Below, piece by piece: positions 1-64,000 of a stretch of DNA of 64,000 nucleotides; the first letter of the stretch is position 1, and each line of letters opens with the position of its first letter. Both the position numbers and the translations under genes were made by a program. The notes under the pieces were generated by a model. It was not told the origin of the DNA. It did not search any database and worked only from the letters and a program-made list of their open reading frames with translations. Source of the stretch: Deltaproteobacteria bacterium (GTDB lineage Bacteria > Desulfobacterota > Desulfomonilia > UBA1062); assembly GCA_018434685.1 (NCBI GenBank), contig JAHDOV010000015.1:124001-188000 (forward strand), read 5' to 3'.

Positions 1-408
1 CAGCGAATCCGACGGGTCAGCCGGGTCCATCCCCAGAGACAATTCAAAGGCATCCGGCATTCCGTCCAAATCGGCATCAGGCAGAGCACCACTGTCTTCA
101 CTCGGGATGAAGATGTAGGCTTCGGAGGAATAATCGCTCTCATTCCCGGTGGCATCATAGGCGGTAACCGCGAAAAAGTAGGCACTCGCTTCAGCCAAGC
201 CCGGAACATCCACACTCGTTGCGAGCCCGACATCAAGGGTCTGCTGGTACGAGCGGCTGGAGGTACCGTAGTATACCTTGTAGCCGTCAAGATCCGACTC
301 GGAGTTGCTGTTCCAACTGATCCTGACCGTTGCAGCAAATGCATACTGTGCCAGGAAAACCATACTGACCATGAAAACCAGTGTCTTTATCGTCTTTGTT
401 ATCTTCAT
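1..408 (-). CDS. Secreted fibronectin type III protein, partial (C-terminus outside window)
   Basis: An open frame runs from an ATG at 408 off the left edge, giving 136 residues. Residues 1-25 form a signal peptide (basic MKITKTIK start, hydrophobic core, AFA cleavage site). A fibronectin type III-like domain follows at about 27-100 (ISWNSNSESDLDGYKVYYG, then SAYFFAVTAYD). Next comes an acidic DADLDGMPDAFEL motif typical of thrombospondin type 3 or calcium-binding repeats, followed by DPADPSDS. The protein is therefore probably exported and Ca-binding at or beyond the cell surface; its function cannot be named from this part. No strong Shine-Dalgarno precedes the ATG. The gene lies beyond the secF terminator, so it should have its own promoter. 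Confidence 0.75.
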   Translation of the reverse strand, partial: MKITKTIKTLVFMVSMVFLAQYAFAATVRISWNSNSESDLDGYKVYYGTSSRSYQQTLDVGLATSVDVPGLAEASAYFFAVTAYDATGNESDYSSEAYIFIPSEDSGALPDADLDGMPDAFELSLGMDPADPSDSL

Positions 409-650
409 GCAGATCTTGTACTCAAAACCTGTGCCACTTTGATTCACTTTTGATTATAAAGAGTTACGTCTCGATATTCGGCATTTCGCGGGCACTATTG
501 TAACCCCGATTACGAAAATGTAGACTTTTACATCAGGTGGAATAACAAAAGGGACCCCGTAGCGGGACGATGTCGTACCCGAGAGCGGCTGCAACCTCGC
601 TCAGTAAGGGTTTGTCGGTGATATGGTTATTACTTGTGGGATAGAGAAGG
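409..650. other. Intergenic region between secF terminator and the fibronectin-type gene
   Basis: No gene is seen. It contains an isolated TATAAT on the minus strand (453-458) without a matching -35, an ATGTA/TACAT inverted repeat (518-533), and a hairpin with arms CGGGACGA / TCGT-A-CCCG at 563-581. A cyclic-di-GMP riboswitch was looked for because such leaders often precede secreted fibronectin proteins; the conserved core was not found. Confidence 0.4.
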
Positions 651-678
651 AAACGAGGGGGCAGAAGCCGCCCCCTCG
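651..678 (-). terminator. Rho-independent terminator after secF
   Basis: A perfect 9-bp stem (CGAGGGGGC at 654-662 with GCCCCCTCG at 670-678) has a 7-nt loop. On the minus strand it is followed by a short U-rich tract. It begins 11 bp past the secF stop and closes the long minus-strand operon. Confidence 0.85.
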
Positions 679-689
679 GACGATACGGT

Positions 690-1589
690 TTATTTGCCCC
701 GGTTCATCAAAAGCAATATCGGGCTCGCAATGAATATGGATGAATAGGTTCCCACGACTATCCCGACCATCATGGCAAAGGCAAAGTTGTGGATAACGCT
801 TCCACCGAGCACATACAGGCACAGCACCACGATAAATGTCGTGAAAGACGTCAGGATCGTACGGCTCAGGGTCTGGGAGATGCTGTTGTCCAGCAGTGAC
901 GAGAAGTCAAACGAACCCGAGGCCTTCTTCAGATTTTCCCGGATCCGGTCAAAGACAACTATGGTATCGTTGAGTGAATACCCCACGATGGTGAGAAGCG
1001 CCGCCACAACCGGAAGGCTGATCTCCTTGCCGGCCAGGGAGAACAATCCCACCGTGATGATCACGTCGTGAATCAGGGCGATAATAGCCCCCAGGGAGAA
1101 TTTCAGCTCGAAACGCCACCAGATGTAGATGAGAATGCAGATTCCCGCATAGAATAACGACAGGAACCCTTTTTCTTTCAGGTCCTTGCTCACCTCGGAC
1201 CCCACCATTTCGACCCGTCGGATCTCGACCTTGTCCTTCCCGAAGGTGTCATTGAGAGCACCTTCCACCTTCATGGTCAGGTCCTGCGTGGATTCGTTCA
1301 TCATGGGGGTTCTGATGAGAAACTCCTGCCCTTCGACGGTGCTGACACTCTGTATCCTCGCCTGGGAAAGGCCGATGGGGTTTAAGGCTCCCCGTATGTC
1401 TTCGGTCTTTATCGGATCGGAAAAACTCACCTGTACCTCGGTGCCGCCCTCGAAGTCGATGCCGTAGTTGATACCCCGCAGCAAGAATATCGATATCAGG
1501 CTCAGTACCACCAGGGTAATGGATATGCCGAAGGCAATGTTCTTTAATTTCATGAATTCAATCTGTGTACCCGGTCTTATCAATTCCAT
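690..1589 (-). CDS. secF: Protein translocase subunit SecF
   Basis: Inner-membrane subunit of SecDF, which uses the proton motive force to pull preproteins to the periplasm after SecA/SecYEG translocation. The 299 residues show the family plan: one N-terminal membrane helix (about 17-38), the conserved GIDFEGGTEVQV stretch (about 43-54), a small periplasmic domain, and five C-terminal helices from about residue 138. The LLTIVGYSLNDTIVVFDRIREN signature is present. Length is normal for a separate SecF. It starts 9 bp after the secD stop and is followed by a terminator, making it the last gene of the operon. Confidence 0.97.
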   Translation of the reverse strand: MELIRPGTQIEFMKLKNIAFGISITLVVLSLISIFLLRGINYGIDFEGGTEVQVSFSDPIKTEDIRGALNPIGLSQARIQSVSTVEGQEFLIRTPMMNESTQDLTMKVEGALNDTFGKDKVEIRRVEMVGSEVSKDLKEKGFLSLFYAGICILIYIWWRFELKFSLGAIIALIHDVIITVGLFSLAGKEISLPVVAALLTIVGYSLNDTIVVFDRIRENLKKASGSFDFSSLLDNSISQTLSRTILTSFTTFIVVLCLYVLGGSVIHNFAFAMMVGIVVGTYSSIFIASPILLLMNRGK

Positions 1590-1598
1590 ATCAACCTC

Positions 1599-3173
1599 CT
1601 AGATACTGATCCGCTCGACCTTTTTATAGTTAACCAGCCAATCCATGATCCACCTGCACAAGAAGAGCACCGTGAACAGCGACGACAGAATACCGATCGA
1701 CAAGGTCACGGCAAATCCCCTGACTGGTCCTGTGCCGAACTGGAACAGTACGACCGCGGCGATCAGCGTGGTTATGTTGGCGTCGAGGATCGTGGAGAGC
1801 GCATTCTTGTATCCCGCTTCGATGGCCATCTTTGCTGTCCTGCCGAGTCTGATCTCTTCCTTGATCCGCTCGTAGACAATTACATTGGCATCCACTGCCA
1901 TACCGATTGTGAGCACGATGCCGGCAATACCCGGCAAGGTCAGCACTGCATGAAACAGCGACAGTGCGCCGAGGATGAGTACGATATTGCATACCAGGGC
2001 CAGGTCGGCAAGCACCCCGGAAAACTTGTAGTACACCACCATGAAGACGATCACCAGGAGGCCGCCGATCATTATGGAGATGAACCCCTTGTTGATGGAA
2101 TCCTGTCCCAGGGATGGACCCACTGTCCGTTCCTCGAGTATGTCCACAGGGGCTGGCAGGGAGCCGGCCCGAAGGATGATAGCCAGATCGCTCGCCTCTT
2201 CCAGGGTGAACCTGCCCTCGATAATTGCATCTCCACCCGCGATTGCCTCTCGAATCACCGGTGCGGACGAAACCCTTCCATCGAGCAGGATTGCGAGCCT
2301 GTTTCCCACATTTTCACTGGTCACCCGCTCAAATATCCGGGCCCCTTCCTGGTTAAAGGATATGGCGACATAGGGTTCGTTATAGGTCGATTTGATCTTT
2401 ACCCTCGCATCATCGAGAAGGGCCCCGGTCATGACCGCCCGCTGTTTCAACAGGATCGGCTGCTTTCCGTCTTTCAGGTATGCGACATAACTCCCTGCAG
2501 GGACATCGCCCTTGAGGGCATCTTCCAGCGAGTGCTGTTCATCCACCAGTTTGAATTCCAGGATCGCGGTTCTCCCGATGAGTTTCTTTGCACGTTCGGC
2601 ATCGGTTATCCCGGGAAGCTGCAACACGATCCGGTCCTTGCCCTGCGGGATGATGGACGGCTCACTCACGCCATACTGGTCAATCCTGTTCCGTATGGTT
2701 TCCAGGGCCTGGGCCACTGCCTGATCCTTTATGCTGGCAGCTTCTTCGTCTGACATCTGGTACGTCACGGTGGTGACCCCTTCACTGGTCGATGAACTCA
2801 CCTCTTTCAGGTACGGGTAGCTGTCGAGAACAAGTTTATCCAGCTTGTCATAGTCATCCGGTGTCCTCAGCTCCACATGCAAAAGGTCCGGGGATGCCGA
2901 GGTTATGCTCTTATAGTGGATCCTGGCATTCATCATCTGGCCCTTGAGGTCCGACGTTATACTGGTCATCCGGCTTTCCACCGCTTTGTCGGTGACCACC
3001 TTCAGGACCAGGTGCATACCTCCCTGCAAATCAAGCCCGAGCTTGATCTTCTGCTTCGGACCTATCCATCCGTCGGGGACATCCTTCTTGCCAAAAAACG
3101 TGGGCGTTGCGAAGAGCAGACCCACGACAATCACTAAAAGTATAATCAACCCTTTAAATTTGAAAATATTCAT
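1599..3173 (-). CDS. secD: Protein translocase subunit SecD
   Basis: Partner of SecF in the Sec accessory complex. The 524-residue protein has one N-terminal helix (about 6-24), the conserved LGLDLQGGMHL motif just after it, a large periplasmic P1 region, and a C-terminal five-helix bundle. That bundle carries GIAGIVLTIGMAVDANVIVYERIKEE, the SecD version of the RND-type proton-relay helix with the conserved Asp. The DGRVSSAPVI segment of the P1 head is also present. It lies 15 bp downstream of yajC and 9 bp upstream of secF, the usual order. Confidence 0.97.
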   Translation of the reverse strand: MNIFKFKGLIILLVIVVGLLFATPTFFGKKDVPDGWIGPKQKIKLGLDLQGGMHLVLKVVTDKAVESRMTSITSDLKGQMMNARIHYKSITSASPDLLHVELRTPDDYDKLDKLVLDSYPYLKEVSSSTSEGVTTVTYQMSDEEAASIKDQAVAQALETIRNRIDQYGVSEPSIIPQGKDRIVLQLPGITDAERAKKLIGRTAILEFKLVDEQHSLEDALKGDVPAGSYVAYLKDGKQPILLKQRAVMTGALLDDARVKIKSTYNEPYVAISFNQEGARIFERVTSENVGNRLAILLDGRVSSAPVIREAIAGGDAIIEGRFTLEEASDLAIILRAGSLPAPVDILEERTVGPSLGQDSINKGFISIMIGGLLVIVFMVVYYKFSGVLADLALVCNIVLILGALSLFHAVLTLPGIAGIVLTIGMAVDANVIVYERIKEEIRLGRTAKMAIEAGYKNALSTILDANITTLIAAVVLFQFGTGPVRGFAVTLSIGILSSLFTVLFLCRWIMDWLVNYKKVERISI

Positions 3174-3188
3174 TACAACCCCCAGGAT

Positions 3189-3509
3189 TTACTTGCTCGT
3201 CTGTTCCCCGCTCTTCTTATGTGCTATAAACTCCCTGGACACCTTGATCCTGACCTTTTCTCCGACATCCAGGGTAAGAACCTGATCGGTGATACCCACC
3301 ACCTTCCCGTGTATACCACCGCTTGTAATGACATCGTCTCCCTTGGTGATGCTCTCGAGCATCTGTTTATGCTGTTTCGCCTTTTTCTGCTGTGGCATGA
3401 TCAAGAGAAAGTAGAATACCACAAAGATGAGGAGCAATGGAGCCAAGCTCATGAACATCCCCATGGTATCTCCGCCCGAACCTCCAGCCGCGTATGCTAT
3501 ACTAATCAT
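3189..3509 (-). CDS. yajC: Preprotein translocase accessory subunit YajC
   Basis: Small (106 aa) inner-membrane protein of the SecDF-YajC complex. One membrane helix (about 18-38) ends in the family signature LLIMPQQKKAKQHKQML. A cytoplasmic domain then has ITKGDDVITSGGIHGKVVGI. The Ala/Gly-rich N-terminus (YAAGGSGGD) is typical. Its start overlaps the tgt stop by 8 bp, indicating translational coupling, and secD follows after 15 bp. Confidence 0.96.
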   Translation of the reverse strand: MISIAYAAGGSGGDTMGMFMSLAPLLLIFVVFYFLLIMPQQKKAKQHKQMLESITKGDDVITSGGIHGKVVGITDQVLTLDVGEKVRIKVSREFIAHKKSGEQTSK

Positions 3510-4617
3510 CGTACATCTCCTTAACTTGTTTTCTCAAAGTATCAAAACGCTTCTCTTTAATGGAATGCCGTATATCAGACATTAATTCAAGATAGAAATG
3601 CAAATTATGAATGGTGTTCAGAATAGATCCCAGGATCTCCCGGGATATGTACAGATGTCTGAGATATGCGAGGGAAAAATTTCTGCAGGTGTAACACGAG
3701 CAGTGCTCATCAGGGGGTGCCTGCTCCTGTTTGTAGCGTGCCTGTTTCAGGGTGATCCTGCCGTTTCTGGTGAAGAGCATGCCGTTTCGAGCATTTCTCG
3801 TGGGCAGTACGCAATCGAACATATCCACCCCCCGCCAGACCGCCTCCACGATATCCTTGGGGGTGCCTACCCCCATGAGGTATCTGGGCTTTTCAGCGGG
3901 TATGTGGGGAACGGTCACGTCCAGAACGTCCATCATCATGTCATGCCCTTCTCCCACAGACAATCCGCCCACTGCTATCCCGTCGAATCCCAGCGATGTT
4001 ATCTCGGCCGCGCTCTGTATCCTCAAATCGGGGTATACACCGCCCTGGATGATGCCGAACAGGGCATTCCTGCTCTTTCTGGCCGAAAGACACCTCTGTG
4101 CCCAGAGACTCGTCCGCTTCACCGAAGTTTCCACATACTCCCGGGTACTTGGGTGTGCGACGCACTCATCGAGGCACATCATGATGTCCGAGCCGAGCAC
4201 TTCCTGGATCTCTATGGCCTTCTCGGGAGTAAGCAGGTGCCTGGACCCATCCAGGTGAGAGGCGAAGCGTATGCCATCATCGCTTATCTTCATCAGCTTC
4301 GCCAGAGAGAATACCTGATAGCCTCCGCTGTCTGTCAGTATGGGGCCGTCCCATGCCATGAACGCATGAAGTCCACCAAGGGCTGCAATGAGATCCTCGC
4401 CAGGTCTCATGTGGAGGTGGTAGGTATTTGACAGCACGATCTGCGAACCCACCATCTTGAGCACTTCCGGGCTCATGGCCTTCACGGTCGCCTGGGTGCC
4501 CACAGGCATGAATATGGGTGTATCCACCGCCCCGTGAGCAGTCTGGAATCTCCCGCACCGGGCAGCCTGGTCCGTACATTCCACTCCAAAGTTAAATGAT
4601 GAACATTGCATCGCCAT
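3502..4617 (-). CDS. tgt: tRNA-guanine(34) transglycosylase (queuine tRNA-ribosyltransferase)
   Basis: Exchanges G34 in GUN anticodons for preQ1, the first tRNA-level step of queuosine synthesis. The 371 residues match the bacterial enzyme in length. The general base D96 sits in LTDSGGYQVFSL and the nucleophile D269 in VDMFDCVLPTRNARNG. The zinc site is C307, C309, C312 and H338. The ATG lies 26 bp inside queA, and the gene overlaps yajC by 8 bp, so the three are probably translated in a coupled way. The product acts on tRNA-Asp(GUC), whose gene lies at 7045-7121. Confidence 0.97.
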   Translation of the reverse strand: MAMQCSSFNFGVECTDQAARCGRFQTAHGAVDTPIFMPVGTQATVKAMSPEVLKMVGSQIVLSNTYHLHMRPGEDLIAALGGLHAFMAWDGPILTDSGGYQVFSLAKLMKISDDGIRFASHLDGSRHLLTPEKAIEIQEVLGSDIMMCLDECVAHPSTREYVETSVKRTSLWAQRCLSARKSRNALFGIIQGGVYPDLRIQSAAEITSLGFDGIAVGGLSVGEGHDMMMDVLDVTVPHIPAEKPRYLMGVGTPKDIVEAVWRGVDMFDCVLPTRNARNGMLFTRNGRITLKQARYKQEQAPPDEHCSCYTCRNFSLAYLRHLYISREILGSILNTIHNLHFYLELMSDIRHSIKEKRFDTLRKQVKEMYDD

Positions 4618-5599
4618 AACTGAAGAACCGGTATTCCTTTTCTACTGCAGTCTTGTATGCATTCATGATGATATCATAACCGCCGAGGGCTGTAACCAGC
4701 ATGAGCAGGGTGGAGCATGGCAGGTGAAAATTGGTCAGGAGAGCACCTACACACCTGAATCTGAATCCCTCGTAAATAAATATGTCCGTGGAGCCCGAGC
4801 CCGGTACAATCTCGCCACAGCTGGCCATCAGGTGTTCCAGTACGCGGGTGGTCGTTGTCCCAACCGCAACGATCCTCTTGCCCGACTCCATTGCCTGTCT
4901 GATCGTTGCGGCGGCATCGGCCGAGACGGTGAACTCCTCGGCATGCATGACGTGGTCTTCGATCTTCTGTGTCCTGACGGGAACAAAGGTACCCGGACCG
5001 ACATGGAGGGTTATGAATGCGAGCCCGACCCCTTGGGAACGAAGCCTCTGCAGGAACTCCCCGGTAAAATGAAGTCCTGCCGTGGGGGCAGCCACAGACC
5101 CGTCATACCGTGCATACACCGTCTGGTAGGTCGATTCGTCCCTGTCTTCGGCATTCCGGTGTATGTATGGCGGCAGGGGTACCTGCCCGACCCGTCTCAA
5201 CAGCTCGGGATCGGAAAAAATAAGCTCGTAGCTGTCCCTCCCTCGTTCGTCCACCGTGGCGACAAGACCTTCACCGAAAAAGATATGCGACCCGATCCTG
5301 GGGGGTTTCGATGCCTTGACAAAACAGCGCCACCTCTGAGGAGAGATGCTCCTGATCAGGAGTACCTCCACCCTGCCCCCGGACTCTTTCTTCCCCAATA
5401 AACGTGCAGGTATGACCCGGGTATCATTCAATACAAGGAGATCGTCTTCTCCCAGGTACTCGAGAATATCTTCAAAACCCCGGTGAGAAAGACTTCCATC
5501 AGCCCTGTCGACAACCAGGAGCCTCTCGCTTCCCCTCTCCAGAGGATACTGTGCGATGAGTCCATCGGGCAGATGATAATCGAACCGCGCAATGTCCAC
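4592..5599 (-). CDS. queA: S-adenosylmethionine:tRNA ribosyltransferase-isomerase
   Basis: Transfers and isomerises the ribosyl moiety of SAM to preQ1-tRNA, giving epoxyqueuosine. The GTG at 5599 is chosen because homology begins exactly there (VDIARFDYHLPDGLIAQYP), because GGAGGG lies 11 nt upstream, and because it leaves 5 bp to the preceding stop. The reading frame stays open further upstream, but that part is out of frame with a real gene. This start gives 335 residues, normal for QueA. Family motifs include DDLLVLNDTRVIPARL, APTAGLHFT and GTFVPVRT. It overlaps tgt by 26 bp. Confidence 0.95.
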   Translation of the reverse strand: MDIARFDYHLPDGLIAQYPLERGSERLLVVDRADGSLSHRGFEDILEYLGEDDLLVLNDTRVIPARLLGKKESGGRVEVLLIRSISPQRWRCFVKASKPPRIGSHIFFGEGLVATVDERGRDSYELIFSDPELLRRVGQVPLPPYIHRNAEDRDESTYQTVYARYDGSVAAPTAGLHFTGEFLQRLRSQGVGLAFITLHVGPGTFVPVRTQKIEDHVMHAEEFTVSADAAATIRQAMESGKRIVAVGTTTTRVLEHLMASCGEIVPGSGSTDIFIYEGFRFRCVGALLTNFHLPCSTLLMLVTALGGYDIIMNAYKTAVEKEYRFFSYGDAMFII

Positions 5600-5604
5600 T
5601 GGCG

Positions 5605-5802
5605 CTAAAACCCTCCAAGGTGCCTGCCGAGATAAATGATCGCTATTCCGGCCAGCGCCGCTATGATCCCCAACACCTGCAGGATTCTGTCGGGAACCGT
5701 GTGTATGTACTGCGCAAATTCCTTCACCTTGTTCGGAAAGGCTATATAGGGAACAGCCTCCACAATGAAGACCATGCCTACTACACAAAGGAAATATTCC
5801 AT
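5605..5802 (-). CDS. DUF2065 (YjeT-like) small membrane protein
   Basis: A 65-residue protein with two hydrophobic helices (about 1-20 and 42-60) joined by a short polar segment, and the conserved MVFIVEAVPYIAFP start typical of the DUF2065 family. The function of the family is not known. It lies 5 bp before queA and 22 bp after the PP-loop gene, so it is an operon member. Its reading frame also forbids the longer N-terminal extension that queA could otherwise have. Confidence 0.85.
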   Translation of the reverse strand: MEYFLCVVGMVFIVEAVPYIAFPNKVKEFAQYIHTVPDRILQVLGIIAALAGIAIIYLGRHLGGF

Positions 5803-5824
5803 GATTGCAGCCTTATATCCAATA

Positions 5825-6874
5825 TCATTTCAAAGTGTCAATCTGGAAGGTCTTGCAGTATTCGTCGGACACCGCAGGAGAATCGATGGATTCGGTCATA
5901 TTGAACGGGTCCGGTCCGAACAGGGCTTTGTGGCCTTGTAATCCCCGGGCCTTTCCATACCGCAGGCAGATAGCAGCGGCCTTCCTGAGATTGTCAGGGG
6001 AGAAATCGCCCCTGACAACAGCCAGGGGACCGGAAACATCCGCTATCTTGAGGAAGATGTTGCCGGCATAGACAAGTGAGGACAGCAGCCTGTTCTCATC
6101 TTCGTCCCGGGACACAACCAGGATGGTCCTGGCGTCCAGAACGAACTGCCTTCCTGCAATGTCGAGCATGAGATCGGCCTCTGCCGGCAGCTTCGGGTCA
6201 AGGCGTTCGTATGTGTTGCGAACCTTGAGAGAGATCTGTTCGTCTGTCAGGAGACAGCCTCCTGCCGGGCTCGGAATCTTATCCTTGGCTATTCCATAGC
6301 TCAGAGCAAGAGTGATCTGGTCTTTCCGGCCTCTGCCGACTATATCGCCGAGCAGTTCCCTGTTCACGATCCCCTCCCGTTCCGGCAATGTCGGGGGTAG
6401 TTGTTTGGCGCACAGAGGCCTCAGGAGGATATCGTGCAGGCCGGATTCCCTCTCGATGCTGTTCATGGGTTCTCTCCGCTGTGACATGGGCCTCTGCCCG
6501 AGAACCTCTCCGGTGACGACAAACGATGCGCCAAGGGTTTCCATGAGGGCCTTGCTCTTCTTGAGCATCCCGATCTTGCAGTCGATACAGGGGTTGAGGT
6601 GCTTCCCATACCCGTACTTGGGCTTTTTCACGATCTGAACGATCTCCGGGGTATAGTCCAAAAGCTCTACGGCTATCCCAAAGGTTTTTAAATGATGGGC
6701 CTTATACGACTCCGGATCTCTTATGATTTCAGACCCGAAGAAAGGTGAATAAAAATTCAGCGGCACCACATCTATATTCTGATCCTGCAAAATCTTGATA
6801 GCCAGGATGCTGTCAAGCCCGCCGGAATATAAGGCGATACACCGTCTGGTCAGCATAATGAGTTCTCCATTCAT
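5825..6874 (-). CDS. PP-loop ATPase, ThiI/MnmA-like, with C-terminal NFACT-R-like domain
   Basis: A 349-residue PP-loop (adenylating) protein. The SGGLDS loop is at residues 17-22, and a CIDC pair lies near 117-120 followed by a GEVLGQRPMSQRR segment. This arrangement resembles ThiI/MnmA-type tRNA thiolation enzymes and their relatives. The C-terminal third (RQFVLDARTILVVSRDEDEN onward) resembles the NFACT-R (DUF814) domain known to be fused to such proteins in this phylum. tRNA sulfur modification is an inference supported by neighbours queA and tgt. An alternative Met is at residue 7. It is the first gene of the operon that runs to secF. Confidence 0.75.
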   Translation of the reverse strand: MNGELIMLTRRCIALYSGGLDSILAIKILQDQNIDVVPLNFYSPFFGSEIIRDPESYKAHHLKTFGIAVELLDYTPEIVQIVKKPKYGYGKHLNPCIDCKIGMLKKSKALMETLGASFVVTGEVLGQRPMSQRREPMNSIERESGLHDILLRPLCAKQLPPTLPEREGIVNRELLGDIVGRGRKDQITLALSYGIAKDKIPSPAGGCLLTDEQISLKVRNTYERLDPKLPAEADLMLDIAGRQFVLDARTILVVSRDEDENRLLSSLVYAGNIFLKIADVSGPLAVVRGDFSPDNLRKAAAICLRYGKARGLQGHKALFGPDPFNMTESIDSPAVSDEYCKTFQIDTLK

Positions 6875-6889
6875 CGTTCGGAGTGACTG

Positions 6890-6919
6890 TTAAGCCACAA
6901 AAGAAAGGCGGATGTCAAT
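6890..6919 (-). promoter_or_regulatory. Possible sigma-70 promoter of the PP-loop/queA/sec operon
   Basis: On the minus strand a perfect TTGACA (6914-6919) is followed after 18 bp by a poor -10, GCTTAA (6890-6895), just upstream of the first gene's start at 6874. The -35 is convincing and the -10 weak. It lies between the tRNA terminator and the first gene, where a promoter is needed. Confidence 0.35.
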
Positions 6920-7005
6920 CGCAAGGAGTGAACTTTCCGCATCCCGCAGTGGTGGTTCAGCCAGGTGCAGAACAACGTGGGGAGTTTGTGCCGGGGTGCA
7001 GAAAC

Positions 7006-7038
7006 AAAAAGTCTATACCTAAAAAAGAGGTATAGACT
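7006..7038 (-). terminator. Rho-independent terminator after tRNA-Asp
   Basis: A perfect 11-bp stem (AGTCTATACCT at 7010-7020 with AGGTATAGACT at 7028-7038) is followed by a run of T on the minus strand. It ends the hup-tRNA-Val-tRNA-Asp transcript. Confidence 0.9.
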
Positions 7039-7044
7039 CATATG

Positions 7045-7121
<77 letters not shown>

Positions 7122-7138
7122 TTAAAAGCGCATTTTCA

Positions 7139-7214
7139 TGGTAGGCGGAACAGGGCTTGAACCTGTGACCCTCGGCTTGTAAGGCCGATGCTCTCCCAAC
7201 TGAGCTACCCGCCC
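7139..7214 (-). tRNA. tRNA-Val (anticodon TAC)
   Basis: A 76-nt cloverleaf with encoded CCA. The anticodon stem TCGGC/GCCGA encloses loop CTTACAA; the D-arm has AGCTCAGTTGGGAGAGC and the T-arm GGTTCAAGCC. It begins 17 bp after the hup stop with no terminator between, so it is probably released by processing of the hup transcript. Confidence 0.97.
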
Positions 7215-7231
7215 CGATTTTTATGGATATA

Positions 7232-7507
7232 TTACTTGTTCACTGCCTCTTTAAAGGCCTTCCCAGGTCTGAAACGAGGTGCCTTGGAAGCCTTTATCTT
7301 GATTGTTTCCCTGGTTCTCGGATTCACACCCTGGCGTGCGGCCCTCTTGGCCACATCGAACGTGCCGAAGCCAACCAGTGTCACCTTGTCACCCTTTTTG
7401 AGGGCAGCCTGAATAGCCTCTGTGCAGGCATTAATTGCCTTTTCTGCTGCAGCCTTCGGAATCCCGGCCTTGTTTGCCACAACTGATATCAATTCTGTCT
7501 TGGTCAA
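7232..7507 (-). CDS. hup: DNA-binding protein HU
   Basis: A 91-residue nucleoid protein that bends DNA as a dimer. The family core is complete: LTKTELISVVANKAG at the N-terminus, LVGFGTFDVAKRAAR, and the DNA-binding arm ending GVNPRTRETIKI, then FRPGKAFKEAVN. The TTG at 7507 is preferred over an in-frame ATG at 7555. It is preceded by a perfect AGGAGG 6 nt upstream, gives the standard HU length, and avoids a non-homologous N-terminal tail. Two tRNA genes follow on the same strand. Confidence 0.95.
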   Translation of the reverse strand: MTKTELISVVANKAGIPKAAAEKAINACTEAIQAALKKGDKVTLVGFGTFDVAKRAARQGVNPRTRETIKIKASKAPRFRPGKAFKEAVNK

Positions 7508-7558
7508 AGTATACCTCCTATAAAATGTTAGTTTCTCCCATGCCCAAACGCTCATTGG

Positions 7559-7587
7559 AAAGTAACAGTATTTATTGGGGCTGTCAA
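7559..7587 (-). promoter_or_regulatory. Sigma-70 promoter of hup
   Basis: A perfect -35 TTGACA (7582-7587) is separated by exactly 17 bp from -10 TACTTT (7559-7564) on the minus strand. The predicted transcript starts about 45 bp before the TTG start of hup. It lies in the 84-bp gap after lon, where no terminator is seen, so hup may be read both from lon and from this site. Confidence 0.7.
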
Positions 7588-7591
7588 TACC

Positions 7592-9901
7592 TCAATTAAG
7601 GACATAAGCGATTATCTCGTCCATATGACCGACCAAATGGATCTCCAAACCCTTGACTATCTCCCTGGGGGTATCCTTGAGATCCTTTTCGTTTTCCACA
7701 GGTATCAGAACCTTCTCCATGCCGGCCTCTTTTGCCGCGAGAAGTTTCTCCTTGAGCCCACCGACAGGCAGCACCCTGCCACCCAGGGTAAGTTCCCCGG
7801 TCATGGCCACCTTGCCTTTGACAGACCGCCCTGTCAGGGCGGAAACTATGGAGGTTGCCATGGTGATGCCGGCAGACGGTCCATCTTTCGGCACAGCCCC
7901 TTCGGGTATGTGGATATGGATGTCCAGCTTGTCATAGAAATCCGGCTCCAGGCCGAACTCCCGGGCCCTGGATCTCACGTAGCTCATTCCGGCCTGGGCG
8001 GATTCCTGCATGACATCACCGAGTTTTCCCGTGAGCAGCAGCTTGCCCTTGCCCGGCATGACCGAGGTCTCGACAATCAGCAAGGTGCCGCCTACCTCTG
8101 TCCATGCCAGGCCATTGACCAGCCCGACATGGTCCATTTCATCATGGTGCAGCTTCCGGTAACGTGGCACTCCCAGCAACTCGTGGACTTTGCCGGCAGT
8201 GATCCTCGGCCTGACCTTATCCCTGCCAGATATGATCTCACGCACTATCTTCCTACAGATCGAAGAGATCTCTTTCTCGAGGTTTCGCACCCCTGCTTCC
8301 CGGGTGTATTCCTGTATGATTGTGTCGATCGCCTTGTCCGTGAATTTCACCCCCCGGTCTTCCAGGCCGTTGAGCTTGAGCTGTTTCGGGACAAGGAAAT
8401 TCCGTGCGATCATGTGCTTCTCGTACGAGGTGTAGCCCTCGATGCGGATGATCTCCATCCTGTCCAACAGTGGAGGGGGGATGGCGTACGATGTATTGGC
8501 AGTGGTGATGAACATCACCTTCGATACATCATAATCCACATCCATGTAGTGATCGTTGAAGGCATAATTCTGTTCAGGGTCCAGCACCTCGAGGAGCGCG
8601 GCAGAGGGATCACCCCTGAAATCAACGCTCATCTTGTCAATCTCGTCGAGCAGGAATACGGGATTCGACATTCCGGCCCTGCGGATTCCCTGGATGATCT
8701 TACCCGGCATGGCCCCGATATACGTTCGTCTGTGGCCCTTGATCTCGGCCTCGTCACGAATACCACCAAGCGATACCCGGACAAACCTTCTCCCGGTCGC
8801 CCGGGCTATGGAACGACCAAGGGAGGTCTTGCCGACGCCAGGCGGGCCGACCAGGCATAATATGGGTCCCTTCACCGTTCCCACCAGTTGTTGCACTGCC
8901 AGGTATTCCAGAATCCTCTCCTTTACCTTCTCCAGACCGAAATGATCTTCGTCGAGGATCTGCTGCGCCCCGAGAATATCCTTCTTGTCCTGCGTCATAT
9001 CCTTCCACGGCAGGGAGAGGAACCAGTCTACATAATTCCGGATTACCGTGGCCTCGGCACTCATCGGGGGCATCATCCGAAGCCGCCGCACCTCAGAAAG
9101 CGCCTTTTCCAGTGCGAGCCTGGGCATATTTTTCTGACGGAGCTGCTTCTCAATTCCCGAGGCCTCTTCTTCCAGCGACTCCATAGCCATCTTCTGGGCA
9201 TGCCCCTGCTCGAGGTGCAGATTATCCCTCTGAGATTCAGCCCTCTGTTTCACCTGCTCTTTGAGTCTGTTCTGGATCTTTGCTATCTCGATCTCGCCCT
9301 GGAGGTATTCAAAAACCCTCTCCAGGCGGGAGTCGACAGAACTCTCTTCGAGAATCTCCTGCTTCCTGGAGGTCTTCAGCTCGGTATACGAGACAATGAT
9401 GTCAGAGGTAAGCCCCGGATCTCCCTGGGACCTGATCTTTTCAATCATCTCGGAATGAATATCTATGTGCGCCGATGCGCAGTATTGTTCAAAGGTCTCG
9501 ACAACGAGCCGTCTCAGTGCCTCTGTCTTTGTTTCATCCTCGATGATGTCGGCAACCGGCTCGGTCTCGGCAAAGAAGACATCCTCGTGACGGGACAGCC
9601 TCCTGATGAGATGGCGCACCTTGCCCTCGATGAATACCTTCTGTGAACCGTCCCCGAGCTGGATCAGCTGCAGGATGCGACAGAGCGATCCTACCTGATA
9701 GGTGTTTTCCTCGTTTATCTCTTCGACACTGCCCGGTTTCCTGCAACAGACTAGGATATCCTCCTGTGCATCGAAGCACGTTCGAACCCAGTTGGCCGTT
9801 GTCTCATTCTCGATCAGCAGTGGAATGATCGTGTGGGGAAACACTACTATGTCACTCAGAACCAGGAGTGGATAGACATTTCCCGCCGAATCCGTTTTCA
9901 T
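7592..9901 (-). CDS. lon: ATP-dependent Lon protease
   Basis: AAA+ serine protease of the cytoplasm that degrades misfolded and regulatory proteins. The 769 residues hold the LonN substrate domain (about 8-200), a coiled-coil region (about 200-280), the AAA module with Walker [10 protein letters not shown] (352-360) and Walker [10 protein letters not shown] (417-424), and the protease domain with catalytic dyad S676 (PKDGPSAG) and K719 (GGLKEK). Its ATG lies 3 bp from the clpX stop, so it belongs to the tig-clpP-clpX-lon operon common in this phylum. Confidence 0.97.
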
Positions 9902-9904
9902 GGT

Positions 9905-11158
9905 CTATGCCTGAGAGGTTTTCCTCTCATAGACAATTATCGGGGCTTTTCCTTTCAGAATAACATCCTGGCTGATAATACACTCCTTGACACCTTCCAT
10001 GTCAGGAATATCGTACATGATATCGAGCATTACATTTTCCATGATGGAGCGAAGTCCCCGTGCTCCCGATTTCCTCTTCATGGCTTCTTCCGCAATGGTT
10101 TTGAGGGCATCCGCGCTGAATGAAAGGTCCACACCCTCCAGCTTCAACAGCGCCTGATACTGTTTGACCAGGGCATTTTTCGGCTCGGTCAAAATGGCAA
10201 TAAGGGCATCTTCATCCAGTTCATTGAGCGTCGAGATCACGGGAATTCTCCCCACGAACTCGGGGATCATCCCAAACTTGATGAGGTCTTCGGGCTGAAC
10301 GTTTCTCAGGATCTCTCCGATATCCCTCTCCTCTTTCCCGGTTATCTCGGCCATGAATCCTATGGTCTTCTTGTCGAGCCTCTGAGATATGATCTTGTCC
10401 AGCCCGACATATGCTCCGCCGCAGATGAAGAGTATGTTCGTGGTATCTATCTGGATGAACTCCTGCTGCGGGTGTTTTCTTCCCCCCTTGGGGGGTATGG
10501 AGGCAACAGTCCCCTCGATGAGCTTCAGCAGTGCCTGCTGAACGCCCTCTCCGGAAACGTCCCGGGTTATGGATGGATTGTCACCGCGTGATGCGATCTT
10601 GTCGATCTCGTCGATATACACGATCCCCTTCTGGGTCCGCTCCACGTCGTAGTCGGCATTCTGAAGGAGATTCACGATAATGTTTTCAACATCCTCGCCG
10701 ACGTAGCCGGCCTCGGTGAGCGTCGTTGCATCCGCTATGGTAAACGGCACATCGAGAATCTTTGCCAGGGTCTGGGCAAGAAGAGTCTTGCCCGAACCCG
10801 TGGGGCCGATCATCAGAATATTGCTCTTATTTATCTCTACCCCACCGATATTCGTATTGGACTCTATCCGCTTGTAGTGATTATGCACGGCCACGGACAA
10901 GGTTCTCTTCGCGTATTCCTGCCCGATGACATATTCATCGAGTACCTCTTTGATCTCGGATGGTTTCGGTATATTCGAAGAGGCACTGAAGTGGCGGTAC
11001 TCACCCTCTTCTTCCGCAAGGATTTCATTACACAGGGCGATGCATTCATCACAAATGTAGACATCCGGGCCGGCGATGAGCTTGCGCACCTCCTCCTGCG
11101 ACTTTCCGCAGAAGGAACAGCGCAACCCAGGCCTGTAATGATCATTTATTTTTGGCAT
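9905..11158 (-). CDS. clpX: ATP-dependent Clp protease ATPase subunit ClpX
   Basis: Hexameric unfoldase feeding substrates to ClpP. The start at 11158 ([21 protein letters not shown]) gives 417 residues; upstream in-frame codons lie inside clpP and lack homology. The N-terminal zinc-binding domain has CSFC and CDECIALC. The AAA core has Walker A GPTGSGKT, the GYVG pore loop, Walker [11 protein letters not shown] and the sensor-2 GARGLRS. The gene overlaps the clpP 3' end by 17 bp, so the two are translationally coupled. Confidence 0.97.
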
Positions 11159-11768
11159 CTTTGCTCTCCCCTTCCGTCTCCTTGTTGTGCCTCTTGTATA
11201 TGACCTGGTCAATTATACCATATTTTACCGCTTCCTGGGCACTCATAAAGAAATCCCTCTCCGTATCGGTGCCTATCTTTTCTATCGGCTGACCAGTATG
11301 GTGAGCTAAAATGTTCTTGAGCTCGTCTTTGAGTCTCATCATCTCAGCTGCCTGAATGTTCACATCGGTTACCTGCCCCTGGACACCGCCGAGGGGCTGA
11401 TGAATCAATAATCTGGAATGTGGCAGGGCATAACGCATGCCGGTATTCCCCGCAGCAAGGAGAACCGCTGCCATGGACGCTGCCTGGCCGATGCAGATGG
11501 TGCTCACCTTGGATTTTATATACTGCATCGTATCGTACACCGCCATACCCGCGGTCACTGATCCGCCGGGAGAATTGATATAAAAGAAGATATCCTTATC
11601 AGGATCTTCAGACTCCAGAAAAAGGAACTGGGCGACCAGAAGATTGGCGATATCATCATTAATCTCGTTGCTCAACATCACGATCCTGTCCTTGAGCAAC
11701 CGGGAATATATGTCGTACGATCGTTCTCCTCTATTCGTCTGCTCCACTACTATCGGTACTAGCGTCAT
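11142..11768 (-). CDS. clpP: ATP-dependent Clp protease proteolytic subunit ClpP
   Basis: Serine peptidase forming the tetradecameric chamber capped by ClpX. The catalytic triad is S98 (GQAASMAA), H123 ([10 protein letters not shown]) and D168 (GTDTERD). The N-terminus [27 protein letters not shown] is the conserved axial-loop sequence, so the ATG at 11768 is secure even though it lies 38 bp inside tig. The length (208 aa) is usual. Downstream it overlaps clpX by 17 bp. Confidence 0.97.
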
Positions 11769-13065
11769 CCGTTACTTCCTCCACCTGGTCGACTTCCTCG
11801 ACCTCGGAATGTTCGATTATGTAATCATATACCTTTTTTTCAACAACACCAAACTTCATCTCTTCAATGCCGCTCTGCTCTTCGATCCCTTCTCTGACGG
11901 TATCGGCGGACATATTGTAGCGCTGAGCCAGCTTGTTGATCTCTTCCTCGAATTCCTCGTCAGTACACTCTATGCTCTGTTCTTTTGCAATGGCCTCTAT
12001 CAGCAGGGCTGTCCTTGTAACTTTTTCGGCCGATGCCAGGGTCTCCGTCTTGAAGCTCTCGGGATCCGGATAGAGGTCTTCCAGCTTGATGCCCTGAGCT
12101 GTCAGTCGCTGCGACATGCCCTGAATCATCATGCCGGCCTGAAGCCTGATCATGGATTCCGGGACGTCAAAGGGATTGGACTCCAGGAGTTTGCCCTGTA
12201 TCTGTCTCTCGAGTGCGTTACGGGTATCGGCCTCGAGTCTCTCTCTCAGATCTTCACTGATGAGCTTCTTGAGCTCTTCGAGCCCTTCCACTCCCTGACG
12301 TGCCTTCTTGGCGAACTCATCATCGAGCTCAGGCAGCTCCCGGTGTTTGATGGCTGTTATCACGAATTTCACCGAAGCGCTCTTGCCCCTGACATCTTCC
12401 AGGAAGTGGTTCTCGGGAAATTCGACCGTCACCTCTTTCTCACCGCCCTGCTGCATGTCGATGACTGCCGCCTCAAGACCGGGGAAACCGCTTCGAACCC
12501 CTGCCTCCACCGTCATCTTGGTTCGGTTCAGGCTCGGGTTATCCTCGGAGGTCACATCAATGATCACATAATCCCCCTGCGCTATCTTATACTCAGGGTC
12601 CTCCATATCCCGTATCGTTGCATATGTCTCCTGGAGCCTTTTCAGGACATCGTTTATGCTGTCTTCGCCTACCGTGACCTTCTGCTTTTTCAGCTCAAAT
12701 CCCGTATACTTCTGGGAGGTGACCTCGGGCTTGACATCGAATTTTGCCGAGAAGGTAAAATCTTCATTCTCCCGAGGCGGGTCGTTCTGGATCTCCGGCA
12801 TGGACACGACAAAGAGTTCGTTGTCCTTGACCGCCTGTTCGAATTTATCATTCACCAGCTTCTGGGAGAGTTCACCCTGAATATAGTCGGCATAGTACAT
12901 CCTGACAATATCTCTCGGGGCTTTGCCTTTCCTGAAGCCCTTGATGACCACTTTCTGTGAGATATCTTTATAAATCTCATTCGTTACAGTGTTCACCTCT
13001 TCCTTGGGAACGACCACCTTCATTTCCTTGCGTGTGCTGTTTACATCAGTTATTTCGACCTTCAT
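11731..13065 (-). CDS. tig: Trigger factor, ribosome-associated chaperone/prolyl isomerase
   Basis: Binds at the ribosome exit tunnel and shields nascent chains. The 444-residue protein has the N-terminal ribosome-binding domain with the signature [13 protein letters not shown] near residues 41-54, a central FKBP-type domain (about 150-245; [29 protein letters not shown]) and a helical C-terminal arm. The acidic tail is long ([24 protein letters not shown]). The 3' end overlaps clpP by 38 bp. It is first in the tig-clpP-clpX-lon cluster. Confidence 0.96.
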
Positions 13066-13127
13066 TCCTTATCCTTTCTGCGTTTACCGGTTCATTTTCT
13101 CATTTCAACATGTAAATGGGCTTCAGG

Positions 13128-13841
13128 TCAATGGCTTTTTGGAGGATTCAGACTCCTGAAGACCTCCTCCATCTCCCGGGTATATGATCCCTCGGGCGAA
13201 TAGACAAAAAACGGTCTTTCAACGGCGAGTTCCCTCCCGCCATCCTTTACACCGGAGACAAGACAGATTTCAGCGTCCGAGTTCATCCGCGAATACACGA
13301 GCATCATCCTCTTGGGTTCGATATTATTGGTCCTCATGGAGAACACGAGATCGGGCAGACGCCATGCCGGGTACACAATATAGAAACGCCCCGACGGCTT
13401 GAGCAACTCATAGGAGCGTTTCATGAGGGTCTCCAGGTCGATGAGGATCTCGTGCCGGGAAACAGCCCTGCTGTTATCCTGATTGATCCTCCCGGTCTGA
13501 ACAGGCCGGTACGGGGGATTGGTGACGATCGCATCGTATCGCTGCCCGGTATAGGTTCTGATATCGACACAGACCATACGGACCTTATCCTGAAGCCTCG
13601 CGAGCGCGACAGATCGCGAGGACATCTCTGCCATGTCCTCCTGTATCTCCACCCCGGTCACCTGCAGACCCTTCATCCCGGCAAGAAGCAGGGAAATCAC
13701 CCCTGATCCCGATCCGATATCGAGAATCTCGGCTCCCTCCCGCTCCTCGACAAATGCTGCCAGGAGATATGCATCCAGAGAATAGCGGTAGCCGTTCCTC
13801 TTCTGCAGTATGGAAAGATTCCCGCAGGAAAGGGAATCCAA
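13128..13841 (-). CDS. TrmN6-like tRNA (adenine-N6) methyltransferase family protein
   Basis: Class I SAM-dependent methyltransferase of the COG4123 type, whose characterised member modifies A37 of tRNA-Val. SAM motif I is ILDIGSGSGVISLLLA (about 40-55) and the N6-adenine signature NPPY is near residue 110. The N-terminal SILQKRNGYRYSLDAYLLAAF is typical. The TTG at 13841 has no ribosome site. A CTG seven codons upstream (13862) is preceded by AGGTG at good spacing and would add KQDDET, which fits the DETLD start usual in relatives. CTG may therefore be the true start. tRNA-Val lies 6 kb away. Confidence 0.8.
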   Translation of the reverse strand: MDSLSCGNLSILQKRNGYRYSLDAYLLAAFVEEREGAEILDIGSGSGVISLLLAGMKGLQVTGVEIQEDMAEMSSRSVALARLQDKVRMVCVDIRTYTGQRYDAIVTNPPYRPVQTGRINQDNSRAVSRHEILIDLETLMKRSYELLKPSGRFYIVYPAWRLPDLVFSMRTNNIEPKRMMLVYSRMNSDAEICLVSGVKDGGRELAVERPFFVYSPEGSYTREMEEVFRSLNPPKSH

Positions 13842-13913
13842 TGTCTCGTCATCTTGTTTCAGACAATCACCTCATCATATATAGTAGTGTCGAGATGTCC
13901 CTGGAACAACTCT

Positions 13914-14498
13914 TCAGAACGGCCGCTCTTCTTCTCCATTGGTAGACACCCGGTCACCCTGCCAAACCCCCCGGTAGGGGACTGCCCTGCCATCGATGGG
14001 GAAAAAGGCGATACACAGGATGCGGAATCCCATCTGAATCTCCACCTCACCCGCACCCTGGTGCTTCATGCCGACAGTCAGCCGGCCTTGATAGTTCGGG
14101 GAGATGAAGGCGGTTTCAAGGGGTATGCCGCAACGGATCAGGGTGGTCCTGGGCCTGATATAGGCAAACATGTCTTCGGGCATGTTCACCTGTTCGATGG
14201 TCTGGAACAGGAGGTATTCGCCGTTCCTGATCCGCAGGATGCCCTCGGGCGACTCTTCGATATCCATGACCTTGTCGATCTCAGGGGTTATCCGGCTGTC
14301 TCTCATGAGCCGGGCAGCCCCCACAGGACGGTACACGGCACCGAGTCTCAGGTCCACCGTCGTGCCCTCGATCAGGTCGACCTGTTCATCGCCGATGTAT
14401 TCCACCAGCGGCTTTTGCACCCTTCTCCCGGTCACGTGATCCTCGACACTCACGCCCTCTTGTATCATACGGACAATCTTGTCTGCGCCATATACCAC
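13914..14498 (-). CDS. dcd: dCTP deaminase/dUTPase family protein
   Basis: Member of the trimeric dCTP deaminase/dUTPase fold. The 194 residues show the VDLRLGAVYRP motif (about 49-59), the substrate-binding IRPRTTLIRCGIP segment (about 115-127) and a late FRILCIAFFPI strand. The expected role is supplying dUTP or dUMP for thymidylate synthesis, but deaminase and dUTPase activity cannot be told apart here. The start is a GTG at 14498, one base after the dCMP deaminase stop, so the two are coupled. Confidence 0.8.
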   Translation of the reverse strand: MVYGADKIVRMIQEGVSVEDHVTGRRVQKPLVEYIGDEQVDLIEGTTVDLRLGAVYRPVGAARLMRDSRITPEIDKVMDIEESPEGILRIRNGEYLLFQTIEQVNMPEDMFAYIRPRTTLIRCGIPLETAFISPNYQGRLTVGMKHQGAGEVEIQMGFRILCIAFFPIDGRAVPYRGVWQGDRVSTNGEEERPF

Positions 14499-14499
14499 C

Positions 14500-15036
14500 T
14501 TATAGCCTCCTCTTGGATGTGTCGGGTTTGAAAAAACTCAGGGCGTATTTTACCGTATCATCGTCCAACTCCAGGCGATCCACCTGAGTATGGCTGGACG
14601 CCAGCACCTCTTTCCAGTACCGGTCACGCTCGGGAACGGGAGAATCATACGGGTACTCGTAGATGACCCGGGTGATTCCGGACATCACGATCAGTTTTGC
14701 GCAGGTGATGCATGGTTCCAGCGTGCAGTATATGCTCGCCCCCTCCAGTGACACACCTTTCTTCGCGGCCAGGGATATGGCATTCGCCTCGGCATGGGCC
14801 GATCTGCACATGTCATATTTCATGGCCTCTGGCCATTGAAGGGTCCTTCTGAAGCACACTCCTTCGTCTATGCAATGCGCCTGTCCCGGCAATGAACCAT
14901 TGTATCCGCTGGCTACGACCTGCCGGTCCTTCACTACCACCGCACCGGTGGGCCTGGACAGACAGGTGGAGCGTGATGCGGCGAGTTTGGCCAGCATCAT
15001 GAAGTATTCATCCCATGAGGGTCGTTTCTTGGTCAT
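14500..15036 (-). CDS. dCMP deaminase
   Basis: Zinc-dependent deoxycytidylate deaminase (ComEB-type) producing dUMP. The zinc site is SAHAEANA (His and catalytic Glu) and CTLEPCITC (two Cys), with PTGAVVVKDRQVVASGYNG at the N-terminal substrate site. The length of 178 residues is usual. It lies 6 bp after the DUF4340 gene and 1 bp before the dCTP deaminase-family gene, so two pyrimidine deaminase-type genes are adjacent in one operon with a Gld-like ABC system. Confidence 0.9.
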   Translation of the reverse strand: MTKKRPSWDEYFMMLAKLAASRSTCLSRPTGAVVVKDRQVVASGYNGSLPGQAHCIDEGVCFRRTLQWPEAMKYDMCRSAHAEANAISLAAKKGVSLEGASIYCTLEPCITCAKLIVMSGITRVIYEYPYDSPVPERDRYWKEVLASSHTQVDRLELDDDTVKYALSFFKPDTSKRRL

Positions 15037-15042
15037 AGATTT

Positions 15043-16320
15043 TCACCCATCGCTGCTTTTAATCAGCATAGCAAGAGAATCACCAAACTCCTTCATACCA
15101 CCTTCATGCAGCTGGTAGACCTGGTCGCCGACGGTGATATAATACCTAGAATACATAGTTATGTCAAAAACCTCGGGAGAGCCTGCATACGTTATCCGCA
15201 CGGAACTCACCCGTTCAAGGTCATCCGGGAGTTTCATATACTGGTCCACATACTCGAGCCTGTTGAGCATGCCTACAAAGGACTGTACCACCAATGGCGC
15301 CTCGAGCCGTTCATTTCCCGTATACCATGCCTCACCCCTGCGGACAAACATCCGATTCTCCGGGCCAGAGACCGTGATCTCCTGTGCCCTGCCCGGATCG
15401 ATGCTGACGATAGACCGGTCCATGACCTCCATGAGATCATTGGGCAGGAACGCAGGCAGACAGTCGCGTATCTGAACCATCTGGCCCAGCCGCTGCGAGA
15501 ATGCATAGATATTCTTCCCCATGAGCGGGAGCTGCCATGCCTGCAGGCTCTGGGTTGCTCCTTCAGCCGTGATCTCAATTACCGTGTCCGGGTCCCCCGG
15601 GACGGCGTATTCCTCGGGAAAAGCCTGTGCCTGCAGCCGGAAAAGGTTTTGCAGCAGATTGTCGATCTTCGCGGCCTTCAATCTCTTTGAGGGGTTTTCG
15701 GGCAATTGCCACCTGTTTTGCGCATCCTTGAGAAATTCCAGGATCAACCCGTGCCTCGCGACCCTGATCTGTTCGACGTCTCCATAATTCAAGCTGAAAA
15801 GATGTTTGTCCCGGAGGCTGAAGACGTCTTTGTCCAGGTTTGTCTTCTCATAGGTATCGATCAGAAATACATCGTCCCTGGTGGAGGAACGCGCATAGCA
15901 ACACTGTTTTGACGGGGTCTGGCCCCCCACGTGCAGGAAGAATTTCCCCTGCGGCGTAGCGAATGTCAGCGTCAGCCCCCGTGGGTCCAGCCCGAGTTCT
16001 GCCAGTGAGCCGGCATCTGTGAGGAATCTCTGTGCTCTCAGCGACGTGATGGCAGAAATCAGTCCGTCCATCTCCGATACATCCGCCGGCACATCGAGGG
16101 GTGCCGTCATCCGCCACGAGGAATCCTTCTTCGAAAGCGCTATCGTCTGTTCTGTGCTGATGCTGATTTCCGTGATGTCTGACCCTTGGAGGTCGAATAT
16201 CTCGTAGGCCTTGTGCCGGGCCTCATCTTCAAGGCCGGGGAGATACAGCTCAAAATAGTAGTAATATCCGGCCAGACCGATCAGGATGAGCACAGAAACA
16301 ACGAGGGTCCTGGACCTCAC
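15043..16320 (-). CDS. DUF4340 membrane-anchored protein of a Gld-like ABC system
   Basis: A 425-residue protein with one N-terminal membrane anchor (about 5-28, ending in aromatic YYYYFELYLPGL) and a long extracytoplasmic region. That region contains repeated beta-rich DUF4340 units, recognisable by SDITEISISTEQTIALSKKDSSWRMTAP and a later similar RQEITVSG-type unit. DUF4340 proteins usually accompany GldG/GldF-like ABC genes, as here. It overlaps the upstream GldG-like gene by 4 bp. The exact function is unknown; a periplasmic partner of the transporter is inferred. Confidence 0.8.
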   Translation of the reverse strand: MRSRTLVVSVLILIGLAGYYYYFELYLPGLEDEARHKAYEIFDLQGSDITEISISTEQTIALSKKDSSWRMTAPLDVPADVSEMDGLISAITSLRAQRFLTDAGSLAELGLDPRGLTLTFATPQGKFFLHVGGQTPSKQCCYARSSTRDDVFLIDTYEKTNLDKDVFSLRDKHLFSLNYGDVEQIRVARHGLILEFLKDAQNRWQLPENPSKRLKAAKIDNLLQNLFRLQAQAFPEEYAVPGDPDTVIEITAEGATQSLQAWQLPLMGKNIYAFSQRLGQMVQIRDCLPAFLPNDLMEVMDRSIVSIDPGRAQEITVSGPENRMFVRRGEAWYTGNERLEAPLVVQSFVGMLNRLEYVDQYMKLPDDLERVSSVRITYAGSPEVFDITMYSRYYITVGDQVYQLHEGGMKEFGDSLAMLIKSSDG

Positions 16321-17660
16321 GAACGTCTCCTCACCCTGAAAGTGGCCACTGCTGCGCAGAGAATCAGTGCCGGGATGATGATAACGGGGATCCAGAACAT
16401 CAGGCTGTTCTGGACAGGGGTGAGAATAAAGGGTCTGTCCTGGGCTGATTTCTTGTCGATGGTTATCTTATGCCCTGCATGGAGGAGCATTTTGATACAG
16501 CCAAGTACAAGGTCTTTGTTCCCGGATACGTTCAGATAGGCATTCGTGCAGAAATCCGTGTCGCCGAAGACCAGCAGGCTCGCCTTGATCTCTTCGCTGA
16601 TTTTCTTCTCTGCAAGGAGGGCCACATTCAGAGGTCCCTTCCTCTCGGATTCGTCACGGGTTGCCGTGCCCTCATCGATGAGGGTTGCGTAATCACTCTC
16701 AGACCAGCTCTGATCAGAGGTCCGGGCCAGCCAGGTGACTGCCAGGTCATCGGGCAGGCCTTCCCTGATCATGAGGGATCGCGAGGTGGGAAAGAGCGTG
16801 GCATAGGCAAAGCCTTTGACGCCAGGCGCATCCCCGTAGGTGGTCACAACCGGCACCGTGTAGTCTCCGCCGACCATGGTGTTGAATCGGTCAACGATGA
16901 TACCGGCATCGAGCGCTATGCCGTACTCCTCAAGCAGTCCCTTGAGCCCCGCTTCGGGGCCTGGCTCCAGGGCAATGAGCATCCTGCCTCCCCGGCCGAG
17001 ATAGTTCCGGATGATATCCTGCTCCTCGGGCAGGAGGCTCTTGACAGGACCAGCCACGACAACGAGGTCTGCATTCTGAGGTATGGCCTGCTCACGCATG
17101 AGCACGAGGGCATGAACCTCATAATCATCCTTTTCCAGGGCGCTGCCAAGCTGGGAAAACCCCTGGTTGTCTTCCCGGGATATATCCCGCTCCCCATGGC
17201 CGGTGGTGAAGTAGAGAACCTTCCGGCTGTCGCGCTTCAGATTCAACAGTGCGTTGGTAATGCTATCCTCGGTCACCCTGTCTACCAGGGTCTGTCTCTG
17301 TCTCCCGACGAGTACGGCCTGGCCATAGCGGTCGACGCCGTATTTCCCGGCAACGCCCGGCCTGGCATCGGGATCGATCACGGTATAGGAGATACGTCTG
17401 GACTCGGTAACGTACAGGTCCAGGATTTCTCTGGCACGCCGGCCTTCCTCTCCCTCCTTGTCGAAGACCGTTATGTCCACGTCAAAGTCCAATGACCTGA
17501 GTACATTGCCGGTTCTGGCATCCAGGGTATTGCTCCCTGTTCTGCTGAGGTCCCAGTTCACATTGTGATTCGACGCGATGAAATAGACGATCACCAGGAT
17601 TGCTGCGAGGATGACGACAAAAAGGCTGGCGGAGGATGCGTAGAGGAGTTTCCGGGCCAT
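16317..17660 (-). CDS. GldG-like ABC transporter auxiliary membrane protein
   Basis: A 447-residue protein with an N-terminal helix (about 9-30), a large periplasmic region and a C-terminal helix (about 420-440) followed by RVRRRS. The sequence NWDLSRTGSNTLDARTGNVLRSL is the hallmark of GldG/Mce-type ABC auxiliary proteins. VLYFTTGHGERDI and LVVAGPVKSLLPEEQDIIRNYLGRGGRMLIALEP follow, as in the ABC_transp_aux domain. It lies 4 bp after the permease gene and overlaps DUF4340 by 4 bp. No gliding function is implied; the substrate is unknown. Confidence 0.85.
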   Translation of the reverse strand: MARKLLYASSASLFVVILAAILVIVYFIASNHNVNWDLSRTGSNTLDARTGNVLRSLDFDVDITVFDKEGEEGRRAREILDLYVTESRRISYTVIDPDARPGVAGKYGVDRYGQAVLVGRQRQTLVDRVTEDSITNALLNLKRDSRKVLYFTTGHGERDISREDNQGFSQLGSALEKDDYEVHALVLMREQAIPQNADLVVVAGPVKSLLPEEQDIIRNYLGRGGRMLIALEPGPEAGLKGLLEEYGIALDAGIIVDRFNTMVGGDYTVPVVTTYGDAPGVKGFAYATLFPTSRSLMIREGLPDDLAVTWLARTSDQSWSESDYATLIDEGTATRDESERKGPLNVALLAEKKISEEIKASLLVFGDTDFCTNAYLNVSGNKDLVLGCIKMLLHAGHKITIDKKSAQDRPFILTPVQNSLMFWIPVIIIPALILCAAVATFRVRRRS

Positions 17661-17664
17661 CTCG

Positions 17665-18432
17665 CTACCCCCTCCACCGGTTGGAATCGAGGACCCTCAG
17701 GGACAGCGACAGGAAGAATACTGAGAAACAGATATAGAACACGATATCCTTGACCCCGAGTATGCCCTTGAGAAATCGCGACAGGTGATTGACGAGCGAT
17801 ATCTCCCTGAGGAATCCGCTCGTAGGGGTATCGGGCAGGACACCGGCAAACCATCCGACCACCCAGAAACAGAGAACCATTCCCAGGGTCAGGGCTGCAG
17901 CGACAATCTGGTTCTTGGTCAGGCTCGAGGCAAATATCCCCAGCGACAGTATGGCCCCTCCCATGAGTAATAATCCCAGGTAGGAGGTGAAAACCACCCC
18001 CCAGTCAGGGGAAGTGACCACGAGCATGAGGACCATGAATACGGCGGTGATGGCCAGCATGCAGGTCAGGATGGTCATCCCTGCCAGATATTTCGCCAGA
18101 AGGACCTTCAGATCGCTGACAGGATAGGTGAACAGGAGTTCTATGGTTCCCTGTGCCTGCTCCTCTGCATAGAGCCGCATGGAGATGATGGGCACGATGA
18201 AGACGATGAGCATGCTCATGTCGGCAAATATCGGACCCAGGAGTATCTCGCTCAGATTCACGCCTGACTCGACCTGGTATTGGGCAATCCGTACTGTAAG
18301 TAGGCTGACGTAGACCATTGAATTGTAGAAGAACACCCCGGTAATACACACGAAGATGCAGGCGATCACGTAGAAAATGGGAGAGGAAAAATAGATGGTC
18401 AGCTCCTTGAGGTAAACGCTACGCACCGGCAC
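17665..18432 (-). CDS. ABC-2 type permease (GldF-like)
   Basis: A 255-residue integral membrane protein with six predicted helices. It starts with VYLKELTIYFSSPIFYVI, typical of ABC-2 permeases of the GldF/NosY group, and includes the RLYAEEQAQGTIELLFTYP coupling-helix signature (about 85-103) where the ATPase docks. It begins 14 bp inside the ATPase gene and is followed by the GldG-like gene. Together the three genes encode one exporter-like complex. Confidence 0.88.
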   Translation of the reverse strand: MPVRSVYLKELTIYFSSPIFYVIACIFVCITGVFFYNSMVYVSLLTVRIAQYQVESGVNLSEILLGPIFADMSMLIVFIVPIISMRLYAEEQAQGTIELLFTYPVSDLKVLLAKYLAGMTILTCMLAITAVFMVLMLVVTSPDWGVVFTSYLGLLLMGGAILSLGIFASSLTKNQIVAAALTLGMVLCFWVVGWFAGVLPDTPTSGFLREISLVNHLSRFLKGILGVKDIVFYICFSVFFLSLSLRVLDSNRWRG

Positions 18433-19354
18433 CCGCCTCCTCGGTGATCAGCTCCATGAAGATCTCTTCCAGGCTCATCTCCTTGCGTACGATCTCGAGC
18501 AGGGGGATCCGGGCCTCGACGATCTTCTCAGCCATAACAGGCCGCAGGTCCCGGTCTTTTACCGTCTCGATGTTGAGGAACCTGGAATTCGAGCTGGACA
18601 CCGACAGGACACCCTCTATCTTTTCCACGATCTTTCGGGCCTCCTCCTGCCTGCTGCCCACCTGAATCACGATGAGCGTATGATCCTGAAGCCTCGCCTT
18701 GAGACTCTGGGGACTGTCAATAGCCACGATCTTCCCCTTGTTGATGATGGCAACCCTGTCGCAGAGCTGGCTCACCTCGGGAAGGATATGGGAAGAAAGA
18801 ATAATGGTCCTGGTCCCCGAGAGATCCTTGATGAGCTGTCTGATTTCGTAGATCTGCCTGGGATCGAGCCCGATCGTCGGTTCATCGAGCACGAGCACCG
18901 GGGGATCATTGATCATGGCCTGGGCAAGCCCGACTCTCTGCCTGAATCCCTTAGAGAGCGTTGCTATGACGGCATCCTTGACCTCTTCCAGGCCGAAATC
19001 CGCAATCACCTTCTTTATTCGGGAAGGCACGTTGGCTTTCTTCACCCCTTTGACCCCGGCCACGAATTTCAGGAAGGTCTTTACCCGCATATCGGTATAG
19101 AGTGGCGTGTTCTCGGGAAGATAGCCGATAAACCTGCGGGAGAGTATCGAGTCCTTCACCGTGTCGTGACCCATGACGGTCACCCGGCCGGATGTAGGCG
19201 GCATGAACGAGGTAAGAATCTTCATGGTGGTGGTCTTACCGGCACCGTTGGGACCAAGAAAACCGAGCACCTCACCCCTGTTCACCTGAAATGAAACATC
19301 AGCAATGGCGATCTTCGGGCCGTACACCTTGGTCAGGTTCTCGATGGTTATCAT
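18419..19354 (-). CDS. ABC transporter ATP-binding protein (GldA/CcmA-like)
   Basis: A 311-residue ATPase of the ABC-2 exporter class. Walker A is GPNGAGKTT, the signature is LSKGFRQRVGLAQA, and Walker B is VLVLDEPTIGLDP, followed by the H-loop LSSHILPE. The ATG at 19354 is used because MITIENLTKVYG is the conserved beginning and a GGGGAG lies 7 nt upstream; in-frame codons further up have no homology. A C-terminal extension of about 85 residues after the nucleotide-binding domain is usual for this group. First gene of the minus-strand operon. Confidence 0.92.
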   Translation of the reverse strand: MITIENLTKVYGPKIAIADVSFQVNRGEVLGFLGPNGAGKTTTMKILTSFMPPTSGRVTVMGHDTVKDSILSRRFIGYLPENTPLYTDMRVKTFLKFVAGVKGVKKANVPSRIKKVIADFGLEEVKDAVIATLSKGFRQRVGLAQAMINDPPVLVLDEPTIGLDPRQIYEIRQLIKDLSGTRTIILSSHILPEVSQLCDRVAIINKGKIVAIDSPQSLKARLQDHTLIVIQVGSRQEEARKIVEKIEGVLSVSSSNSRFLNIETVKDRDLRPVMAEKIVEARIPLLEIVRKEMSLEEIFMELITEEAGAGA

Positions 19355-19519
19355 GCAACACTCCCCATATACCCGGTAAAATCTGATGAGTCTCCAATCA
19401 CAAGATAGACAAAAAGTCAATCCTGGGATAAACTCCCACCCGTAAGCCTGTACTGACGGGGTCGATACCTTCACGGACAACCGGGGGCTCAACCACGGTA
19501 AGTACCCAGGGGAACTGAT

Positions 19520-20848
19520 ATGCTCGATGTTGTTGTTATCGGAGCCGGTTATGGCGGGATGAGCACAGCCGCACTCCTTGCCCGATCGGGGCTGCGTGTC
19601 GTGGTGATCGAGAAATCACCACTGCTGGGCGGACGGGCAAGCTTCTACACAGACCACGAGGGCTATACCTGGGAATACGGTACCCACTCCCTCAGACTCG
19701 CACACAAGGGGATCGCCCAACAGGTCTTCTATCGGCTGGGAGACGAGATACGGTTCCTCCCGAGGGCAGCTGACTCGAAACTCATCTACAAGTCCCGCTT
19801 ATGGGAACGCCCGGAGGGACTCCTGGGATTCCTGACGAACCCCATCCTGTCGTGGAAGGCGCGGTTCTGTCTGCTGCTCTTCCTGGCCAGGCTCAAAAAA
19901 GCCGACCCGGCGAGGTGGTTTGACAACACCCTCCTCGAGTTCTATCGAACCACCCTTAAAAATGATGAACTTGAAGCATTCCTCCCGTTTCTCGGCATGA
20001 CCGTCATGTGTCCGGATCCTGCACGGGTCAGCGCAGGAGAGGTGATCGACTTTCTCAAGAGGGTCCTCGCCGCAGGAATCGGCGTGGGAGAGCCTGCCGG
20101 AGGATCCTCGCAGATCTTGAACAAGCTCAGGTCTCACGTGGAGACCCACGGAGAGATCCATCTTGGCGAAGAGGCCACCTCGCTCCTGGTGGAGGGGAAC
20201 CGGGTCACGGGCGTGGTTACCGATCGGTCGAGCTATCCCTGCCGGTGGGTGATCTTTGCAGGCAGGCTCCCTGAGCTCTTTGACATCATCGACAAGAAGT
20301 TCTTTTCCTGGGAATTCGTGTCGTACTGTGAAGGCATCGAACACAGTTCCTCGCTGGTCTTTGATTTTATTACCGACCACCCGGCCGGCGATGTCCACGG
20401 GGGCATCCTCGGGGTCGATGTCCCGGTATGGGCACGATTCCAGTCCAACACCGACCCAAGCTTCACCCCTCACGGCAAATATGTCTCGACCTGGGGGATC
20501 CTTCTTCCCTGGGGATTTGACGGCGATCCGGACGTCATCAGGCATACGGAAAACCGTCTCAAGACGACCATAGCCACCGTGTTTCCCCGCCTGCTCTCCA
20601 ACCTGAGCCGGGAACGAAAACTCGTTGTACCCGTCATGAACGGAACGGTGCTCACTCCCGGCCAGTCAAGGCCGCACCGGCCCGATGTCCGATGCGCCTC
20701 GATCAGGGGGCTCTTCTTCGCAGGAGATACTGTTCGGGGTGAAGGGTGTTCTGGAGATATCAGCTTCTCCTCTGCCATGATGGCAGCGGATGACATCCTC
20801 TCAGAGGCTTCCCTGAACGAGGCGGGGTCTCCCGCTCAAACGGGATGA
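19520..20848 (+). CDS. Phytoene desaturase-like NAD(P)/FAD-dependent oxidoreductase
   Basis: A 442-residue flavoprotein. The FAD dinucleotide-binding motif VVVIGAGYGGMSTAALLARSG is at the very N-terminus, followed by VIEKSPLLGGRASF, the second conserved element of CrtI/amine-oxidase-type enzymes. A C-terminal GLFFAGDTVRGEGCSGDISFSSAMMAAD closes the FAD site. The family includes carotenoid desaturases, sterol-type isomerases and other lipid oxidoreductases; no specific substrate can be assigned. It is divergent from the ABC operon and convergent with the DUF2156 gene across a bidirectional terminator. The nearby HMG-CoA reductase suggests, without proof, an isoprenoid-linked role. Confidence 0.8.
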   Translation: MLDVVVIGAGYGGMSTAALLARSGLRVVVIEKSPLLGGRASFYTDHEGYTWEYGTHSLRLAHKGIAQQVFYRLGDEIRFLPRAADSKLIYKSRLWERPEGLLGFLTNPILSWKARFCLLLFLARLKKADPARWFDNTLLEFYRTTLKNDELEAFLPFLGMTVMCPDPARVSAGEVIDFLKRVLAAGIGVGEPAGGSSQILNKLRSHVETHGEIHLGEEATSLLVEGNRVTGVVTDRSSYPCRWVIFAGRLPELFDIIDKKFFSWEFVSYCEGIEHSSSLVFDFITDHPAGDVHGGILGVDVPVWARFQSNTDPSFTPHGKYVSTWGILLPWGFDGDPDVIRHTENRLKTTIATVFPRLLSNLSRERKLVVPVMNGTVLTPGQSRPHRPDVRCASIRGLFFAGDTVRGEGCSGDISFSSAMMAADDILSEASLNEAGSPAQTG

Positions 20849-20856
20849 TCCAGATA

Positions 20857-20890
20857 AAAAAAGGCTGCAGTGTATATGCAGCCCTCTTTT
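20857..20890. terminator. Bidirectional rho-independent terminator
   Basis: Stem GGCTGCA (20863-20869) pairs with TGCAGCC (20877-20883). A-rich sequence lies on the left and CTCTTTT on the right, so it can end both the flavoprotein gene (plus) and the DUF2156 gene (minus). Confidence 0.85.
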
Positions 20891-20908
20891 ATGGTGTCAG
20901 GCGATAGA

Positions 20909-21988
20909 TCAGATAATATTTGCAAGCCTGAACATGCTCAGGAACGACTTGACCGGCAGCGTCTCCTTGTGGGCACAGAATGTCCTGCAATCCCTGCCCT
21001 GGAACCTGGACTTCGTGAAGTGCAGTCCCTTGAAACTGTATACCATGTTCCCGTACTTGTACAGCAACCGGATCATAGTCTTGACGATCCCGGACTCATA
21101 CTCGCTGTCTTGCTCGCCAACCACCAGGGGGGACAGGCCGAGGTGCATGTATTGTACGCCCTCCTGCTTGAACACCTCCATGGCATGCACCATGAGAGGA
21201 TAGAAGATCCCCTGCTTGAAGTTATGGTTGAACCGTGAAATATTGGGAACATAGCTGACTATCCTGTTGTCGGAATAAACCGGGTCGAAATAGATGAACC
21301 CCAGCAGTTCATCGCCCTGATAGGCGTAGAACCTCCTGGTCCCCTCCTGATAGTCCATATCCATGGGTCTGATCAGGAACAGTATCTCCCGGTTTCTTAC
21401 CTTCCTCGTCTTGAGCCACTCGTTGGTGAGTGTCCGATCCCCGTTTGGCTCATACTTCTCCACGAAACGGACCCCGTCCTTCTGAGCCTTGTTTATGGAG
21501 GTCCTCAGGACCTGTTTCTTCTTTCCCTTGAGATCCCAGTCCTTCAGGTCCACCACAGTTTCCACGCCGAACTGGGTCGCATAGTAGCCGAATTTCTCGG
21601 CGACAAGTTCGGCTACCGGCTCCGATATCTGGGCAAATGCGGTATTTCTCGAATCCTTGAGGAATTCTCCCAGGATGAATTCCCGATCCTTCTCATCGCA
21701 GATGGGATCTGCCAGGACAAACCGGGTGCCCCACTGCTGTCTGTAGGCAATATATCCCACACCCGGGATATCGAAAAAGTGCATGCCCGGCTGCAGGGTG
21801 GAAAAGGACATGCAGTGATCCCCGTATTTCTTGAGGTAGGCTATGCGCTCATCAAAGCTGAATTTGTCTATCCCGGCGTTTTCAGCTGATTTCCATACTC
21901 TGTGAAGGTGAAGGGGGAGAATCTTTGCACCCTGGAATTCTCCTGCGGGCCTCTGTATGACCGTCGTTATCTGAGCACTTGTATTCAT
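20909..21988 (-). CDS. DUF2156 / phosphatidylglycerol lysyltransferase C-terminal-like protein
   Basis: A 359-residue soluble protein resembling the GNAT-like C-terminal domain of MprF (LPG synthase) without the membrane part. Recognisable segments are LKKYGDHCMSFSTL, GVGYIAYRQQWGTRFVLADPIC, LRTSINKAQKDGVRF and YMHLGLSPLV near the end. In MprF this domain transfers an aminoacyl group from tRNA to a lipid; stand-alone homologues are mostly uncharacterised. The ATG has a GAGGAG site upstream. It lies 21 bp after the HMG-CoA reductase stop with no terminator between, so the two are probably co-transcribed. Confidence 0.75.
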   Translation of the reverse strand: MNTSAQITTVIQRPAGEFQGAKILPLHLHRVWKSAENAGIDKFSFDERIAYLKKYGDHCMSFSTLQPGMHFFDIPGVGYIAYRQQWGTRFVLADPICDEKDREFILGEFLKDSRNTAFAQISEPVAELVAEKFGYYATQFGVETVVDLKDWDLKGKKKQVLRTSINKAQKDGVRFVEKYEPNGDRTLTNEWLKTRKVRNREILFLIRPMDMDYQEGTRRFYAYQGDELLGFIYFDPVYSDNRIVSYVPNISRFNHNFKQGIFYPLMVHAMEVFKQEGVQYMHLGLSPLVVGEQDSEYESGIVKTMIRLLYKYGNMVYSFKGLHFTKSRFQGRDCRTFCAHKETLPVKSFLSMFRLANII

Positions 21989-22009
21989 AATCTCTCCTCG
22001 TCTCTGTCT

Positions 22010-23617
22010 TTAACGATTCTTTCCCAAACGTTCATGACTCGTCACCCAATCCAGCGAAGAGATGGCTGCCGCCAGAGAGAGCTCTCCGGCAATAACAACA
22101 GCGGCAACGATCTCGGTAAACTTTTTGACTTTGCCCTGACCATAGCAGCCGAGTACCTCCAGGCATTCGCGCTGAGTCGGCAGCCCGGTCCCCCCGCCAT
22201 AGGTCGCGACAATGAGAGACGGAAGGGTAAGTGATCCGTAAAGATCCCCGTCAGGGGTTACCTCGGTAAAGAGAAGCCCGGTTGATGCCTCTGCAATATT
22301 GGCTACGTCCTGTCCGGTGGCAATGAACAATGCGGCAAGGGCATTGGCAGCATGCAGCCCGTTACTGCTGGAGCCGGCCATGAATGCACCGAGATCTGCA
22401 ACCTTGCTGTGATAGACCAGGGTCTCGGGATCCACCCGCATGTGCTGAATCAGTATATCGCGCGGGATGGTGATCTCAGCAACGACCCTTTTGCCGCGGG
22501 TATTGAGTGTATTGATCTGCGAGCACTTCTTGTCAGTGGACATATTGCCGTCCATATAGAAATGCACTATCCCTTTGTACTGTGCCAGGATCCAGTTGCA
22601 TGCAACGAATGTTGCCAGGCTTACCATATTCTGGCCTGCTGCATCGCCGGTGTAGTAGTTGAACCGCAGGTGAACTAATTTGCTTACCAGATATTTCTCG
22701 ATATCCAGCAGCTTGGCAACCTTTGAGTTGGATTCCGCCTGCTCACGGATCTCATCCATATGTTCATCTATCCACCAGGCAAAGTCCCTGGCTTCACGGG
22801 AGGACTTAAACACGAATACCGGGGCACGCTGCATCTTGTCTTCCAGGATGGTTGTGGTGATGCCGCCGCACATATTGAGGATCTTCATGCCGCGGTTGTA
22901 TGAGGCAACCAGTGAACCTTCGCTGGTACACAGAGGAATAAGGAACTCGCCTTTTGCATACTCTCCATTGACCCTGATGGGGCCTGCAAAACCCATGGGG
23001 ATCTGTGCAACACCGGTGAAATTTTCGATGTTGCCCTGGGTAAGAGCCGAATCAAAGGAATACTGCTTGATATGGTTGAGTTTTGTTCCCGAGAAGTCCT
23101 CTACAAATTCCTGCCGCTTCTCAATGATCTCAGGTTCATAATTAGCCAGCTTGTTACAGGGTATTCTCTGCTGCTCCACCCTGGTCTCAACAACGCTGTC
23201 AATGGCAGCCAGGTCTAACACGCCGAATTGCCCTGTTTCAATGGAAAGGGTAATCTGGTGTTCCTGGTTTTTGCTCAGTGTCTCTGTTCTTGCGTGAATC
23301 TCCATATCCTCACCAAAAGGAAAAGGAATGGCTTTTTTCATATCAATTTCAGTGGCCTTGCGCCGCGAACCGTTGGTTCTGACAACTATATTATGCAATG
23401 GAATTTCTTTGCCGTTGATGGTTACGTCGAAGACCCCTGTGAGCATTGCTTCTCGTATCTGATTCTTGATGCAGAAGCTCACGCCGTCTTCGACGTTTTT
23501 CAGACTGCCGGTTGAATACATTTTCTTAATGATAAGGGGGGATACTGTTACCTGATTCTTTGGCTCAGTTATGCTGCTCAGCGAGATCACCCTATGCTTA
23601 GTTGTCTGATTTCTCAT
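22010..23617 (-). CDS. Hydroxymethylglutaryl-CoA reductase with extra N-terminal domain
   Basis: Reduces HMG-CoA to mevalonate (or the reverse). The ATG at 23617 is chosen because GGAAGGG lies just upstream; it gives 535 residues. The catalytic domain (about 150-535) has E233 in CTSEGSLVAS, GDAAGQN at 324-330, a lysine at 363/364, D437 in TGQDVANIAEAS and H528 in VTSHERLGKNR, so all catalytic residues are present. Residues 20-135 form a separate soluble domain (YSTGSLKNVEDGVSF, NGKEIPLHNIVVR) that I cannot assign. There are no membrane helices, unlike eukaryotic class I enzymes. Most Desulfobacterota make isoprenoids by the MEP route, so the gene is unexpected. It is followed by the DUF2156 gene. 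Confidence 0.9.
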   Translation of the reverse strand: MRNQTTKHRVISLSSITEPKNQVTVSPLIIKKMYSTGSLKNVEDGVSFCIKNQIREAMLTGVFDVTINGKEIPLHNIVVRTNGSRRKATEIDMKKAIPFPFGEDMEIHARTETLSKNQEHQITLSIETGQFGVLDLAAIDSVVETRVEQQRIPCNKLANYEPEIIEKRQEFVEDFSGTKLNHIKQYSFDSALTQGNIENFTGVAQIPMGFAGPIRVNGEYAKGEFLIPLCTSEGSLVASYNRGMKILNMCGGITTTILEDKMQRAPVFVFKSSREARDFAWWIDEHMDEIREQAESNSKVAKLLDIEKYLVSKLVHLRFNYYTGDAAGQNMVSLATFVACNWILAQYKGIVHFYMDGNMSTDKKCSQINTLNTRGKRVVAEITIPRDILIQHMRVDPETLVYHSKVADLGAFMAGSSSNGLHAANALAALFIATGQDVANIAEASTGLLFTEVTPDGDLYGSLTLPSLIVATYGGGTGLPTQRECLEVLGCYGQGKVKKFTEIVAAVVIAGELSLAAAISSLDWVTSHERLGKNR

Positions 23618-23708
23618 AAATCCCTTCCTTTCATTGTATTCTTGAGTAAGAATTGCACAGTGTTTGTTTGCTTTGAATGCCAACACATTCTTTGCATGGA
23701 GGGGAACT

Positions 23709-23724
23709 TTCACGAAACGTGCCA
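23709..23724 (-). promoter_or_regulatory. Sigma-54-like -24/-12 element before HMG-CoA reductase
   Basis: On the minus strand TGGCACGTTTCGTGAA has the GG (-24) and G-A (-12) dinucleotides at sigma-54 spacing. The -12 is GA rather than the usual GC, so the match is imperfect. The predicted start lies about 80 nt before the ATG. A near-identical element sits before the chemosensory operon at 51542-51557. Confidence 0.35.
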
Positions 23725-23762
23725 AGAAATACCTGAGAAAACACGAAAGAAATACGAGATTA

Positions 23763-23783
23763 ATATCAGGTGTTACCTGATAT
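23763..23783. promoter_or_regulatory. Perfect 21-bp palindrome, candidate operator for HMG-CoA reductase
   Basis: Arms ATATCAGGT (23763-23771) and ACCTGATAT (23775-23783) are separated by GTT. The centre lies about 155 bp upstream of the HMG-CoA reductase ATG and about 50 bp upstream of the TGGCACG element, a distance suited to an activator site. A half-site ACCTGA recurs at about 23731. No regulator gene is adjacent. Confidence 0.55.
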
Positions 23784-23876
23784 CTATTATGGTAGATCTA
23801 TTATTATCAATGACTTGTGTATTTCGGGGATCAATCCGATATTTTTCATAGGTGAAATATTTTTCCACTTCTTGAG

Positions 23877-23915
23877 GGAAAAGGATTACCCGGTAGCCGG
23901 TGCCCCGGGTAATCC
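23877..23915 (-). terminator. Rho-independent terminator after the methyltransferase gene
   Basis: A perfect 11-bp stem (GGATTACCCGG at 23883-23893 with CCGGGTAATCC at 23905-23915) is followed by TTTT on the minus strand, 10 bp past the methyltransferase stop. It separates this gene from the HMG-CoA reductase unit. Confidence 0.88.
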
Positions 23916-23924
23916 GAGACCATT

Positions 23925-24569
23925 TTATCCCTTCTGTGCCCGGATTGAATAGTACCGGTCATCAAAGAGAAACTGCAAATATTTTACGTCAGTTATCTCA
24001 AGACCCAGCTGTTTCATCTGCGTCTGATAATCGTATACCGGGTGGAAGGCGTTCTTGGCCATCACCACAAAGATAATATCAGCAATGTACCAGTATATGT
24101 TCTGGAATAATTTCGAGACAGGACCGCCGGAAGGGAGCGAGAAATCGCCGACAACCACATGGCCGCCCTTTTTTGCGAGCTTGCTCAGGTGCTCGAGGAC
24201 CTTGGTGACCATATTCTTCTCGAAGACGTTCAGGAAGAAATTCGCATACACGACATCATACTGATGATATTCATCAAACTTCAGGATATCCTGATGGACC
24301 CGTCTGATCGGGTGCGTAAAATAACGGCCCCGGGTTCTCTTGTCAAGAATATTGAGCATGGACTCCGACAGGTCGACGACGGTAACCTCCGCACCCAGCT
24401 CAGCTGCCCCGATGGCATCTATGCCCTGCCCTACCCCTGCAAACAGAACCTTGTCATCGGGCTTGATGTACCCATGCATGGCTGTCTTGCATTTATCGAT
24501 CTGTCCTGCAGAGAATATCATTGCCAGAAAATCATACAACGGACCAATTATCTTATACTTATCATTCAT
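23925..24569 (-). CDS. Class I SAM-dependent methyltransferase (UbiE-like)
   Basis: A 214-residue Rossmann methyltransferase. The N-terminal YKIIGPLYDFLAMIFSAGQIDKCK resembles UbiE/MenG and other lipid or quinone methyltransferases. SAM motif I is unusual, VLFAGVGQGIDAIGAAE, where an acidic residue is normally seen instead of Phe-Ala. Motif II is VTVVDLSESML, and DVVYANFFLNVF and GGHVVVGDFSLPSGG follow. The substrate is unknown; a hydrophobic substrate is an inference from the family. It has its own promoter and terminator. The neighbours HMG-CoA reductase and DUF2156 may belong to the same process. Confidence 0.78.
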   Translation of the reverse strand: MNDKYKIIGPLYDFLAMIFSAGQIDKCKTAMHGYIKPDDKVLFAGVGQGIDAIGAAELGAEVTVVDLSESMLNILDKRTRGRYFTHPIRRVHQDILKFDEYHQYDVVYANFFLNVFEKNMVTKVLEHLSKLAKKGGHVVVGDFSLPSGGPVSKLFQNIYWYIADIIFVVMAKNAFHPVYDYQTQMKQLGLEITDVKYLQFLFDDRYYSIRAQKG

Positions 24570-24648
24570 GCCCTCTCTCCTTCACAACCATTATATGTAA
24601 CGGAATCACCAGCAAACAACAGCACATGTGTCCTATTTCTGGGCTGAT

Positions 24649-24677
24649 ACAATAGATTCTTCCTCACTGGCTGTCAA
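24649..24677 (-). promoter_or_regulatory. Sigma-70 promoter of the methyltransferase gene
   Basis: On the minus strand a perfect TTGACA (24672-24677), exactly 17 bp, then TATTGT (24649-24654). The predicted leader is about 75 nt to the ATG at 24569, which has a GGAGAGAGG ribosome site. Confidence 0.75.
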
Positions 24678-24842
24678 GGTCAAAACAGGATCGTCCCTCA
24701 GGTACGCCGTGCATTCAAGCCATGGCACACGCTATAGAACACAAGAGGAATACGGGGCATATCGAACCCCGCAGCCCTCAACAGCGTGCCACGGTCTCAT
24801 GTACACCGTCACCTGCCGGCATGATTCTGTGACAAGTCTAGC

Positions 24843-25022
24843 TCAGTGTGCCTTTTCCAGTACCCCCAGCGCCTCATCATAGTCGAGCCCCTCGAGGTTA
24901 AAGATGAGGGACCCGTCATGTACCGCCGCCCTGGCAATGGCAGGGCGCTGTTCTTCGGACACGCCTGCATCCCGAAGCCGTAGAGGCAGACCGCTTATCC
25001 GGTTGAGTCTGTTCAGGAGGCA
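24843..25022 (-). pseudogene. C-terminal relic of an iron-containing alcohol dehydrogenase
   Basis: Sixty sense codons minus the stop, read on the minus strand from 25022 to a TGA at 24843, match the C-terminal helical end of group III Fe-alcohol dehydrogenases: a PLRLRDAGVSEEQRPAIARAA-type segment, then HDGSLIFNLEGLDYDEAL. There is no start codon in this stretch, and a TAA (25023-25025) lies directly upstream in frame. The catalytic and metal-binding parts are absent. It differs clearly from the C-terminus of the intact dehydrogenase at 29126, so it is not a recent copy of that gene. It is best read as a decayed remnant, perhaps left by a deletion. Confidence 0.7.
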
Positions 25023-25105
25023 TTATCCTATAAAATCATGGGTTCTTGATCTGAGCGCACATCAGGCCTGCCGATTGCCCATGCCATGCATTGAGCCCTG
25101 TCACC

Positions 25106-26413
25106 TCACCCGGGAACCGAATCACGCACGCCCACCCTCTTTCCTGCGAGCGGGACACCGCGGCGCCTGGCCATGCGCACCCAAAAGGCGTTGTGCAGGA
25201 CCCGGAGGTCCTTCTTGATTCCCCGCATGTTCTCGGTCCATGCCGTCTCGTTCATCGATGCCCTGGTGAACGCCTCAGACGAGAGCTCAGCGAGAGATGC
25301 ATCCCGCGTGTCGAACCGGTAGAAGGGAAGCCCCTGGCAGTAGCGCTCCTCCATTTCGCTCACCTCCCCGGCCATGGCACTGCAAAGGCCTCTATAGCGC
25401 AGGACAGCATCGATATGGAATGCCTCGTGCCGCCACCAGTAGGAGTCCTCCGCGTATCGCGGTCCCGCTGCAGCAACTCCCCCGGGCGGGCAGGCAGGCA
25501 GGAACGGTTTGAAAGGGGTCAGGCACGGACATGATCCGGCCGTGACAAAGATCTTGAACCCGTCATCGGCATCGAGTGCAACCACCATGGACCCCGTGGT
25601 CTGGGACTTCCGGATCAGGGGACCGGCGGCATGCATGCACACATCCTGGTTGAAGCCCGTCAGCGGGTGCCTCCCCCGATGAGACCTGAGCATGGCAAAG
25701 GCGTCTGTTACAGTGAAGCTGCCCCTTCTGCGTTCCAGCTGTTCGAGGTTCTGCTGCCTCCTGGCGGCACTCCCGGCGAACCGGGTGATCAGGGGGTCAG
25801 CAAGGGCATCGACCCGCACATCCGGCGCAAAACTCGAGGAGACCCCTGCGGTTTTTGTTGTGATCCCGTTGGATATCGCCGCATAGTCCTTCGGATGGGT
25901 AAGGACATAATCCCTCCCCATGGTCTCCAGCACGATGATGTCGCTGCGGTCCATAATCAGGTAGGAATTCATGTACTGGAATCCCTTGTCCGTATAGCCG
26001 CAGGGACCGGCCTGACCATAGCGCCTGAGCAGGTCGATGATGACATGTGCTGCCTCGTGGGCCGTGTCTGCCCTTTCAAGTCCGAGCCGCAGGAGGTCCA
26101 TGCCGATGAGCCCGGGGGCCTTCTCCGGCTTGATCCTTGTAAAGAGGGCCTCGTTGCCGATGACCACGCCCTTTTCATTCACCCCCATCTCGGCTCCCCA
26201 GAGCCAGAACGGCTTCGAGAGCACGAGGGCACGGGTCGATGCCACCTGGGGTATGGAGCTATACGTGCACATCATGGTTTCTCCACGTGTATGCTTTCTC
26301 CCCGGTATTGAGACGACGATCTGAGCCTCATCGGGCTCCCTGTCGGAATTCTTCCCGAAGATGGACTCTCCACCGCGTGTACAGGCAGAACCTATTGCAA
26401 AGGTATCACACAT
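25106..26413 (-). CDS. Secernin-like C69 family dipeptidase (Ntn hydrolase)
   Basis: The family's nucleophile is a cysteine exposed near the N-terminus. Here it follows the initiator directly in MCDTFAIGSACTRGGESIFGKNSDREPDEAQ, the secernin/C69 signature. I choose the ATG at 26413 because it places this Cys at position 2 and has GGGGGTG just upstream; in-frame ATGs 5 and 7 codons upstream are also possible. The length is 435 residues. WLWGAEMGVNEKGVVIGNEAL and NSYLIMDRSDIIVLETMGRDY are further family segments. No signal peptide is seen, so it is probably cytoplasmic. It is divergent from the AOR gene; the substrate is unknown. Confidence 0.82.
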   Translation of the reverse strand: MCDTFAIGSACTRGGESIFGKNSDREPDEAQIVVSIPGRKHTRGETMMCTYSSIPQVASTRALVLSKPFWLWGAEMGVNEKGVVIGNEALFTRIKPEKAPGLIGMDLLRLGLERADTAHEAAHVIIDLLRRYGQAGPCGYTDKGFQYMNSYLIMDRSDIIVLETMGRDYVLTHPKDYAAISNGITTKTAGVSSSFAPDVRVDALADPLITRFAGSAARRQQNLEQLERRRGSFTVTDAFAMLRSHRGRHPLTGFNQDVCMHAAGPLIRKSQTTGSMVVALDADDGFKIFVTAGSCPCLTPFKPFLPACPPGGVAAAGPRYAEDSYWWRHEAFHIDAVLRYRGLCSAMAGEVSEMEERYCQGLPFYRFDTRDASLAELSSEAFTRASMNETAWTENMRGIKKDLRVLHNAFWVRMARRRGVPLAGKRVGVRDSVPG

Positions 26414-26673
26414 AAGCACCCCCGGCATGGGCATCTCACGGCACCGGAGATTGCCCTGAAATCCCCTCAGCATCTCTGAGAGAATACCATTTTTATCCTT
26501 GACTCATGAAAGAAAGCCATGTTCAATATACGCGAAGTCGTTTTCATTGTCATTTATAATGAAATGTTATCATTAATTTTATCAACCGATGTCTGCCATT
26601 GCTGCAGAGATCTGGACTTTGTTTCTGGTATGACTATATTACTATATTATTACCAAATTGCAGGAGGTATGTA

Positions 26674-28533
26674 ATGGCCACAGGGTATGCGGGGAAATTT
26701 TTACTCGTCAATCTGACGGACGGTTCCTGTACAGATTTTACCATCGCGGACTCAGAGCTTCAGAAGTATATCGGGGGGAGCTGCCTGGCGGCAAAGATGT
26801 ATCTCGACAGATATCCCCTCGATACCGACCCGTTATCACCTGAAAATCCGCTCATGATCATGACCGGGCCCATGGTGGGAAGCGGTTTCCCGGGCACTTC
26901 GCGGTTTACCATCTGCACCAAGGCCCCGCAGACCGGCATCTGGGGGGAATCTGCCTGCGGTGGAACCTTTGGACCGGAGCTCAAGCGCGCAGGGTACGAC
27001 GGTATCGTGCTCGAGGGGCAGTCGCCCGAACCGGTGTGCCTCGCCATACTGGACGGGCAGGCAACGCTCGAAGATGCTTCCGCCTTGTGGGGAACGGATA
27101 TCTACGAGGCAACCGACCTGCTCAAGGCCGAAGACAAGTCCCGCAAGGTCCTCGCCATAGGTCCTGCAGGCGAAAACCTCTCGAGGATTGCCGCCATCGG
27201 CAACGACAAAGGCCACTTCAGCGGACGGACCGGCCTCGGAGCCGTGATGGGTGCAAAAAAACTCAAGGCCATTGTCGTCAAGGGCACGCTCAAAACCGGC
27301 AAGGCCGACGAGAACAGGTACAAGGAGGTGCTGAAAACGGCCATTGCCGAGGTGAAGGGGTCTGCACTCGCCGAGGGGCTCCACATGATGGGTTCCGACG
27401 CCAACATGGATCTGGGCATGGTGACCGGCGATGTCCCGATAAAAAACTGGACCGTGGGAGAGGATTTCGACCTGTCCTTCAACCTGAGCGGTCCCACCAT
27501 GAGGGAAAAGTACCTGACAAAGGCCCATGCGTGCGCCAACTGTCCGGTCGCCTGCAAACGGGTGGTAAAGGTCGATGACGGCCCGTACCGCACAGACGAG
27601 GGACCGGGCCCTGAGTATGAAACCTGCGGAACGTTCGGCACCATGCTCATGAACTCCGACCTCGCCGCGGTGATCAAGGCCAACGAGCTCTGCAACAGAT
27701 ACGGCCTGGACACCATCAGCTGCGGTTCGGCCATCGCCCTGGCCATGGAGCTCTTTGAGAAAGGCACACTCACCACGGATCAAGTTGACGGCCTGGATCT
27801 CACCTGGGGAAATATGGGTGCAGTCATGCCCCTGATCAGGAAGATCGCATACCGGGAAGGATTCGGTGATATCCTCGCTGACGGTGCGGTACATGCGGCC
27901 AGGAAGATCGGCGGGGACGCCATGGACTGTGTTGTCCACGTCAAGGGCCTGGAAGCGCCCATGCACGACCCGAGGGCCTTTCATGGAATGGGCCTGGCAT
28001 ACATGATGTCCAACAGGGGTGCCTGCCACCTTCAGCATGCCGTGCTTGCAACCGAACAGGGTATGGCCTCCTGGCCGCAGCTCTTCGACATGAAGGACGA
28101 CTACACAGGCACCACGAGCGTTGACAAGGCAGCCCTGGTCTACAATTCGGAAAACTACGGTATCCTCGGCAACTCGCTGGCCATCTGCCACTACCTCGTC
28201 GACATCCTCAAGCCCGAGACCATTCTCGAGGCATTCAATGCCATTACCGGTTTCAATCTGACCTCTGACGAACTTCTCGAAGCTGGAATGCGTGACTGGA
28301 CCTTAAAGAGGGGTTTCAACAACCTGCTCGGCATCACCGCAAAGGACGACGTACTGCCCAAGAGACTCCTGACAGCCCTTAAAGAGGGTGGAGGCGCAGG
28401 GTCTGTGCCCGACGTGGCGCTGCTGCTGAGCGAATACTATGCGATCAGGGGGCTCGATGAGCGCGGATTCCCCAGGAAAGAGAAGCTCACCGAACTCGGC
28501 CTCGATGAATTGAAGGACAGGCTCTACCGATAA
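26674..28533 (+). CDS. Aldehyde:ferredoxin oxidoreductase (tungsten/molybdopterin)
   Basis: Oxidises aldehydes to carboxylates, or reduces acids, with ferredoxin; it carries a tungsto-bispterin and one [4Fe-4S] cluster. The ATG at 26674 follows a perfect AGGAGG by 6 nt and gives 619 residues, full length for AOR. The N-terminal domain starts GYAGKFLLVNLTDG and includes MTGPMVGSGFPGTSRF and RTGLGAVMGAKKLKAI. The cluster Cys are CANCPVAC near residues 287-294, with the fourth in LAICHYL near 510. FHGMGLAYMMSNRGACHLQH is typical of pterin binding. The substrate cannot be told. It heads a four-gene run with two SCP2 proteins and an Fe-alcohol dehydrogenase. Confidence 0.95.
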   Translation: MATGYAGKFLLVNLTDGSCTDFTIADSELQKYIGGSCLAAKMYLDRYPLDTDPLSPENPLMIMTGPMVGSGFPGTSRFTICTKAPQTGIWGESACGGTFGPELKRAGYDGIVLEGQSPEPVCLAILDGQATLEDASALWGTDIYEATDLLKAEDKSRKVLAIGPAGENLSRIAAIGNDKGHFSGRTGLGAVMGAKKLKAIVVKGTLKTGKADENRYKEVLKTAIAEVKGSALAEGLHMMGSDANMDLGMVTGDVPIKNWTVGEDFDLSFNLSGPTMREKYLTKAHACANCPVACKRVVKVDDGPYRTDEGPGPEYETCGTFGTMLMNSDLAAVIKANELCNRYGLDTISCGSAIALAMELFEKGTLTTDQVDGLDLTWGNMGAVMPLIRKIAYREGFGDILADGAVHAARKIGGDAMDCVVHVKGLEAPMHDPRAFHGMGLAYMMSNRGACHLQHAVLATEQGMASWPQLFDMKDDYTGTTSVDKAALVYNSENYGILGNSLAICHYLVDILKPETILEAFNAITGFNLTSDELLEAGMRDWTLKRGFNNLLGITAKDDVLPKRLLTALKEGGGAGSVPDVALLLSEYYAIRGLDERGFPRKEKLTELGLDELKDRLYR

Positions 28534-28559
28534 TAAATATTTTATAGGAGGTTTATACC

Positions 28560-28982
28560 ATGGGAGTACGAGCACTTACACAGGAATGGATGGACGCATA
28601 CAAGGCAGCAATACAGGCGGATCCGGAATATAAAGATATAGCCAAGAACTGGGAAGGCAGCGTGGCGCTCGTTGTACTTCCGGACCCTGCCAAGGGGATA
28701 CCTGAAACGGTGTACCTCTTCCAGGACTACTGGCATGGCGATGTCGGCGAATTCGTGGTGTGCGACAAGGACAAGGCCGAGAGCGCAAAGTTCGTCATGA
28801 CCGGCGAGTATGCCCGCTGGAAGCAGATTGCCCGCAAGGAACTCGATGCGACAAAGGCCCTGCTCCAGGGAAAGCTGAAGATGAAGGGCGATCTGCCCTA
28901 TGTGGTGAGAAACATCAAGACCGTCAACAAGGTCATCGACATCCTGGGCGCCTTCGAAACCATCTGGCCCGACGAGGTCTAG
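28560..28982 (+). CDS. SCP2 sterol-binding-domain protein
   Basis: A 140-residue soluble protein of the SCP2 fold, which holds hydrophobic ligands such as acyl chains. Recognisable parts are IAKNWEGSVALVVLPDP, FVMTGEYARWKQIARKELD, and the C-terminal LLQGKLKMKGDLPYVVRNIKTVNKVIDIL segment typical of the family. AGGAGG lies 9 nt before the ATG. It begins 26 bp after the AOR stop, so the pair is very likely co-expressed. The link to AOR suggests that its ligand is the lipid-like substrate or product of the dehydrogenases; this is an inference. Confidence 0.85.
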   Translation: MGVRALTQEWMDAYKAAIQADPEYKDIAKNWEGSVALVVLPDPAKGIPETVYLFQDYWHGDVGEFVVCDKDKAESAKFVMTGEYARWKQIARKELDATKALLQGKLKMKGDLPYVVRNIKTVNKVIDILGAFETIWPDEV

Positions 28983-29125
28983 TTCGAAACATCGGCCAGG
29001 TACACTTTTGCACAGGAGCGTCCGGAGCTCGCAGGGAGCCTCCCGCAAGCGTGGGTAAGGCTTCACGGTCAGCGGTGCGCGAGGATGTCATCGGCAAGCT
29101 CTTTTATGTGATAGAGGAGGAGAAT

Positions 29126-30289
29126 ATGGGATACGACGAGGATCTTTCATTCAATTATTTCGGACCGACAAAGATTGTCTTTGGGATAGATTCCTCCAAG
29201 GACGTGGAGATCGAGATGAACTCCCTGGGGGGCACCAGGGCGGTTGTCGTGACAGACAAGGGCATTATCGCTGCCGGACTCATCGAAGGAATCACAAAGA
29301 CACTGGGGAGCAAGTGTGTCGGAGTATTCAGCGACATCCCGCAGGATACGGGAGTGGACGTGGTCGATAAAGGGGCCGCCTTTGCGAGGGAGAACAAGGC
29401 GAATATTGTCATCAGCGTTGGCGGGGGAAGTGTCATCGACACAGCCAAAGGGATGTGCATCCTCCTGACGGAAGGAGGCAATCTGCGCGACTTCAACGGC
29501 ATACAGCTCCTGAACCGCCTGCAGACACCGCACATTGTCATCCCCACAACTGCAGGAACGGGAAGCGAGGTAACCAATGCTGCAGTGATCATGGACAAGG
29601 AGATGGGGCAGAAGCGCCTGCTCGTGGAAAACTTCAATGTACCGAGGCTTGCCATCCTCGACCCGAAGATGACGGAGAAGCTCCCCAGGCTCTTGACAGC
29701 CGGCACCGGGATGGATGCCATGACCCATGCCGTGGAGGCGCTTCACTCCATACCGCACGAACCCATCACCGATGCCCTGGCCATACACGCCATACGGCTC
29801 CTGGCCAAATACCTCCCGGTCTGTATCGAGAACGGATCCGACCTGGTTGCCAGAGGCCAGGCACAGATCGCGGCCACCATTGCCGGCTGGGCCTTCGGCA
29901 ATGCCATGGTGGGAATTGTCCACGCCATGGCACACTCCATCGGTGCCATCGCCCACGTCCCGCACGGCATTGCAAACGGCATCCTGCTGGCCGAGTGTAT
30001 GGACTACAACCTCGAGGAGGCAGCGGACGGATATGCCATGGTAGCCGAGGCCTTCGGCCTGCGGGAAAAAGGCATGGACGACATGGATGCCGCCAGGGCA
30101 GCCGTTCATGCCATGAGGGTTTTCAGCAAAACGATCGGTCACCCGCAGAGGCTCTCGGAAATGGGGGTGAAGGAACAGGACATTGAAAAGGCCGCGGAGC
30201 TGAGCCTGTCAGACGGGTCCATCGTGAACAACCCGCGTTTCGTGCTCGAGTCATCCGAGGTCCTCGACATTTTCAGGAAGGTACTCTAA
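29126..30289 (+). CDS. Iron-containing alcohol dehydrogenase
   Basis: Group III NAD(P)-dependent alcohol dehydrogenase of 387 residues. The ATG at 29126 follows GAGGAGGAG. NAD binding is shown by ISVGGGSVIDTAKGM (about 95-109) and PTTAGTGSEVTNAAVI (about 136-151). The metal site lies in MDAMTHAVEAL and HAMAHSIGAIAHVPHGIANG with its conserved His residues. It could interconvert an alcohol with the aldehyde used by the AOR upstream. It lies 143 bp after the first SCP2 gene and is followed by a hairpin and a second SCP2 gene. Confidence 0.93.
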   Translation: MGYDEDLSFNYFGPTKIVFGIDSSKDVEIEMNSLGGTRAVVVTDKGIIAAGLIEGITKTLGSKCVGVFSDIPQDTGVDVVDKGAAFARENKANIVISVGGGSVIDTAKGMCILLTEGGNLRDFNGIQLLNRLQTPHIVIPTTAGTGSEVTNAAVIMDKEMGQKRLLVENFNVPRLAILDPKMTEKLPRLLTAGTGMDAMTHAVEALHSIPHEPITDALAIHAIRLLAKYLPVCIENGSDLVARGQAQIAATIAGWAFGNAMVGIVHAMAHSIGAIAHVPHGIANGILLAECMDYNLEEAADGYAMVAEAFGLREKGMDDMDAARAAVHAMRVFSKTIGHPQRLSEMGVKEQDIEKAAELSLSDGSIVNNPRFVLESSEVLDIFRKVL

Positions 30290-30297
30290 GCACACGG

Positions 30298-30323
30298 CAG
30301 GGGAGCCCCCAAGGGCTTCCCTG
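30298..30323 (+). terminator. Terminator-like hairpin after the alcohol dehydrogenase
   Basis: An 11-bp stem with one G-U (CAGGGGAGCCC at 30298-30308, GGGCTTCCCTG at 30313-30323) has a CCAA loop. The following T tract is weak, so it may be partial and allow read-through into the second SCP2 gene. Confidence 0.5.
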
Positions 30324-30374
30324 TTCGATTATACCATCAGGTGAAAGCCCTGATGGACAACTGGAGGAATACCC

Positions 30375-30794
30375 ATGACAGAAGGTATGGTCGTCAATAA
30401 TGCCCAGGACGTTCCCTTTTCCTACATCCTGGCCGAACTCCTCGAGTCAAACCTCGAGCAGAAGCCTCACAAGCTCAGGACATTCAACAAGATCTACGGC
30501 GTCGTTGCCATCGACCTGAAGGATATTGAAGCCATCGTCACCCTCATCTTCTCCGGCGGCAGGGTGCGTATTGAACAGGGTATCATCGGCAAACCCGACA
30601 TCATCATCAAGACCGACTCCGACAAGGTCATCGGCCTGAATTCCATCACTATCAAGTTCGGTCTGCCCTACTACTTCGACGAGGCGGGCATGACCGTGAT
30701 CAGGCAGATCTTATCCGGAGAACTCAAGATCGAGGGAATGCTGCTGCACCCGGTCATCCTCACCCGGCTCACCAAGATCATGTCGGTGATGTGA
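30375..30794 (+). CDS. Second SCP2 sterol-binding-domain protein
   Basis: A 139-residue soluble protein with the SCP2 pattern: VVAIDLKDIEAIVTLIFSGGRVRIEQG, then PDIIIKTDSDKVIGLNSI, and a C-terminal LSGELKIEGMLLHPVILTRLTKIMSVM helix that closes the ligand tunnel. It differs clearly in sequence from the first SCP2 protein at 28560, so it is not a recent duplicate. GGAGG lies before the ATG. It is the last gene of the AOR group and is convergent with the SGNH hydrolase gene. Confidence 0.8.
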   Translation: MTEGMVVNNAQDVPFSYILAELLESNLEQKPHKLRTFNKIYGVVAIDLKDIEAIVTLIFSGGRVRIEQGIIGKPDIIIKTDSDKVIGLNSITIKFGLPYYFDEAGMTVIRQILSGELKIEGMLLHPVILTRLTKIMSVM

Positions 30795-30827
30795 AAAGCG
30801 GACAGGGGAGTTCAAGGCCTTACCTGT

Positions 30828-31640
30828 TCAGGTTCTGATCTCAACCCCATCACCCTTGAGCACCTCTGCCCAGGCATCTGCCATGAGCCGGTAGCCGGTG
30901 TCATTGAAATGGAGCCGGTCTTTGAGCCAGATATCGTCACGGTCTCTGCACAGGGTATAGAAATCAGGTCCTGGCCGTACAAGGCCCGGGTATGACGCAA
31001 CTATCTCGCCGATACGGGCATTGACCATTTCCGTATACCCCTTAAGCCTGCCCTTTACTGATCTTCCAGAGAACAGGACCCTGTCGATCCCGAGAAAACC
31101 GAGTCCTCCGGGATAGGCATTGGGAGGTATCTTGGCAAGATAGGTGACAACCCCTTTCTCCTTCAGGTTCATGAGCGTGACGATCAAATTTTCACGCGGT
31201 GTGATGAAACCATCATCCTCATACCCCACGACCCCCTGAAGCAGGCACGATACCCAGTCCGGCACTGCCGAGAGGCAGACATCGTTGGTGCCGAGCATCA
31301 TGAGGCAGATCTTCACGGTTTGAGGCGAGCGCATAATCTCATCTAAGGGTTCGCCGTTTAAGGGGAAATCCTTGACCCCGTCCTTTTCCCATCTCATGCC
31401 GGGCAGCCAGTCCCTCGTGGTGCTCCCTCCCCTGCCCAGGTTGAGGATCAGTTCAGGTCCTGCATGACCGGAGAGCATCTCTCCCAGCAGGTACGGGTAC
31501 GAGGTCGGGAGGAGTTTCCACGTGGAGGCCTCTGCGTACGGCGCATATTCGGTGATGCCCGGCTGGGAACCTGCGGTGAGTGAGTCGCCTATGGCTATGA
31601 TCTGGCCGGGTTTGTCGATAACGATACCGGCGCCGGACAT
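30828..31640 (-). CDS. SGNH/GDSL-family hydrolase
   Basis: A 270-residue serine esterase-type protein without a signal peptide. Block I is IIAIGDSLTAG with nucleophile S20. Block III is MMLGTNDVCLS, and Block V is KDRLHFNDTGYRLM with the Asp-His pair. The substrate is unknown; esters or acyl thioesters are usual. Its start lies 2 bp after the stop of the amino-acid ABC ATPase, so it is co-transcribed with that importer, an uncommon partner. Confidence 0.85.
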   Translation of the reverse strand: MSGAGIVIDKPGQIIAIGDSLTAGSQPGITEYAPYAEASTWKLLPTSYPYLLGEMLSGHAGPELILNLGRGGSTTRDWLPGMRWEKDGVKDFPLNGEPLDEIMRSPQTVKICLMMLGTNDVCLSAVPDWVSCLLQGVVGYEDDGFITPRENLIVTLMNLKEKGVVTYLAKIPPNAYPGGLGFLGIDRVLFSGRSVKGRLKGYTEMVNARIGEIVASYPGLVRPGPDFYTLCRDRDDIWLKDRLHFNDTGYRLMADAWAEVLKGDGVEIRT

Positions 31641-31642
31641 CC

Positions 31643-32401
31643 CTAGAGAACCTTGTCGAGAAACGCCTTTACCCTGGGATTATCCATGCGATCGGAAAAT
31701 ACGTCCTGCGAATCCCCCTCGAAGATGAACCTGCCGTTATCCATGAAGATCACCCGGTCGGCCATCTCGCGGGCAAACCCCATCTGGTGGGTGACGATCA
31801 CCATGGTCATGCCTTCCAGAGCCAGTGCCTTTATGGTGTTGAATACCTCGCCAACGAGTTCGGGGTCGAGCGCCGAGGTGGGCTCGTCAAAGAGCATGAG
31901 CATGGGCTTCATGGCCAATGCCCGGGCAATGGCCACGCGCTGTTTCTGTCCGCCCGAAAGGAATGCGGGGTAGACGTCCTTCTTGTCCAGGAGCCCTACC
32001 TTGCCGAGCAGGTCCATGGCGATCTCCCTCGCCTCTTCCCTCGACTGCTTCTTGACCGTCATGGGCCCCTCCATGACATTCTGGAGCGCCGTCATGTGGG
32101 GAAAGAGGTAGAAGTGCTGGAAGACCATGCAGATCTCGGAGCGCAGCTTGCAGATCACCTCCTGTTTTTCCAGGACGAGCCGGCCCTTGGCATCCCGGTG
32201 GTAGCCGACTTCCTTGCCTTCCATGAGGATCTTTCCCGAGTCCATCTTCTGGAGAAAGTTGATCATCTTCAGCAGTGTGGTCTTGCCTGAGCCGGAGGGA
32301 CCGATGATAACGATCTTCTCTCCCTTGTTTATATTCAGGCTCACCTTGTCCACGGCAGTGAAATCGCCGAAGCGCTTGACAACATCCACCAGTTCTATCA
32401 T
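31643..32401 (-). CDS. Polar amino-acid ABC transporter ATP-binding protein
   Basis: A 252-residue GlnQ/HisP-type ATPase on the cytoplasmic face of an importer. Walker A is [13 protein letters not shown], the Q-loop is [18 protein letters not shown], the signature is [15 protein letters not shown], Walker B is [14 protein letters not shown], and the H-loop is [13 protein letters not shown]. It overlaps the permease gene by 4 bp. The substrate should be a polar amino acid, given the binding protein. A 17-residue [17 protein letters not shown] insertion before the Q-loop is slightly longer than in typical GlnQ. Confidence 0.93.
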
Positions 32402-33426
32402 CGATTCTCGTACACCCCTAGTCTGTCTTCGAGCTTCTTGAAGGATACGGTAAAGATACTGGTAAAGACAAGGTAAATAATCGCGGCCTGTACCAGGATG
32501 AATATATTGAAGGTTGCATTGAAGATCTGGTCGGCAGCCCTCATGAGCTCCACCATGGCGATGGTGGATACCAGGGCCGTGTCCTTGATGAGTGCGATGA
32601 ATTCATTGCCCACCGGCGGCACGAGCCTCTTGTAGGTCTGCGGCACGATGATCTTCCGCATGGCCTGCCAGTAGGTCATCCCGATGGACTTGGCAGCCTC
32701 CATCTGGCCGGGATCGATGCTCTCGATGGCCCCCCGGATGATCTCCGCCAGGTATGCCGAATAGTTGAGGCCGAGCCCGAGCACGGCAGCGGTAAACGGC
32801 TCGAGGGTCAATCCCATAGGCGGCAGGCCGTAGTAGATGAAAAAGAGCTGGAGCAGAAGCGGCGTCCCCCTGAATATCCATATGTAGCACCAGAACAGGG
32901 AGGACAGAGACCTGATGCGGCTGATCCTTCCGAGCGCGATAAAGAGCCCCATCACCGGTGAAACGATCATGGTGATGACCACGAGAACCAGGGTCATGCC
33001 GGAGGCCTTGAGCAGGGTCGGCAGATAGGTCTTCAGGTCTTTGAGAAAACGGACCCATCTGGGTGTCTGGGCAGCCTTGACCTGCCGAAGCAGATTCTGT
33101 GCCTCGAGGTTATCGGGGTAGATCGCCAGGATCTCCCCGCACATCCGGGCGCTCTCCGGGTAGCGATCCATGCTGAAGTAGATCTTGGCAGCCTCCATCC
33201 GGGAGCGGACAAATACCCCGCCGTCCTCATTCTCACCCGGCGCAGGAACCTGATGGAACAACTCGAGGGCGCCGGCAAAGTCGCCCTCATTGGCAAGCCT
33301 TGTCGCCTCGGCCAGGATCTCATACCTGTCCGCCTGTGCAGCGATAACGCACGGCGCGAACAGGGTTAATACAAGGAAGCTCAGCGTGGCGAGAGCCACG
33401 CCGAGCTTATATCTGGCTACTTCCAT
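32398..33426 (-). CDS. Amino-acid ABC permease fused to an N-terminal periplasmic TPR segment
   Basis: The C-terminal part (about 125-342) is a normal HisM/GlnP-type permease: [36 protein letters not shown], and the ATPase-contact loop [27 protein letters not shown]. Ahead of it are an N-terminal membrane helix (about 10-28, AAQ end) and some 90 residues of TPR-like helices ([48 protein letters not shown]). Canonical permeases begin in the periplasm, so the TPR part would lie there. I chose the ATG at 33426, which overlaps the binding-protein gene by 10 bp; an earlier in-frame codon at 33450 is possible. Confidence 0.88.
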
Positions 33427-34214
33427 GTGGTAATGTCGTCTCCGAACCACTTGATGGAGATCTGCTTCATGGTGCCGTCTGCAAACATCTCATCCAGGGT
33501 CTTCTGGATCATGTCTTTGAGTGCAACATCCTCTTTCCTGATGCCGATTCCAATAGGCTCTGAGGTGAGCGGCTCGGGAAGCACGGAATATTCACCCGGG
33601 CGCTGTGAGAGATAGTAGCGTCCCACAAGCTCGTCAACTGCCAGACCATCGATCCTGCCGATCTTGAGGTCCATGAATGCAGAGGTATTCTTGTCGTAAC
33701 GCTTTATCTCCTTGAACTTCTTGTTCAGACTCTGCAGTGCCTCTTCAGAGGTGGATCCGAGCTGCACGCCGACAACCGAGCCTTCTCCCAGGTCATTCAC
33801 GCTCTTGACCTTCTCGTTCCCGGCCTTTACCACCATGATCTGCTTCTCCATGATGTAGGGTTTCGTGAAGGAGATCTCCTGTTCCCGCTCGGCAGTGATG
33901 GACATGCCGGACCAGATAATGTCGAACTTCTTGGTCTTTAAGGACATGATCACGCCTTTCCAGGCAGTGGGCTGATGAACGATCTCGATGCCGAGTCTTT
34001 TGCCGAGTTCGCGAGACGCATCGATATCAAAACCGACAAGCTCATCCTTTTCATTACGGAATTCCATGGGCGGGAATGCATCGTCAATACCGATAACGAG
34101 CTTCCCGGCTGCCTTGATCTGCTCCCAGGAATTGTCATCTGCAGCACCAGCCGGAGTAATGAACAGCGCCATGGCGATGAACATGGCTCCCATTACCAAC
34201 AAACTCTTCTTCAT
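33417..34214 (-). CDS. Amino-acid ABC transporter substrate-binding protein
   Basis: A periplasmic receptor of family 3 (265 residues). The ATG at 34214 begins a clear signal peptide (MKKSLLVMGAMFIAMALF, cleavage after PAGA) and has AGGGGGT upstream. The mature part shows LVIGIDDAFPPMEFRNEKDELVGFDIDASREL and FDIIWSGMSITAEREQEISFTKPYI, both typical of polar amino-acid receptors, and a conserved C-terminal LDEMFADGTMKQISIKWFG. The ligand cannot be specified. It is first in the four-gene operon. Confidence 0.93.
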   Translation of the reverse strand: MKKSLLVMGAMFIAMALFITPAGAADDNSWEQIKAAGKLVIGIDDAFPPMEFRNEKDELVGFDIDASRELGKRLGIEIVHQPTAWKGVIMSLKTKKFDIIWSGMSITAEREQEISFTKPYIMEKQIMVVKAGNEKVKSVNDLGEGSVVGVQLGSTSEEALQSLNKKFKEIKRYDKNTSAFMDLKIGRIDGLAVDELVGRYYLSQRPGEYSVLPEPLTSEPIGIGIRKEDVALKDMIQKTLDEMFADGTMKQISIKWFGDDITTWK

Positions 34215-34679
34215 AAATATTTTACCCCCTCGTAGTGTTTTAAAAGCATGCAATCGTATTAAACAAAAATCAATACAAATACAAGGAACAAAGGAGGCTG
34301 GTCGGATACGGCCCGCATCGGTATTAAAAAGATAACTGATTACCTATAGATGAAGATCCCGGGCCGAGGAGGGCTGATTCCGCTTGAGCGTTTCCCTGTG
34401 CACCTTTCCTCGTCAGGCCGCCACGGCACCCCAATGGCATAAATCCACGGGCACATACGGGAGGGGCTGTACACAAAGCAGCAGGAAATCGAATCCGGTC
34501 TTCTCATCCCCGGTTTCTTGATTACTGTTTGGAATAAATCAATTTTTATTATTCAGTTTAGTTGTTTGATATATTCAATAAATCTTTTTATAAACCGAAC
34601 AAAGACATCTTATTCATGAGACATAGGACTCAAGATCTTTTTTTACACCTATCATACAAACCGTTAGGGGGTTAGTTTT
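34215..34679. other. Divergent intergenic region between amino-acid importer and yedE
   Basis: No gene is seen in these 465 bp. The only convincing signal is the yedE promoter at 34566-34594. A GAATAA/TTATTC inverted repeat with an 11-bp spacer lies near 34531-34555. The stretch 34350-34500 is G+C-rich and featureless to my eye. Confidence 0.5.
34566..34594 (+). promoter_or_regulatory. Sigma-70 promoter of yedE
   Basis: TTGATA (34566-34571), exactly 17 bp, then TATAAA (34589-34594). The predicted leader is about 80 nt to the ATG at 34680. Confidence 0.7.
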
Positions 34680-35771
34680 ATGAGAGTAAGGAATATCCTG
34701 GCCACGAGGTGGGGCATCATCATAGTGGGTTCTATAATCGGCATCCTGGCATCCCTGCTGCAAAAAATGGGCAACCCGGGGAACATGGGCATCTGTGTCG
34801 CCTGTTTCGAACGTGACATTGCAGGAACTCTCGGATTGCACCGGGCAGCTGTCGTCCAGTACATGCGGCCCGAGATCATTGGTTTTGTCCTCGGGGCACT
34901 TGCCGCTGCGCTCATCTTCAAGGAATTCCGCCCCCGGTCCGGTTCCGCACCCATTGTCCGGTTTATCCTGGGGGTCTTCGCCATGATCGGTGCGCTCGTC
35001 TTTCTCGGCTGCCCGTGGCGGGCACTGCTGAGACTCGCAGGCGGCGACCTCAATGCCATCCTTGGGCTTGCCGGCCTTGGTTTCGGCATCTGGATCGGGA
35101 CATTGTTTCTCAAGGGCGGCTACAACCTCGGGAGGGCAGAAACAACCTACCCGTCCGTCGGGCTGCTCCTGCCCCTGGTCATGCTGGGGTTCCTTGCCCT
35201 GGCTCTGATCTATCCGCAGGTTTCCGGTGAGCCCGCAAGCGGGGTGCTCTTTTACAGCACAAAAGGCCCCGGGGCGATGCACGCACCGCTGATCGTATCA
35301 CTCATCGTGGGTCTCGTGGTTGGAGTGTTGGCTCAGCAGAGCAGGTTCTGCACCATGGGGGCAATCCGCGACCTCATCCTGTTCCGTCAGACGCACCTCT
35401 TTGGCGGAATTGTTGCACTGCTGGTAGTGGCAGGTATCACCAACCTTGCACTGGGCCAGTTCCATCCGGGATTCACCGGACAGCCGGTGGCGCACAACCT
35501 CCATATCTGGAACTTTGCCGGCATGGCGCTTGCGGGCCTCGCCTTTGCCCTTGCCGGCGGATGCCCGGGAAGACAGCTCTTCCTCGCCGGCGAAGGCGAC
35601 GGCGATGCCGCGATATTCGTACTCGGCATGATCGTCGGGGCGGCGTTTGCCCACAACTTCGGCCTGGCCAGTTCGCCCAGCGGCCTGGGACCACACGGCA
35701 TGGCCGCCGTATTCACCGGCTTGGTCGTATGCCTGTTCATCGGCTTTACCATGAGAAAGAAACTCGCATAA
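34680..35771 (+). CDS. yedE: YedE-family putative selenium/sulfur transporter
   Basis: A 363-residue membrane protein with about ten hydrophobic segments and the two YeeE/YedE half-repeats. Each repeat carries conserved Cys sites: GNMGICVACFERDIAG near 37-52, LGCPWRALLRLAGGD near 109, QSRFCTMGAIRDL near 222 and LAGGCPGRQLFLAGEGD near 296. Members beside selD and yedF-like genes are proposed to move selenium compounds. A strong promoter precedes it, and the TusA-like gene follows after 11 bp. Selenium as substrate is inferred from the neighbours. Confidence 0.88.
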   Translation: MRVRNILATRWGIIIVGSIIGILASLLQKMGNPGNMGICVACFERDIAGTLGLHRAAVVQYMRPEIIGFVLGALAAALIFKEFRPRSGSAPIVRFILGVFAMIGALVFLGCPWRALLRLAGGDLNAILGLAGLGFGIWIGTLFLKGGYNLGRAETTYPSVGLLLPLVMLGFLALALIYPQVSGEPASGVLFYSTKGPGAMHAPLIVSLIVGLVVGVLAQQSRFCTMGAIRDLILFRQTHLFGGIVALLVVAGITNLALGQFHPGFTGQPVAHNLHIWNFAGMALAGLAFALAGGCPGRQLFLAGEGDGDAAIFVLGMIVGAAFAHNFGLASSPSGLGPHGMAAVFTGLVVCLFIGFTMRKKLA

Positions 35772-35782
35772 GGAGGAAGATA

Positions 35783-36001
35783 ATGAGCTCAACTGTTGAT
35801 GCACGCGGGCTGTCATGCCCCCAGCCTGTCATATTGACCCTGAACAGGATCAAGGAGCTGGGAAAGGGAGCGATCGAGGTGCTCGTGGATACCGACACCT
35901 CGAGAGAAAACGTATCACGGGCGGCAACAAGCAAGGGATGGGAGATCAAAGACATCCGGCCTGAAGGCACGGGGTACAGGCTGATACTCGTGAAGAACTG
36001 A
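35783..36001 (+). CDS. TusA/YedF-type sulfur (selenium) carrier protein
   Basis: A 72-residue TusA-fold protein with the conserved CPQP motif in DARGLSCPQPVILTLNRIKEL, whose Cys carries persulfide or perselenide. The rest (VLVDTDTSRENVSRAATSKGWEIK) is typical. Many selenium-locus YedF proteins have a second DsrE-like domain; it is absent here, so only the TusA half is present. AGGAGG lies 8 nt before the ATG, and yedE is 11 bp upstream. It is convergent with selD. Confidence 0.9.
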   Translation: MSSTVDARGLSCPQPVILTLNRIKELGKGAIEVLVDTDTSRENVSRAATSKGWEIKDIRPEGTGYRLILVKN

Positions 36002-36031
36002 TACAATCACCCCCCAGGTCAGTCCTGTCGT

Positions 36032-36071
36032 GGCGGGAGCCCGGCAACCTCAGTCAGGTTCGCCTCCCGCC
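36032..36071. terminator. Hairpin between the TusA-like gene and selD
   Basis: Arms GGCGGG (36032-36037) and CCCGCC (36066-36071) enclose an inner AACCT/AGGTT stem in the convergent gap. There is no T tract on either side, so it is only a possible terminator. Confidence 0.4.
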
Positions 36072-36105
36072 TGCAGGCCATTCAGGCCAAACATGCCCGG
36101 GGCCG

Positions 36106-37149
36106 TCAGGCCTCCACGATAATCCTGCCAGGATGCCCTTTGGTGATCTCTCCGATGAGGGCTGCCTCGGTCACCCCTGCCTCGTGCAGCATTTTCAGCA
36201 GTTCACCGGCCCTGGCAGGAGGCAGGGAAATCAACAACCCTCCTGAAGTCTGGGGATCGAACAGGATCTTCATAGTGTCATCGCTGACACCATCCCGCTT
36301 CAGGACAGAGTTCTCCCGATATTTCTCATTGCGGTAGGCCCCGGCAGGAATCAGGCCCATCCGGGCAAACTCGAACGCCTCTTGAATTACCGGGACACAA
36401 GACGCATGGATGGTCATGCCCACATCACTGCCCTCGATCATCTCGCAGGCATGGCCGAGCAGGCCGAATCCTGTCACATCCGTACAGGCGTGAACATCGA
36501 ACCCTTCCATGAGCTCTGCGGGTATCCTGTTGAGGGTGTTCATGTACGAGGCGACCCGTGCCTCGAGGGCAGCATCGGCCATGTCGGCCTTGATTGCCGT
36601 AGAGATAATCCCGGTGCCCACGGGTTTTGTGAGGATGAGCCTGTCGCCTGCCTGCGAGCCGGCATTCTTGAGGATTCTGTCCGGATGGACGGTTCCGGTT
36701 ACCGAAAGTCCGTACTTGATCTCGGAATCATCGACACTGTGTCCTCCCACCAGGAGAACTCCGGCCTCCATCATCTTGTCGTACCCGCCCCTGAGAATTT
36801 CCTGGAGGATGGAAACATCTCCGTCCTGCGGAAAGCAGATGATGTTCATGGCCAGCAGAGGTTTGCCGCCCATGGCATAGACATCGCTCAATGCATTGGT
36901 CACGGCAATCTGGCCGAAGAGGTATGGGTCGTCTACAACCGGGGTAAAGAAATCCAGGGTCAGAATGAGCGCCGTATCATCGCTGATACGGTACACGCCG
37001 GCATCGTCGGGTTTGTCCATTCCGACGAGAAGATCCGGGTGCTTCATGACCGGTAAAACGCTGATCGCCTTGTCCAGAACCTCCGGACCGAGCTTGCACG
37101 CTCAACCGGATCCGTGGACCGTCGTTGTCAGCCGTATCTTTTTATCCAT
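36106..37149 (-). CDS. selD: Selenide, water dikinase SelD, itself a selenoprotein (UGA = Sec16)
   Basis: Makes selenophosphate for Sec-tRNA and selenouridine. The frame read from the ATG at 37149 begins MDKKIRLTTTVHGSG, then an in-frame TGA (37102-37104), then ACKLGPEVLDKAI. This TGA falls exactly at the catalytic Cys/Sec of the family (GxGCxxK), with the conserved Lys after it. A conventional caller would start at 37047 and lose the active site. Read through, the protein has 347 residues, normal for SelD. DDTALILTLDFFTPVVDDPYLFGQIAVTNALSDVYAMGG-type segments and VTGFGLLGHACEM follow. It is convergent with yedE and the TusA-like gene. Sec insertion needs SelA, SelB and tRNA-Sec encoded elsewhere. 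Confidence 0.93.
37072..37104 (-). promoter_or_regulatory. Bacterial SECIS element of selD
   Basis: After the TGA (37102-37104) and 13 nt, GTCC pairs with GGAC (37088 down to 37072) around a 9-nt loop holding GGU. The position and apical loop fit a bacterial SECIS, which recruits SelB. The stem is short, and the call rests mainly on its place after the Sec codon. Confidence 0.6.
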
Positions 37150-37289
37150 CTCTGTCTCCCTGCAGTCCTGCATCCTGTAAAACACGAGTGTCTTACCCTG
37201 ATGTAATTTTCTTTCCTGAATCTGTCAAATTCAAAATTGCTATAACTACACATTGATTATGCCTACCGGGTGATATATGCATATTGGCT

Positions 37290-38237
37290 ATGAATCACTC
37301 TCAATTCAGGTACATCACCATCCAGCAGCTCGAGGCACTCGTTTACCTGGTGGAGGAGAGAAGCTTCTCGGGCGCTGCAAAGAAGATGCTCCTGTCCCAG
37401 CCCTCGCTGAGCAAGCACATAAAGAACCTCGAAATATTCGTTGACTGCACCCTCATCAACCGCACCAAGAACGGCATATCGCTCACCGCTGAAGGGACCA
37501 TCCTCTATGGCTATGCCAAGAAGATGCTCAAGCTCAGGGACGAGGCCAAGGAGAAGATCGTCTCGTTGAACGACCGCGTCTCCGGCCACATATTCATCGG
37601 GGCCAGCACGATTCCGGCCACGTACATCCTGCCCTGGGTCCTCACCGGGGTACGGGAGCACTACCCCGATATAAAGACGCATATCCTGTCCAGTGACAGC
37701 GACGACATCATCGAGATGATCATGGACGGCCAGGTGGAGATCGGGTTCATCGGGAAACAGACTCATGACCGGAGGCTTCACTGCGAGCCCGTCTGGCATG
37801 ACGAACTCATCCTCGTCGGCAGGAAAGGCCACCGGCTGGAAGGCACCGCTGCAGCAACCATCGAGGATATCGCCCGGGAACCGTTTATCCTGAGGGAAAA
37901 AGGCTCTGCCACCAGATCCATCATGGAAGAGTACCTGAAATCATACGACCTGCCGGGTATAACCCAGTTCACCATCGCCTGCGAGATGGGATCTTCAGAG
38001 GCGGTCAAAGAGGCGGTCATCGCTGGCCTGGGCGTCTCCATCCTGTCGGTCCATGCCGTGAGACGCGAACTGGAGCAGGGGTATGTCACCCGCATACCCA
38101 TCGAGGGACACACCATCTCGAGGAGCTTCTCCCTGATCTACAAAAAGCAGTTCAGCCTCTGCGCTCATCACCAGGCCTTCGTCGAGTATGCAAAGGCCTA
38201 CGACCTGGAGGCCATACACCCGTCACCGGCAGGGTAA
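37290..38237 (+). CDS. LysR-family transcriptional regulator
   Basis: A 315-residue regulator. The winged helix-turn-helix is at residues 8-66 (QLEALVYLVEERSFSGAAKKMLLSQPSLSKHIKNLE), and the effector domain (about 93-300) begins GHIFIGASTIPATYILPWVL, as in the CysB/CbbR type. The ATG at 37290 is preferred to a TTG two codons before; neither has a strong ribosome site. The next gene, an Ldh-type dehydrogenase 122 bp downstream on the same strand, is a likely target, since a palindrome lies in that gap. Confidence 0.9.
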   Translation: MNHSQFRYITIQQLEALVYLVEERSFSGAAKKMLLSQPSLSKHIKNLEIFVDCTLINRTKNGISLTAEGTILYGYAKKMLKLRDEAKEKIVSLNDRVSGHIFIGASTIPATYILPWVLTGVREHYPDIKTHILSSDSDDIIEMIMDGQVEIGFIGKQTHDRRLHCEPVWHDELILVGRKGHRLEGTAAATIEDIAREPFILREKGSATRSIMEEYLKSYDLPGITQFTIACEMGSSEAVKEAVIAGLGVSILSVHAVRRELEQGYVTRIPIEGHTISRSFSLIYKKQFSLCAHHQAFVEYAKAYDLEAIHPSPAG

Positions 38238-38304
38238 GGTCTTCACGGTTACTATCTCCCAAAGAAGGCCCTCGTCTTTCCTCTTCACGAATGCACAATC
38301 ATCT

Positions 38305-38317
38305 GCTATGAGATAGC
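38305..38317. promoter_or_regulatory. Candidate LysR-type operator before the Ldh-type dehydrogenase
   Basis: A perfect palindrome GCTAT-GAG-ATAGC lies 43 bp before the dehydrogenase ATG, with outer T and A positions like LysR boxes. Assignment to the LysR protein encoded upstream is a guess. Confidence 0.35.
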
Positions 38318-38359
38318 CCAGTCATGACGACGAAACCATAAATTATACGAGGAGACACC

Positions 38360-39472
38360 ATGATGAATACACCTCAGGTGATCTATGTAGATTATACGGA
38401 ACTGAAACGATTCATGGAAGACGGATTCATCAAGCTGGGCGTGCCTGAAGACGATGCCCGCATCTGTGCCCGCGTGCTCATCGAGTCTGATCTCAGGGGG
38501 GTTGAGTCCCACGGTATCGGCAGATTCAAGATGTATGTAGACCGCATCAACCAGGGCATTCTCAATCCGGTTACCCGGGAAACCATCGTCAAGGAAACAC
38601 CGAACACGGCGCTCATAGACGGCAACGACGGCATGGGCCATGTCATTGCCTACCGTGCCATGGGACTGGCTATTGAAAAGGCAAAAAAGAACAATATCGG
38701 CATGGTGGGGGTTCGCAACAGCTCCCATTTCGGCATCACGGGCTTCTATCCGTCCATGGCGCTGGAGCATGACCTCATCGGCCTTGCCTTCTCCAATGCA
38801 CGGCCCTCTGTTGCACCAACCTTCGGCGTCGAACCGGTGATCGGAACCAATCCCATCAGTTTCGGTGCCCCGACGGATGAAAAACAGCCCTTCCTCCTGG
38901 ACATCGCCACATCCACCATACAGCGAGGCAAGATCGAGGTCTATGCCCGGGAAGGGAAAATGACCCCCAAGGGCCTCACCATAGACCAGCACGGCAACGA
39001 ACCCACAGACAGCAGGGAACTCCTGAAAATCCTGGTGGACGGGACAGCCTCGCTCCTGCCCTTGGGCGGTGCAGGCGAAGAGCTCGGCGGCCACAAGGGC
39101 TACGGCCTCGGGGTCATGATAGAGATCCTGTGCGGCGCCCTGACCGGCGGCAGCTTCGGCAAGGCCTTGAGCGGATTCAATGAAGGCAACCCCATTCCTC
39201 ACAAGCTGGGGCACTTCTTTGCAGCAATCAACATCGAGAGCTTCCTGCCACTCGATACCTTCAGGAAGATCACCGGCTCCATCATGCGGGAGATCAGGAC
39301 TTCTGCCAAGGCACCCGGAAGGGAACGGATCTACCTTGCAGGGGAAAAAGAGTTCGACATGATCAAGAGGCGGAAGACCGAAGGGGTACCCATCAATCCC
39401 CCGCTCCAGGCCATCATGAAGAAGCTCAAGGGAGACCTCGGGCTCGGGGATTTCGATTTCCCGTTCTTCTGA
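38360..39472 (+). CDS. Malate/L-lactate/ureidoglycolate dehydrogenase family (Ldh2) protein
   Basis: An NAD(P)-dependent 2-hydroxyacid oxidoreductase of the Ldh2 type (370 residues), unrelated to classical malate dehydrogenase. Family motifs are LRGVESHGIGRF (about 48-57), the catalytic His in VGVRNSSHFGITGFYP, the TNPISFGAPT segment, and GGHKGYGLGVMIEIL near residue 255. Members act on malate, lactate, sulfolactate or ureidoglycolate; the substrate here is open. GAGGAG precedes the ATG. Its TGA overlaps the ATG of the YhcC gene by one base, indicating coupling. Confidence 0.9.
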   Translation: MMNTPQVIYVDYTELKRFMEDGFIKLGVPEDDARICARVLIESDLRGVESHGIGRFKMYVDRINQGILNPVTRETIVKETPNTALIDGNDGMGHVIAYRAMGLAIEKAKKNNIGMVGVRNSSHFGITGFYPSMALEHDLIGLAFSNARPSVAPTFGVEPVIGTNPISFGAPTDEKQPFLLDIATSTIQRGKIEVYAREGKMTPKGLTIDQHGNEPTDSRELLKILVDGTASLLPLGGAGEELGGHKGYGLGVMIEILCGALTGGSFGKALSGFNEGNPIPHKLGHFFAAINIESFLPLDTFRKITGSIMREIRTSAKAPGRERIYLAGEKEFDMIKRRKTEGVPINPPLQAIMKKLKGDLGLGDFDFPFF

Positions 39473-40389
39473 TGCCGACACTCCCCTACCGGACACTCAG
39501 CTCATATCTCCGCGGCACATTCGGCCAGAGGGTGCAGAAAATAACCCTCGATGCCGGGCTGAGCTGTCCCCACCGGGATACGGACAAGAGAGGCGGCTGC
39601 ATCTACTGCAATGCAAAGGGTTCGGGTACCGGGGTGTTTGCCTCCGGCATCACCCTGAGAGAGCAGATAGAGACCCAGATGACATTTATGGCCCGGCGGT
39701 ATCACGCCCGGGCCTTTATTGCCTACTTCCAGTCGTATTCGAACACGTATGCGGATGTGCCCACCCTCAAATCCATCTACGACGAGATCCTGCCCTACCC
39801 CGAGATCGTGGGACTTGCCATCGGTACCAGGCCGGACTGCATCGATGAGGACAAGCTCGCACTCATCAACTCGTATGCCCCCGAGCGCCTCGTCTGGATG
39901 GAGTATGGCCTGCAGTCGGCCAGCGATGCAACCCTCGCAAGGATCAACCGCGGCCATGACCTGCAGACCTTTGTCGATGCCGTAGACCTCACGGCCCACT
40001 ACGGGCTGAGGATCTGTGCCCACGTGATTCTCGGTCTGCCCGGCGAAGGCATGGAGCAGTACATCTCGACGGCAGAACGTATCTCCGCCCTGGGCGTGAC
40101 CGATGTCAAGATCCACCTGCTCTACGTCATCAAAGACACCCCGCTGGAGGATCTGTACCGGAAGGGGCTTTACACCCCCCTGAGCATGGATGAGTATGCC
40201 GAGGCGGTGGCACGCTTCATCGCACACCTGAGAGAGGACATGGTGGTCCAGCGCATTACCGGCGACCCCCATGCCGACGAACTGGTTGCCCCGCTGTGGG
40301 CCCTGGACAAGGCACAGACCAGGAACGCGATCCTTGCCGCGATGGAGCACCTGAACCTGCGCCAGGGGATGCTGCATTCACTGCCATGA
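39472..40389 (+). CDS. Radical SAM protein, YhcC/TIGR01212 family
   Basis: A 305-residue radical SAM protein. The cluster Cys lie in AGLSCPHRDTDKRGGCIYCNAKG (C-x9-C-x2-C, the spacing peculiar to this family). FQSYSNTYADVPTLK and VGLAIGTRPDCIDEDKL follow, and LVWMEYGLQSASDATLARINRGHD is the next hallmark. The biochemical role of the family is not settled; a link to tRNA or other RNA modification has been suggested. The start overlaps the dehydrogenase by 1 bp and the end overlaps dusB by 4 bp. Confidence 0.92.
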   Translation: MPTLPYRTLSSYLRGTFGQRVQKITLDAGLSCPHRDTDKRGGCIYCNAKGSGTGVFASGITLREQIETQMTFMARRYHARAFIAYFQSYSNTYADVPTLKSIYDEILPYPEIVGLAIGTRPDCIDEDKLALINSYAPERLVWMEYGLQSASDATLARINRGHDLQTFVDAVDLTAHYGLRICAHVILGLPGEGMEQYISTAERISALGVTDVKIHLLYVIKDTPLEDLYRKGLYTPLSMDEYAEAVARFIAHLREDMVVQRITGDPHADELVAPLWALDKAQTRNAILAAMEHLNLRQGMLHSLP

Positions 40390-41333
40390 TGCTCTATAAC
40401 CTGCACCTCACCAGCGGGCTTGTGCTCGCGCCCATGTCCGGCTACACGAACTGGCCCATGAGAATGCTGTGCCGAAGGTTCGGCGCCGAGCTCTGCTATA
40501 CCGAGATGCTCAGTGCCGCAGGCATGGTGCGCAGGACCAGGAATACCAGAACGCTCCTCGAACGGCCTGAGGCAGACAGGCCGCTCATCGTACAGCTGTT
40601 CACCTCATCGGCCCAGGAGGCCTGCCTTGCCGCACGCATGCTCGAGGACGAGGGGTTCGACGGTATCGACATCAACATGGGCTGTCCGGTAAAAAAGGTG
40701 GTGTACAAGGGTGCGGGTGCCGCGCTGATGAAGGATGCGCTCACGGCTGCGGAAATGGCGGAGTCGGTAAGAAACGCCGTGCGCATGCCGGTAAGCGTGA
40801 AGATCCGTGCGGGATGGGACAGCAGTTCCATCAATGCCCCTGAAATAGCCGCCGTGCTCGAGACCACGGGCATCGACTGCCTCATCGTTCACCCCCGCAC
40901 CAAGGCCGACATGTACCGGGGATCGCCGCGCTGGGAGGTCTTCTCCCGGGTAAGAGAACAGACGCGCCTCCCCCTGGTGGCCAGCGGCGATATCCAATCC
41001 CCGGAGGACCTCTCCAGGCTCAGGGCCTTGGGTGCCGATGCCTTCATGGTGGGCAGGGGTGCTGTCGGGCGCCCGTGGATCTTCCGGGAATTGACCGGCG
41101 GCGCCCCCCCGAGTCTAGAAGAACGCCAGGAAACGATGCTGGAGCACCTCGACATGCTGTGTGCGTGCCTGGGGCAGGCAAAGGGTATTTTGCACATGAG
41201 GAAGTATCTCTCCGCCTACATCAGAGGACTTCCAGGCGCTGCCGCCTTCCGCCAGGAGGTGTGTTCCGAAGAAAATTACACACAACTTCAAAGCCTTATA
41301 AATTTGTTTTTCAAATCAAAAAAAGTATGCTAA
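40386..41333 (+). CDS. dusB: tRNA-dihydrouridine synthase (DusB-like)
   Basis: FMN-dependent reduction of uridines in tRNA. The 315 residues carry LAPMSGYTNWPMR at the FMN site, DINMGCPVKKVVYKGAGAALMKD with the catalytic Cys, VKIRAGWD, LIVHPRTKADMYRGSPRWEV and ASGDIQSPEDL. The ATG at 40386 overlaps the YhcC stop as ATGA; a second ATG follows at once. The annotated frame can be extended 30 codons upstream, but that stretch lies within yhcC and lacks homology. Confidence 0.93.
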   Translation: MMLYNLHLTSGLVLAPMSGYTNWPMRMLCRRFGAELCYTEMLSAAGMVRRTRNTRTLLERPEADRPLIVQLFTSSAQEACLAARMLEDEGFDGIDINMGCPVKKVVYKGAGAALMKDALTAAEMAESVRNAVRMPVSVKIRAGWDSSSINAPEIAAVLETTGIDCLIVHPRTKADMYRGSPRWEVFSRVREQTRLPLVASGDIQSPEDLSRLRALGADAFMVGRGAVGRPWIFRELTGGAPPSLEERQETMLEHLDMLCACLGQAKGILHMRKYLSAYIRGLPGAAAFRQEVCSEENYTQLQSLINLFFKSKKVC

Positions 41334-41366
41334 ACATGCGGCAACTAAATCCGACAAGAAGACTAT

Positions 41367-42137
41367 ATGAACGTGCAACTACGATATCTCATCATGATGA
41401 TAGTTCTGTGCATTGCAATGGTTGCTCCGGTGAGCACCACATCAAGCACTGAGGTTTATCCCCACAACGGTCTGGAGCCAGGCAGTTATCTTGCGGGAAA
41501 GGCTGCCGGCAGCAGGATCATCCTGCTCGGCGACCATCACAAGAACCAGCAGCTTCATAGTTTCATCATCAACACCCTGCCGTATCTCGTCTATCAGTCA
41601 GGTGTCGACACCCTCTTCGTCGAGATACCCCAGCGGCAGCAGGCAGTCATCGACCGGTTCCTCGACGGCCAAGCCGACGTCGAGGACATTGAGATTTCCG
41701 ATATCATCACCTCCAGGAGCTACACCGATATCCTCTCCAAGGCACGGGATCTCAAGATGCATATCGTCGCCATAGACAAGAAGGACCCGTCACCCCTGTC
41801 CCGGGACGAATGGATGGCCTCTCATGTTGCCACGTATCTCCGGGACAACCCCCTGTCCCGCGGCCTGGTCCTGGTGGGAGAGCGGCACGTGCTCAAGAAG
41901 TTACAGTGGACCTGTACGAACGAGCCGTCCCTGGCCGATTACCTGGAGCACTACACCCCATTCTCTATCATGACCTGGCCGGATGCCACCGATCACCTGC
42001 TGCCCGTGGCCATGGAGATCAATACGCTCAACCGTATGGATGTGAAAGATCCCACGCTGACCGCACTGAATATCGATCATCGGTTATCCAATGATCCGTT
42101 TGCAGATGGGATCATCCTCCTGCCGAAAAGACGCTGA
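41367..42137 (+). CDS. ChaN/TraB-like (Tiki-superfamily) exported protein
   Basis: A 256-residue protein with an N-terminal hydrophobic signal (about 5-24, VAPVSTTSS after it). The conserved pair of motifs of the EreA/ChaN/TraB superfamily is present: IILLGDHHKNQQLHSFI (about 50-66) and LVLVGERHVLKKLQ (about 170-183). FVEIPQRQQAVIDRFLDG lies between. Members bind haem or are metal-dependent hydrolases; which applies is unclear. It follows dusB after 33 bp. Confidence 0.75.
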   Translation: MNVQLRYLIMMIVLCIAMVAPVSTTSSTEVYPHNGLEPGSYLAGKAAGSRIILLGDHHKNQQLHSFIINTLPYLVYQSGVDTLFVEIPQRQQAVIDRFLDGQADVEDIEISDIITSRSYTDILSKARDLKMHIVAIDKKDPSPLSRDEWMASHVATYLRDNPLSRGLVLVGERHVLKKLQWTCTNEPSLADYLEHYTPFSIMTWPDATDHLLPVAMEINTLNRMDVKDPTLTALNIDHRLSNDPFADGIILLPKRR

Positions 42138-42275
42138 GCCACATTCGCCCGGCCCGACTGATGCGGCCTGTGGGCTGCATACGAGCATGAAAAAGCACAG
42201 GGGCACCGGGTGATGGATCGGTAAGAATATCCCGGCTCCCTGCTCCGGTTCTCCCACTTTTTTTGTTTTCATGCA

Positions 42276-42304
42276 TTGCAAAACCTTTCTGATATCGCTA
42301 CAAT
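42276..42304 (+). promoter_or_regulatory. Sigma-70 promoter, probably leaderless message
   Basis: TTGCAA (42276-42281), 17 bp, then TACAAT (42299-42304). Transcription should begin about 42311, at the ATG of the hydrolase (42313). No Shine-Dalgarno is present, which agrees with a leaderless transcript. Confidence 0.6.
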
Positions 42305-42312
42305 ATATACTT

Positions 42313-42897
42313 ATGCAAGATATCTTTATCGGAGACAATCCCAGGATAGAGGCCGTTTACGAAGAGACCCCTTCAGGCCTGTGCGCCATCATTACCCACC
42401 CCCACTCGCAGATGGGCGGAAACATGCACAACAATGTGGTGATGGCGGCCTGGCAAACCGTCCTCGACAAGGGCTTTTCGGCGCTCAGATTCAACTTCCG
42501 CGGCGTGGGCAGGAGCGGCGGTTCATTCGACGACGGGATCGGCGAGGTCTTAGATCTGGCAGCAGCGGTTGAATATGTGGATTGCCCGGTGATCATCATT
42601 GGCTATTCCTTCGGCGCATGGGTGGCCGCCAATTTCCTCAAGGAGGTGGATCTCCCCTGCCTCTTCATATCGCCGCCCACGGGCATGTTCTCCTTCCCCT
42701 CTCTCAAGGGCTTCAACGTATGGTCCGTGGTGGGCTCGCACGATCCGTTCTGCAACCTGGAAGCCCTGGAAGATATCCAGGGAAGGGAACGCATCACGGT
42801 GATCGACGATGTGGACCACTTCTGGCTCGGAGACGAAGACCTGCTCAAACCATACCTGGACAGGAAGCTCGAGCTCATCAGGTCGATCTCCTACTGA
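42313..42897 (+). CDS. Alpha/beta hydrolase (COG2945-like)
   Basis: A compact 194-residue alpha/beta hydrolase. It has THPHSQMGGNMHNNVV, FNFRGVGRSGGSFDDGIGE, the nucleophile elbow GYSFG, an acid residue in VGSHDPFC and the catalytic His in DVDHFW. The substrate is unknown. The ATG at 42313 is used because homology starts near it. An in-frame ATG 14 codons upstream lies within the promoter -35 region. There is no ribosome site. It ends 11 bp from the convergent cheA stop. Confidence 0.85.
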   Translation: MQDIFIGDNPRIEAVYEETPSGLCAIITHPHSQMGGNMHNNVVMAAWQTVLDKGFSALRFNFRGVGRSGGSFDDGIGEVLDLAAAVEYVDCPVIIIGYSFGAWVAANFLKEVDLPCLFISPPTGMFSFPSLKGFNVWSVVGSHDPFCNLEALEDIQGRERITVIDDVDHFWLGDEDLLKPYLDRKLELIRSISY

Positions 42898-42908
42898 CAG
42901 GCACTGCC

Positions 42909-45005
42909 TTACGCCGCTGACGTTATGCGGTGTTCCTCCTCGTCCTGGGCGAGCCTGACGATCTTTCCGATATCGAGAATGAGGGCTACATTACCGTCAC
43001 CCAGGATCGTGGCACCCGATATTCCCTGGACGTCCTTGAGGATCTTGCCCAGATTCTTGATGACGGTCTGGTGCCCCCCGATTACGCGGTCTACCACGAG
43101 GCCGATCCTCTTCTCACCAGCCTCGGTAATGACGATCTGCTGGATGTCGGGCGTCGGGGTAGAGTCGATGGAGTAGAGTTCCCGCAGGGGTATGTAGGGG
43201 ATGATCTCGTCCCTCACGTGCACGATATGACGGCCATGGTTCTTCCGGATATCCTCGTGCGTGAGCTCCTCGCATTCCACCACGCACCCCAGCGGTATGA
43301 CGAAGTGGTCCCCGCCGATCTTCACCAGGAGACCGTCGATGATGGCGAGCGTCAGCGGGAGCCTGAACGTAACGGTGGTCCCCCTGCCCTTGATGCTGTC
43401 CACCGTTATGGAGCCCCCCAGAGATTCGATGTTTTTCATGACCACGTCCATGCCGACACCCCTGCCCGACACGTTCGTCACCACCCTCGCCGTGGAGAAT
43501 CCCGGAGTGAATATGAGTTTGTGCAGTTCCTCCTCCGAGAGCACAGCATCGGGGCTGATGAGCCCCCGTGACACCGCGAGGGTGCGGATCTGCCCGGTAT
43601 CCAGCCCTCTGCCGTCGTCGCTGACCGAGATCGTCACATATGCGCCGGTATGCCGTGCACTGAGATGGATCTTCCCCTGTTCGTTCTTTCCCTGTTCCAC
43701 CCGTTTCCCAGGCAACTCTATCCCATGATCTATGCTGTTTCGGATCAGGTGTACCAGCGGGTCACCGAGCTTCTCGATCACGGTCTTGTCCAGCTCGGTC
43801 TCCGACCCTTCGGTAGTGAACTCGATTTTTTTTCCCAGTTCGGCGGAAAGATCACGAACCAGGCGTTTGAATCTCGCAAAGGTGGTGCCAATGGGAAGCA
43901 TCCGGATGTCCATCGCATTGTCCCGAAGCTCCGACGTGAGCCGCTCCACCTCTTCGGCGATTGCAGTAAGCTCTGCATCACCCCTGTTCTCCAATGCCTG
44001 GCTCAGCCGCGCCTGAACGACAACCAGTTCACCCACCACATCCACCAGGGTATCCAGTTTATCCGAGGCTACCCGCACGCTCGCAGATTCCTGTGACTGG
44101 CCCCGCAACCTGCGCTGTTCGCGCACCTGTTCCTGTTCGGCCAGTGCAGACGCCACGTCAGGGGTACAGATCCTTCCGGTCTCCACCATGAGTTCCCCGA
44201 TGCGCTTCTGCCTTTTGAGGGCCTCTTGCACCTCGCCTCGCTCAATGTCGCCCCGGTCAATGAGTATCTCGCCCAGACGGGTGGCTGCGTCATCTCCGGC
44301 ACCCTCATCGATCACCTTGAGGCTGATTTCACTCACGTCCTCCACGAAGATAAAGACGTCACGGATTTCCTGCTCGCCGCACGAGGTGGTGAGCACGATA
44401 TCCCAGCGTGCATAGCATGCCTCCGGGTCTATCTCTCTGAGGTCCGGCAGGTCCTCCAGGTTGCATATGATCCTGGCTTTTCCAAGTCCACGCAGCTCTC
44501 TGAGCAGGGGGATGGGATTCGTTCCATTCTCGAACAGGTTCCGGCCGGGCCGGAATCGTATGCGCCATGTTCTCTCCGGCATCTCGTTGAGATCTCCGGC
44601 CTGAGGTTCCTCTCTGACCGGTTGGTTGACTTCTCCCAGGTATCGCTGAAACGCCCGGATAAGCCCATCGCTCCTGAGGGCATCCGTCCCGGGGTTGTCA
44701 CCAGAGGCATCGAGCATGGTTCTGATCTGGTCGCCGGCATCCAGCGTCAGTGAGATGAGCTCTTCATCGACCCGGACAGCGCCTTGCCGTATCAGGTCAT
44801 AAACCGTCTCGATATGGTGTGTGAACTGTGCTATATCGTCGAACCCGAACATGGCGCCCGACCCCTTGATGGTGTGCATGTCACGGAATACGCGCCCCAC
44901 GATCTCCGGATCGTCGGGGCTCTGTTCGAGCGCAAGCAGTGCATCCTCGAGATCGGCGAGGAGTTCATAGGCCTCTTCGATGTATACCTTTTTCTGATCC
45001 TCCAC
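42909..45005 (-). CDS. cheA: Chemotaxis histidine kinase CheA
   Basis: A 698-residue class II kinase. Hpt (P1) carries the phosphorylated H44 in DMHTIKGSGAMFGF. A P2-like segment with RIRFRPGRNLFENGTNPIPLLREL lies at about 145-230, followed by a helical LGEILIDRGDIERGEVQEALKRQKRIGELM unit resembling MshEN/GspE-N repeats, unusual inside CheA. Then come dimerisation, the kinase core with LIRNSIDHGIE (N box), DDGRGLD (G1) and GRGVGMDVV (G2), and the CheW-like P5 domain. It is the last gene of the che operon, after cheY. The target of the pathway is not shown by the sequence. Confidence 0.94.
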   Translation of the reverse strand: MEDQKKVYIEEAYELLADLEDALLALEQSPDDPEIVGRVFRDMHTIKGSGAMFGFDDIAQFTHHIETVYDLIRQGAVRVDEELISLTLDAGDQIRTMLDASGDNPGTDALRSDGLIRAFQRYLGEVNQPVREEPQAGDLNEMPERTWRIRFRPGRNLFENGTNPIPLLRELRGLGKARIICNLEDLPDLREIDPEACYARWDIVLTTSCGEQEIRDVFIFVEDVSEISLKVIDEGAGDDAATRLGEILIDRGDIERGEVQEALKRQKRIGELMVETGRICTPDVASALAEQEQVREQRRLRGQSQESASVRVASDKLDTLVDVVGELVVVQARLSQALENRGDAELTAIAEEVERLTSELRDNAMDIRMLPIGTTFARFKRLVRDLSAELGKKIEFTTEGSETELDKTVIEKLGDPLVHLIRNSIDHGIELPGKRVEQGKNEQGKIHLSARHTGAYVTISVSDDGRGLDTGQIRTLAVSRGLISPDAVLSEEELHKLIFTPGFSTARVVTNVSGRGVGMDVVMKNIESLGGSITVDSIKGRGTTVTFRLPLTLAIIDGLLVKIGGDHFVIPLGCVVECEELTHEDIRKNHGRHIVHVRDEIIPYIPLRELYSIDSTPTPDIQQIVITEAGEKRIGLVVDRVIGGHQTVIKNLGKILKDVQGISGATILGDGNVALILDIGKIVRLAQDEEEHRITSAA

Positions 45006-45133
45006 TGTTCATTACCTCCGTTTGCAGCCACACCTGAAATCCGCGCACCAGCCAATCGCCGGCGTGAGCGCCGGGCAGGCATATACCCTCAGGGCACCCA
45101 CCCCCGTCTCCCTCACGGATGCAGGCCCGCTTC

Positions 45134-45502
45134 TCACTGTCCAAGCACCCGCTTCACCACGGCAACGAGCTGCTCCGGCCTGAAGGGTTTGACGATCCAG
45201 CCCGTAGCACCCGCCTTCTTGCCCTCTTCCTTGACTGCCTGCTGCGACTCGGTCGTCAGCATGACAGCGGGCACAAACCGGTGGGTGGGATCTGCTCGCA
45301 GTGCCCTGATCAGACCGATCCCGTCCAGATTCGGCATGTTCAGGTCTGTTATGACCATGTCAACCCGCGTACTGCCGAGCTTATGAAGGGCATCATTGCC
45401 ATCGACTGCCTCCACCACCTCATACCCCTCTTTCTTCAGGGTAAACGAAACCATCTGGCGGACGCTCGCGGAATCATCTACACTCATGATCTTCTTTGCC
45501 AT
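45134..45502 (-). CDS. cheY: Chemotaxis response regulator CheY
   Basis: A single-domain receiver of 122 residues. The phosphorylated residue is D53 (MVITDLNMPNLDG), with acidic pair D9 and D10, the switch Thr in AVMLTTES and the Lys in GWIVKPF. The ATG at 45502 gives the correct start (MAKKIMSVDDS); an in-frame extension of 51 codons overlaps the STAS gene and is not used. It lies between the STAS and cheA genes, so it is the probable output regulator of this CheA. Confidence 0.95.
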   Translation of the reverse strand: MAKKIMSVDDSASVRQMVSFTLKKEGYEVVEAVDGNDALHKLGSTRVDMVITDLNMPNLDGIGLIRALRADPTHRFVPAVMLTTESQQAVKEEGKKAGATGWIVKPFRPEQLVAVVKRVLGQ

Positions 45503-45509
45503 GGCATCC

Positions 45510-45842
45510 TCACTTCCACAGGCATTGGTCCCTGCACTGAGAACCGCAGACGGCAGGGTCCAGCGCACAGTCTCTGACGAACGTGCGGATCTGCCCGGAA
45601 AGGGGTTTCGTGAAGCTGATGCCTCTGCCCCTGCTGAGGTAGCTCCGGTTTGCACTGCACAGAAGCTGTATACACGACAGGTCGACTTCGTCTACCTTGT
45701 CCAGTTCGAGGTTGAGCGGACCGGACCCATCGAAGGCCTCCATCAGTCTCTCCTTGAACAGCCTGGCATCTCCAATGGTGAGGTCTCCCCGCGCAACCAG
45801 CACCAGTCCATCGGGCGAGTCAAGCAACTCAATGTCTGCCAT
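45510..45842 (-). CDS. STAS-domain protein (anti-sigma-antagonist-like)
   Basis: A 110-residue STAS protein. The central motif VDEVDLSCIQLL (D54, S56) corresponds to the phosphorylatable Ser of SpoIIAA-like antagonists. The ATG at 45842 follows GGGAGG; an earlier Met nine codons upstream has no such site. The C-terminus contains four Cys (CALDPAVCGSQCRDQC), which is odd and may be a metal or redox site. Within the che operon it could act in a partner switch with the pathway, but no anti-sigma kinase is encoded in the window. Confidence 0.85.
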   Translation of the reverse strand: MADIELLDSPDGLVLVARGDLTIGDARLFKERLMEAFDGSGPLNLELDKVDEVDLSCIQLLCSANRSYLSRGRGISFTKPLSGQIRTFVRDCALDPAVCGSQCRDQCLWK

Positions 45843-45913
45843 ATTTTCCTCCCTTGTACCCGTTCTCACTCTGTTTCTTTATCTGCATGGCCAGCGGCCT
45901 TTCAGTTTCTGCC

Positions 45914-47776
45914 CTAAAAGAGCTCCACATTGTCTCCCCGTCCTTTCCCTCCCTGCACCTGTGATATCGGGAGGGTATCCGGTCCGGCACTCCCTGTTTT
46001 CTCCACGATGCCTGCATGAACATCCCGCTCGCTCTGCATGGTGTACTGCCTGTCGAATTCCTCCAGGTATTCGGAGGCTGCGACGACACAATGCTGCGGA
46101 CAGATCTGCCGTGCCTCCCGGACGACATCTTCCATGAAGTCGATCGATCTGGCGATCTCATCTCTTACCCTGCTGTGAACCGTTATCCCTGTGGCCGCAT
46201 TCGCCAGATCGCCCCGGAGTGATTCACCCAGAGTCTTGACCTCCAGGGATAGATCGAGCACCCCCTCATTGACCTTGTGGAGTGATCCCACGAGCTCTTT
46301 CAGTCTATTGTTAATCTCCAGGATCTCTTCTTCCTGCGAGCCCCTCATCCGTCTGAGCTCCTCGTCGAAGGCGCGGGAAGTGTGCACCATTTCAGTAAGC
46401 ATCCCCGAAAGCCGGTGCGTGTCAGCCTGTGCATTCTCCGAGAGCTCGCAGATGCCGGCCGAGATCGTATCCAGTACCGTGCCCCCGCTCCCGATATGGG
46501 CAGCCTTGATCCGTGCATTGAGCGCAATCAGCCGGAGAACCTGCCCCATGTTATTGATGTCTTCAACGAACCGGGCCATCTCTGAGACCATTGCATTTAC
46601 CGACTCCATGGTGAGGTTCACTGCTGCCTGCTCCCGCATGGTCTCATTGAGGCTGCCAACCACCGATACGATGCCGGAATCGATGTTTTCCAGGAAGGAG
46701 GACCCCTCTCCGCGGTCAGTCCAGCTCACCCCTGTTGTGTCCTCACCCATCTCCCCGACTCGTGCGGATATGGATTCGAGACTGTGGATTATCCTCCTGG
46801 CGGCAGCGTTGAGCTCTTCGCCCGATTTGCGCAGCTGGGCAATCTGGAGCGTACAGACATCGATGACCATACAGGCCATGCCGGACACCGGACGTTGTCC
46901 GGTCTCGAGCTTGAGCAGCAGGGTATCGATCCCTTCCCGTACATGCTCCATCTGCTGGCGCGTGATGTCGTGGAACTGCAGAGAGGTAACGACATCGCCG
47001 ATGCTCCCTGCAATCTCACCGGCCATCGAAGCGATATGTCCGGCCGATCCGGATGCTGCATCATGGTGCAGCCGGAGCATATGATGGTTTTCCCGGGACA
47101 CCCCGAGTATGATGCCCGCATGCCTTCCGAGGATCTTTTCCGATTCCAGCACCCTCGAGAGAGCTTCGTCTGTAACCTCCAGAAGCCCTGCGCTCAGGGT
47201 CTTTATCTGTTCGGATTTTTCCCTGATATGTTCAGACAGCCCCTTTACCTCTTGCGTGAGACTCTCGAAACCCTCATCCCAGTTTACCAGGTGAGCATTC
47301 TCGACCCGGGTAAAGAAACCGAGCATGCTCAGGTTCAGGATGAGCATGCCGAAGTCGTCGAGCGCCGACATCACCTTCCCGATGGTCTGGCGAAAGCGGT
47401 TCAAGAATTCCACGATGAGCCGCGAACAGGCAGCAGATGTGCCGAGATTGCTCTCCAGTCGCTGCATGATTGTAGAGAGTCCCTCTATGGCAGCACAGAT
47501 CTCGTCACCCTGCATCTTGTCGAGTACGGCAGCCGAGATCCCGGTCATGTCCTGGGCTTGCCCATAGAAGGCCTGGAGCCTTTCCCCCACGCCGAGAAAT
47601 TCCTGTTCCGTCGACATGGCCAGTGAGCCGATAACCCCTGCGGCATTCTGCAGTGCAGGTATCCACTGTCGTGGCACCTCCTGGTTCCCTTCGGCCCGGG
47701 CATGGCTGCCGGCGAGGTATCTCCTGACGATATCGGCCGCATGCCTGCTAACACCCATTTTCTTCCCCGCTCGCAT
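45914..47776 (-). CDS. Cytoplasmic MCP-like coiled-coil protein with degenerate signalling tip
   Basis: A 620-residue soluble, largely helical protein in the che operon. It contains a chemoreceptor-like hairpin tip near residues 425-440, read as LIALNARIKAAHIGSGG. In true MCPs this is [15 protein letters not shown], so the tip glutamate and arginine are replaced. A SLQFHDITRQQMEHV segment near 270 resembles one seen in CheZ-like and other chemosensory accessory proteins. No membrane helix or HAMP is visible. An alternative ATG is six codons downstream with GGGGAAG before it. It may be a sensor, an adaptor or a phosphatase-like accessory protein; the sequence does not decide. Confidence 0.75.
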   Translation of the reverse strand: MRAGKKMGVSRHAADIVRRYLAGSHARAEGNQEVPRQWIPALQNAAGVIGSLAMSTEQEFLGVGERLQAFYGQAQDMTGISAAVLDKMQGDEICAAIEGLSTIMQRLESNLGTSAACSRLIVEFLNRFRQTIGKVMSALDDFGMLILNLSMLGFFTRVENAHLVNWDEGFESLTQEVKGLSEHIREKSEQIKTLSAGLLEVTDEALSRVLESEKILGRHAGIILGVSRENHHMLRLHHDAASGSAGHIASMAGEIAGSIGDVVTSLQFHDITRQQMEHVREGIDTLLLKLETGQRPVSGMACMVIDVCTLQIAQLRKSGEELNAAARRIIHSLESISARVGEMGEDTTGVSWTDRGEGSSFLENIDSGIVSVVGSLNETMREQAAVNLTMESVNAMVSEMARFVEDINNMGQVLRLIALNARIKAAHIGSGGTVLDTISAGICELSENAQADTHRLSGMLTEMVHTSRAFDEELRRMRGSQEEEILEINNRLKELVGSLHKVNEGVLDLSLEVKTLGESLRGDLANAATGITVHSRVRDEIARSIDFMEDVVREARQICPQHCVVAASEYLEEFDRQYTMQSERDVHAGIVEKTGSAGPDTLPISQVQGGKGRGDNVELF

Positions 47777-47855
47777 CCTGCTCCGGCTTCTTCATGGTCT
47801 CGTCCGCCGGCACAGTGTTTCCCGCCGGGTCGTACCTGCCCCGGCGGGATTGAGG

Positions 47856-48377
47856 TTATTCCTCATGGTTCTTTTCATGGACCCCGTCGTTCTTCCCGGC
47901 TGTGCTGCTCACCTCGGTAAGCTCTTCGACAGAGAACACCCGGTCAAAATTCAGGATCATGAGAAAATCCTCGTTCCGTTTTCCGATACCCTTGATGAAC
48001 TCGGTATTGAGACGTGTCCCGATCTTGGGGGCCGGTTCGATACTGGCGGGATCGATCTCCATGACCTCGTGTACGGCATCCGCCAGTGCCCCCAGCACCG
48101 CAGTTTCCCCATCCACTTCGATCTCACCGATGATGATCCTCGTGTTCACAGTCTTTACCGTGAGGTCCATGCCGAACTTCCGCTTGAGGTCCACCACCGG
48201 GACGACCGAACCCCTCAGGTTGATCACCCCACGCATGAATTCAGGCATCTTCGGAATCGTGGTAAGTTTCGTATAATCGAGCACTTCTCTGACCTTGCAG
48301 ATATCGATTCCAAATTCCTCGTCATTCAGCTGAAACGAGAGGTATTGATTCGACTCGATCGCTTGTGTTTCGCTCAT
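47856..48377 (-). CDS. cheW: Chemotaxis coupling protein CheW
   Basis: Adaptor linking chemoreceptors to CheA. The 173 residues contain YLSFQLNDEEFGIDICKVREVLDY, MRGVINLRGSVVPVVDLKRKFGM (with the receptor-contact NLRG), and VMEIDPASIEPAPKIG. The C-terminal tail after EELTEVSSTAGK is a short polar extension. The ATG at 48377 has GGAGGGAG upstream. It lies between the transmembrane MCP and the cytoplasmic MCP-like gene. Confidence 0.95.
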   Translation of the reverse strand: MSETQAIESNQYLSFQLNDEEFGIDICKVREVLDYTKLTTIPKMPEFMRGVINLRGSVVPVVDLKRKFGMDLTVKTVNTRIIIGEIEVDGETAVLGALADAVHEVMEIDPASIEPAPKIGTRLNTEFIKGIGKRNEDFLMILNFDRVFSVEELTEVSSTAGKNDGVHEKNHEE

Positions 48378-48456
48378 TGTTCACTCCCTCCGGGGAACCG
48401 GGCACCGACGGGCACCCGGTCTCCTCTCTTCCTTTTCCCTGTGCCTGGCGGCCTTT

Positions 48457-51006
48457 CTAGAAGCGCTGGAAATCCTCATCCATAGCGTCGCCACTGCCAT
48501 CGGCTTTGCCCATGTCAAGCACTATGCCCGAAGACTTTCCCGATGCCTCGAGGTGACCCCGAATATTCCGGGATGAAGCTGTCCGGACCAGCGGTGCCTT
48601 CTCATGATCCTGCTTGCCGTCATTTTTCTTGCGGACATCCTCGGAGAGCTTTGCAACCTCGTCTTCATCCAGTTTGAAGAAATTGATAGTCCTCCTGAGA
48701 TTGACAGCCTGGGACGAAAGCTCCTCGGACGTGGACGAAAGCTCTTCCGATGCCGATGCATTCTGCTGGATCACCACGTTGAGCTGCTGGATGGCTGAAT
48801 TGATCTGCTCGGCCCCTGAATTCTGCTCGTTGCTTGCCGCGTTGATCTCCTGTACCAGCTGCGCTGTCTTTCGGATATCAGGAACGATGCCTGCCAGGAG
48901 GGTACCGGCCCTTTCCGCCACCTCGACGCTCGATGTCGACAGGCTGCTGATCTCGCCCGCTGCCTGTGCCGACCGCTCTGCCAGTCTCCTGACCGCTGCC
49001 GCAACAACGGCAAAGCCCTTGCCGTGATCGCCTGCCCGCGCTGCCTCGATAGCCGCATTCAGCGCAAGAAGGTCGGTCTGCCGGGCAATCTCCTCGACAA
49101 TGGCGATCTTCATTGCGATGGTTTTCATGGCGCCTACGGTTTCCTGTACCGCCTTGCCTCCTTCCTGGGCATTTGCTGCAGCCTGCTGTGCGATCTGTTC
49201 AGTCTGCTGTGCGTTCTCGGCATTCTGGCGGATATTGGCTGCCATCTGCTCGGTAGAGGACGAGGCCTCCTCGGCAGCCGACGCCTGTTCAGACGACCCC
49301 TGGGATACCTGCCCTGCGGTCGAGCTCAATTCCTCGCTGCCGGCAGCAACCTGTTCCGCTGCAACCGAAACCTCTCTGACCGCCTTTTTAACGTTCTCGA
49401 GCATCTCGCTCAGGGCCATCATGAGGGTGTCGTGTTCCGAGCGTTTCTCGATCTTCACCGTCAGGTCACCCTGCGCGACCTTCCTGGCCATGTTCGCCAC
49501 ATTGATCAGGGCCTCCTGCATGGCGATCAGGCTCGGAAGGAGCTCGTCATGTTCCGAACGCTTGCCGATCTTCTTCATTATTTCCAGGTCGCTCATATCC
49601 CCTTTGGCGATCTTGTTTATCGTTCCGAGCGTCCTGATCATGATCCCCTGTACAGAACCGATCGAATCGGTGATCTTTTTATAATCACCCTCGAACTCAC
49701 CTTCGATTTTCCTCGTGTAGTCGTTGAGCGCCATCTTCTCGAGCACCTCGAGGGCCTCATTGATCGGTGCGGTGAAATTATCCATCATCAGGTTGACGAT
49801 CTCCCCGATATTCCTGAATGCACCCTCGTATTCGTCCGGCCGGCAGCGGAAGTCCAACTGTCCCCTGTCTGCAGCCTCCTCAACCTCCTTGAACTGCCCG
49901 GTGAGCGAGATGAGGACAGTGCGCAGCGTGTTCATGGATTGAGCCAGCTCTCCCACCTCGTCGGCCTGATCGATGTCGATGGCACTGCCCAGATCACCCC
50001 TGGCAATGGCATTGGCAGAGTCCACACCCTTTCGTATTCCCCCGACAATCCACCTGATAATGAAGAATGCGGCGAACACGCCGATGAGGATTGCCAGGAC
50101 AGCGCCGGTGACGATGAAAGAAGTGGTGGAAGATATCTCGTTTTCCATCTTCTGTTCCTGCGCTACCCGCATCTTCTGGGACAGGTCGATAGCCGCCAGT
50201 GAGACGGTCTCCATGCTGTCCTGTGCCTGCTGCTGTTTTGTGAACACGTCGTTTACCGCGGCCGACGTATTGGCAAACGCGGTCACTCCTGCCTTCAGGC
50301 CCAGGGTTGCCTCTTCGAGACGGGCATCGCCGCTGGCGAGTTCGGCAAATGAATCTGCGGCCTTCCTGACGATTGCTTCGCGTTTCAGGTATCCCTGCCA
50401 GTATTCATCCGTCGGGAACAGCGTGAACAGCGCTGCCTTGAGGCGCAGCACGAGGAAATGGGGGACGAGATTTCCCAGCAGTTCGTGATCGATTGCAGAC
50501 CACTTGCGGATTTCCTTCATGTTTCGCGAGTCCATGGCTTTCTTCAGTGAAGGTGTGAGGGTCTCGTCCATGAGGTTGTGCATGACCTTCGTGAAGCTGT
50601 CACCGTTCTTATCCCAGGTGCCATAGAGCCCGTTCAGCTCTGCGCTAAGCGTGATGTACTCGTTCATGGACTTTTCATAGCTGTCGATGGAGCTGAGGAG
50701 CTGTTCAAGCTGCCGTGCGTTTCCCGGGTCTTTCTGTGCAGTTTCCCCGGCTTCCTGCCGGAGCAGGGTCAAGAGTTCGTTGCACTGGGCAATGATCTGA
50801 GGGTCCTTGGTCCGTACATACTCCCGTTCCTTCTGGCGTACGTCCATCATGACCTTTTCCATATGGTTCAGGTTCGTCAGCAGCGATTGCCCCTGTTCCA
50901 CGTGCCTGAGGCCGGAGACTCCCATGTACCCGATAATTGCGGCAAGGACGATCACGAGCCCGAAACCGCATCCGATCTTTCCCCAGAGTTTCATATTCCT
51001 GAACAT
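48457..51006 (-). CDS. Transmembrane methyl-accepting chemotaxis protein
   Basis: An 849-residue receptor. TM1 is at about 10-32, a periplasmic four-helix-bundle domain at about 33-300, TM2 at about 300-322, followed by HAMP and two further HAMP-like units ([43 protein letters not shown], a repeated KRSEHD motif). The signalling hairpin has [29 protein letters not shown] and then [11 protein letters not shown], where MCPs normally have (D/G)EVR(K/N)LA; a conserved acidic residue is missing. A long C-terminal tail follows. No CheR-docking pentapeptide is seen. The ligand is unknown. Confidence 0.93.
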
Positions 51007-51037
51007 TGAGGTACCTCCCTTGTTGTGTGTTTTTCCG

Positions 51038-51496
51038 TCATGTCTGTTTTCCCCCCGCAGTCAAGGCCGGGCGGGCCGTTTCCGTTCTATTCCCCCGTGT
51101 ATCCCTGTCCGGACGGGGTTCCCCACTGGCGACCTGACTGATCATCTTTGCCAGAACGTCTGCCACCTCGGAGAAATCACCATCGACGAAGATCAGGAAT
51201 CGCGGATAGAGGCTGTGGGCACGTGTTATGGTTTTCTCACTCCTGTCCGGGGCTATGAGAATGAGCCGCACAGAACCCAGGAGATGCGAGATGGCGCACA
51301 GCCCGGTAAGCTCCTTTGTCGTTGCAGCGAGATATACGAGAACACGGTCATTACCATCGAATCTCATCAGCCTCTCGATCAGGTCTTCGAGCGTGTGGAA
51401 GACTTCCCTGCTGTCCCCGGGGGCACCGGCGAGAACCTCGCGTTCAAAGCGCTTGGCTGCCCTGCCCTGTTCTGCAGTATAAAAAAGAATCATCAC
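51038..51496 (-). CDS. Conserved-looking small protein heading the che operon, function unknown
   Basis: I do not recognise this 152-residue protein. The first 115 residues alternate strands and helices ([65 protein letters not shown]), a pattern like a receiver or flavodoxin fold, but without a clear phospho-Asp. The last 30 are polar and probably disordered. The start is taken as GTG at 51496, followed at once by ATG; GGAG lies 10 nt upstream. It precedes the MCP gene by 31 bp and probably belongs to the che operon. Confidence 0.65.
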
Positions 51497-51541
51497 GCCT
51501 GCTCTCCTTTGGTGAAAATCGAGTCACCTTTACCCGGGATA

Positions 51542-51557
51542 ATCACGAATCGTGCCA
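51542..51557 (-). promoter_or_regulatory. Sigma-54-like promoter element of the che operon
   Basis: On the minus strand TGGCACGATTCGTGAT has GG and G-A at -24/-12 spacing. The GC expected at -12 reads GA, so the match is imperfect. The predicted start lies about 35 nt before the GTG at 51496. The adjacent NtrC-type regulator makes sigma-54 control plausible. Confidence 0.4.
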
Positions 51558-51591
51558 CATGGTCCAGAACGATGATATGTAATCTGTTATT

Positions 51592-51606
51592 GATATGTTA
51601 CATATC
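51592..51606. promoter_or_regulatory. Palindrome, candidate enhancer site for the NtrC-type regulator
   Basis: GATATGT-T-ACATATC is a perfect 7-bp inverted repeat centred near position -68 relative to the predicted start. A further GATATGTAA half-site lies at about 51574. The distance suits a bacterial enhancer-binding protein. Confidence 0.5.
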
Positions 51607-51808
51607 TATATGACCGAACAGTACCGCACGGGAAACCACTGAGAACCGGTCTTGTGTCCGGGAAATCAGACACGGCTTTCCGGAAAATCAGAAGACAGAT
51701 CTATCCGGGCGGCAGATCCCAGGCAATGGGTTGTTCGAGGAGCAGCGGAGATTGGTGCCATGGAGGGGCGGGCTTCCGTGATCAACCGACCTTTTGCGCC
51801 TCAGGCTT

Positions 51809-53206
51809 TTACGCGATGTCGTTTTCCTTCAGGAGCTGGTAGAGGTGTGCGCGGGAAAGGCCGGAAAGCCTGCAGGCCTGTTTCTTGTCTCCGCCAGTGA
51901 GCAGTACAAGCCTTTTCAGGTACCCTCTCTCCGTGTTCTTCCGGAACTCGCGGTAGGAGGTTATGGTGCTGCTGTCCGTGATGGCATCTTCATCCGGCGA
52001 TCGTGGCTCGGCTTTGCTGTCTGTCTCGCTGTTCACAAAGGACTGGGCCACCTGTATGCGGATACTGGTGGGGAGGTGGCAGGCGAACAGCGTTGCCTCC
52101 TGCGAAGCCGTGGCAAAGACATGTTCCATGACATTGAGCAGTTCACGGACATTGCCCGGCCAGTCGTACCGGGAAAGTGCCTCGAAGAAGTCGGGAGAAA
52201 AGCCCTTGATCTGTGTGGCATTGAGTGTGCTGAGCCGGTTCATGGAGAACTGAACCAGGTCCCTGATGTCTTCCTTGCGGTCTCTCAACGGCGGCAGGCT
52301 GATCCGCAGCGATCGCAGCCGGTAGAGCAGGTCGCTGCGGAACCGCTCCTGTCTCACCATCTCATCCAGGTCCCGGTTGGTGGCGGCAACGAGCCGGAAG
52401 TCGCTCGCCTGCTCATTTGTGGAACCCAGCGGCCTGAACCTGCGCTCCTGGAGAACCCTCAGAAATGACTTCTGCAGGGCAGGAGGAAGCTCTCCCACCT
52501 CGTCGAGAAAGAGCGTGCCCCCGTGGGCCTGGGCAATGAGCCCTTCGCGGGCCCTGTCCGCACCGGTGAAGGCCCCCCGTTCATGGCCGAACAGGATGCC
52601 CTCCACGAGCGATTCGGGCAGTGATGCACAATCCACGACAACGAAATTCTTCCCTGCACGGTCGCTGTTCTCGTGGATCGTCCGTGCAAAGATTTCCTTG
52701 CCTGTGCCGGTTTCCCCCTCGATCAGCACATTGGCGCGGCAGTCGGCAGCGCGGGCAAGGTCGTCGAGCGAGCTCGTGATCTTCGCACCGCTGCCTATGA
52801 TCTTCTCTCTCTTGAGGTTTACCGGTGTGTGCTTTGCCTTCTCCTCCCGGTACTGCAGTGCCCTCATCAGGGGGAGTGTCATCCCTTCCAGCGACGAGGG
52901 CTTATGAATATAGTTCCACGCCCCGTTCTCAATGGCGAGCTTCGCCCCGTTCACATTGCTGTATGCCGTGATGATGATCACCTCAGGCTCCGAGGGGGCC
53001 TGCCTGATCTGCCCGATGTAGTCCAGACCGCATCCGTCGGGCATCCTCACGTCGAGGAACACGACGTCGAAGGCACCGGCCTCTGCCAGATCGACCCCCT
53101 GCCGGAGTGTGAACGCGGTGTCCACCGAGTGACCCATGCGGCCCACCACTGTGGTAAGGGCCTCGTTCATCATTGGATCGTCATCGATGATCAGTACCTT
53201 TGCCAT
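51809..53206 (-). CDS. Sigma-54-dependent response regulator (NtrC family)
   Basis: A 465-residue activator: receiver domain with D52 (VVFLDVRMPDG), AAA+ domain with Walker A GETGTGKE, the sigma-54-contacting GAFTGA loop, Walker B GGTLFLDEVGELP and the R-finger region, then a C-terminal Fis-type helix-turn-helix (KKQACRLSGLSRAHLYQLLKEN). All features needed to drive sigma-54 RNA polymerase are present. It starts 12 bp after the hybrid kinase stop; the two form a two-component pair. The che operon promoter to its left is a natural target. Confidence 0.94.
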   Translation of the reverse strand: MAKVLIIDDDPMMNEALTTVVGRMGHSVDTAFTLRQGVDLAEAGAFDVVFLDVRMPDGCGLDYIGQIRQAPSEPEVIIITAYSNVNGAKLAIENGAWNYIHKPSSLEGMTLPLMRALQYREEKAKHTPVNLKREKIIGSGAKITSSLDDLARAADCRANVLIEGETGTGKEIFARTIHENSDRAGKNFVVVDCASLPESLVEGILFGHERGAFTGADRAREGLIAQAHGGTLFLDEVGELPPALQKSFLRVLQERRFRPLGSTNEQASDFRLVAATNRDLDEMVRQERFRSDLLYRLRSLRISLPPLRDRKEDIRDLVQFSMNRLSTLNATQIKGFSPDFFEALSRYDWPGNVRELLNVMEHVFATASQEATLFACHLPTSIRIQVAQSFVNSETDSKAEPRSPDEDAITDSSTITSYREFRKNTERGYLKRLVLLTGGDKKQACRLSGLSRAHLYQLLKENDIA

Positions 53207-53218
53207 GTATGCCTCAGC

Positions 53219-56041
53219 CTAGTTTCTCTGATCCAGGATGCTCCGGATGCTATGGGCCATGTTCCGTCGTCCCACCGGTTTGAACAGCAGGTCGTCTATG
53301 TTCAGTTGCCGGGCCTTTTCCGGAGAGATAATCAGGTTGAATCCTGTGCAGAGGATCACGGGTATGTCTCTGCGGATCCCCCTGATCTCGGCCACGAGGT
53401 CTGTCCCGAGCATGCCCGGCATGGTCATGTCGGTTATCACCAGGTCCACCTCGGGGGCGTGGCTGCGGAAATAGTCGAGCGCCTCATGGGGAGATGTTTT
53501 CCCGGTCACCCGATAGCCGAGGTGAGAGAGGATCTCCCTTTCCACGTTCACCAGGTCCTCCTCGTCATCCACGAGCAGGATATGCTCTTTCCCTCCGGGG
53601 ATCCTGGCGTGGCCGGCAATGTTCGGACTCACCTCGATCTCCACCGTGGGCAGCAGCACCTCGAACACACTACCCCGGCCCTCGGTACTGTCGATATGGA
53701 CCGTCCCGCCATAGCTCTTGACAATGCCGTGCACCACGCTCAGTCCCATGCCGGTCCCTTCCCCCGGCCCCTTGGTAGTGAAGAAGGGATCAAAGATCCG
53801 GTCACGGATCTCAGGGCTGATGCCGGTGCCGGTATCCCGTACCGACAGGCGCAGATAGTGCCCGGGCTGCAGATCGGGATCTTTGTTTGCACGAACTTCG
53901 TCCACGATGACATCTGAAAGTTCAATGGTCAGTGTCCCGCCCGAGCCGCGCATGGCATGTTCCGCATTTGTGCTGAGGTTCAGCAGCACCTGGCAGATAT
54001 GGGTGGGGTCCATCATGACCTGCACGAATCCGGTATTGATGATGGGAACAATCTCGATATTCGATGTGATTACAGACCTGAGCATCTTCAGCGTCTCCTT
54101 GAAGAGGGGAACGATCTCTACCGGCTTCCGCTCCTGTTCGGACTGCCTGCTGAACTGCAGGATCTGGTCCACCAGACCTTTTGCCCGGTGACTGGCCTTT
54201 ACCACCCGCTCCAGGAGGATGCGGTTCGGACTGTCTTCGCCGTCTTCGAGCAGCGCGAGCTCCGTATTCAGGAGGATTGCCCCCAGGATGTTGTTGAAAT
54301 CGTGCGCTATACCCGCCGAGAGGGTGCCGATGGCCTCCATCTTCTGCGACTGCCTGAGCTGCCGTTCGTAGAAATCTCTCCGTTCTTCGGCCTTCTTCTG
54401 CTGGGTTATGTCGAGATACGTGCCACTCATGAGCGCCGGAGAATCATCACCCGAGCGTTCGGTGATCTTCCCCCGCAGGAGAATCCACCGCTGCTGTCCC
54501 GCAGCGTCGTTCACCCTGAAGGAACATTCACAAGACGGTGCATGTCCCTCGAGGTGTTTGCGCAGGGTGTCATCGTAGGTCCGGACATCCTCCGGGTGCA
54601 TGATCTGCCGGAGAAAGGCCGCATGTGGCTGAACATCCTCCACGGGGTAGCCGAGACTTTCCAGGAGCCGCTCCTGGATGAAGAGTTCGCCGGTGGGCAC
54701 ATCCAGCTCCCACAGGTGCAGGTCTGCACCGTCCAGCGCCAGCCCCAGGCGTTTCTCGCTCTCGCGCAGGGCCTTTTGTGAGAGCTCCCGCTGCGTAATA
54801 TCGCGGAACGACCAGACACGACCACGCTCCTGTGCATCCCCCACCAGGGGGCTCGAGTACTGTTCGAAGGTCCGCCCGTCCTTGAACCTGCGGATATCGA
54901 AATACTTCCTGGTGGTCAGGTATACATCGCGGATCTCATGGTTGAAGTCATCGGTATCCTCGAGCTGGTCAGACACGTATTCCAGGAGCCTCGCGTTCTG
55001 CCCGGATCTTACGATCTCGTCGGGGATACGCCACATGCCGGCAAACCGTTCGTTGCTGTGAACCACCCTGCCCTCGCGGTCCACCACGAGGATGCCGTCT
55101 GCCGTGGACTCCAGGACAGCCCTGAGGAATCTCTCGCTGCGTTCCAGCTCGCCCTGTATCTGCTTATGGCTGCTGATGTCCCTCGTGATGGTGACAAAAC
55201 CCGAAAAACTTTCTGTGTCTTCCCTGATAGACCTGATCCTGGTCTCGGTCCAGATGTGCGAGCCGTCCTTGTGCAGGAGCTCCAACTCGATGGGTGCTTT
55301 TTCCATACCATCCAGGACCGCATCCAGGGTGCCCCGCGGTACCCTTTCACGGAGGACACGCGTGGACTCTTCGGTCATGACACCGCACAGTGCACCGGGG
55401 CTGCTTAAGATCTCGAGACACTCGTCGCTCTTGTACCCCAGGAGGTTCTCCACCGCAGGATTCACGAATACCGCCCGCAGAGTGTCGTCCCACAGGATCA
55501 TCATATCATCCATGTTCTCCATGAAGATCCTGGAGGCATCCTGATATTTCTTCAGCTCTCGCTCGATGACCTTGCTGCTGGAGATATCCCTGACGATCAG
55601 CAGGACGACCTGCTCAGAGCGATACGGCAGAAGGCACACCCTGCCGTCTATCCACTTCTTATCGCCGTTCATGCACCGGACCAGGAGCTCGATACGGCCG
55701 GGGATCCTGCCCTGCCGGATATTGTCCATTACTGCCACCGCAGCGGCCATGCTGTCTTGATGAACGAACTCCAGGACAGACCGGCCGACAACATGAGCGC
55801 TCTGTCCGAGTCCAACCAGTTCGCGGGCGGCATGATTGGAAAGGACGATGATACCGTGGGGATTCATGCAGAAGGCAGCATCGGGAAGCCGGCCCAGGAG
55901 GCCGAAGAGGTCTCTGTTCTCGTCGCCGGAATCACAGTCGGCCTCGACGAATGTTACGGGCAGGCCCATAATGGAGCGACCATCAAAACTCCCGTCACCT
56001 TTCTCATCGAGCCGTTTTTTTGTTTCAGGGTGCTCATTCAT
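53219..56041 (-). CDS. Soluble PAS-domain hybrid histidine kinase
   Basis: A 940-residue kinase without membrane helices, so its signal is probably cytoplasmic. Four PAS domains are visible (starting near [46 protein letters not shown] and [14 protein letters not shown]). HisKA has [16 protein letters not shown] with the phospho-His, HATPase_c has [16 protein letters not shown] and [14 protein letters not shown], and a C-terminal receiver has [11 protein letters not shown]. The ATG at 56041 ([10 protein letters not shown]) has AAGAGGAA upstream; in-frame codons 24 upstream are less likely. It precedes the NtrC-type regulator by 12 bp. Confidence 0.92.
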
Positions 56042-56360
56042 GCTGTATGGTTCCTCTTGAAACGTCGTCAGGCTCTTTTCCTCTATCGAATATCCGATAA
56101 AATATCTTAACACTGTCGAACAATCTCTCGCTCTTCCACTGAGTGGTTATTCCATTGATCGCATCGGGGAAAGGCCTTGGACCGCCGGTGCACTCATTGA
56201 TTTTCAGCAGGCCCGGGGCTTTCCATTGTCGCTTTACAATGCCCAAACCCTTTGTTAACATCCGTCATCCGGCTGTCGGATCACAGGATGATACTGAAAA
56301 TTCCCGGAAGATAAGGACATACAGACGAGGACCTGGAACATCACCCGCACAATCGCCGGC
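56042..56360. other. Divergent region between the hybrid kinase and DMT transporter genes
   Basis: No gene is seen. A TATCG/CGATA inverted repeat with a 6-bp spacer lies at about 56085-56100, close to the kinase start. No convincing promoter hexamers were found on either strand. Confidence 0.4.
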
Positions 56361-57302
56361 ATGCTCTACCGGCAACCCGCGCCGGACACGCTGCCTCTGC
56401 CACCTGACACCCCGGAGATCCTTCACGGACCGGCCAGGAAGAACCAGCCCATCGCAGGGGCGCTGTACATCCTCGGTTCGGCCTTCCTGTTCGCCGTCAT
56501 GGGTGCGCTCGTCAGGACGGCCTCCGCATCGCTGCCCAACGAAATGATCGTGTTCTTCCGCAATTTCTTTGCCCTGGTCTTCGTGGTTCCCATCGTGATC
56601 ATGCGAGGCGGTCTTACCGGGATCAGGACCGGAAAACCCCTCCTTCACCTCCTGCGGACCGGGGCGGGACTCACGGCCATGTACTGCTACTTCTTTGCGC
56701 TCGCCCACATGAAGCTCGCCGAGGCAGTGCTCCTGTCGTACACGACCCCGCTGTTCATCCCGCTCATCGCCCTTGCCTGGCTGCGCGAGTCGGTCCCGCG
56801 CACGGTGCGTTTCGCCGTCATCATCGGGTTCGCAGGCGTGATGTTCATCCTGAAGCCCGGGCTGGGCATATTCCAGCCGGTCTCCATAATCGCACTGCTG
56901 GCCGGAATGGCCGCGTCTCTTGCCATGGTGACCATCCGGCGGATGTCGGACAGCGAGCCTCCTGGCCGGATCGTCTTCTACTATACGCTGCTTTCCACCG
57001 CGATCTCGGCCGTGCCGCTCGTGTGGGCCTGGGAGACGCCCCAGGGCGCCACGCTGATTATCCTCGTGTTCGTAGGCCTCGTGGCCATGGCCGGACAGTA
57101 TCTCATGACCAAGGGCTACAGCCTTGCCCCTGCAGCCCGGGTGGGGCCGTTCATCTACGGCACCGTGGTCTTTGCCGCGATCTTCGGCTGGATCTTCTGG
57201 GCCGAATCACTCGATCTCCTTACCTGGGCGGGCGCTTTCCTGGTCTGCGTCTCCGGGGTTGTCGCCACCTCCCGGGTGGAGGGACGCCAGGCCAGGTCAT
57301 AG
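56361..57302 (+). CDS. DMT-superfamily (EamA) transporter
   Basis: A 313-residue inner-membrane protein with ten hydrophobic segments in two EamA repeats. The first begins IAGALYILGSAFLFAVMGALVR, with FFRNFFALVFVVPI after it and the YCYFFALAHMKLAEAVLLSYTTPLFIPLIA signature. The second begins IALLAGMAASLAMVTIRRM and ends with KGYSLAPAARVGPFIYGTVVFAAIFG. The N-terminus has an unusual 28-residue polar, Pro-rich extension; a later start is possible. The substrate cannot be predicted; members export amino acids or other metabolites. Confidence 0.88.
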   Translation: MLYRQPAPDTLPLPPDTPEILHGPARKNQPIAGALYILGSAFLFAVMGALVRTASASLPNEMIVFFRNFFALVFVVPIVIMRGGLTGIRTGKPLLHLLRTGAGLTAMYCYFFALAHMKLAEAVLLSYTTPLFIPLIALAWLRESVPRTVRFAVIIGFAGVMFILKPGLGIFQPVSIIALLAGMAASLAMVTIRRMSDSEPPGRIVFYYTLLSTAISAVPLVWAWETPQGATLIILVFVGLVAMAGQYLMTKGYSLAPAARVGPFIYGTVVFAAIFGWIFWAESLDLLTWAGAFLVCVSGVVATSRVEGRQARS

Positions 57303-57363
57303 AGGCTTGCAGCCGGTTCTCAAGTTCGCATCAGGCACCCCTGTTATTTTTTGCTTTCCATGA

Positions 57364-57468
57364 ATCAGGAGATCGTTATATGGATGTACCGGGGGATCAG
57401 ATCCTGATTCGTGAATTGTCGTGAACTCCTTGCACCACACGCCCTGTCTCCAGGAATCAGGACCTGAT
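57364..57468. promoter_or_regulatory. Cluster of ATCAGG/CCTGAT palindromes upstream of ettA
   Basis: Within 105 bp are a half-site ATCAGG (57364-57369), ATCAG-ATC-CTGAT (57396-57408) and ATCAGG-A-CCTGAT (57456-57468). The last is about 40 bp before the ettA ATG at 57510. The half-site equals that in the HMG-CoA reductase palindrome, but the spacer differs (1 or 3 against 5). Confidence 0.4.
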
Positions 57469-57509
57469 CCCACTACTTTATACAAAATACAAAGCACAGG
57501 AGTCGCGTA

Positions 57510-59195
<1,686 letters not shown>

Positions 59196-59339
59196 CCCTG
59201 CCCCCGCGAACAACCGGTGCAGGTCCGAACCGTTTTCTTTCCTTTAAGGAGAGCAAAACTTCGGGCCTGCACGTTCTCTCACCCATCCCCAATGAACCGG
59301 GCCTGAGGGCTTCTGTCTGATCGTTGGCCACACAACTGT

Positions 59340-59368
59340 TTGACAATTAAGGCTTTCGACTGTATTAT
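59340..59368 (+). promoter_or_regulatory. Near-perfect sigma-70 promoter
   Basis: TTGACA (59340-59345), exactly 17 bp, then TATTAT (59363-59368): one mismatch from full consensus and the best promoter in the window. The start would be near 59375, some 310 nt before the secreted-protein gene. Confidence 0.8.
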
Positions 59369-59457
59369 TGTGATTCCGGGCCATTGGTACCTTCGCCCTG
59401 GTTTGAAATGGAGTAAGGTTGCACGTTGTTACTTCGTGGAGGGCACGTAACATCGCC

Positions 59458-59489
59458 CATCTCACCCGTGAGGGAAGGAGTCCGAGATG
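59458..59489 (+). promoter_or_regulatory. Leader hairpin enclosing a Shine-Dalgarno and start codon
   Basis: CATCTC (59458-59463) pairs with GAGATG (59484-59489), and an inner CCC/GGG pair is possible. Inside lies AAGGAG with the proper 6-nt spacing to the ATG in the 3' arm, so folding would hide the ribosome site of the frame at 59487. Confidence 0.45.
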
Positions 59490-59759
59490 GTAGAGTTTCG
59501 TGAGTGGTTCGCGCTCAGTACCCTGCAGAAACTGCTCCCGCATACAGGCAACCCATCGCACCTGCAGTATTCTTCCGAGTGCCCCCCCTTCAGTGTTCTG
59601 CCCCCCTGCGTCACACATGATGATCTGAATCCCTGTCGTTCCACGCACGGGGCGATGTACGTGTTCTCATCAAAGGAGGTCGACAATGAAAAGATTCCTC
59701 AAGGTGCTGACAGGTTTGATCTGCCTTTTCACCATGCCGGCATATCCACTGTATGCTGA
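59487..59759 (+). CDS. Doubtful 90-codon leader open frame
   Basis: The ATG has AAGGAG 6 nt upstream and follows a strong promoter. The 90 residues are rich in Cys, His, Pro and Ser and look like no known family. The frame overlaps the next gene by 74 bp in another phase. It may be a regulatory leader peptide or chance; I favour chance slightly, since composition is unlike that of neighbouring proteins. Confidence 0.2.
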   Translation: MVEFREWFALSTLQKLLPHTGNPSHLQYSSECPPFSVLPPCVTHDDLNPCRSTHGAMYVFSSKEVDNEKIPQGADRFDLPFHHAGISTVC

Positions 59760-60201
59760 AACAGAACCCGATATTGCCTATAAGACCATAATCGACTCTG
59801 ACGAAGGCACCACATTGAGACTCTTAAACGGCGCCGAGGTCGAAACAACCTCTGAATACTACGGCGGTGCCGGCTACAAGAAACACGCCATCCTCTATAC
59901 ACGCCATGGCCAGTGGAAGATCCTGATCGAGGGGAAGACACCCCTGGACTGCACCGTGAACAAGATGCCGGTATACGGGGTGCCGTGCGTCGTGGAAGAG
60001 CTCACCATCACCGAGATCAAAGGCCAGGGCGACCGCCCTCTTCTCGTTATGGCAGACGGTTCCATCTACGAGCCGAAGAATGTGTATCCCCTCACCAGGA
60101 GTGTCTGGGCCCGGTCCCCACGGGGCTTGCTGATGAACGGGTACGAGCTGATAAATCTCGGTCGGGAACGCGAACGGATCGAGGTGACGAAGGTGAGGTA
60201 G
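59686..60201 (+). CDS. Small secreted protein of unknown function
   Basis: A 171-residue protein with a clear signal peptide (MKRFLKVLTGLICLFTMPAYPLYA, then ETEP). The mature part of about 147 residues is mostly beta-like (GTTLRLLNGAEVETTSEY, WKILIEGKTPLDCTVNKMPVYGVPCVVEEL) with two Cys that could form a disulfide in the periplasm. I recognise no family. AGGAGG lies 7 nt before the ATG, and an unusually strong promoter with a long leader lies upstream. The next gene (iron-type ABC binding protein) is 224 bp away, so it probably stands alone. Confidence 0.8.
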   Translation: MKRFLKVLTGLICLFTMPAYPLYAETEPDIAYKTIIDSDEGTTLRLLNGAEVETTSEYYGGAGYKKHAILYTRHGQWKILIEGKTPLDCTVNKMPVYGVPCVVEELTITEIKGQGDRPLLVMADGSIYEPKNVYPLTRSVWARSPRGLLMNGYELINLGRERERIEVTKVR

Positions 60202-60425
60202 GGTCTCCCTGCCTGCCCCCCGGATCTGCCCTATACCCAGATCTCCTGCTATCTGTCCGTGATTACACATAAAATAGAAATTCTGTTCTTTATCACCTGT
60301 CTTTCAAGGGGATACGGCTTATAACTATCTTAACCATATTGCTCATGATCGTCTTGCATGACACGGTAATATGGGATACACAATTACCAAGGCATTCCAC
60401 ATATTTCTTCGAGGAGGTATTGAAT

Positions 60426-61406
60426 ATGAAGAAACATATCATGCGATTCATGTGGTTACTCATTGGCATCATACTCGTTGCAGTTCCGGCCTCATATGCG
60501 GCAGAGGTTGTCCTGTATTCTTCAAACCCATCCGAGGTGCTCGATATGATCAGGACCGGGTTCGAAGAGCAGACCGGCGTGAAGGTGTCGGTTGTCATGA
60601 TGGGTACCGGGTCCGCCATGAAGAGAATCGAGGCGGAAAAGGACAATCCTCTCTGCGATGTATTCTGGAGCGGCGACGTGGCAGTGCTCGACGGTTCCAA
60701 GGACTACTTCATGTCCTACAAGTCTCCCGAGGCAGCCTCGCTTCCCGCAGGCTATGTGGAGAAGGACTACCGCTGGACCAGCAGCAATGCCCATGTCATG
60801 ATTATCATGTACAACAAATCCATCGTCACGGAATCCAACAAACCGCTGTCCTGGGGCGATCTCCTCAAGCCCGAGTGGAAGGACAAGGTTGTCATGGCGA
60901 ACCCGGAAAAATCCGGCTCCGCCTATGCCCAGGTATACGGCATCTATAAACTCTACGGCTGGGACGGGCTCAAGAAGCTCATCGACAACGCAAAGATCCT
61001 GGACAGCTCGAGCCTCATCTACAAGGGTGTTGCTGCCGGTGAATATCCTGTGGGCATCACCATGGAATATGCCGCCTACCGGTACATTGCCGGCGGATCG
61101 AAAGACGTGGGTATTGTCTATGCCAGCGACGGGTCCTTCATAGCACCGGAAGGCGCCGCCATCATCAAGAACTGCCCTCATCCCAAGGAGGCGCAGATGT
61201 TCTTCGACTACCTCCTGAGCAAGAAGGTGGAGGAACAGATCTTCGAGAACTTCTATCGCAGACCTGCAAGGCCCGATACCGCCGAATTTGCCGGACTGCC
61301 CAAGATCAGCGAGATCGCCGTCATGAAGGACTTCGACCCTATCGAGGCGAACAACGTCAAGAAAGAACTGCTTGGCAAATGGAAGGAAATCATTCTTTCG
61401 AAATAG
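60426..61406 (+). CDS. Fe(III)-type ABC transporter substrate-binding protein
   Basis: A periplasmic binding protein of 326 residues from the AfuA/FbpA family. The ATG at 60426 (GGAGG upstream) begins a signal peptide, MKKHIMRFMWLLIGIILV, ending VPASYAA. The mature N-terminus EVVLYSSNPSEVLDMIRTGFEEQTGVKVSVV is typical of this family, as are CDVFWSGDVA, SWGDLLKPEWKDKVVMANPEKSGSAYAQV and a late FYRRPARPD. Related proteins bind Fe(III), thiamine or 2-aminoethylphosphonate; iron is not proven. The ATPase gene follows after 7 bp and the permease next. Confidence 0.88.
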   Translation: MKKHIMRFMWLLIGIILVAVPASYAAEVVLYSSNPSEVLDMIRTGFEEQTGVKVSVVMMGTGSAMKRIEAEKDNPLCDVFWSGDVAVLDGSKDYFMSYKSPEAASLPAGYVEKDYRWTSSNAHVMIIMYNKSIVTESNKPLSWGDLLKPEWKDKVVMANPEKSGSAYAQVYGIYKLYGWDGLKKLIDNAKILDSSSLIYKGVAAGEYPVGITMEYAAYRYIAGGSKDVGIVYASDGSFIAPEGAAIIKNCPHPKEAQMFFDYLLSKKVEEQIFENFYRRPARPDTAEFAGLPKISEIAVMKDFDPIEANNVKKELLGKWKEIILSK

Positions 61407-61413
61407 AAGAGAT

Positions 61414-62484
61414 ATGCGCGTAATAATTAAAGGCATCACGAAACGGTTCGGTGCGCTCAAGGCCATCGACAATGCAAGTCTAACCATCAAGGAGGGTGAT
61501 TTCTTCACCCTCCTTGGTCCCAGTGGATGCGGCAAGACCACCCTGCTTCGTACGGTGGCGGGCTTTTATTCGCCTGATGAGGGCGAGGTCATCTTCGGGG
61601 ATCAGGTGATAAACGATATCCCGGCCCACAGGCGTGAGACCGGCATGGTGTTCCAGAACTATGCTCTCTTTCCCCACCTGCGGGTATTTGACAATGTCGC
61701 CTACGGCCTAAGGGCGCGCAAGGTATCCTCCGGCGAGATCAGGCAGCGGGTCGAGAGCATCCTCAAGAGTGTCCAGCTCGACGGCTATGAAGAGCGCTAT
61801 CCGAGCCAGCTCAGCGGCGGACAGCAGCAGCGCGTGGCACTGGCACGGGCACTGGTCATCTCGCCCAAGGTTCTCCTCATGGACGAACCGCTGTCAAACC
61901 TGGATGCCAAACTCCGGGTCAGCATGCGCGAAGAGATCAAGAAGATCCAGAAGATGCTCGGCATCACCACCATTTATGTGACCCATGACCAGGAAGAGGC
62001 CATGGCCGTCTCCGACTACATCGCCATCGTCAACAAGGGGAAAATCGAGCAGATCGGAACTCCGTACGATATCTATTACAAACCCCGCAGCAGGTTCGTG
62101 GCAGAGTTCATGGGCAGCAGCAATATCCTCAGTGCCGAAGTCGCTTCCTATGACGATGAGAAGGAGCTGCTCAGGGTAAAGATTAACGAGGACACGGTGC
62201 AGATCAGAACCCCGAAACCCTCCTCTGAGAGCATCATGCTTTCGCTGCGGCCTGAATGGATACAGATCGTCGGAGAGGAAGCCCGGAGTCAGCCCAATGT
62301 GTTCGCCGGCACCATCGTCAGTTCGACCTTTCTCGGCTCGATGCTGCGGTACGTTATCTCGGGCTTTGGGGGGCAGCCCCTCTCGGTCGAGATCCACGAC
62401 CCGCAAAATGCCCAGGTCAAAGAGGCAGGCGATAACGTTTTGTTCCGGTTCGACCCGGACAGGCCGGTTATCCTGGACAAGTAG
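61414..62484 (+). CDS. Fe(III)/polyamine-type ABC transporter ATP-binding protein
   Basis: A 356-residue importer ATPase. The ATG at 61414 starts MRVIIKGITKRFGALKAID, the family beginning; an in-frame codon 14 upstream lies inside the previous gene. Walker A is LLGPSGCGKTTLL, the Q-loop is MVFQNYALFPHLRVFDNVAYGL, the signature is LSGGQQQRVALARAL, Walker B is VLLMDEPLSNLDAKLR, and VTHDQEEAMAV is the H-loop. A C-terminal TOBE domain (about 240-350) has NILSAEV and IMLSLRPEWIQI. It fits FbpC/PotA/PhnT-type systems. Confidence 0.93.
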   Translation: MRVIIKGITKRFGALKAIDNASLTIKEGDFFTLLGPSGCGKTTLLRTVAGFYSPDEGEVIFGDQVINDIPAHRRETGMVFQNYALFPHLRVFDNVAYGLRARKVSSGEIRQRVESILKSVQLDGYEERYPSQLSGGQQQRVALARALVISPKVLLMDEPLSNLDAKLRVSMREEIKKIQKMLGITTIYVTHDQEEAMAVSDYIAIVNKGKIEQIGTPYDIYYKPRSRFVAEFMGSSNILSAEVASYDDEKELLRVKINEDTVQIRTPKPSSESIMLSLRPEWIQIVGEEARSQPNVFAGTIVSSTFLGSMLRYVISGFGGQPLSVEIHDPQNAQVKEAGDNVLFRFDPDRPVILDK

Positions 62485-62496
62485 AGGACCACGTCG

Positions 62497-64000
62497 TTGC
62501 GAAAGTTATTCACAGCCTGGAATATTGTTCTGATTGTTGTCTTCGCGACCCTGTTTCTCTCGGTGGTCTACCCGATCTTCTTTATCTTCAAGGCGAGCTT
62601 CATCAGCAATGAAACAGGCTTGTTATCACTCGAGAGCTACCGGGCATTCTTTCATTACCCCTACTACCTGCGATGCCTGAGAAACAGCCTGTTTGTCAGT
62701 GCCGCCTCGACCATTGTCGCCATGATCCTCGGGATACCGTTCGCCTTTTTCCTTTCGCGATTTCACGTCCCGGGCAAGAGCATCATCAAGACGCTCGGCA
62801 CCCTTCCCCTGATCCTCCCGACCTTCATCGGTGCCGAGGCCTGGCTCATACTGCTGGGTCGCAACGGGATCCTCTACAACATGTTTCACAAGATCGGCCT
62901 GGATATCCCGACCATCTACGGATGGAAGGGGATCGTGCTCGTCTTCAGCCTCCAGTTCTTCCCGTTCGTCTTCCTCATGGTCTCCGCTGCCATCAATTCC
63001 ATCGACAGCTCGCTCGAGGAGTCCGCGACCAACCTGGGTGCCACCAAGCTCCGGGTGTTCCGCACCGTGACCCTTCCCGTGGTCACGCCGTCTATTTTCG
63101 CCGGCGGTCTCGTGGTCTTCTACCTGTCCATAGAGAATTTCGGGGTGCCCATTCTCATCGGCGAGGATTTCCGGGTGCTCTCGGTCCAGGCATACAATGA
63201 ATTCATCAGCGAGATGGGCGGCAACCCGTCCATGGCCGGTTCGCTCAGCATGATCCTGCTCGCCATCACCCTCGGCCTGACCGTGCTCCAGAAATACTGG
63301 GTGGAGCGCAAGAGCTATGCCATGAGCTTCCTGAGGCCGCCCGAGGTCAAGCGATTGAAGCCGCTGCCCACCTTCCTCATCTGGCTGTTCTGTGTCCTGC
63401 TCGTGTTCGTGGCCCTCTTCCCCTTCATCGTGGTGATAATAGCCTCGGTCACCAAGACACAGGGCCCGGTCATGTACTTCGGCCAGTTCAGCTTCGACAA
63501 CTTTGTCAAGGCATTCACCCTGGCGCCGCGGCCGATCCTGAACTCCTTCTTCCTGTCCACCACGGCAACGCTCGTGGGCGTGGTCTTCGGTATCGTAGTG
63601 AGCTACCTGGTGGTGCGGCGGCGCGGGCCGGTCAGCTATCTGCTCGACCTGCTCATCATGCTGCCCCTGGCCATTGCCGGCACCGTACTCGGTATCGCCC
63701 TGGCAGCCACCTACAACAAGGGGCCCATCGTGCTCACCGGGACCTGGCTGATCCTTGCCCTGGCCTACTTTATCAGGAAGGTGCCCTTCTCGATCAAGAC
63801 CACCTCGTCGCTCCTGCAGCAGATAGACACCTCCATCGAGGAGGCCTCCATCAACCTCGGCGTTCCTCCCCTGCTCTCCTTCATCAAGGTGATCATCCCC
63901 ATCATGCTGCCCGGCATCCTTGCCGGTGCGATAATCATGTGGGTCACCACCCTGGCCGAGCTGAGCTCCACGATCGTCTTGTATTACGGCCCCTGGACCA
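62497..64000 (+). CDS. Fe(III)-type ABC permease (two fused domains), partial
   Basis: A frame of 501 complete codons is open to the right window edge; the stop is not reached. The TTG at 62497 is taken as start, with AGAGGA about 9 nt upstream, since no ATG precedes the first helix (WNIVLIVVFATLFLSVVYPIFFIF). Two permease domains are fused, each with an EAA loop: SLEESATNLGATKLRVFRTVTLPVVTP near residues 169-195 and SIEEASINLGVPPLLSFIKVIIPIMLPG near 446-473. This two-domain plan is that of FbpB and PhnU/V-like importers. It follows the ATPase by 12 bp. Confidence 0.88.
   Translation, partial: MRKLFTAWNIVLIVVFATLFLSVVYPIFFIFKASFISNETGLLSLESYRAFFHYPYYLRCLRNSLFVSAASTIVAMILGIPFAFFLSRFHVPGKSIIKTLGTLPLILPTFIGAEAWLILLGRNGILYNMFHKIGLDIPTIYGWKGIVLVFSLQFFPFVFLMVSAAINSIDSSLEESATNLGATKLRVFRTVTLPVVTPSIFAGGLVVFYLSIENFGVPILIGEDFRVLSVQAYNEFISEMGGNPSMAGSLSMILLAITLGLTVLQKYWVERKSYAMSFLRPPEVKRLKPLPTFLIWLFCVLLVFVALFPFIVVIIASVTKTQGPVMYFGQFSFDNFVKAFTLAPRPILNSFFLSTTATLVGVVFGIVVSYLVVRRRGPVSYLLDLLIMLPLAIAGTVLGIALAATYNKGPIVLTGTWLILALAYFIRKVPFSIKTTSSLLQQIDTSIEEASINLGVPPLLSFIKVIIPIMLPGILAGAIIMWVTTLAELSSTIVLYYGPWT

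Follow-up and report, generated by a model that had tools for sequence, protein, structure and literature searches.

Four neighboring genes, encoding a putative aldehyde:ferredoxin oxidoreductase (AOR), an SCP2 protein (SCPA), an iron-type alcohol dehydrogenase (Fe-ADH), and a second SCP2 protein (SCPB), stay linked in the genomes of uncultured bacteria, mostly anaerobes, from several phyla. By open reading frame list and Pfam matches, the module occupies positions 26674 to 30794 on the plus strand of the 64,000-nucleotide stretch of DNA analyzed here (the window). We hold with moderate confidence that the four genes are one cassette in which the SCP2 carriers would present an insoluble substrate to the alcohol dehydrogenase and the AOR, and we expect the reaction to run in the oxidative direction. 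Fe-ADH would catalyze the step between alcohol and aldehyde in either direction, using a nicotinamide cofactor that is probably NAD(H), and AOR would interconvert aldehyde and carboxylic acid at a tungstopterin/[4Fe-4S] center with ferredoxin. SCPA and SCPB would each have a pocket for the hydrophobic compound (alcohol, aldehyde, or acid), in which the reactive aldehyde would be shielded and from which it would be handed to both soluble enzymes, much as UbiJ does with ubiquinone intermediates. Oxidatively, alcohol would be converted to aldehyde and then to acid, which a ligase encoded outside the module would activate with CoA, and the route would yield NADH and reduced ferredoxin.

The four genes and their products

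An initial annotation, made from the letters of the window, had described four same-strand genes alternating redox enzymes with SCP2 proteins, and both open reading frames and Pfam domains agree with it (Table 1). The gaps between consecutive genes are 26, 143, and 85 bp, and a Shine-Dalgarno-like sequence of the AGGAGG/GGAGG type precedes each of the four start codons. The minus strand across the module holds only antisense open reading frames. RNA folding of positions 30285 to 30380 gave −39.5 kcal/mol and showed a strong GC-rich hairpin after the dehydrogenase gene. Because this hairpin has no T-tract, and a terminator scan of the plus strand found none, a single operon is likely, though not proven. 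The hairpin is a possible RNA-processing or attenuation element and may tune SCPB expression.

Table 1. Positions of the module, its flanking genes, and the related sister operons (window coordinates unless a locus is named)
Feature	Positions	Strand	Length	Evidence or remark
AAT-like flanking gene	25106-26473	-	455-aa ORF	Sub-threshold match only to AAT (acyl-CoA:6-APA acyltransferase) family
AOR	26674-28533	+	619 aa	PF02730 E 6e-73 (245 bits), PF01314 E 3e-125 (419 bits)
SCPA	28560-28982	+	140 aa	PF02036 E 8.5e-12 (45.7 bits)
Fe-ADH	29126-30289	+	387 aa	PF00465 E 1e-43, PF25137 E 1.5e-52
GC-rich hairpin	30295-30326	+		Directly 3' of ADH stop codon; RNA folding
SCPB	30375-30794	+	139 aa	PF02036 E 5e-5 (23.9 bits)
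GDSL hydrolase flanking gene	30828-31640	Opposite to module		
Sister operon, L177	L177:656-10590			
Sister operon, L178	L178:3783-13630			
Sister operon, L179	L179:4703-15970			

The AFOR_N and AFOR_C domains cover the full length of AOR, as they do in members of the AOR family, and the protein aligns full length with the solved AORs 9g7j, 9mqx, and 1aor (the last over residues 4 to 612). Its [4Fe-4S] ligands are C287, C290, C294, and C505 and its catalytic residues E316 and H452; in the alignment, these are present in 62 of 62 module AORs, with C505 in 61 and a gap in one. By numbering counted from the alignment, E316 and H452 are the equivalents of E313 and H448 of Pyrococcus AOR, which we take to be catalytic there. 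A strict text pattern had hinted at loss of the catalytic histidine in distant members; the alignment shows it in all 62. Assignment to the BamB-type benzoyl-CoA reductases was also rejected, as BamB (4z3w) scored 185 bits versus 379 to 397 for AORs. The enzyme is predicted to be a homodimer-type aldehyde:ferredoxin oxidoreductase of the tungsten type. In the module AORs, the motif PMHDPR (residues 429 to 434; positions 27958 to 27975) replaces the PAYDPR of canonical AORs, and this Tyr-to-His change may mark differences in substrate or proton transfer.

Fe-ADH is a group III alcohol dehydrogenase with a GGGS nucleotide-binding motif and a metal site (D197, H201, H266, and H280) found in 54 of 54 sequences. 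Its nearest solved structures are the ADH domain of 9ldl and methanol and 1,3-propanediol dehydrogenases, and lactaldehyde reductase is among its nearest NCBIfam models, below the cut-off. With the active-site residues of both enzymes intact, the redox pair proposed in the initial annotation holds at the level of sequence, and both enzymes are expected to be catalytically active.

That annotation had also named two different lipid-binding SCP2 proteins, and structure models confirm two different small proteins with an SCP2 fold, predicted to be cytosolic and lipid binding. The SCPA model (pLDDT 91.4) has 2cx7 as its best fold match (E 2.8e-11, TM 0.83/0.89), and its profile matches the Thermus thermophilus SCP2 protein TT1886 (E 2e-22). 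SCPB is weakly similar to SCP2 proteins in sequence, with a PF02036 score just above the cut-off of 21.3 bits. Its model (pLDDT 83.5) is poor around residues 90 to 99, with residues 94 to 99 below 50, and its best fold matches are UbiJ structures (6h6p, 6h6o, and 6h6n; E 3e-6 to 1.2e-5). SCPB and UbiJ share about 16 to 19% identity in the structural alignment and match with E 3e-6 by fold but E 0.37 by profile. UbiJ binds ubiquinone intermediates and organizes a multiprotein complex, and UbiT has been proposed to play a UbiJ-like role without oxygen (PMC6747719). By analogy, SCPA and SCPB most plausibly work in the manner of UbiJ and UbiT, which is not a claim of membership in UbiJ; none of the immediate neighbors of the module in the window is a ubi gene.

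The host genome (4.29 Mb, 58 contigs, 99% complete) contains 8 AOR matches and 5 SCP2 matches in total. Its closest named relatives are MAGs (metagenome-assembled genomes) labeled Deltaproteobacteria or Syntrophaceae, so that an uncultured Thermodesulfobacteriota member of the Syntrophales type is its most likely source. On its contig C46 (L171:6465-11117), a third type of SCP2 protein is encoded, and its gene has AMP ligase-like, acyl-CoA dehydrogenase-like, and thiolase-like genes as neighbors. A short distance upstream of the module, at 22010 to 24569 on the minus strand, an HMG-CoA reductase gene (PF00368, N-terminal PF25653) lies beside a class I methyltransferase gene; in an actinobacterial MAG (L121, 8905 to 11460), an SCPA paralogue is followed by a UbiE-like methyltransferase and an HMG-CoA reductase. 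The sole Rfam matches in the window are two tandem tRNA genes (7048 to 7214, minus strand).

Linkage across phyla

Searching 84,980 species genomes with the SCPA alignment, we obtained 79 loci, 47 of them with enough flanking sequence. Within 5 kb of SCPA in these 47 loci, we found AOR in 42, Fe-ADH in 44, SCPB in 41, and all four genes together in 39. Since the loci were picked by similarity to SCPA, these counts hold for relatives of SCPA and not for SCP2 genes at large. The initial annotation had called for a neighborhood search and would have been undone by SCP2 genes unlinked to AOR in related genomes; the linkage is instead found both in relatives and across phyla. The module occurs in Thermodesulfobacteriota (Syntrophales, Smithellaceae, and Desulfobacterales), Actinomycetota, Bacillota, and one genome labeled Spirochaetota, although the Bacillota and Spirochaetota labels belong to MAGs, in which binning errors are possible. 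Among 148 relatives, SCPA and SCPB orthologues co-occurred less than 2 kb apart, and the order of AOR and ADH was unchanged. Within the same class, SCPB (E<1e-60) was present in 15 of 42 genomes, all of which also had SCPA; the two lay on one contig less than 2 kb apart in 14 of the 15, and in the other (G001) the contig ends partway through ADH. Not every genus of the family has the module, which is therefore an accessory trait.

Gene order differs between phyla in a regular way. It is AOR–SCPA–ADH–SCPB in Thermodesulfobacteriota, SCPA–ADH–SCPB–AOR in Actinomycetota, and SCPB–AOR–SCPA–ADH in a Bacillota MAG (L111), and these orders are cyclic permutations of one another. No fusions among the four genes were found in the loci examined, and a search for plasmid copies gave only two distant haloarchaeal SCP2 matches. 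In five Actinomycetota loci (L103, L106, L108, L110, and L112), a divergent pair of genes for a CCG-domain (HdrD-like) protein and a 4Fe-4S protein lies just upstream of SCPA; these proteins might accept electrons from AOR.

A tree of 69 AORs places those of the module in a single group of 38 (support 100/100), all SCP2 linked. A second SCP2-linked clade has eight members (100/100); one of these, L144, was scored as unlinked only because its locus is short, and the SCP2 genes are visible in L179. The pairwise distances of the four module proteins correlate (Spearman 0.63 to 0.84, Mantel p=0.001), as expected under co-inheritance. With so many AOR genes in the host genome, some neighbors of AOR are to be expected, and the four genes could in principle be chance neighbors or the SCP2 genes unrelated passengers. 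We consider this hardly credible, however, given the permuted order, the clade structure, the correlated distances, and the complete absence of the four genes from 20 random 18.4-kb regions of related genomes; the cross-phylum linkage refutes a chance neighborhood.

Sister operons, substrate, and direction

The second clade of AORs occurs in settings of its own. In L177, L178, and L179, a sister operon runs acyl-CoA dehydrogenase–SCPA–SCPB–clade-2 AOR–acyl-CoA ligase–two HGD-D–two BcrAD, with an additional iron-sulfur protein in L179; it may encode a new pathway for aromatic or alicyclic acids. An acyl-CoA ligase directly adjoins the clade-2 AOR in L124, L129, L133, and L177 to L181, and in the Syntrophomonadaceae loci (L124, L129, and L133), AOR and ligase are divergent from SCPA–ADH. 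In an Actinobacteria-labeled MAG (L126:4986-6873), a zinc MDR alcohol dehydrogenase replaces Fe-ADH between SCPA and an SCPB that falls under the Pfam threshold and was identified by similarity alone. The conserved function therefore seems to be the alcohol step. The SCPA/SCPB pair of L135 and L136 precedes a 3-hydroxyacyl-CoA dehydrogenase gene. Taken together, these variants imply that the SCP2 pair tracks AOR/ADH chemistry in more than one setting.

The initial annotation had proposed a lipid-aldehyde module. The module stands, but a lipid aldehyde as its substrate does not follow, as acyl-CoA ligase or acyl-CoA dehydrogenase genes flank 13 of 37 module loci versus 4 of 20 random regions, which is not a clear enrichment, and the sister operon places the carrier pair with benzoyl-CoA reductase-like subunits. 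An aromatic or alicyclic hydrophobic substrate is thus as open as a fatty one. The substrate might be an alcohol or aldehyde with a bulky aromatic, alicyclic, or isoprenoid skeleton, not a straight-chain lipid, and the SCP2 pair a general carrier for large hydrophobic rings. The sister operon is consistent with this, as is G087, in which carboxylase, acyl-CoA dehydrogenase, and ligase genes lie just upstream of the module. However, none of the four benzoyl-CoA reductase-like subunits reaches any NCBIfam equivalog cut-off, and these could therefore be 2-hydroxyacyl-CoA dehydratases or reductases of another kind; the sister-operon ligase scores highest, again below the cut-off, against long-chain fatty-acid ligases. 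We regard a strictly bulky substrate as possible but rather unlikely.

Because AOR is reversible, sequence does not fix the direction. We favor oxidation mainly because of the ligase adjoining the clade-2 AOR, an arrangement that fits aldehyde being converted to acid and then to acyl-CoA; no CoA ligase is adjacent to the module in the window. The converse, in which reduced ferredoxin would drive AOR from acid to aldehyde, Fe-ADH would make the alcohol, and the SCP2 proteins would carry lipid products, would serve as an electron sink or make fatty alcohols available for ether lipid or wax synthesis. Acid reduction by AOR and ADH is established in acetogens and Thermococcales, the window AOR aligned best with AORs proper, and Fe-ADHs often work as aldehyde reductases, in keeping with the lactaldehyde reductase model noted above. 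Against this, we noticed no ether-lipid or wax-ester genes adjoining the module in the loci read, and the ligase beside the sister AOR would consume the acid. A reductive run is, in our estimate, unlikely.

The module might also serve no growth pathway and instead clear reactive aldehydes, lipid or aromatic, that other processes in the cell produce. This would suit a cassette that stands alone in most genomes, with no recurrent set of pathway genes around it, and that offers one aldehyde two outlets, acid and alcohol. But the pair of dedicated carriers, together with an operon of SCP2, AOR, and ligase genes that leads toward acyl-CoA, suggests flux and not clearance; we consider detoxification distinctly improbable. 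The sequences and models show which genes the cassette has, their order and co-conservation, the intact catalytic residues, and the SCP2 folds. For the oxidative cassette, we infer substrate binding and hand-over, the class of substrate, and a physical complex, as well as a direction that is more likely oxidative. A broader reading, which we advance tentatively, is a soluble anaerobic metabolon in which the SCP2 pair would escort insoluble alcohol, aldehyde, and acid between the tungsten enzyme and Fe-ADH and would be reused with other oxidoreductases, namely, the second AOR with benzoyl-CoA reductase-like enzymes and the zinc alcohol dehydrogenase of the Actinobacteria-labeled MAG. If true, bacteria would have in this pair a carrier system of general use for hydrophobic redox intermediates.

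Significance and relation to known systems

Anaerobes are known to consume insoluble compounds, alkanes and fats among them, and the cassette would offer a testable answer to how insoluble aldehydes reach soluble metal enzymes. It would give a group of so far unannotated SCP2 proteins of bacteria a function and could mark the metabolism of hydrophobic alcohols in uncultured members of the Syntrophales, Actinomycetota, and Syntrophomonadaceae. In biotechnology, an SCP2-assisted AOR could serve the reduction of long-chain acids to alcohols. The initial annotation knew of no characterized bacterial system of this makeup, and we likewise found no AOR-plus-SCP2 arrangement in the open-access literature, a coverage that leaves most subscription journals outside.

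The AOR-ADH route of Pyrococcus, Thermococcus, and Clostridium autoethanogenum uses the same two enzyme classes and the same three oxidation states as the module. In contrast, the module AOR forms a separate clade, has PMHDPR in place of PAYDPR, and belongs to a fixed four-gene set; to our knowledge, SCP2 proteins are not part of the known route. The class I benzoyl-CoA reductase operons resemble the sister operon in having two HGD-D and two BcrAD subunits, there after AOR and CoA ligase, whereas the window module has neither type of subunit. Among SCP2 proteins, TT1886 of T. thermophilus (1wfr and 2cx7) is the closest solved relative of SCPA. The alkylsulfatases SdsA1 and Pisa1 (2cfu and 2yhe), which act on long-chain alkyl substrates, have a C-terminal SCP2-like domain that both the SCPA and SCPB models match; that domain is fused to a hydrolase, whereas the module carriers are free-standing and partnered with AOR and ADH. 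UbiJ and UbiT, too, are small SCP2 proteins of the bacterial cytosol that serve a single set of enzymes (PMC6747719), but the partners in the module are alcohol/aldehyde redox enzymes, and each cassette has two SCP2 proteins. The two-enzyme AOR-ADH route is known. Its conserved combination with two SCP2 proteins, which we did not find in the open-access literature, suggests that water-insoluble alcohols and aldehydes are moved and oxidized or reduced in a way not yet described.
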